The translations under genes were made by a program, and so were the position numbers. From positions 1-28,002 of IMG/VR virus record IMGVR_UViG_3300018080_000493: a stretch of DNA of 28,002 nucleotides; one strand, given 5' to 3'. The first letter of the stretch is position 1. Each line of letters begins with the position of its first letter. Below the pieces are notes generated by a model. It saw only the letters and a list, made by a program, of their open reading frames with translations. It did not search any database and was not told where the DNA came from. This DNA comes from a virus. This document shows, piece after piece, positions 1 to 28,002 of the stretch.

Positions 1-18
1 AATTCTAAGGTTAAAGAG

Positions 19-1407
19 GTGAAAAAATCTTTGAAAATATTAGATAAAGAGTTGGAAAAAGCTATTAATACTGAAGATAAAATTAAAAAGTTTGAAAAAG
101 CTGTAGAATCCGCGGATGATCTTAATGAAGAGCAAATACAAAGAATAAAAGATGCAATGAGTGAACTTGGTAATTTACTAGGAATTAATGAAAATCAAGA
201 GAAAAAGGGGGAAGAAGAAGATAAGGAAGAAGAAAATATTCCTAAAGAAAATGAGGAAAAAGTAGAAATAAAAGAAGAGACAGAGGATTTTAAACATGAA
301 GAAGTAGAAAATTTTGAAGATATTTCTTCTTTATCTGATAAAAAAGTTGATAATTCTATAAATGAAAAATTAGATAAAATAATAGAACTTTTAGAGTTAA
401 AAACAAATAAATCAGAAAATGAAGAAATTAAAGAAGATATAAATGATATTAAAAATGAAGGAGGTGAAAAAGACGTGAATTTAATTAAGTGTTCAGATTG
501 TGGTGCACAATTTGAAAAAGCAGATTATGATGTTAATTTTTGTCCTAGGTGTGGATATGATTTTAACGCTGAAGCAGAAGAAGATTACAATACTGCAATA
601 GATCAAAAGACACCGCCTACTGATGATATAAGAGAGCCAGCAGAATATGAATATGAAGATGGCGGAGAGGAAGAAATAGAGGAGATAGAAGAAGAAATAG
701 AGGAAGAGCCGGAAGATTTTATAAAAGCAGAAGATATTTTGTCATGCGGGGGATGTGGATCTCAATTTGCAAAAGCAGATTATGAGATGAGTTTTTGTCC
801 TACATGTGGTGGGGAATTAAATACAATTAATAAAGCACAAGGTAAGGGAGATTCCGTAGCCGTAGCTGGTTCTCCTAAGGGAACTGATACAAAATGGGGT
901 AAAAATCCTAAAGCTAAAAAGCCTACAGTAGGAGATACAGTGGCAGTTGCTGATTCACCAGAAGGAGCAAAGACAAAATGGACATCAAAGGCAAAAAGGG
1001 CATCAACATTAGAGAAAAATATTGATGTAGAAAATCCTCCTAAGTCAGATGGGAATAAGATAAGTCATTATAAATATTCTGTAAAAGAAAATGATAAGTT
1101 TAAAACATTAGATAATGAGGATGCTAGTTCTCTACATGATTGGGATAATAAGTTTCAGCAATTTAAGGGTGCTTCAGATGAAAGTAAGTTTAAGACATAT
1201 AAGACAAAATCAATGGAGAAATCTATTGATGCTAATGATATAAAGAAAATTGTTGGGGAAACTATAGAAAAAGCTCTTGAAGAAAGAAGCGCTGGAAGAA
1301 AAGCAATAGTTCCTAATGAGTCTAAAGTTGAAAAATCACAAACAGAAACTACAGATGTAAATAGATATTTAGCTAGAGTTTTTCTAGGAAAAGAAAAATC
1401 TAGATAA
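19..1407 (+). CDS. Putative capsid scaffold/assembly protein with two zinc ribbons (start may lie left of window)
   Basis: About 462 residues, very acidic and lysine-rich, with a predicted coiled coil over roughly residues 1-150. Two near-identical zinc ribbons follow. Each is CxxC, 13 residues, CxxC (C158/C161/C175/C178 and C243/C246/C260/C263), and they share the pattern SQF/AQF-x-KADY-x3-FCPxCG, so one arose by duplication. A second internal duplication, GD(S/T)VAVA(G/D)SP-x-G, lies at about 277-293 and 305-321. No protease motif or membrane segment is seen. The role is inferred from position: the gene directly before an MCP is usually the scaffold or protease-scaffold. The frame is open to base 1, so the true start may be upstream; GTG at 19 and TTG at 31 (after AGAGGTG) are the in-window candidates. 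An internal start at 475 is described separately. The coding call is sure; the function is tentative. Confidence 0.7.
   Translation: MKKSLKILDKELEKAINTEDKIKKFEKAVESADDLNEEQIQRIKDAMSELGNLLGINENQEKKGEEEDKEEENIPKENEEKVEIKEETEDFKHEEVENFEDISSLSDKKVDNSINEKLDKIIELLELKTNKSENEEIKEDINDIKNEGGEKDVNLIKCSDCGAQFEKADYDVNFCPRCGYDFNAEAEEDYNTAIDQKTPPTDDIREPAEYEYEDGGEEEIEEIEEEIEEEPEDFIKAEDILSCGGCGSQFAKADYEMSFCPTCGGELNTINKAQGKGDSVAVAGSPKGTDTKWGKNPKAKKPTVGDTVAVADSPEGAKTKWTSKAKRASTLEKNIDVENPPKSDGNKISHYKYSVKENDKFKTLDNEDASSLHDWDNKFQQFKGASDESKFKTYKTKSMEKSIDANDIKKIVGETIEKALEERSAGRKAIVPNESKVEKSQTETTDVNRYLARVFLGKEKSR
458..477 (+). promoter_or_regulatory. Strong internal ribosome binding site and in-frame GTG start
   Basis: AAGGAGGTG at 458-466 precedes GTG at 475-477 by 8 bases and is in frame with the surrounding gene. 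This matches the AGGAGGTGAAA pattern before the MCP and two endonuclease genes. Translation from here would give a shorter protein of 310 residues, starting just before the first zinc ribbon. Confidence 0.5.
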
Positions 1408-1536
1408 TAAATTGTGCGACATTATGTCGCGATTTCTAGAAATTATATTTTAGAGTGCGATTTTTTCAGAGAGGAAATATCGCGAAAAAATAAAGAAACC
1501 TCTTAGTTTATAAAAAATAGGAGGTGAAACTATAGG
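1408..1536 (+). promoter_or_regulatory. MCP leader with hairpins
   Basis: A 129-base gap before the capsid gene. It contains a perfect 6-bp hairpin GCGACA-TTA-TGTCGC (1416-1430), the palindrome ATTTCTAGAAAT (1432-1443), and an imperfect longer hairpin from GCGAT (1457-1461) to ATCGC (1479-1483). None is followed by a clear T tract and I see no convincing sigma70-type promoter. Processing, transcript stability or phage-specific late control are possible roles. The MCP ribosome binding site AGGAGGTG is at its right end. Confidence 0.4.
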
Positions 1537-1839
1537 ATGACATCATTTGAAAAAGCTCTGAGTACTACAAGTGGAAGTGGGGGAGACGTTTTAGTTCCTC
1601 AGTTAGCAGATCAGATTATACCGTTTATTCGTCAAAAATCATATCTTAGACAGTTTTTGCTTAGCTTTGATCAGCCTACACAGACCTATAGGTTTCCTAA
1701 GATAACTACTGGGGCAAACGTTTATTATGTTTCAGAGTCAAGTTCTGCTCCTGAGCCATCAGTGGCTACAGGGCAAATCGAACTCACCGCGGTAAAGCTT
1801 ATGTCAGCAATTACGTTAAGTGCCGAATTAGAAGAGGAT
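1537..1839 (+). CDS. Major capsid protein, exon 1 (residues 1-101)
   Basis: First exon of the HK97-fold major capsid protein, which forms the icosahedral head shell. Exons 1537-1839, 2828-2900, 3746-4041 and 5197-5499 join to 975 nt, or 324 residues plus stop. Exon 1 encodes the N-arm and early P-domain (VPQLADQIIPFIRQ, then LSAELEED), a typical MCP beginning. ATG 1537 follows AGGAGGTG. If unspliced, the frame enters intron 1 and stops at 1858-1860, giving a truncated protein. The exon ends in phase 0 at T1839. AGAGGAT (1833-1839) pairs with intron GTCCTCT (1850-1856), ending in the U-G pair expected of a group I 5' splice site. Joined to exon 2 the protein reads LEED-AVLPIVPVMRDEL, the usual capsid context. 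Very likely. Confidence 0.9.
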
Positions 1840-2827
1840 AAATACTGTTGTCCTCTATAAATTGCATTAAAACGGTGAAACACTTTAAATAAGGAGGTGA
1901 ATACATAATGAAGATTCAATGCCCGATATGTTTAAAATATTATTATAATTTAACAGGTAAGCATTTATTAAAGCATGGATATAAACGTGTTAAAGACTTT
2001 AGAAAAGATTATCCAATAGCAAAAGTAGTTTCTGAAGAAGTAAGTAAAAAATTGTCAAAACACTATAAAAAAGTTAATCATAATCAAGAAAAAGCAAAAC
2101 TAACAAAATTGAAGAAATATAAAAATGGTTTTGGAAAAACTGATTGGAATAAAGAGCTTACTAAAGAAATGGATGAAAGAGTTAGAATGAATTCTAAGTC
2201 TATTAGTAAAACGTGGAAAAATAAAAGTCAAAAAGAATTAGAAAATTACGGGAAAGAAATTAGCAAAAGATTAAAGGGTAGGGATTGGGAAAATTTGATG
2301 GGCATTGAAGAAGCGCAAAAAAGAAGAAAGTTATATCAAACGTTTACCGGAGAAAAAAGTAATTTTTATAAAGATGGTCGGAGTATAGATAGTATTGATA
2401 ATTATGGTCAAAATTGGAAGCAAATAAGAAAATCGATTTATAAAAGAGATAATTGGATTTGCCAAGAATGTAAAAGTAAAGATAAAAAAGTATTGTGTCA
2501 TCACATAAAAAATTATCTTGATTTTCCTATAAACAAACGGGGAGTAGAGATCAATTGCGCTAACAACGAGAGAAATTTAATAACACTATGTTTTTCTTGT
2601 CATTCTAAATTATGTAACACTGAGATTTTAAAAGTCAATACCGTGAGGTATATGGATATTATAAAGTCCAAATATCTTGTAACGACTATGTGTCCGTAGG
2701 AGACTATGGATGCTACGTGCAACACACAAAATTGTGTGATGATATAGTCTGAACTCTATGGTGACATAGAGAAATAAGAAGAAATTCTTATTCGCCTTTA
2801 CCCCAAAGGTTTTAAAGTAACAAAATG
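1840..2827 (+). ncRNA. Group I intron 1 in the capsid gene (IA2-like)
   Basis: 988-nt self-splicing intron hosting an HNH endonuclease gene. P1 is exon AGAGGAT with GTCCTCT (1850-1856). P10 is intron AATACTGT (1841-1848) with exon 2 GCAGTATT (2828-2835), 8 pairs including one G-U. Core elements are ACGACTAT (2682-2689), GAGACTAT (about 2699-2706) and GATATAGTCTGAAC (2741-2754), followed by a hairpin with a GTGA loop. The intron ends in GTAACAAAATG with terminal G at 2827. The core resembles the T4 td intron as I remember it. The intron interrupts the capsid frame with phase preserved. Confidence 0.9.
1908..2699 (+). CDS. HNH homing endonuclease (intron 1)
   Basis: 263 residues. The N-terminus is a Cys2His2-like finger (C5, C8, H19, H23; CPICLKYYYNLTGKHLLKHG). 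The lysine-rich middle has one DWNKELTKEMDERV unit (about 79-92) and a GRDWENLMGIEEA segment, both like NUMOD-type DNA-binding modules. The C-terminal HNH domain runs about 166-235: KRDNWICQEC (C185, C188), HH at 198-199, a central Asn (219/220), then CFSC (C228, C231). ATG 1908 has the ribosome binding site AAGGAGGTG 10 bases upstream. The last residues are encoded inside the ribozyme core, with stop TAG 2697-2699. Such enzymes cleave intronless alleles and spread the intron. HNH class is confident; target specificity is unknown. Confidence 0.9.
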   Translation: MKIQCPICLKYYYNLTGKHLLKHGYKRVKDFRKDYPIAKVVSEEVSKKLSKHYKKVNHNQEKAKLTKLKKYKNGFGKTDWNKELTKEMDERVRMNSKSISKTWKNKSQKELENYGKEISKRLKGRDWENLMGIEEAQKRRKLYQTFTGEKSNFYKDGRSIDSIDNYGQNWKQIRKSIYKRDNWICQECKSKDKKVLCHHIKNYLDFPINKRGVEINCANNERNLITLCFSCHSKLCNTEILKVNTVRYMDIIKSKYLVTTMCP

Positions 2828-2900
2828 GCAGTATTGCCAATCGTTCCCGTAATGAGAGATGAATTGGCTAAAGCTTTCGCATATGCGGAAGAAAATGCGT
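2828..2900 (+). CDS. Major capsid protein, exon 2 (73-nt exon)
   Basis: Encodes 24 residues plus the first base of a Phe codon (AVLPIVPVMRDELAKAFAYA and on to EENA). This is the conserved MCP helix in which the chain makes the AKAFAYAEE-type signature. The exon begins in phase 0 after intron 1 and ends at T2900. T2900 joins TC at 3746 to restore TTC, so the protein reads EENAF-INGD. The exon has no start codon or stop of its own and appears as non-coding unless the splicing is recognised. Confidence 0.88.
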
Positions 2901-3745
2901 TCGAATTAATGAGCGCCAATTAGAAGTAATTCTAATTAGCAAATTTTACTATATCGGAAAAAATCTTTAGGAGGTGAAACTTTAAATGGCAAAAGGATAT
3001 CCTGCTTGGAATAAAGGATTAACAAAAGAGACGGATGAGCGGGTAAAAAAATATGTAGAAAACTCTAGTAAAAGTTTGAAAGGTAGAAAGAGTTGGAACG
3101 AAGGATTAACTACTAAAACAGATGAAAGATTAGCTAAATCAGGAAAGAAAATACGAGAAACAAGATTAAAGAATAATTCTTATAAATCGTGGAACAAAGG
3201 TCTTACAAAAGAAAGTGATAAAAGAGTAGCTAAACAAGGTTTATTGGTTAGTATAAGTAGAAAAGGAAAAACTTGGGAAGAAATTTATGGTATAGATCAA
3301 GCAATTATTTTAAAACAAAAAGCTAAGAAAAGATTATTAGGTAATATAGAAAAGTTAGATTTGAATTATGGATTAGAATGGTTGGTAATACAGAAAAATG
3401 TTTTAAAAAGAGATAATCATATTTGTAAAGTTTGCGGTAAAAAAGCGAGTCGAGTTCATCACGTAATACCTTATAGAGTAATTAAAAAACATGATAAAAA
3501 GTATTTAGTATCTACATGTGTTAAATGTCATTTAAAAGTTGAACCAAAGATAATTCCGACGGAAGAGATTACCTTTGATTGGTATATAAATTATTATATC
3601 AGTAAAGGTGGGAAACTCCCGCTAGAGACTACACGTAAAAATCCAGAAATGGAATATGATATAGTCCGAACTTCGAATATAAATAAAATCGAAGAGCTAT
3701 CTGGAAACATGATAGCCCTCTAAATATTAGAGAGTAACAAAATTG
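2901..3745 (+). ncRNA. Group I intron 2 in the capsid gene (IA2-like)
   Basis: 845-nt intron. P1 is short: exon GCGT (2897-2900) with GCGC (2913-2916), ending in U-G. P10 is convincing: intron TTAATGA (2906-2912) pairs perfectly with exon 3 TCATTAA (3746-3752). The core has GAGACTACACG (from 3625) and GATATAGTCCGAAC (3658-3671), then a CTTCGA...TCGAAG hairpin. The end GTAACAAAATTG (terminal G 3745) matches introns 1 and 3. Splicing restores the Phe codon split by the intron. Confidence 0.87.
2986..3723 (+). CDS. HNH homing endonuclease (intron 2)
   Basis: 245 residues. The N-terminal part has three tandem copies of a W-N-K/E-G-L-T-x3-D-x-R unit (W8-V20, W37-L49, W69-V81), a NUMOD3-like DNA-binding repeat. 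A GKTWEEIYGIDQA segment follows (94-106). The HNH domain spans about 128-185: KRDNHICKVC (C147, C150), HH at 158-159, and CVKCH (C178, C181, H182). ATG 2986 follows AGGAGGTGAAAC. Unlike the other two endonucleases, the frame continues through the conserved intron core and P9 region, so residues from about 205 onward are also ribozyme sequence. It lacks the Cys2His2 finger seen in the proteins of introns 1 and 3. Confident for class. Confidence 0.88.
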   Translation: MAKGYPAWNKGLTKETDERVKKYVENSSKSLKGRKSWNEGLTTKTDERLAKSGKKIRETRLKNNSYKSWNKGLTKESDKRVAKQGLLVSISRKGKTWEEIYGIDQAIILKQKAKKRLLGNIEKLDLNYGLEWLVIQKNVLKRDNHICKVCGKKASRVHHVIPYRVIKKHDKKYLVSTCVKCHLKVEPKIIPTEEITFDWYINYYISKGGKLPLETTRKNPEMEYDIVRTSNINKIEELSGNMIAL

Positions 3746-4041
3746 TCATTAATGGTGACACAGATCATGCAGCAACGGCAACGCAGGAATCAAGCGCTAC
3801 AGAGGATAATTGGTATCAGTACGATCAAAGATTAGCGTTTGATGGATTAAGAGGAGTAGCGGCAGGAACTTCAGTAGATTTGAGTGGATCAGCATTGACA
3901 TTAGGAGATGTTTCAACAAGTATTAAAAACTTGGGAAAATATGGAAGAGATAAGGCAGAACTATTATTGATTGTTGCGTTAAGAGAAGAAGATAAGCTTC
4001 GTCAATTGTTAGGTCTTAATCTCGCATTGAATCAATTGGGT
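3746..4041 (+). CDS. Major capsid protein, exon 3
   Basis: Encodes about 98 residues of the capsid protein (INGDTDHAATATQES ... LNQLG). It includes the loop after the conserved helix and a segment ending in an LRxLLxLN...NQLG pattern typical of MCPs. It starts in phase 2, completing the Phe codon begun in exon 2, and ends in phase 0 at T4041. TTGGGT (4036-4041) pairs with intron GCCCAA (4057-4062), defining the 5' splice site of intron 3. Unspliced, the frame would read about five codons into the intron before TAA. Confidence 0.88.
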
Positions 4042-4133
4042 AAATTTAAAAATTAAGCCCAAGCAAAATAAATTAAAATGCTGGAAACTGCTTAGAGTTC
4101 AATAAACTACAGCATAATTACTTGAAAATACTT

Positions 4134-4210
4134 GGGGCTTTAAGATTAGAGTTATAAACTAATCGATGGTGCTCCTGCACCAAGCCCCTATTTATTCCAG
4201 GAGGAATAAA
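4134..4210 (+). promoter_or_regulatory. Structured leader with sequestered ribosome binding site for the intron 3 endonuclease
   Basis: Two adjoining structures. First, a three-way junction: GGGGCT (4134-4139) with AGCCCC (4183-4188), enclosing GATTAG/CTAATC (4144-4149/4159-4164) and TGGTGC-TCCT-GCACCA (4167-4182). Second, a perfect 8-bp hairpin: TTTATTCC (4191-4198), loop AGGA, GGAATAAA (4203-4210). Its loop and 3' arm contain the whole AGGAGG ribosome binding site (4199-4204), and it ends one base before the ATG at 4211. Folding would hide the site. This is directly visible; the regulatory effect is inferred by analogy with T4 intron endonuclease genes. Confidence 0.7.
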
Positions 4211-5077
4211 ATGGAAAAAATAAAAAATGTGTTAGGAATAGATTATATAATATGTCCTATATGTAATCAAAAATTACGAAGGTTAGATGGCGGGCATATT
4301 CAGAAAGTTCATGAATTAACTAAAAAAGAGTTTGTTAGTAAATTTCCTAATTATCTTTGTTTTTGCAAAGGTTGGAAAGATGGAGTTAGCAAAGGATTTG
4401 GATGGAAAAATCAATCAAAAGCGACTGAAAGTAAAAGAACTAAAAATTATCGTGAACAGAGAAGTAGAATGAGTAAGGAAATTATAAATCGTATAGGAAT
4501 GAAAGAATATATAAGTAAACGAACTTCTGAAGGTATGTTAAATAGAACTCGGGAACAAGTTGATAAGTGGAGAACAAATTTTCGTAATACAATAAATCAA
4601 CTAGATTCAAAGTTTATGAAACACGTAGATGATATGAATGAAAAAAATAAGTACAAAATCAAGAAGTATAAAACAGGTTGGTTTATTACTAAAGATAATA
4701 GAAAATTTTGGTATAGAAGTGGATTAGAATTGAAAATAATGCAATGGTTAGATAAAACACATTTTAGATGGGATTTTGAAAAAGAAAAAATATTTATTAA
4801 ATCTTTGGGTAAAAACCATATTCCAGATTTTTGGATATATGATTTAAATATAATATTGAATCCTAAAGGAAATTTGAATAACATTTCAAAGGAATTAGAA
4901 TATAAAAAACAATTAGAAGATGAAACTAATGTTTTTAAGAGCTTTATTATTCCGGTAAAAGAATGTGAAGAAATCCTAAAATTAAATCCAAGTAATAAGT
5001 GCGAATGTTTAAAAATTATTGAAATTGCACAATCAGCAACCGAGCGAGTAATCGCAGGCTCAACGACTATCCCTTAG
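4211..5077 (+). CDS. PD-(D/E)XK-like homing endonuclease (intron 3)
   Basis: 288 residues from ATG 4211, chosen because AGGAGG (4199-4204) sits 6 bases upstream; an earlier in-frame ATG at 4166 has no such site. The N-terminus is a Cys2His2-like finger (C15, C18, H29, H34), similar to that of the intron 1 enzyme. The middle is basic and helical. The C-terminal half looks like a PD-(D/E)XK nuclease: FWYRSGLELKIMQWLD with E173, then HIPDFWI (P205, D206), then IILNPKG (K219). The usual acidic residue before X-K is Asn (N217) here. No HNH, LAGLIDADG or GIY-YIG motif is present. Stop TAG 5075-5077 lies in the ribozyme core. Being an intron endonuclease is very likely; the fold is a moderate-confidence call. 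Confidence 0.75.
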   Translation: MEKIKNVLGIDYIICPICNQKLRRLDGGHIQKVHELTKKEFVSKFPNYLCFCKGWKDGVSKGFGWKNQSKATESKRTKNYREQRSRMSKEIINRIGMKEYISKRTSEGMLNRTREQVDKWRTNFRNTINQLDSKFMKHVDDMNEKNKYKIKKYKTGWFITKDNRKFWYRSGLELKIMQWLDKTHFRWDFEKEKIFIKSLGKNHIPDFWIYDLNIILNPKGNLNNISKELEYKKQLEDETNVFKSFIIPVKECEEILKLNPSNKCECLKIIEIAQSATERVIAGSTTIP

Positions 5078-5196
5078 GGGAGTAGAGTTCAAGAGAACTC
5101 GAAAAAATTTACATAGAAAATCTATGATGATATAGTCTGAACTCATATGAAAAATATGAGAAAATATATGGAATCGATATATTTGTAACATAATTG

Positions 5197-5499
5197 TTAA
5201 CAGGAACAGCATTGCCAGGAGAAATCGGTAAAGTTTGGGGTGTTCCAGTTATAGCAACTTTATTGTTGCTAGAAACTTATACCACAGACGAAGCAAGTGC
5301 AGTTAGTGGTACTTATTCTAATGCTTTAATTCTTAACAGGAATGCTGGAATTATAGGCGACCGTAGAATATTTACAATAAAGTCTTCTGATGAATTGTTA
5401 ATACAGACAGATCAGCTATTGATGGTAGCAAGTGAAAGATTAGCATTTAAAGCTCAATATACTGATGCAATTGTTAAAGTTTCGAATATCGGAGCATAA
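5197..5499 (+). CDS. Major capsid protein, exon 4 (C-terminus)
   Basis: Last 100 residues plus stop. It begins TTA ACA GGA in phase 0 after the intron 3 terminal G. LTGTALPGEIGKVWGVPVIA is the well-known MCP motif (tGelGkiyGipVi type). The end, LMVASERLAFKAQYTDAIVK, matches the capsid C-terminal pattern in which the last strand returns to the A-domain/P-domain core. An internal TTG at 5194 is not a real start; it straddles the splice site. A strong hairpin follows 30 bases after the stop. Confidence 0.9.
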   Translation, partial: LTGTALPGEIGKVWGVPVIATLLLLETYTTDEASAVSGTYSNALILNRNAGIIGDRRIFTIKSSDELLIQTDQLLMVASERLAFKAQYTDAIVKVSNIGA

Positions 5500-5531
5500 T
5501 AATAATTAGTTATTTACATAACGAATAATTA

Positions 5532-5562
5532 AGAGGGGAGTTGATGACCTCAACTCCTCTCT
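5532..5562 (+). terminator. Strong hairpin after the capsid gene
   Basis: Thirteen-pair stem AGAGGGGAGTTGA (5532-5544), loop TGACC, TCAACTCCTCTCT (5550-5562), with one G-U pair. It lacks a T tract, so it is a weak or non-classical terminator; transcript-end protection or processing is as likely. It shares AGAGGGGAG with the hairpin after the sheath gene. Confidence 0.5.
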
Positions 5563-5579
5563 ATAAAAAGGAGAGTAAT

Positions 5580-5939
5580 ATGAAAAAAGTAATTGTAAAA
5601 GTAAAAGCAACTTTTAGGTATAATTCTAATTATATTCAACTAATTCCTAGCAATAATCCACAAGAATTTGAGGATGAATTAGCTGATAAATTAGTTGAAT
5701 TTAATAAAGGTGAATATTATGAGGATAAAATTGTTGAAGGTAAAATTATTGAAAGCAAGAAAGAAGAAGATAAAGTTTTTATAGAAGAAAAAAAGGAAAT
5801 TATTGAAAGAAAAGTGATTAATCCAATTTCTAAAAATATTAAAAAGAATGTTAAAAAAAGAAATAGCAAGAAAAAAACTCTTAAAGAAGTTGTTGAAAAC
5901 GTTAAGAAAAATAATATTCCTTTTTCTAATAATAATTAA
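5580..5939 (+). CDS. Small lysine-rich protein of unknown function
   Basis: 119 residues from ATG 5580, chosen because AAGGAGAG lies just upstream; the frame is open further left but those codons fall in the hairpin. The N-terminal half (KKVIVKVKATFRYNSNYIQL ... EFEDELADKLVEFNKGEYYE) looks like a small folded domain. Phage proteins right after the MCP sometimes begin this way, but I do not recognise the family. The C-terminal half is highly charged and repetitive in Lys/Glu and probably flexible. There is no signal peptide or membrane segment. A head-associated accessory role is only inferred from position. Confidence 0.7.
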   Translation: MKKVIVKVKATFRYNSNYIQLIPSNNPQEFEDELADKLVEFNKGEYYEDKIVEGKIIESKKEEDKVFIEEKKEIIERKVINPISKNIKKNVKKRNSKKKTLKEVVENVKKNNIPFSNNN

Positions 5940-5951
5940 TGGAGAAAAAAT

Positions 5952-6620
5952 ATGTCTGATTCTTATGTTTATTGTACAACAACACAAGTTACTAATTTAT
6001 TAAATCCTATTTTAGGATCAAGTGATTCTATTCTTACAGATACTTATATAGATAATGCAATCGCGTTAGCAAAAAATTATATAGATAATGCTACGTTTAG
6101 AGATTTTTCAGAGCATACAGATGATATAGAATGGCATGATGGTAATGGAAGGGATAGTATAAATACATATAATTATCCTATATTAAGTTTAAGCTACGTA
6201 ATTATGTATAATCAATTAATGCAGGCTATGAGAACTTTTTTAGATACTGAATTAATTATACACCCAGAATGGGGGGAAATATTTTTACCCCCAATTTATC
6301 CAGTATTTTTATCTGATAAACCTTTTTCGGCAATGTTTGGAAATGTTTTTATATCTGGAAGAAGAAATATAGAAATAAAGTATTCTTGGGGATACGAAAC
6401 CCCTCCAGATGATATTCAATATGCATGCACATTAATGACGGGTACTTATTTGTTGCAACAAAAAGGGGGATATATAAGTGCGGGGGTTACAAGCCGCTCT
6501 ATCGATGGATATTCTGAAAGTTATGGTAAAATGCCATTTGAGGGACTTTTAGAACAATGGCAAAAACAAGTTGATGCAATAATAATGAAACACAGGAGGC
6601 TTACTCCGCGTGCAATATAA
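5952..6620 (+). CDS. Head-tail connector (adaptor) protein
   Basis: 222 residues. The N-terminal part (YCTTTQVTNLLN ... TDTYIDNAIALAKNYIDNAT) is the helical start common to head-tail adaptors of the HK97 gp6/SPP1 gp15 type, which bind under the portal. The middle has a longer insertion (about 60-125) with NYPILSLSYVIMY and IEIKYSWGYETPPDDIQYAC, a pattern often seen in these adaptors. The C-terminal helix ends HRRLTPRAI. It overlaps the next gene by 11 bases, so the two are probably coupled in translation. Family identified from pattern and gene order only. Confidence 0.7.
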   Translation: MSDSYVYCTTTQVTNLLNPILGSSDSILTDTYIDNAIALAKNYIDNATFRDFSEHTDDIEWHDGNGRDSINTYNYPILSLSYVIMYNQLMQAMRTFLDTELIIHPEWGEIFLPPIYPVFLSDKPFSAMFGNVFISGRRNIEIKYSWGYETPPDDIQYACTLMTGTYLLQQKGGYISAGVTSRSIDGYSESYGKMPFEGLLEQWQKQVDAIIMKHRRLTPRAI

Positions 6621-8496
6621 TAAATTACCTAAAAATAGAATATTTAAAGCGCCAACTGAAAAAGCCATTAAGTTACCTTCGTTAAAAAAATTAGGAGCTG
6701 GTATTAAGGGCGCCGTAGAGGGATTTAAATCAGGGATGTCTCAAGAGGGAAAAGAGAGAACTGGACATAAATATATAAAACGAGAAAAAACGCCAAAGGG
6801 ATGGAGATATTGGTATAAAACTCCAGAAGGAAAAATGTATAGCCGGTCTTCTTCTGAGACTAAGGATAAGACTAAAAAGTTCCCTAAGGAAAAGCCAACT
6901 AAAGTTCCTAAAGAAAAACCAATAAAGGCCCCTAAAGAAATTTCTATTAAAGAGGCTAAAGAACAATTTCCAGAGGAAAAAGCTCCCGAGCAAATAAAGC
7001 GTCAGCCTATTGCTGGTGGAGATATGGATGATATGAGAAAAATATATTCAAGGCTTGATGAAATAGAAAAAATAGCTAATACTAAATTAAAGAATCATCC
7101 TGATAGAGATTCTTTTTTAAAAGATGTATATGATTTACGTAAAGATATGGAAGAAGCTTTTGGTAAAGAAAATTTAATAAGTGAAAAAACTAAAATGCAG
7201 TTAGAAAAAGAAGAAATGAGACGCTCTGCTCATAAGAAAAAATATAAACAATATAAAGAGCGAGAACAAAAAGAAAAAGAAATAGAGCGAGCTGAAAAAC
7301 AATTTGGAGAAAAAACATTTCCAGAAGAAAAAATAAAAGAATATGAATTACCTAAGCCTAATAAATTATCTTCACTTTCTAAAAAAGAAGTGGCTAAAGA
7401 TAGTTATAATAAAACTTTAGAAGATTCTGCTAAACAAATAAATGATTTATTGAAAGATGCAAAATTAAAATCTAAAGTTAATAATATAATAAAAGGACCC
7501 GCTGTAATAAGATTTGAGATTCCTGTAGCTAAAGGGGATAGAATAGGAAGAGTATTGGGACCTGCTTTTGAAAGGGATATTGAATTTATAACTGGGAAAA
7601 AGGCTAAATCAAGGGCTCATCCTACGAAAGATAATACAGCAATAATTGAAATTCCAAGAGATAATCCTGATATGATTTCGTTTAAAGATATAATATCTGA
7701 TAAGACATTTGATGAAGCTAAGGGGGAAGTAAAAGCTGCTTTAGGAAAAGATTCTATAGGCAACACTGTAGTTACAGATTTAACAGCAGCTCCACACATG
7801 CTAATTACGGGGTCTACTGGTTCTGGTAAAAGTGTTGCTGTAAATAATATTATAAATAATATACTATCTAAATATAAGCCCAATGAGGCACAATTAGTTT
7901 TAATTGATCCAAAAAAAGGCGCTGAATTTAATAAATATAAAAATGTTCCACACTTATCTGGAGATGTTGTAATTTCTCCTGAAGGGGGAGTTGGAGCAAT
8001 GAAGGCAGTAGTTGATGAAATGAATGATAGATATAAGAAAATTTCAGATGCTGGAGTTAAAAAAATAGAAGATTATAATAAATTAGAAGGTATTAAGAAA
8101 TTACCACAAAAATTTGTTGTAATAGATGAATTTGCTGAATTAAAACAACTTGCAGGTAAAGATTTTATGAATATGGTTAAAGAAATAGGGCAAATGGGAA
8201 GAGCAGCCGGAATTCATTTTGTATTAGCCACTCAATTTGGATCTGCAGATATTTTATCTAATAATCTTTTAAATAATGTTCCAACTAGATTAATGATGAG
8301 TATGCCTCCAGATGCTATTGCATCTAATGCTGCATTAAGAAAACTTGGGGTTGATAAATTATCGCGAGCAGGGGATTCTATTTTTAGTGGAATAACTAAT
8401 CAAGGTAAAAAAGAAGTTAAAAGATTGCAGGGAGCTTTTATTTCGGATAAAGATATTGATAATATAGTTAATCAAACTAAATCACAAGGATTATAA
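6610..8496 (+). CDS. FtsK/SpoIIIE-like DNA translocase ATPase fused to a basic N-terminal region
   Basis: 628 residues from GTG 6610, with AGGAGG at 6594-6599; the start overlaps the previous gene. Residues 1-290 are hydrophilic and rich in Lys/Glu/Pro, with GHKYIKREKTPKGWRYWYK near 52-70, a motif I associate with phage head proteins, and coiled-coil stretches. Residues about 295-625 are an FtsK-type motor: ITGSTGSGKS (Walker A, K407), LVLIDPKKGAEF, KFVVIDEFAEL (Walker B, D506/E507), and FVLATQF, ending KEVKRLQGAFISDKDIDNIV as FtsK cores do. There is no membrane region and no room for the C-terminal winged-helix gamma domain. A DNA-pumping role is expected for the family; why it sits among head genes is unknown. 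Confidence 0.88.
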   Translation: MQYNKLPKNRIFKAPTEKAIKLPSLKKLGAGIKGAVEGFKSGMSQEGKERTGHKYIKREKTPKGWRYWYKTPEGKMYSRSSSETKDKTKKFPKEKPTKVPKEKPIKAPKEISIKEAKEQFPEEKAPEQIKRQPIAGGDMDDMRKIYSRLDEIEKIANTKLKNHPDRDSFLKDVYDLRKDMEEAFGKENLISEKTKMQLEKEEMRRSAHKKKYKQYKEREQKEKEIERAEKQFGEKTFPEEKIKEYELPKPNKLSSLSKKEVAKDSYNKTLEDSAKQINDLLKDAKLKSKVNNIIKGPAVIRFEIPVAKGDRIGRVLGPAFERDIEFITGKKAKSRAHPTKDNTAIIEIPRDNPDMISFKDIISDKTFDEAKGEVKAALGKDSIGNTVVTDLTAAPHMLITGSTGSGKSVAVNNIINNILSKYKPNEAQLVLIDPKKGAEFNKYKNVPHLSGDVVISPEGGVGAMKAVVDEMNDRYKKISDAGVKKIEDYNKLEGIKKLPQKFVVIDEFAELKQLAGKDFMNMVKEIGQMGRAAGIHFVLATQFGSADILSNNLLNNVPTRLMMSMPPDAIASNAALRKLGVDKLSRAGDSIFSGITNQGKKEVKRLQGAFISDKDIDNIVNQTKSQGL

Positions 8497-8500
8497 AAAT

Positions 8501-9262
8501 ATGGGGTCTTTTAGATATGAGGCTATAAAACGACAAATAGAAAGAGGTGGAGTTGATGCTATCTTCTATAATCGTTTACCTTGTAATACTTCCACATATG
8601 TTGTTACGGATGAAGAAAGAACCTTTCCAATATTAAATACTAGTGGAACTACAGTTAATAGATTTACTTTATATGGGGAAACTAATGTAATAGGAAGAAC
8701 TGTTGATTGGGGATTGGATGATACCTCTGTTCAAAGAAATACTTTTGTATTGGCATCTGGAACTAGTCAAGCGAGAATGTATGTGTCCGGTACAGATTTT
8801 AATTTATATCCTGATTCTGGAGAAGTTGTTAGAGTTTCAGGTAGCAGTATTTCATATGGAGCAACTGTTTATTGCACTTATAACTGGGAGAGACCATGTA
8901 TTGATGAATCCACTGGGGGACCTAATAAATCTTGTCCACAATGTTCAGGAACTGGTGGATTTTGGGGGAGTGGAACTCATATAACTGGGCTATTTCATAT
9001 ACCAAGATATGATTCCCCATTAACTAAATTAGGATATTTTGAAACTGGGGATATGCAATTTACTTATCCATATGAATATCAAATTGATGTTAATTCTAGT
9101 GGAGATGATAGTTTATATTTAAGGGATAGGCTAGTTATTAATGGAGAAGAATGGAGAGTAATGAGTAAGCCAGAGACAATTCAAATGGCTAATGAATATT
9201 TTGTTAAAAAACTTCATTGTAGAAGATTTAAAACTTCTCCAGGCACGGAGACTATTTCATAA
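8501..9262 (+). CDS. Putative head-closure/neck protein with a Cys-rich insert
   Basis: 253 residues. The C-terminal part (LYLRDRLVINGEEWRVMSKPETIQ) resembles head-closure proteins that sit between adaptor and tail. Residues about 80-128 form a beta-rich stretch (YVSGTDFNLYPDSGEVVRVS ... ATVYCTYNW) like the small beta modules of phage tail proteins. Between them lies PC(133)IDESTGGPNKSC(145)PQC(148)SGTGG, with a CxxCxGxG unit as in one half of a DnaJ zinc finger. A zinc site from C125/C133/C145/C148 is possible. It is 4 bases downstream of the ATPase gene without a strong ribosome binding site, suggesting coupling. Function inferred from order and weak similarity. Confidence 0.6.
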   Translation: MGSFRYEAIKRQIERGGVDAIFYNRLPCNTSTYVVTDEERTFPILNTSGTTVNRFTLYGETNVIGRTVDWGLDDTSVQRNTFVLASGTSQARMYVSGTDFNLYPDSGEVVRVSGSSISYGATVYCTYNWERPCIDESTGGPNKSCPQCSGTGGFWGSGTHITGLFHIPRYDSPLTKLGYFETGDMQFTYPYEYQIDVNSSGDDSLYLRDRLVINGEEWRVMSKPETIQMANEYFVKKLHCRRFKTSPGTETIS

Positions 9263-9264
9263 AC

Positions 9265-9822
9265 ATGACAAGAAATATTTTAATTAATTTAGATTATAAT
9301 GCTTTAACAAAAAGATTTAATACAAAATCTGAAATAGAAGCACAAATGTCTTATTTAGTTGAAGATGAAGCTAAGAAGTTAAGAGATCAAATTCGAGAAA
9401 CAATTCCAGCGGTAGGAATTAGAATAAAAGGGAATAGGTTACTAAATGCTGTTAAGTATACTATGATTAATGATTATACTGCTAAAGTGTATGTGGATGA
9501 TAAAGAAGCACCTTATGCTAAATACTTAGAACACGGATATAGTGCTTTTTCTATGCGAGAAGGTCTTTTATCGGGAAAATCTTCTAAAATTAGTAAAAAG
9601 GGATTTAGATATGCAAGAATACCCGTAGAGGGAAAAGTGTTAACCATAACTGAAGATAGAAGCTCAATGAAACGTAGAAGAGGGGAATTTATTCATTCTG
9701 TTGGGAATACTCGTTGGCATCATCCTGGATATTGTGGAAGGTTGTTTTTTCAACAAGCGGTTGAGATAAGAGAATATGAAGTTATCAAAAGAGTTCAAAA
9801 ATTTCTTAATGAGGTAACATAA
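9265..9822 (+). CDS. Tail-completion/neck protein, HK97 gp10-like
   Basis: 185 residues. The pattern is that of HK97 gp10-like neck proteins: an N-terminal helix with alternating charges (EIEAQMSYLVEDEAKKLRDQ), KVYVDDKEAPYAKYLEHGY in the middle, and a C-terminal WHHPGYCGRLFFQQAVEIRE, the hhPG...ff..A signature. These proteins join head and tail or complete the tail end. Starts 2 bases after the preceding stop. Confidence in family is good for a sequence-only call. Confidence 0.75.
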   Translation: MTRNILINLDYNALTKRFNTKSEIEAQMSYLVEDEAKKLRDQIRETIPAVGIRIKGNRLLNAVKYTMINDYTAKVYVDDKEAPYAKYLEHGYSAFSMREGLLSGKSSKISKKGFRYARIPVEGKVLTITEDRSSMKRRRGEFIHSVGNTRWHHPGYCGRLFFQQAVEIREYEVIKRVQKFLNEVT

Positions 9823-9826
9823 TAAA

Positions 9827-10447
9827 ATGACCGTAACAACTTCTAATATTTATACAGCTGATTCAAAACATATTCTTTGGAAAATGTTAAAAGATGAATT
9901 TGATGCTCTTGAAACAGCTTATCCAGATAAAATTAGTGTAAGGGTTTCTAAGGTATATCCAATAACAATTCAGCAAATAGATAGAGTTGCAGTTGTTACT
10001 ATTGCTAGAGTATCAGCTCCTGAAGAAATTAGGTTTATGGGTGATTTAATAGAGTCTACACTAAATGATGCTTATACTTCGGCTCTTAGAAATAAAGGTT
10101 TATTACATTCAGATTATTATGAAGTTGCGGTATGGACCCAAAATTCTGATTATAGGGATCAACTATATTTAATTGTAAAACAGATAATGTTAGAAAAGAA
10201 AAAATGGCTACATCAACAAGGATTTGTTAAAATTTTAAGAGTTAGCGGGGGAGATGAGGAGATTGATATTGGGGAATTGCCTAGAGTTATATATAGAGCA
10301 AAAAATATATATTTAATTACATCTCTAATTCAATCTACATCTACTTCAGATTTGGTTTCACAATTAGATATTACTCAAACAACTCTAACTGCATTAACTG
10401 ATACATCATGGCAAGAATCTGCACAAGAGAATACAACAGTACCTTAA
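9827..10447 (+). CDS. Putative tail terminator protein
   Basis: 206 residues, beginning with a helix and a beta-alpha-beta body (WKMLKDEFDALETAYPDKIS, then DRVAVVTIARVSAPEEIRFM). It resembles the tail terminator/neck proteins that cap the tube below the connector. The residues DYRDQLYLIVKQIMLEKKKWL form a long helix. The C-terminal 30 residues are Thr/Ser-rich and probably flexible. The neighbours are the neck protein upstream and sheath downstream, which is the usual position of the terminator. The family is not proven. Confidence 0.55.
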   Translation: MTVTTSNIYTADSKHILWKMLKDEFDALETAYPDKISVRVSKVYPITIQQIDRVAVVTIARVSAPEEIRFMGDLIESTLNDAYTSALRNKGLLHSDYYEVAVWTQNSDYRDQLYLIVKQIMLEKKKWLHQQGFVKILRVSGGDEEIDIGELPRVIYRAKNIYLITSLIQSTSTSDLVSQLDITQTTLTALTDTSWQESAQENTTVP

Positions 10448-10462
10448 AGGAGGGTAAAAAGT

Positions 10463-10648
10463 ATGAATGATAATTTGTCTGTTAAAATTAATTTTGCTGA
10501 ATTTATTGAAGAGAAAAAGAATGGTCAAATCTTGGTCGACGCATTTAGAGTTTATGCAAAAGTAAAGGATCCAATTAAAGATATAAGAACGCGCGGAGAA
10601 TGGGAAGAAGCATTTAATAAAATGTTAAATACACCTATAAAAGAGTAA
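10463..10648 (+). CDS. Small protein of unknown function before the sheath gene
   Basis: 61 residues, ATG 10463 with AAGGAGGG upstream. Slightly charged; DNLSVKINFAEFIEEKKNG, then RTRGEWEEAFNKML. No recognised domain. The strong ribosome binding site and the fit between tail terminator and sheath make it a real gene. Possible tail-assembly accessory. Confidence 0.65.
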   Translation: MNDNLSVKINFAEFIEEKKNGQILVDAFRVYAKVKDPIKDIRTRGEWEEAFNKMLNTPIKE

Positions 10649-10679
10649 TATAATTTAAAAAAATAAGGAGGGAAAAAAC

Positions 10680-12119
10680 GTGAGTGTAACTTGGAGAGGA
10701 ACAACATATATACAACCTCAAGCGGCTACTTATACAGATACAACTGGATTAGCAACTCTTGGATTAGCAGCATCGGGAGTTTTAGCTATTATAGGTACAG
10801 CTGAGGGAGGTACGCCAAATGCAGCTACTAAATATACAAGTCCTGCAGAAGCAAGAAATGATTTTAGGGGAGGTAATCTTTTAGTAGCTATGGAAGCTGC
10901 TTGGGCTGAAGGAGCAAGAACAATTTATGCAACGCGAGTTGGAGCAACTTCTGGAACAGCAGCCGCCCAGCCTTGTCAGCAAGCTAGATACGAATTAACT
11001 TCTAGCTCTACCCCAGTAATGAGATTAACAGCTATTGATTATGGAGATTGGACAAATAATATTAAATTTAAAATTGAATCAGGAACAACGAGTGGTAAAA
11101 AAATAACCTTACAATATTATAATAGTTCAACTGGAGTAACAACTACTGAAACGCAAGATAACTTAGCTGATTGTAATGCACTTTGTGGATGGGTAAGTAA
11201 TAATTCTAGTTTATGTTCTGGAACTGTTTTAAGTAGTTACGGATCAAATGAACCTGATAATGTGGGGTATACTAATTTAGCTGATGGAGGAGATGGAGAT
11301 AGTCCTACAACCGCTAATTGGACAACAGCAATAGCCCTATATGATAATGAAGATGTTGATATTGTTCATGTTGCAAGCTCTAGCTCTACTATACATGGTT
11401 TAGTATCAACACACTGCACTACTACAGCGACAGATAAAAAAGAGAGAATTGGGGTTGTTGGAGGAGCTTTATCTGAAAGCGTAGGAAGTTGGGATACAGA
11501 TGGTAGTACAATAGAAAGAGCTTATAGTTTAAATAGTGATCGAATGGTATTAGTGGCTCCAGGAACTACTTCTGGAGGGACTGCTTATGCACCATATGTA
11601 ACAGCGGCAAGAGTTGCGGGAGCTTTAGCGGCGGTTGATGTTGCAACACCATTGACGCATAGAAAACTATCATGTACAGCAATTGAATCTAAATATACAA
11701 GTTCGAATAAAGATGATTTGATAACATATGGAGTTTGTGGAATAGAGCAAGTAACTTCTGGAAGAAGAATTATAAGGGGTATTACAACGGCTCAAAATAT
11801 AAGTTCTACTACAGAACATCCATTTAAGGAAATTTCTACAAGAAGAATAGCGGATTATGTTAATAAGACAATAAGAGATAATCTTGAAGCAACTTATGTT
11901 GGTAAAAAAGGTGTTGAGGGAATTGAATCTTCAATAGCTTCAACGACTACTTCGTTGTTAGTAAAATTAAAGGAACAGCAAATTATTGTAGGATTTAAAG
12001 ATGTTGTTGTATCACAAGATAGTACTGATGCTACAGTTTATTATGTAACATATAAAATAGCGCCAGTGCAACCAATTAATTATGTACTAATAGAAACAAA
12101 ACTATCTAATACATTATAA
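10680..12119 (+). CDS. Tail sheath protein
   Basis: 479 residues from GTG 10680 with ATAAGGAGGG upstream. Contractile sheath subunit that surrounds the tube and shortens on infection. Evidence: the N-terminus GVLAIIGTAEGGTPNAATKY, then AMEAAWAEGARTIYATRVG, is the sheath domain-I pattern (probable glycine-rich loop followed by the A-W-x-x-GA motif). The large Ser/Thr-rich middle (about 85-230) is a protruding domain. The C-terminal part (STRRIADYVNKTIRDNLEAT, then VVVSQDSTDATVYYVTYKIA) is the conserved sheath core including the C-terminal arm. Length fits a standard sheath. A strong hairpin follows 10 bases after the stop. This identifies the phage as a myovirus type. Confidence 0.88.
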   Translation: MSVTWRGTTYIQPQAATYTDTTGLATLGLAASGVLAIIGTAEGGTPNAATKYTSPAEARNDFRGGNLLVAMEAAWAEGARTIYATRVGATSGTAAAQPCQQARYELTSSSTPVMRLTAIDYGDWTNNIKFKIESGTTSGKKITLQYYNSSTGVTTTETQDNLADCNALCGWVSNNSSLCSGTVLSSYGSNEPDNVGYTNLADGGDGDSPTTANWTTAIALYDNEDVDIVHVASSSSTIHGLVSTHCTTTATDKKERIGVVGGALSESVGSWDTDGSTIERAYSLNSDRMVLVAPGTTSGGTAYAPYVTAARVAGALAAVDVATPLTHRKLSCTAIESKYTSSNKDDLITYGVCGIEQVTSGRRIIRGITTAQNISSTTEHPFKEISTRRIADYVNKTIRDNLEATYVGKKGVEGIESSIASTTTSLLVKLKEQQIIVGFKDVVVSQDSTDATVYYVTYKIAPVQPINYVLIETKLSNTL

Positions 12120-12129
12120 ATACTTTATT

Positions 12130-12152
12130 AGAGGGGAGTAATCCTCCCCTCT
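12130..12152 (+). terminator. Strong hairpin between sheath and tube genes
   Basis: AGAGGGGAG (12130-12138), loop TAATC, CTCCCCTCT (12144-12152), a perfect 9-pair stem that can be extended by about three weaker pairs. No T tract follows. It lies 10 bases after the sheath stop and 25 before the tube start. The same AGAGGGGAG arm occurs in the hairpin after the capsid gene. It may partly terminate or stabilise the sheath transcript. Confidence 0.5.
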
Positions 12153-12177
12153 GATTATTTAAAGGAGGGAAAATTTA

Positions 12178-12795
12178 ATGTCTGTTAGTTTAAATACACA
12201 ATTTTCAGCATCTACAGCTTCTATTTGGTTTGGAGAAGAAGAGGTTGGAGAACTTCAAAGTGTAACATGGGATGAATCTACAAATTTTGCTAGGGTTAAG
12301 TCAATTGGCGCAGGAATTGATATTGCGCATTTGCCGGGAGCAACTGAGTATACCTTATCAGCATCTAGGGCTTTGTTAGTTGGGGATTTAATGGTAACTT
12401 TAATGCAGGGTACTTTAAGTAAAGATGCGATATTAAGTGTTACTGGGGAAAATTCTATTTCTGATATTTCTACTGGAGCGGATGGATATCCTGAAATAAC
12501 TGTTAATCAATTATATGATGCTTTAACAAAACCTGAAAATGCTCTTTTGTATTCTACAAGAGAACCTGGTAAAGCTAAACCAATATCGATTAAATTTGAT
12601 GTTATAATAAAAGATATAGATAATAATGCAGTTTTTAGATTTGTTGATTGCATAATGCAAAGTAAAAGGCATAGAATGGATGCTAATGGAATTATAATCA
12701 CTCAAGATGTTACATTATGGGCAAGAATGAAACAGCCTGTAGATGAATCAACAATTATCACTGATGTTCGTAAACAAATTTCTCAAACCACTTAA
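12178..12795 (+). CDS. Tail tube protein 1
   Basis: 205 residues, ATG with AAAGGAGGG upstream. It has the fold pattern of myovirus tube proteins: an opening strand TASIWFGEEEVGELQSVTW, LPGATEYTLSASRALLVGDL, and a closing pair of strands ISIKFDVIIKDIDNNAVFRF, then GIIITQDVTLWARM. Directly downstream of the sheath, as in other contractile phages. It shares start (FSA-x-TA-x7-VGELQ) and end motifs with the next two genes, forming a tandem paralogue set. Confidence 0.78.
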   Translation: MSVSLNTQFSASTASIWFGEEEVGELQSVTWDESTNFARVKSIGAGIDIAHLPGATEYTLSASRALLVGDLMVTLMQGTLSKDAILSVTGENSISDISTGADGYPEITVNQLYDALTKPENALLYSTREPGKAKPISIKFDVIIKDIDNNAVFRFVDCIMQSKRHRMDANGIIITQDVTLWARMKQPVDESTIITDVRKQISQTT

Positions 12796-12810
12796 AGAAG
12801 GCGATAATTA

Positions 12811-13353
12811 ATGGCAACCGTAGCTTCACTTGGAAATTATTTTTCTGCTGCTACAGCAACTGTAGTTTTAGACAATGAACAAGTGGGGGAATTACAAAAT
12901 ATAACTATTGAAGAAGATTATGGCATGAGACCTGTTAATGAAATAGGTAGCTCTTATACAAACATGTTTATACCAGGAGTATATAGTGGAAGAATGAGAG
13001 CACAAAGGGCTTTATTAGAAATAGATAGGATATATCAAACTCTTATTCCAAATGTTGATAAGAGCTCTATAGAAAATCTTGTTGATCAAGTAATTGGGGA
13101 TGTTGCAAGTATTAGAAAGATTACAGATATAAATGAATTAATAATCGAAAGATTAACTCTTTTTCAAAATAGAGCAAAAACTAATAGATATAGTCATACG
13201 TTAACTTTTGATGTTCAAATTTTAAGTTCTGATGAAGATGAGTTTATAAAGTTAGAAGGTTGCATTATAAATTCACGTAAATTAACCACAAGTGTTGGAA
13301 ATGTTGCTATATTACAAGATATTGATATTCTTTTCAGGAAAAGGACTACCTAA
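12811..13353 (+). CDS. Tail tube protein 2 (paralogue)
   Basis: 180 residues. It repeats the pattern of the upstream gene: YFSAATATVVLDNEQVGELQ, IPGVYSGRMRAQRALLEID, then HTLTFDVQILSSDEDEFIKL, CIINSRKL, and NVAILQDIDILFRKR. A helical segment of about 40 residues (75-115) lies in the middle where copy 1 has a shorter stretch. It has a weak ribosome binding site (GAAGGCG) and the stop overlaps the next ATG, suggesting coupling. A second tube ring protein or tube-end protein is likely. Confidence 0.68.
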   Translation: MATVASLGNYFSAATATVVLDNEQVGELQNITIEEDYGMRPVNEIGSSYTNMFIPGVYSGRMRAQRALLEIDRIYQTLIPNVDKSSIENLVDQVIGDVASIRKITDINELIIERLTLFQNRAKTNRYSHTLTFDVQILSSDEDEFIKLEGCIINSRKLTTSVGNVAILQDIDILFRKRTT

Positions 13354-14063
13354 TGGAAATTAAAAATGCGTTTTCTGCGGCTAATTGCATAATAGAAGTT
13401 GCCGGAAGGCAAGTGGGGATGATGCAAAGTTTAAATGCATCTATAGACTATGGGGTGTATGAGGTAAGAAATTTGTGGCAAGGAAATGTACAGGGATTTG
13501 TTAGAGGGGTTACTTCAATAAATCTTAACGCAAAAAGAGCTATTGTTGAAGCAGATACAATATTTGGGGATAGTAAAGTAGTTTCTTTAGTTAATTCATA
13601 TTTAGAAACATTGGATCAAAATATACCAAGCGTTAATGATCCATTTGGGGTTGGTACTTGGTTATCTCAAGCAGATCTATCAAGTGGTAGAGAAATAGCC
13701 GCTGTTGCTATTCAAATATTGGGAGGATTAGCAATGTATTCAGATGTTCACGCGGAAGCTCTTCCAAATATTAAAAATTTACAAAATATAATGCAGGCTG
13801 TAATTAATGGAGTTGATAATTTTAGTAATTTCTTTTCTCACATACCTTTTGATATAAAAGTAAAAGTAGCTTCTATAAAGCCTGGTACCTCTTTAATAGA
13901 AGATTTTTTGCCTGATCCTGAAGTATTGTGGAAATTTTCTGGATGTAAGTTGAGAGGAAGATCTTTAAGCCTTGATATTGGGAATATTATTTTAATGGAA
14001 GATATAACAGTGTTCGCAAGAGATTTTGCGGAGCCTATTATTGTTAGGAATAATTTAGCTTAA
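13353..14063 (+). CDS. Tail tube protein 3 (paralogue with insertion)
   Basis: 236 residues. Third tandem copy: AFSAANCIIEVAGRQVGMMQ, VRGVTSINLNAKRAIVEADT, then WKFSGCKLRGRSLSLDIGNI and MEDITVFARDF. A larger helical insertion (about 88-165, with REIAAVAIQILGGLAMYSD and NIMQAVINGVDNFSNFF) interrupts the core, bigger than in copy 2. Its start overlaps the stop of copy 2 by one base. It is possibly a tube-initiator or baseplate-proximal tube protein. Paralogy is visible in sequence; the specific job is inferred. Confidence 0.65.
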   Translation: MEIKNAFSAANCIIEVAGRQVGMMQSLNASIDYGVYEVRNLWQGNVQGFVRGVTSINLNAKRAIVEADTIFGDSKVVSLVNSYLETLDQNIPSVNDPFGVGTWLSQADLSSGREIAAVAIQILGGLAMYSDVHAEALPNIKNLQNIMQAVINGVDNFSNFFSHIPFDIKVKVASIKPGTSLIEDFLPDPEVLWKFSGCKLRGRSLSLDIGNIILMEDITVFARDFAEPIIVRNNLA

Positions 14064-14077
14064 GGGGGGTGTAAGAT

Positions 14078-14542
14078 ATGAGTGAAGAAGAAAAAAATGA
14101 AGAAGTGAAAAATAAGTTGTCAAAATTAATTATAGGAAAAAATGATACAGCATCAAGTGAAATTAAAGGATATAGGTTTACTTATCATGCTCCAACGGCA
14201 TTAGAGCAATTGGCGATTCAAGTTGAAGCAAATAATTTAAGAATTGGGGCAACTAATGCAGATTTAGATTTAAAAATATACACTACCATAATAGCAACTT
14301 TTAATGTATTATGTGATGAAATTGCTAAAGTTGAAGATAAAGAGGGACGAAATTTAAATCCAATAGAAATACAAATGTTAAAAGATGAAAAGGGGAATGC
14401 TATACGCAAAATAAAATTTTGGGAATTTGTGCAGAATATAAAAAACCCTACATTATATACAACTTTATTATTACCTCTTTATGATGACTACATTAAATTT
14501 CAAAATGAATTAGCCATAAAATATGATGATTTAAAAAACTAA
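14078..14542 (+). CDS. Tail assembly chaperone (G-like)
   Basis: 154 residues, ATG with AAGGGGGG upstream. Composition and position (between tube and tape measure) are those of the gpG-type chaperone that coats the tape measure during tail assembly: an acidic start, then a mostly helical body (ALEQLAIQVEANNLRIG, YTTIIATFNVLCDEIA). It ends LKN-TAA, with the slippery A AAA AAC in frame at the last codons. About a few percent of ribosomes are expected to shift and make the longer GT form in related phages; the rate here is unknown. Confidence 0.8.
   Translation: MSEEEKNEEVKNKLSKLIIGKNDTASSEIKGYRFTYHAPTALEQLAIQVEANNLRIGATNADLDLKIYTTIIATFNVLCDEIAKVEDKEGRNLNPIEIQMLKDEKGNAIRKIKFWEFVQNIKNPTLYTTLLLPLYDDYIKFQNELAIKYDDLKN
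14533..14539 (+). promoter_or_regulatory. Programmed -1 frameshift site (A AAA AAC)
   Basis: The heptamer A AAA AAC is in the correct phase (ttA AAA AAC TAA) at the end of the chaperone gene. A -1 slip avoids the TAA and enters the downstream frame, which has no stop until 14841. No clear stimulatory stem-loop is seen directly after it. Frameshifting at this position is a well-known conserved trait of tail chaperone genes. Confidence 0.85.
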
Positions 14543-14562
14543 TACGCGCAGACAAGGATAGA

Positions 14563-14841
14563 ATGCAATATTTTTATAATTGTTGGAAACTTTGGGGATT
14601 TCCTTGGACTGCGCAAGAGATGACATACTATCACTATCACTTGTTGATTGCTTTAGAAGAATTATCTAAAGAAGATTTTGCTAATTTACCTCCTGAAAAA
14701 GAATGGATAGAAAATTATAAAAAACGCAGAGAAGAAAGATTAAGGCAAAGACAAACAAACGAGGAACAAGAAAAAGAACGAATTAAAGAAGTTCAAGATC
14801 AAATTAAAAAACAAATAATTGATCAAAGGGAAAAAAAATAA
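14563..14841 (+). CDS. Tail chaperone extension (T part of the G-T frameshift product)
   Basis: 92 residues if read from ATG 14563, but no good ribosome binding site precedes it, and the frame is open from the slippery site. The likely product is the 254-residue fusion of the upstream chaperone with this segment. It contains CWKLWGFPWTAQEM, an aromatic cluster, and YYHYHLLIALEELSKEDF, then a highly charged coiled-coil tail. In related phages the T domain recruits the tube subunits to the tape measure-chaperone complex. The stop is followed 3 bases later by the tape measure start. Confidence 0.78.
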   Translation: MQYFYNCWKLWGFPWTAQEMTYYHYHLLIALEELSKEDFANLPPEKEWIENYKKRREERLRQRQTNEEQEKERIKEVQDQIKKQIIDQREKK

Positions 14842-14844
14842 ATA

Positions 14845-16821
14845 ATGCCAGATAATTTACAAACAGACATTTATGCATATTTTACAGGACAATATCAAAG
14901 ATTAAGAGATACAGAAAAACAAATGTTAAATCTTAATCAAGCATATGATGATCAAGAAAATACAGCTGATAAAGCAAGAAAAAAAATAGAAGAATTAGAT
15001 GATAGATTAAATAAAATGCTTGGATCATTAGATAAGTTTAGTACAGGATTAGGTTCATTAGTTAAAATGTTAGCTTTTGGGGGAACTGGAGCTGCTACTT
15101 TAGTTCAATCATTAAGTCAAGGAAATATGCTTGGAGCTCTTTCTGGTGCTTTAAATATTGGTATGGGGTTTGGGGATGCAAGAAGAGGATTGTTAGAAGG
15201 ATCAAAAGCTGCAGGTCCTGGAATGTGGGGAAATGTTTTAAAATTTGCCGCTAATCCAATGGTGATGGCAGCAGTCGCCGCTGGGGGAGCAGAATTGGCC
15301 TTGTTAGGAATGGGAGTAAGTAAAATATCTCAACAATGGGAAGGTGCTTTTTCTACATATAGAACTGCCGCACAAACAGCTAGATTACAAAGAAGAGGTG
15401 TTTCAGCTGGATTTGGAGGATTTGGAGAGGCAGCAGCAGCAGGACTTGTTGGAGTAGAAGAAGCAGCGGCGACAGGGTTAAGATATGCAATGGCTGGAGG
15501 AACTGGAGATGCAGCTACAGCATCTAGATTATTTTTACAAACTCAATTAAAATTTGGGTTTAGCGCTGATGCTTTAGCGCAGGCTGCTGGAGATTTAATG
15601 CATTGGGCTCCCAAGGGTACATTGGATGATACTTTTAAACAAATAGGACAAGCGGCTTTAGATGTTGGGGGAAGACAATTTTTACCTCAATTTTATACCG
15701 CATCCGGTATAATGGCCAAAACATTAACTTATGCTGGTGGGGAAACTCGTAGAAATTTAGCGGGTACAGAATTTTTAGAATTTTTTAAGCAAGCTTATAG
15801 AGTTGGATATCAACCTAATGTTGCAGCACAAATGGCATCTGGAGCTCTTGCCGGTATGTCAGGGGCTTTTCAAAGCCCAGCTTCATTAGCGTTTTTAAGC
15901 TATGGGCTTGGATTAAGTCCATTTGAAATGCAATTTCCAACAGGACAAAGTTTTAATACGGTTTTTAATGCTTTATCTAATAGAAAAAATTTATCTTCTT
16001 TAGGGATAAGAGGCCCTATGCAATTAGCACAAGTGTTAAATCAAGTCCCCGGTTTTCAGGGAACAGGAAATATGTGGGCAAAAATGATTTTTCCAGAAGC
16101 ATTTAATGCTGGAGAAACTACAGAGAAACAAAAAGAAGAATTTAGAAAAACATTAGAAACTGCTGGACAACACGAATCAGTTCAAAGAGCTAAAATAGAA
16201 GAAAATACTAGACAAATGGCAGAAACTTTAAAAAGTGGGGGGCCCGTTATTTCTGCTTTAACCGCCATAGATAAATCAATACATGCACTTACCGTTGGAC
16301 AATTAAGTTGGCTTATGGAGAAATCTGGTGTTGGTAAAGCAATTTTAGGTCCAAGATTAGTTGAATCAGGGTATGGAGTTGAAGATTTAACATCACTAGG
16401 ATTTTCTGAAAATGAGGCTATTGAGGCAGTATATAAGGGAAGAAAACTTGGTGCAACTCCATATAAAGGAATTTCTTTTGGTACAACTATTGGACCAAAA
16501 AGTTTTACTTCAGTTGGGCTTGGGATTCCAGGAATAGCAGTATATGGAGCAAAGGGAGTGGTGGATTATGCAGAAATGAATAGAAGAATAAACCAAGATG
16601 AATTGGAGAAAAAAAGAAAAGAAGTAAAGGAAGAGACAAAACCAACAACTCAGAAAGAAACAACCTCAGTTATAACTATAAATAATAAATTTATCTCAGA
16701 CGGAACAGAATCCTATATTTTAACAGAGAAAGCAAATAATGATTGGACGGGACCTCTTCAATTAACTAAAATTTGGAATGTTCCTCTTGGTATTGCTGCT
16801 GGACTTAGGGGACAAAACTAA
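14845..16821 (+). CDS. Tail tape measure protein
   Basis: 658 residues, short for a tape measure, implying a modest tail. The N-terminus (1-70) is a coiled coil (QRLRDTEKQMLNLNQAYDDQ, EELDDRLNKML). Then comes a long Ala/Gly-rich, hydrophobic-helical region (about 70-260, with FAANPMVMAAVAAGGAELAL) typical of the membrane-active part of tape measures. The C-terminal third (about 560-658) is Lys/Glu-rich coiled coil plus a beta-like end. Position directly after the chaperones is decisive. No lysozyme or peptidase motif seen. Confidence 0.85.
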   Translation: MPDNLQTDIYAYFTGQYQRLRDTEKQMLNLNQAYDDQENTADKARKKIEELDDRLNKMLGSLDKFSTGLGSLVKMLAFGGTGAATLVQSLSQGNMLGALSGALNIGMGFGDARRGLLEGSKAAGPGMWGNVLKFAANPMVMAAVAAGGAELALLGMGVSKISQQWEGAFSTYRTAAQTARLQRRGVSAGFGGFGEAAAAGLVGVEEAAATGLRYAMAGGTGDAATASRLFLQTQLKFGFSADALAQAAGDLMHWAPKGTLDDTFKQIGQAALDVGGRQFLPQFYTASGIMAKTLTYAGGETRRNLAGTEFLEFFKQAYRVGYQPNVAAQMASGALAGMSGAFQSPASLAFLSYGLGLSPFEMQFPTGQSFNTVFNALSNRKNLSSLGIRGPMQLAQVLNQVPGFQGTGNMWAKMIFPEAFNAGETTEKQKEEFRKTLETAGQHESVQRAKIEENTRQMAETLKSGGPVISALTAIDKSIHALTVGQLSWLMEKSGVGKAILGPRLVESGYGVEDLTSLGFSENEAIEAVYKGRKLGATPYKGISFGTTIGPKSFTSVGLGIPGIAVYGAKGVVDYAEMNRRINQDELEKKRKEVKEETKPTTQKETTSVITINNKFISDGTESYILTEKANNDWTGPLQLTKIWNVPLGIAAGLRGQN

Positions 16822-16823
16822 TA

Positions 16824-18854
16824 ATGACTAGTAGATATCCGCAATATTTTATAAGAATATTCCCATATATATTAAAAGAAGATAAAAATGATGGTACGGT
16901 TCCGATACAGCATGAAATAAATCCATCTAATGTTATTTCTATAAAAACAGATAAAAGTATTTATTCCGCATCTGGAACATGGTCCATAGAATTAGATTAT
17001 AAATATGGGGATTTATATAAACATGGAGATTTAAAACAAGATAGTTGGTTTAGCAAAATTTATCCTATGGATTATGTTGAAATATATATGAGAGATGATG
17101 TATTGAGGAAAAAAGATGGTTCTATTATAAGAACTGAAGATGATTCAACAAGCATTCCAGCCCCTATTGGAATTTATGGGATGAAAACTATAAAGGAAAA
17201 TTTAAAAGATCATAGTAATGATAATTTAAAATGGTTAGGCAATTTTAATCAAACTATTTTAAAAATTGGAAATAAAATAATTGCCGTAGAGAATCCATCT
17301 TTTTATTCTGGAATGATTAATAGTGGAGAAGCAGAAATAATATATGAAAGAAATTCTCCCCTTCCAATTCAATATAAAGCTATAAACCCTGATTTAGTTT
17401 TATGTGGATTTGTAGATAAAATTAGAAATAATTTTCAAGTATCTGAATCTGGAACAAATAATAGGTTAATAATAAATGGAAGATGTGTAGCTAAATTTTT
17501 ACAAGTACATCAAATATGGTTTAACATTCTTAATCCAAGAATGGTAACTTTACAACAAACTTTAGCAAAATGTGTAGCTTTTCAAAAAGCTGCTGATGTA
17601 ATCGAATCAATTCTTTTTGTTGGATTAGAAGTTTTTTTGAATAATTATAATGCAACTCAAGTAAATGCAGAAGATGTAAAGGAAGGAGCTCGATATTTAG
17701 AAACAATAACAGGAGAATTAGTAATGTTTGAAAAGCAAAGTTTAAAGCAAGGGAAAGTTGTTTCGGTAATTAGGGATATTTTAAACACATTTGCGAGATA
17801 TATTTATTATAGTATTGCTGAAAGATCAACGAGTAAGTATTGGTCAAGATTAGAAGATCGTTCTTCTAATAGATTAAGAGCTGTTGCTCCATTTAATGAA
17901 GGAAATATTTGGTCTATTTTGCAAAAACAAGTTGCCCCTGAACAGAATGAATTATGGGTAGATGAAGCTGGAAATTTAGTATTTAGAAAAATGATAGATG
18001 CTTGGACGCAACCGGAAAATTATGTTAAGGAAAATGTTGGAAGATTAGCTTGGGATGGATTAAGCTTAGCTCAAGGATCAGTTATTACTCAAAGTTTATC
18101 CGGGGCACAAGTTACTCAAGGAGATAAAGTAAGATTAACAGATTTAAGAACTGATGTTTCTAGGCCTAATGATAGGCCTTGGGCATATATTTCTGGAGAA
18201 GATATTATATCTTGGAATTTAGAAAGATCAGATGATAGCTTAAAAACTTTAATTACCGTACACTCAGTAACTAATTTATTATATGGAAGTGGGACTTTAA
18301 GCAGCATGGCAGGGCAAGCACCTTTATGTAAAGAGGTTAGAGACTTTATAGTGAATAGTCTTAACGCAACTACTACGGAACAAGCACAAATTAATGATTT
18401 TCAAAATAGGACAATTAAAAATATTGAAGGTATAGATATTTTAACTGAACAAGGGATAAATGATTTTTGGAAAAGATATGGGCTTAGAGTTTTAACCGCA
18501 GTTGATCAATATAGTGATACTTTACCTGATTTTATAAATGCGGCTTTTACTTTATTAGAAAAATATGCTAATTTTTGGTGGAATGGAACAATAACAGTGA
18601 GAGGGAGTGCACAATATAGGCTAGGAACAATGCTTAGAGTTCATTTAGGGCAAGATGAAGAATCAGATAATTATAAGGATTTAATTTTTTATATTTATGG
18701 AGTTTCTCATAATTTTGCTTGGGGGGAGGGATGGACGACTACGTTAAAAGTTTGTAGGGGATCTAAGGTTGGAACATTATCAGACCATAGAGTTGAAATA
18801 GATATTTCTACTTCATCTAGGGATAAAACACTGGGAGAAATAGGGGAAAATTAA
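16824..18854 (+). CDS. Baseplate hub protein (gp27/gpD-like)
   Basis: 676 residues. The N-terminal part pairs a tube-like domain with PMDYVEIYMRD, where hub proteins carry the first tube-like barrel. LVLCGFVDKIRNNFQVSESG and RLIINGRCVAKFL are typical hub motifs, matching T4 gp27/P2 gpD and Bacillus XkdQ patterns. The C-terminal part has GTMLRVHLGQDEESDNYKDL and FYIYGVSHNFAWGEGWTTTL, the second barrel seen in hub proteins. It is directly followed by the spike, with which hubs assemble. It starts 2 bases after the tape measure stop. Confidence 0.75.
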   Translation: MTSRYPQYFIRIFPYILKEDKNDGTVPIQHEINPSNVISIKTDKSIYSASGTWSIELDYKYGDLYKHGDLKQDSWFSKIYPMDYVEIYMRDDVLRKKDGSIIRTEDDSTSIPAPIGIYGMKTIKENLKDHSNDNLKWLGNFNQTILKIGNKIIAVENPSFYSGMINSGEAEIIYERNSPLPIQYKAINPDLVLCGFVDKIRNNFQVSESGTNNRLIINGRCVAKFLQVHQIWFNILNPRMVTLQQTLAKCVAFQKAADVIESILFVGLEVFLNNYNATQVNAEDVKEGARYLETITGELVMFEKQSLKQGKVVSVIRDILNTFARYIYYSIAERSTSKYWSRLEDRSSNRLRAVAPFNEGNIWSILQKQVAPEQNELWVDEAGNLVFRKMIDAWTQPENYVKENVGRLAWDGLSLAQGSVITQSLSGAQVTQGDKVRLTDLRTDVSRPNDRPWAYISGEDIISWNLERSDDSLKTLITVHSVTNLLYGSGTLSSMAGQAPLCKEVRDFIVNSLNATTTEQAQINDFQNRTIKNIEGIDILTEQGINDFWKRYGLRVLTAVDQYSDTLPDFINAAFTLLEKYANFWWNGTITVRGSAQYRLGTMLRVHLGQDEESDNYKDLIFYIYGVSHNFAWGEGWTTTLKVCRGSKVGTLSDHRVEIDISTSSRDKTLGEIGEN

Positions 18855-19622
18855 ATGTCTAATCCATTCTTATTTACGGCTCAAGTAAAAAAAGTTAATT
18901 ATAAAAAAGAAGTATGGAATCAAGATGATGCGGATGTTGAACGTTATTATAATATAGCACATAGTGTTGATGTTTTACCTATTGCTGGAAAATCTTTCAT
19001 AAATGGAGTCCCAGTTTTAAGAACTAGTAGAACAGAATTTAATCCCCCAAGAGAAGGTGATATAGTTGTTTGTGCTTATATTGAAGGGGTTGATATTTGG
19101 CCTGTTTGTTTAGGAGTGCTTCCAACTCCAATACAAGATGAATCACTTCCTACGGCGGCAATAGATTCTAGAGATGGAAAAAATATAACATATTATCCTT
19201 ATGATTATGTGATTCAACACCAAACTGGATCATATATAAGAATAAGAAATTTAGAAAAACCTGGAACTCCAGATGAATGGGGAGTAACGACTGCTCCAAC
19301 AAGCAATAGGTCTCAAATAACAATACATAATGAGCTTAATAATGGTAGTGAAGATTCTATAGTATTCAATGAATCATCAGCTGGAGAATCTACTTTAACT
19401 ATTTCACATAATACTGGTACAGAAGTCGAAATTGATACAAGTGGAAATGTTACAATAAATGCTGGATCTAATAATGTTACGATAACTGGGGGAACAATTA
19501 ATATTAATGGGGGGACTGTGAATTTGAATTCTAATGGATCCGGAGTTGTTACCCAAATGTGTGCATGTCCGGTAACAGGAATACATACACAATCTTCTTC
19601 TACAATAAAGGCAGCATTATAA
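18855..19622 (+). CDS. Baseplate central spike protein (gpV/gp5-like)
   Basis: 255 residues; starts right at the previous stop. An N-terminal OB-like beta domain (about 1-95, with REGDIVVCAYIEGVDIWPVC, as in gpV-type spikes) is followed by a beta-helix of repeating Ser/Asn/Thr strands (NVTINAGSNNVTITGGTINI). The C-terminal tip has C236AC238PVTGIH244, a metal-binding-like CxC...H motif of the kind found at the end of many gpV-type spikes, then SSSTIKAAL. The spike punctures the outer barrier during contraction. Stop TAA overlaps the next ATG (TAATG). Confidence 0.82.
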   Translation: MSNPFLFTAQVKKVNYKKEVWNQDDADVERYYNIAHSVDVLPIAGKSFINGVPVLRTSRTEFNPPREGDIVVCAYIEGVDIWPVCLGVLPTPIQDESLPTAAIDSRDGKNITYYPYDYVIQHQTGSYIRIRNLEKPGTPDEWGVTTAPTSNRSQITIHNELNNGSEDSIVFNESSAGESTLTISHNTGTEVEIDTSGNVTINAGSNNVTITGGTININGGTVNLNSNGSGVVTQMCACPVTGIHTQSSSTIKAAL

Positions 19623-20650
19623 TGGATGGATCAACTTTAGCGGAAAATTTAATAGATAGGATAAATGCAGTTACTTCAGGAACTGATTATAGTAATTTTC
19701 AAAGAAATACTATGACGGCTTTTGCCGACAATATTATTGATGCTGCAAGCAACAATTCAATTGTTTCAGGTACTTTAACTGTGACTGGGGATACAAAAGC
19801 TTTAGGAAAATTAATAGTAGGAACGGATTCAAATCCAATTTTTGGAGCTTTTAAGGTATATGGTACAGCTGAATCCTCTACTAGCCCAACTATTGAGATT
19901 ATGGTTGATACAGATAATTATCCTATATTACAGCATATAAATTATGCTCATGATAATATAGGACTTGCATTTGATGCCTATTGGGATGGCAGTGACTGGA
20001 AAAGTTCAGATATTGGAAGTAATTTTACATGGTATAAATATCAAGATAAACTATCTTGCTGGTATAAAGCTGGAATTACTCCTGGAGATACAATTTCCCC
20101 TTGGGGAAAAGCTCTTTCTATAAATAAATTAGGAAATCTTGAAATATCAGGTACAACTTTTGCACATCAAGTAGAAAGCACTCAGGTTGAATCAAGATCT
20201 TTTAAGATCGGGGCAAACACGCTTGGCTCAGCAGAGTGGTCAGCATTAGATGGGGTAGATGATTCGTGGACTTCTTTTACTCCATTATGGGATGGGATAA
20301 CTGAGGGAAATGCTACAAATAATGGATATTATAAGCAAATAGGAAAAACAACATTTATCTATGCTGCAATAAAGTTGGGAAGCACCTCTTCAGTTACAGG
20401 AGCTGTTACTTTAACATTACCTGTTTCAATAAGTAGTAATTATAAAGTGGGAACTTCTATAGGAATGGTGAGATTTAATGATGAAGATTCCGGAGTTTCT
20501 TATAACGCCCGATTAAGAGCTGATGGGTCAATAAGGGTATATGTAGCTAACGCAACTTATCTTACAGATACCGCTCTTTCTTCAACAGTTCCTATTACAT
20601 GGGCGCAAGATGATGTAATAGTATTAACAGCAACTTATGAGGCGGATTAA
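19622..20650 (+). CDS. Putative receptor-binding or fibre-tip protein
   Basis: 342 residues from ATG 19622, which overlaps the spike stop; a longer in-frame start lies inside the spike gene and is not preferred. An N-terminal helix (about 1-45) precedes beta-rich stretches with TLTVTGDTKALGKLIVGTD. The C-terminal 110 residues (WTSFTPLWDGITEGNATNNG, YYKQIGKTTFIYAAIKL) form a beta-sandwich with the NG-YYKQIGK signature that is common in the carbohydrate-binding ends of phage fibre and baseplate proteins. Unusual position between spike and wedge genes. Role inferred. Confidence 0.6.
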   Translation: MDGSTLAENLIDRINAVTSGTDYSNFQRNTMTAFADNIIDAASNNSIVSGTLTVTGDTKALGKLIVGTDSNPIFGAFKVYGTAESSTSPTIEIMVDTDNYPILQHINYAHDNIGLAFDAYWDGSDWKSSDIGSNFTWYKYQDKLSCWYKAGITPGDTISPWGKALSINKLGNLEISGTTFAHQVESTQVESRSFKIGANTLGSAEWSALDGVDDSWTSFTPLWDGITEGNATNNGYYKQIGKTTFIYAAIKLGSTSSVTGAVTLTLPVSISSNYKVGTSIGMVRFNDEDSGVSYNARLRADGSIRVYVANATYLTDTALSSTVPITWAQDDVIVLTATYEAD

Positions 20651-20679
20651 AAATAAATTAAAATTATTGGAAAAAATAA

Positions 20680-21351
20680 ATGGCAATTTTTAAATCAGCA
20701 GCTCCACACATGGAGCTTATGTATATAGAAAAACCAAACGGTACTGAAGATTCTAATAAGTGGAGTTATCATAGAATTAATTTTGGAGATGTAGCTGAAA
20801 GATTTTCAGCTATGGGATATGGATTTGGTATACAAAGAATAGATTTTAACAGAGGAACTAGGAAAACTATTCAACAAACAAGGGGTATAGAAAAATCTGA
20901 TGGGACAATTAAACAAGGAAGTAATTTTTATGAAGACATATGGTACACTTCTCCCCCAAAATTAGTTTTAGGGGGAATCGTAGAAATGCCAGCTGCTAGA
21001 GATATTTATGTTGCTTATTGGGATGAAACTAATGTAAATGGAAAAAAACAAAATATGACTTTTTTACAAATAATTGAACAAATATTTCTTTATAATAATA
21101 TTCCTAGTAAATCAAGATATGGAGATGAATTAAAATTTAATGATTTTATGAGGAAGCAATATTACAATGTATCTATAAAAGATTTTAATACAACAGCCTC
21201 TGTAGAGAGACAAAATTTATTAGAATTTAATATTAACATGGAAGTATTATATGAAGTTCCTCTGGGAATAATGCAAAATATAACAACAACAGATCAAGTT
21301 ATTAGTTCTCTTCAAGGAACTTTAAGTGATCTTTTACCATTTAATAGGTGA
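20680..21351 (+). CDS. Baseplate protein of unknown function
   Basis: 223 residues. No certain family. It has a YGFGIQRIDFNRGTRKTIQQ segment with polar repeats and LLEFNINMEVLYEVPLGIM at the end; some baseplate proteins that join hub and wedge look like this. The gene is between the putative receptor-binding gene and gp25, with only short gaps. There is no signal peptide. Likely a structural component of the baseplate, judging by neighbours only. Confidence 0.5.
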   Translation: MAIFKSAAPHMELMYIEKPNGTEDSNKWSYHRINFGDVAERFSAMGYGFGIQRIDFNRGTRKTIQQTRGIEKSDGTIKQGSNFYEDIWYTSPPKLVLGGIVEMPAARDIYVAYWDETNVNGKKQNMTFLQIIEQIFLYNNIPSKSRYGDELKFNDFMRKQYYNVSIKDFNTTASVERQNLLEFNINMEVLYEVPLGIMQNITTTDQVISSLQGTLSDLLPFNR

Positions 21352-21360
21352 AAATAAAAA

Positions 21361-22047
21361 ATGCCAAAACCGATAGATACTACAATATGGGGTTCTGATG
21401 TTAGATTGTATAATTCAGATTTAAAAGTATCTTCAGAGGGAGATTTAGATTTAGTTACTGGATTAGATAATTTATGTCAAGCTATAAGAATTAGATTAAC
21501 GAGTGAAAAAGGATATTTAATATCTGATCAAAATTTTGGGGTAGATGCAAACTATTATATTGGAAGGAAAAATACAGTTGAAAAACAAGAAATGTTAAAG
21601 TTAGCGATTATAGAGGAGTTATCTAAAGAGGCAAGGGTTGCATCAATAAATGATGTTGTAATTGTACAAAATTCTAGTAATCCTGATACACTAAATGTAA
21701 CTATTAATATTACCCCAATTAATAGTCAAAGCCCTATCACATTAAACTTGATATATCCTTGGTATTCTACAGGATCCATACAGCAAGTGGTTGATGAATC
21801 TGCTACTTCTACAACTAAAAAATTAGTAGAGGTAGATTATGATATACATTCCATTGTTGGGGTATATACTTCTTCGGGGTCTCATAAATCATTATCAACA
21901 TTGGGGCAAATTGTTTCTGGCACTAATTATTATGAGCCAAGTGGATCATTTAGTGGAAGAAAAATAACCTTAAGTAAATCTTTACCAAATGAATTTACAA
22001 CCGTGTATGTGACTTATAATCGTTATATGAATGAACAGAAGATTTAA
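21361..22047 (+). CDS. Baseplate wedge protein, gp25/GPW-like, with C-terminal beta module
   Basis: 228 residues. The first 125 residues match the T4 gp25/P2 gpW wedge pattern: GDLDLVTGLDNLCQAIRIRL, ISDQNFGVDANYYIG, then ASINDVVIVQNSS and TLNVTINITPI. This protein starts the wedge and initiates sheath assembly in other myophages. It then carries a C-terminal extension (155-223) with GVYTSSGS, GTNYYEPSGSF and SKSLPNEFTTVYVTYNRY, one copy of a module repeated in the next two genes. The extension is not part of normal gp25. Confidence 0.8.
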   Translation: MPKPIDTTIWGSDVRLYNSDLKVSSEGDLDLVTGLDNLCQAIRIRLTSEKGYLISDQNFGVDANYYIGRKNTVEKQEMLKLAIIEELSKEARVASINDVVIVQNSSNPDTLNVTINITPINSQSPITLNLIYPWYSTGSIQQVVDESATSTTKKLVEVDYDIHSIVGVYTSSGSHKSLSTLGQIVSGTNYYEPSGSFSGRKITLSKSLPNEFTTVYVTYNRYMNEQKI

Positions 22048-22091
22048 AACTATGAGAAATATTTTGAACAAAAAATACAAAGGAGCTAAAA

Positions 22092-23843
22092 ATGGCAGTT
22101 GTAAAGAGAACTAGGCAGACGATTTTTGATAATATGAAGAGCTATCTTCAAACATTATCTAGTAATCAATTAACTGATTATAACCCTGGATCAGTTTTAA
22201 CAACTATTTTAGATGCTATTGCTGCTGAATTAGAAAATGTTTATAATGAAAATTATGAAGTTTATGAAGCAAATTATGTAACAACAGCAGAAGGAAGTGA
22301 TTTAGATAATAAGGCTTCAGATTTTGGCATAACTAGAAATGAAGCTACTTATTCTACGGGATATATTACTTTTGGGAGAACTACTGTTTCAAGTTCAAGC
22401 TTTACTATTCCCATTGGAACAGTAGTATCCACAGCGGCTACATCAACAACTGCTTCGATAGATTTTGAAACAACGGCTGCTTCAGTTTTAACTGCAGGAA
22501 GTTTAACAGTGAGAATTCCTGCCAAATGTAGAACAGCGGGAATTTTAGGGAATGTAGAAGAAGGAGCCGTTACAATAATGGCTTCTTCTCCAACAGGAAT
22601 AGAATATGCCACAAATCCTTCTTCATTTACTGGGGGGAATGATGAAGAAACTGATGAAGAATTGCGGGATAGAATTCCAGATTATTTAAATTCTTTAGCA
22701 AGAGGCACAAAAGATGCTGTAGAAGCGGCAGCTAAAGATGTTTCTGGAGTTGTTACAGCAAATGTTTCTGAAAATGATCCAACAGCGGGATATATCACTG
22801 TTAGGATAGGGGATAGCTCAGGCACTGCTAATGCGGCATTATTACAAGAAGTTCAAACTCAAATAGATTTATATAAGCCAATTGGGGTTATTGCTGAAGC
22901 AGTTGCGGCAATTCCACATTATATAGATATTTCGTGTTATTTTTATCCTTCTACTGGGTATTCTTTTTCTGAAGTATCATTAGATATTCAAGATGCGGTA
23001 AGGAATTTTTTAAATAATAAAATTTCTGGAGATGATGTATATCGATCAGAAATAATTGACGTTATTGCGGAAGTTGATGGAGTTGAAAAAATAGATACAA
23101 GCACAGGCACGTTAGAAGAAGATGAAAGCGCTACTTGTGAAATAACAAGAATACAAAGTGAATCATCTTTAATGACAGATAAAACCCATGTTGATGTAGA
23201 TAATGCCGTATATAATGTAGTTGGGGTTTATCTTTCTAGTGATACAAGCAGAGCAACAAATTATTACTCTAGTCATAATAATGAAAAAACTATTACAACT
23301 GATGCAGTTCCAATTGAAAATGAATCACACCTATCAGATAGCACTGTACAAATTACAACTGATTATACTATAAATGATGTAATTGGAGTGTATACAAATA
23401 CAAATAAAACAGGATTAAATTATTATTTACCTAGCGGAAGTGCAAATGGGACTACAATTGTTTTAGGCACCCCTCTTAATTCTGCAGGAACTCAAGTGTA
23501 TGTAACATATGAAGAAAGTGGAATAGGATCTCACACAAACACAGCTGTTACAGTTGATTATTATAAACAATATGTTACAGTTGATAATAATGTAACTGAT
23601 GTTAAAGGGGTATATGCGGCATCTGATACAGATAAAGCTAGTACTAATTATTATATAAATGGAAGTTATTCTAATGCAGTAATAACTTTAGGGCATACTT
23701 TAAATACACAGGATGCACAAGTAATTGTAGATTATTATCATGGAAGTAGTTGTTTGGGGTTAAAACCTTATTATGACACTTCTGTGTCAACAACAAGAGT
23801 TGCTAGACTGGGATCAATAACAATAAATAAATTATCTTCTTGA
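22092..23843 (+). CDS. Baseplate wedge protein, gpJ/gp6-like, with two to three C-terminal modules
   Basis: 583 residues. The first 340 match the gpJ-type wedge: NPGSVLTTILDAIAAELENV, YVTTAEGSDLDNKASDFGI, TGGNDEETDEELRDRI, then YINGSY-like C-terminal repeats. Good start: AAAGGAGC before ATG 22092. After about 360 are module copies: a degenerate one (about 364-395: VGVYLSS-x-TSRATNYYSS), a full one (about 418-474: GVYTNTNKTGLNYY, LNSAGTQVYVTY) and another (about 494-551: GVYAASDTDKASTNYY, AQVIVDYYHG). The extension is unusual for a wedge protein and may add external decoration. Confidence 0.8.
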   Translation: MAVVKRTRQTIFDNMKSYLQTLSSNQLTDYNPGSVLTTILDAIAAELENVYNENYEVYEANYVTTAEGSDLDNKASDFGITRNEATYSTGYITFGRTTVSSSSFTIPIGTVVSTAATSTTASIDFETTAASVLTAGSLTVRIPAKCRTAGILGNVEEGAVTIMASSPTGIEYATNPSSFTGGNDEETDEELRDRIPDYLNSLARGTKDAVEAAAKDVSGVVTANVSENDPTAGYITVRIGDSSGTANAALLQEVQTQIDLYKPIGVIAEAVAAIPHYIDISCYFYPSTGYSFSEVSLDIQDAVRNFLNNKISGDDVYRSEIIDVIAEVDGVEKIDTSTGTLEEDESATCEITRIQSESSLMTDKTHVDVDNAVYNVVGVYLSSDTSRATNYYSSHNNEKTITTDAVPIENESHLSDSTVQITTDYTINDVIGVYTNTNKTGLNYYLPSGSANGTTIVLGTPLNSAGTQVYVTYEESGIGSHTNTAVTVDYYKQYVTVDNNVTDVKGVYAASDTDKASTNYYINGSYSNAVITLGHTLNTQDAQVIVDYYHGSSCLGLKPYYDTSVSTTRVARLGSITINKLSS

Positions 23844-23866
23844 TAAGGAATATTTGATTTTTTAAT

Positions 23867-25567
23867 ATGGGTATAAATTGGTTTCCTACATTAACAACTG
23901 AACCACAATATACTAAGGGGACATCTAATGATGTATATTGGACAAGTGGAACTTCTTCTGGGGGTCCTCCTTTTTCTTATGAATTTAAATTAGAGGCATG
24001 TGAATCCTCCGTTTTTTATTCTGACGATTTAATTACCAATGAAGATGTAAGTATAGTTGATGAAAATGCTATGGTTTCGGGAAGTGATGTTAATTTAATT
24101 CATGTGTATACAAAGCATAGCCCAAAATCTGTACAGGGAGTTTGGTTAACATCAGATACGGAACACACGGGAACTAATTATTATACTTCTGGAAGTGGAT
24201 TTGTTATAAATGAAATTCGTCTAGCAACCGCTTTACCATCTAGCACTGAGACTGTTTTAGTTAGCTATACTAGAAGTGGATGGACTCCAAGATATTTTGA
24301 TACTATTTCTGGATTAGAGCATAGCACTAAATATTTTTACCGTGTAAGGGCAAGAGACACTGCTAGGGTTGAAACATCCGGGACTAGATATGTATATTCT
24401 ACCCAAGATAATAAAGTTGATTATTTAAAAATAACAAGCCCTGTAGGAAAAGAAGTATGGCACGGGGATACAACAGAAGAAATTACTTGGAAGGCCTATG
24501 ATGATGATTCAAAGCTTTCAAGTGATGGAGCTACTCTTTATTATAGCATGAATAGTGGGGAGGATTGGACAGAATTAGCAAGTGGAGAAGATAATACAAA
24601 TGATATAGAAGACGAATCTCAAACTTCAACAACGGCATATCGTATTTATACTAATTATGATATTAAAGAAGTAGATGGAATTTGGTCCGCGTCAGATGCT
24701 AATCATTCAGGCACTAATTATTACACAAATCCTGCAGCTTCAGGAAGTAGTTCTTTTGAGGGGAGAGAAATAGTTTTAGCAGCTCCACTTCCATCTACAA
24801 AAATGGGAGTATTAATTGATTACACTACTTATGGTAAATATTCTTGGAGTATTCCTGATACATTAGATAGTGAGAATTGGAGAATTAAAATATCTGTTGA
24901 AGATAATGTTGGGAATGCTAAATCTGATTCATGCTCTTCAGATTTTGTAATATTTACTCCTAAAAATAGATTTTCTCCTATTTATAATGCGGAAGATGAT
25001 TCTAATTTAGGAATGATATTGAACACTTTTATTAATGAAACTAATAGATTAGTTGATAATGTTTTAGAGACTAGAAGACAAATTCCAATATCAAATGCTG
25101 AAAATAGTATTTTAGATTTGCATGCATCAACTTATGGATTAATTAGAGAAGATAATGAAACCGATGAAGAACTTAGGGATAGAATAGAAAATATTTATTC
25201 AGCAGCGCGAAACACTAGAGCAGCAATTCAAGAAGCAATAGATCCTTTTAGGGCTGTCGGAAGTTCAGTTACTATTTGTGAATGGATGGGAGCTCCAGGG
25301 GATTGGATGTTTTATTTAGATAATTCATTTTTAGGCTGGAGTGAAAATAGAATTTCTGCCGGATATGATTACGGGGATGATCCATATACTTTTGAAATTT
25401 GGATTAGACCCTATTCAACGGAAGGAGCTATACTTGAACAGATTGCAGATACGATAAATAATACTAAGCCAGCTGGAACTTTATGCTATGCTAGAATTTT
25501 AAGTGGCGAAAAATATAGTTCTTTTACTTATGGATCTGGAGTTAAATATGGAGCTGGAGATTATTAA
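23867..25567 (+). CDS. Baseplate protein, gpI-like, with adhesin-like N-terminal domains
   Basis: 566 residues. The C-terminal part (about 367-566) has the gpI-like pattern NRLVDNVLETRRQIP, DLHASTYGLIREDNETDEEL, AIQEAIDPF, then a domain ending SGVKYGAGDY. The N-terminal part differs from normal gpI: an Fn3-like region (FDTISGLEHSTKYFYRVRAR), a region LKITSPVGKEVWHGDTTEEI ... LYYSMNSGEDW like surface-protein beta domains, and two GVW/GIW...NYY module copies (about 74-138 and 255-325). Such domains may contact the host surface or glycans. It follows the gpJ gene as gpI does in P2-like gene order. Confidence 0.75.
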   Translation: MGINWFPTLTTEPQYTKGTSNDVYWTSGTSSGGPPFSYEFKLEACESSVFYSDDLITNEDVSIVDENAMVSGSDVNLIHVYTKHSPKSVQGVWLTSDTEHTGTNYYTSGSGFVINEIRLATALPSSTETVLVSYTRSGWTPRYFDTISGLEHSTKYFYRVRARDTARVETSGTRYVYSTQDNKVDYLKITSPVGKEVWHGDTTEEITWKAYDDDSKLSSDGATLYYSMNSGEDWTELASGEDNTNDIEDESQTSTTAYRIYTNYDIKEVDGIWSASDANHSGTNYYTNPAASGSSSFEGREIVLAAPLPSTKMGVLIDYTTYGKYSWSIPDTLDSENWRIKISVEDNVGNAKSDSCSSDFVIFTPKNRFSPIYNAEDDSNLGMILNTFINETNRLVDNVLETRRQIPISNAENSILDLHASTYGLIREDNETDEELRDRIENIYSAARNTRAAIQEAIDPFRAVGSSVTICEWMGAPGDWMFYLDNSFLGWSENRISAGYDYGDDPYTFEIWIRPYSTEGAILEQIADTINNTKPAGTLCYARILSGEKYSSFTYGSGVKYGAGDY

Positions 25568-25593
25568 TTTTAAAATAATTTTTTAAGGGAGGA

Positions 25594-26472
25594 TTGATTA
25601 CCATCGATAAGCAAGTATATACTGCTCGGCAAAAAATTACTGCCGATGATATGAATCAAGACATTACTGATGCTGAAACAGGTATTAATCAAGTTGTTTT
25701 TCATACCTTATATGATGAAGATACTATCGTAACGGGGCTAACTGCAACCGGTACAGGAACTGATTCAATAACCGTAGCGTCAGGAAGAGCATTTCATGGA
25801 GACACAGGTAAAGAAGTTGATATAAGCTCTTCTCAAACATTAACATGGGATGGTACTGATGGACAAGTAGCGGGGACTTCAACCAATAGGTTGGATTTAG
25901 TTTGTGTGGCGCATTCTTATCAAGACGGGGCTACCCAGAGTAGATTATTTATAGATACAGATACTACATCATCAACCTATGGACAAGCAATTGCATCTAG
26001 TGTGGTTGTTGATAAAGATGATTATTATACTTTCTCTGTAGTTTCTGGAACAACTACAACTGGAACTCCTCAATCTGTTCCATTTGCTACATCGGGAACT
26101 ATTCCTTTATTTACAGTTGCAATTTATTCTGGAACAACAACTAATATATATACAAGTAATATAAATAACAATGCCTTTAGGCATTTAAAATCTGAAGTGG
26201 TAGATACCTTAAGAGATGTGCAAAAAATGTTTGTTTGGGATAGTGGATGGGTAGCCGTAACTTGGGCAACTTCGGGATCCACTATTGGAACTACCATGCC
26301 TAATTTATCTCCAAGCTTAAATCTTAGTATTAGAGATAATGGGGGAACTCATTATATGTCTGAGAGGACTTTTGATTATACCGCAAGATATACAACAGAT
26401 TCAGGAGATGTGTCAGTGATAAATAACACATCAGATACTAGTAGATATGCTAGAGTTGTTCTTATGGATTAA
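25594..26472 (+). CDS. Putative tail fibre or baseplate accessory protein
   Basis: 292 residues. The annotated TTG at 25594 is only one base behind GGAGG (25588-25592); no ATG or GTG lies at the normal spacing (see findings). The N-terminal KITADDMNQDITDAETGI fits the trimer-forming helix of fibre proteins; the rest is Thr/Ser-rich beta (ATGTGTDSITVASGRAFHGD, KMFVWDSGWVAVTW, RYTTDSGDVSVINNTSD). It ends RYARVVLMD. A fibre or short tail-spike role is suggested by the sequence and position only. Confidence 0.6.
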   Translation: MITIDKQVYTARQKITADDMNQDITDAETGINQVVFHTLYDEDTIVTGLTATGTGTDSITVASGRAFHGDTGKEVDISSSQTLTWDGTDGQVAGTSTNRLDLVCVAHSYQDGATQSRLFIDTDTTSSTYGQAIASSVVVDKDDYYTFSVVSGTTTTGTPQSVPFATSGTIPLFTVAIYSGTTTNIYTSNINNNAFRHLKSEVVDTLRDVQKMFVWDSGWVAVTWATSGSTIGTTMPNLSPSLNLSIRDNGGTHYMSERTFDYTARYTTDSGDVSVINNTSDTSRYARVVLMD

Positions 26473-26481
26473 GGAGAAAAA

Positions 26482-26655
26482 ATGATATACATAAGAGTAA
26501 AAAAAATAAGTAATCAAATATTTGCAATATCTAAAAGATATGTTTTACCCTCAGAGGATGAATATGTTGTAATAGAACCTAAATTAGAAATGAAAGATAT
26601 AAAAGATTTTGATGATTGGATAATTAATGAAAATCAAAGAATGGTAAGGAGGTAA
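26482..26655 (+). CDS. Small protein (57 residues) between fibre genes
   Basis: Fifty-seven residues starting at ATG 26482, with AAGGAGA 6 to 7 bases upstream; stop TAA 26653-26655. Sequence: MIYIRVKKISNQIFAISKRY at the start, then VLPSEDEYVVIEP and a DDWIINENQRMVRR end. Its last codons contain AAGGAGG (26646-26652), the ribosome binding site of the next gene, suggesting a coupled pair. Function unknown; short enough to be missed by standard length cut-offs. Confidence 0.6.
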   Translation: MIYIRVKKISNQIFAISKRYVLPSEDEYVVIEPKLEMKDIKDFDDWIINENQRMVRR

Positions 26656-26662
26656 AAAAATA

Positions 26663-28002
26663 ATGGGATATTCTCAATACCCTGATGCGTTAGATAGCTA
26701 TACTTATAGAACAGATCTTATAGATGATGTTAACGCACAAGATGTTAATGAACTTCAGGATGCTATTGCAGCTATAGAGGCAACTTTAGGAACTAATCCT
26801 GAAGGCACCTTAACAGATCTAAAAACGCGACTCGCCGTGTCTATAGATGATAGTGGAAATATAACTACTAGCTCAACAACTGCATCTATATTTACTATTG
26901 GCTTAAATAATTCTTCTACTACCCCTTATCTTAAATTTGGCACAACTTATGATAAGCGTTTAACATGGGATAATGACAATACTAGATTTGATTTAAATAG
27001 CAACTTAAGAGTTCAAGGGGCAATAACTTTTTCTGGAAATCTTTCGCAATCTGGGTCAGGAACAATCTCTACTGGCACTGGAGATATTTCATTAAACGGA
27101 GATGTCACTATAGCCACTGGTAAATCTTTAACCGTTGGAAGTACTATTACTTCATCTGGAAGTATATATCCAGCAACTGATAATACTTATGATTTGGGGT
27201 CAAGCGTTTATGAGTGGAGAAATGCTCATATTGACGGATATTTATATGTTGATAGAATTAGTTTAGATGTAAGCATACAGGGCACTAATCAGCATCCTGT
27301 TTTTTATGTGAGAAATACTGGAGATGCTACTTTTCACGTAATGCCCTTAACGGGGACAACACAAACAGCAAATATATTTGAGGTTAATGATCAAGATTGG
27401 ACAGATTTTTTCTCAATAGGGAATACGGGTAATTGTTATATTAAAGGAGATGTAACTATAGGAGGAGCGATAAGTTCAATTGCAGGGCATATTTTACCTA
27501 GTACTGATAATACATATGATTTGGGATCATCTACTTATGAATGGCGAAATATTCATATAGATGGAATTGCATATTTAGACGATATATATACAACAAGCAT
27601 TAGAGCTATTAGTAGTGCTCATTTTTATATTTATACTAAAGATGCAACTCATAGCGTAATAATTGCGGGATATTCTGGACAATCTACAGATATTTTTAGC
27701 GTTCAAAATTCATCGTGGACACATTTATTTGATGTTGATCAAAGTGGGAATGTTGAGGTTGCTGGGACATTAGAAATTGGTGGGAATTATACTTTACCAA
27801 GCTCTGATGGGTCTGATGGACAAGTTTTAAAAACAGATGGAGCTGGAACGGTAACTTGGGAAGACATTGGAACATATTATTGTAATTATTATACAACTAC
27901 TTTTACAATGACAGCAGGTGGGGGAGATACTACAAAGACAATACCGTTTGATTGGACTAATGGGTATTTAAAAGTATATAGGAGTGATGAAACTGACGAA
28001 TG
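26663..28002 (+). CDS. Tail fibre protein (3' end outside the window)
   Basis: At least 446 residues, open to the right edge. The start (about 8-55: ALDSYTYRTDLIDDVNAQDV, then NELQDAIAAIEATLGTNPEG) is a helical module that likely docks the fibre to the baseplate. It continues with beta-structured repeats (SGNLSQSGSGTISTGTGDIS, then SGSIYPATDNTYDLGSS). Two copies of a repeat, DNTYDLGSS-x-YEWRN-x-HIDG, lie at about residues 173-192 and 282-301. This is the common phage fibre pattern. ATG 26663 follows AAGGAGG. The receptor-binding end is not in the window. Confidence 0.82.
   Translation, partial: MGYSQYPDALDSYTYRTDLIDDVNAQDVNELQDAIAAIEATLGTNPEGTLTDLKTRLAVSIDDSGNITTSSTTASIFTIGLNNSSTTPYLKFGTTYDKRLTWDNDNTRFDLNSNLRVQGAITFSGNLSQSGSGTISTGTGDISLNGDVTIATGKSLTVGSTITSSGSIYPATDNTYDLGSSVYEWRNAHIDGYLYVDRISLDVSIQGTNQHPVFYVRNTGDATFHVMPLTGTTQTANIFEVNDQDWTDFFSIGNTGNCYIKGDVTIGGAISSIAGHILPSTDNTYDLGSSTYEWRNIHIDGIAYLDDIYTTSIRAISSAHFYIYTKDATHSVIIAGYSGQSTDIFSVQNSSWTHLFDVDQSGNVEVAGTLEIGGNYTLPSSDGSDGQVLKTDGAGTVTWEDIGTYYCNYYTTTFTMTAGGGDTTKTIPFDWTNGYLKVYRSDETDE
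27170..27238 (+). repeat. Fibre repeat, copy 1
   Basis: 69-base unit encoding PATDNTYDLGSSVYEWRNAH then IDG. The second copy is at 27497-27565, 327 bases further on, with many silent or conservative differences. It is a coding repeat within the fibre gene. Confidence 0.7.
27497..27565 (+). repeat. Fibre repeat, copy 2
   Basis: 69-base unit encoding PSTDNTYDLGSSTYEWRNIH then IDG, matching copy 1 at 27170-27238 in length and most residues. Such repeats usually form one strand set of a fibre shaft. Confidence 0.7.

Follow-up and report, generated by a model that had tools for sequence, protein, structure and literature searches.

Genome entry in the known tailed phages is thought to be driven by pressure or transcription, or by internal proteins that are ejected. 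Membrane-containing viruses are known to have packaging ATPases of the FtsK/HerA type (PMC4267777, PMC7824862), and for a podovirus with an FtsK gene a function in replication or concatemer handling was proposed (PMC13299392). The polyvalent proteins of phages are reported to be encoded in the vicinity of late virion genes, and their injection is assumed; the text of the survey of these proteins names an FtsK winged-helix domain, but not a complete FtsK motor (PMC5512222). A literature search with incomplete coverage revealed neither an FtsK carried in the virion of a tailed phage nor a report of the GHKYIKRE tag described below.

Here we analyzed a viral DNA stretch of 28,002 nucleotides (the window), which encodes an FtsK-like protein between two genes of the head-tail connector type. 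This position is referred to as the slot and the encoded protein as the slot protein. The uncultured contractile-tail phages with an FtsK in the slot probably possess, besides the normal packaging motor, a pump that is carried in or built into the particle. The features of the locus are compiled in Table 1.

Table 1. Features of the window around the slot gene.
Feature	Position	Strand	Basis
Upstream head-tail adaptor/connector	5952..6620	+	phrog_442 E 9.5e-18; kept upstream of slot in relatives
Shine-Dalgarno-like AGGAGG, before slot-gene GTG start	6592..6600 (approximate)	+	sequence
FtsK-like slot protein	6610..8496	+	GTG start, 628 aa; Pfam FtsK_SpoIIIE E 5e-49
N-terminal tag GHKYIKRE..GWRYWYK.PEGK, aa 52-80, predicted 3-stranded beta element	6763..6849	+	pattern search, model
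Confident helical region, aa 139-250	7024..7359	+	AF2 model
FtsK alpha domain, about aa 254-357	7369..7680	+	Pfam, model, Foldseek
FtsK beta (RecA-like) motor: Walker A aa 401-408, Walker B D506/E507	7684..8440	+	Pfam, alignment, model, Foldseek
Downstream virion structural protein	8501..9262	+	phrog_1004 E 2e-8
HK97 gp10-like neck/tail completion protein	9265..9822	+	Pfam/PHROG match; conserved order
Tail sheath (contractile tail)	10680..12119	+	phrog_279 E 2.5e-71

Results

The slot protein contains a complete FtsK motor core

The slot gene is a single open frame of 628 codons without internal stops, and its first 11 nt are shared with the 3' end of the connector gene upstream. The relative L003 supports this start, as its ortholog has the same N-terminus and also begins with GTG; comparison of both genes indicated purifying selection (dN about 0.35, dS about 0.96). 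Pfam assigned aa 254-316 to FtsK_alpha (E 3.5e-6) and aa 359-542 to FtsK_SpoIIIE (E 5e-49). As in the FtsK/SpoIIIE motor superfamily, an alpha domain precedes a RecA-like beta domain with Walker A and Walker B motifs, both in Pfam and in the model. An alignment of 44 viral FtsK sequences revealed that K407 of Walker A and E507 of Walker B are invariant and that D506 is nearly so.

With this alignment as input, AlphaFold2 produced a model of the window slot protein with a mean pLDDT of 83.8. The model consists of a 3-stranded element (aa 55-80), helices at ~139-250, the alpha domain, the beta domain and a last helix, with low confidence for aa 1-52, 84-108 and 121-136. A Foldseek comparison with the PDB identified the DNA-bound FtsK motors 6t8o/6t8b (E about 1e-33, TM 0.84 at target length) with about 31% identity across the motor. 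The AF2 model of the slot protein from the relative G004 was poor at the P-loop part (mean pLDDT 41) and confident only at about aa 300-400; the PDB matches of this part had scores of a common arrangement, and no fold claim is based on this model.

A gamma domain (C-terminal winged helix) was not detected by Pfam at E<=1, and the model contains one helix after the motor. Pfam and the model also showed no nuclease domain behind the motor, as would belong to the architecture of a terminase large subunit. Before Walker A no hydrophobic 19-mer is present in the ortholog (locus L050), and the N-terminus of the window protein is rich in Lys and Glu. The slot protein has one evident enzymatic domain, plus the tag and a stalk. 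A preliminary description, made from the sequence alone, had reported a complete motor core with K407 and D506/E507 and the absence of the membrane and DNA-sequence-reading domains; Pfam, the alignment, the model and Foldseek agree on the former, and the lack of a gamma domain and of a hydrophobic N-terminal segment bears out the latter.

The slot is conserved in divergent phages

Upstream of the gene lies a phrog_442 and downstream a phrog_1004 homolog, as expected from the earlier placement between head-tail connector genes. The search for phages with FtsK in the same position, which had been proposed together with this placement, was successful: slot homologs with a P-loop are located between the same two connector-type genes in four divergent relatives (L003, G003, G004 and L039). 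L003 encodes a full-length ortholog which is 56% identical to the window protein, sits at the same place and overlaps the connector. G003 (73.8 kb), G004 (178 kb) and L039 (12.6 kb) were found by scans with the neighboring structural proteins and the slot alignment, and their slot proteins comprise 1006, 751 and 745 aa. These three are divergent phages, because their connectors are about 50% and their sheaths about 46% identical to those of the window. They share the gene order protease/Zn-ribbon, major capsid, connector, slot, phrog_1004-type, gp10-like, tail completion and sheath. In the window and the relatives the slot gene overlaps the connector by 11 bp or 1 bp, or starts within 4 nt of its stop.

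Using tblastn, the G004 slot protein matched the window protein across aa 53-458 (E 2e-10), and it matched that of G003 with E 3e-54. A profile built from the slot proteins of G003, G004 and L039 aligned with viral FtsKs over the stretch that extends from Walker A across Walker B to the TQ motif (93% probability, E 3e-7), and the Walker A lysine and the Walker B DE are readable in all five slot sequences. The G003 protein has an unassigned N-terminal extension of 260 aa; visual inspection had suggested an ART-like N-terminus, which Pfam did not confirm.

The much more distant L031 contains a 338-aa tag protein without P-loop between connector and phrog_1004 homologs; hence slot and tag also occur where the motor is lacking. 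In Leptospira phages a phrog_1004 homolog is present and small proteins without the tag occupy the slot. A sheath query against viral contigs yielded zero relatives, and scanning the slot and connector alignments against genome contigs revealed no relative either and thus yielded no prophage or host.

The preliminary description had also considered a common replication or partition gene brought here by a recent rearrangement. FtsK genes are indeed common in phages and bacteria, but the slot is kept in five divergent phages, with full-length or profile-level homology. This contradicts the recent insertion of a replication gene or host gene that has no part in the virion, and we find this explanation hardly credible. 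Judged by these comparisons, the slot gene is a long-standing, fixed member of the connector operon.

Some further observations were made in the capsid and portal region. The major capsid gene of the window is split (1531-5496); pieces matching an intact relative are found at 1531-1839, 2828-2902 and 5134-5496, with HNH/endonuclease-type ORFs between them (1908-2699, 2986-3723 and 4166-5077). Rfam detected a cluster of nine group I introns that lie within the capsid gene region of G003 or close to it (L009 252-1066, 4847-6937), and none in the window at the cut-off. Positions 1-1407 encode a prohead protease/scaffold-like protein with two CxxC..CxxC zinc ribbons, which are kept in relatives. 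A gene intervening between portal and protease (L007 6825-7976, L034 14868-15857, G004 62781-64217, L039 2-934) resembles zincins in two relatives and sigma factors in the other two, with a common C-terminal part.

The N-terminal tag recurs in unrelated phage proteins

The region before the motor comprises about 250-290 aa and includes the tag, whose general form is GHKYIKRE..YxYxY. The fusion of the motor to a head-protein-like motif had been noticed before, and this motif indeed often recurs beside head genes. A degenerate 24-nt pattern of the tag matched 20 viral stretches; in 19 of these it falls within an open frame, and there a Y-rich strand always follows beyond the searched pattern. 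The proteins bearing the tag are otherwise unrelated: SNF2 DarB-like (L014, L015), RadC/JAB (L018), LPD1 (L025) and zincin (L024). At several loci TerL, portal or major head genes lie within a few genes of the tag, with the order TerL-tag-portal at L016, TerL and portal at L017, the portal at L025 and the major head protein at L014; at L028 the tag adjoins a protein with minor-head/DarB-like domain matches. No recognized head gene was found beside the tag at L013/L019/L027/L032, L018 and L020. The slot protein of L039 has no recognizable tag, and a tblastn query of annotated phages with just the tag yielded only matches at chance level. The gene context suggests that the tag may act as a packaging signal.

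A second family of short N-terminal motifs (GHKAYxRMTPTGK, HxRxSxxGKxFxAGxG) was observed in several proteins encoded upstream of the portal in G003 (L033-L036) and G004 (L041-L049). It also opens the G003 slot protein and is possibly another cargo tag.

Among 80 viral FtsK loci the tag was present in the ortholog only and absent from the other 79. At the sampled other loci the neighbors were mostly regulators, endolysins and peptidases, with some tail genes. Within the searched set, the tag fusion and the connector slot are therefore specific to the group. The same comparison bears on a late enzyme outside the virion, which would act on replicating phage DNA in concatemer segregation or repair and would merely be encoded in the structural operon. 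Such a role would agree with the location of most phage FtsK genes outside head operons and with the replication/concatemer function proposed for one of them (PMC13299392), but the restriction of the tag fusion to the ortholog and the fixed slot that five divergent phages have in the connector operon make it quite unlikely.

G004 encodes a terminase in addition to the slot motor

No terminase was seen in the window, a 28-kb fragment. G004 has an exact terminal repeat of 211 bp and, on this basis, is probably a complete genome of 178 kb. It encodes a TerL (phrog_2, E 5.6e-19) about 22 kb from the portal, and the slot motor is present in the same genome. Profile searches with Terminase_6N and phrog_2 were empty in all records; they were not used as evidence because phrog_2 missed known TerLs, namely those of the control L017 and of G004. 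Most simply, the absence in the window would be an effect of the fragment. The earlier observation that the window shows no terminase was thus correct, but the accompanying hint that the FtsK stands in for it fails, since TerL and slot motor occur together in G004. A slot motor packaging DNA instead of terminase would fit the window, and the fold of the slot protein is that of a dsDNA pump; in the light of G004 and of the fragmentary window we give this explanation practically no weight.

Discussion

The best explanation of these data, for which we consider the chances to be about even, is that the slot protein is a virion-associated dsDNA translocase, probably packaged and delivered together with the genome and acting on incoming dsDNA. 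We infer both its presence in the virion and the step at which it acts. The Lys/Glu-rich N-terminus and the small beta element would route the protein into the head or the inner neck during assembly, and on infection it would exit the particle along with the genome. In the host cytoplasm six subunits would load onto the incoming dsDNA, and the hexamer would move along it powered by ATP; the formation of a hexamer and the translocation of DNA are predicted from the modeled motor. Loading is expected to proceed without KOPS-type sequence recognition because the gamma domain is missing. The movement might pull in the rest of the genome, strip off bound host proteins or clear the path for replication. 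Of the candidate roles in the preliminary description, that of a virion-enclosed protein is the most fitting, given the occurrence of the tag in polyvalent-type proteins encoded next to head genes.

The position between the connector genes would also suit a neck component that is not ejected, and an assembly role at the neck or portal is the main rival to a virion-delivered motor. The N-terminal stalk would dock on the portal or neck and the motor would work on the DNA while packaging proceeds or as it ends, to clear proteins or to hold or release the DNA, with no need to enter the host. The slot directly between the head-tail adaptor and neck genes, with a start that coincides with or adjoins the stop of the preceding gene, is consistent with this role, as are the FtsK/HerA-type packaging ATPases of membrane-containing viruses (PMC4267777, PMC7824862). 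On the other hand, G004 already contains a terminase, the tag is also fused to SNF2, JAB and LPD1 proteins without evident packaging role, and the slot protein of L031 has no motor. We therefore regard an assembly accessory as a real possibility, though on the improbable side.

If delivery with the genome is true, an FtsK motor carried by the virion would give tailed phages a distinct way of bringing in DNA. A bolder version, in which the particle of a tailed phage contains a pre-made FtsK ring that internalizes the genome from the cell side by ATP hydrolysis, and GHKYIKRE is a shared, unnamed head-targeting tag of many cargos, appears doubtful to us. Independent of the role of the motor, the recurring tag offers a sequence handle to predict head-packaged phage cargo, which usually needs proteomics.

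Comparison with known systems

The slot protein resembles FtsK/SpoIIIE (PDB 6t8b/6t8o/2iut) in its motor, which has the alpha and beta domains and both Walker motifs. It differs in the lack of a gamma domain and of a predicted membrane part, in the long Lys/Glu-rich N-terminus with the head-cluster tag, and in its location in a phage connector operon. With FtsK-like proteins of phages (phrog_1358, phrog_3551; mycobacteriophage Redno2 gp191) it shares the FtsK motor, with a sequence match of E 8e-67. The examined proteins of the phrog_1358/phrog_3551 type, unlike the slot protein, are without the tag and have neighbors other than head-tail connectors. The HerA/FtsK packaging ATPases PRD1 P9 and NCLDV A32 belong to the same ATPase superfamily and likewise represent virus-associated dsDNA handling, but the slot group has the portal, sheath and terminase (G004) of a tailed phage, and the slot protein is much larger than ATPases of this type and carries a phage tag. 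Polyvalent and head-packaged proteins (P1 DarB, MuF fusions, LPD proteins) are similar with respect to the late virion cluster: the slot gene of the window and its relatives is encoded among virion genes, and the N-terminal element is common to SNF2, JAB and LPD1-bearing proteins of the polyvalent kind. The slot protein differs in having one evident enzymatic domain, a complete FtsK motor, which the survey text (PMC5512222) does not mention.
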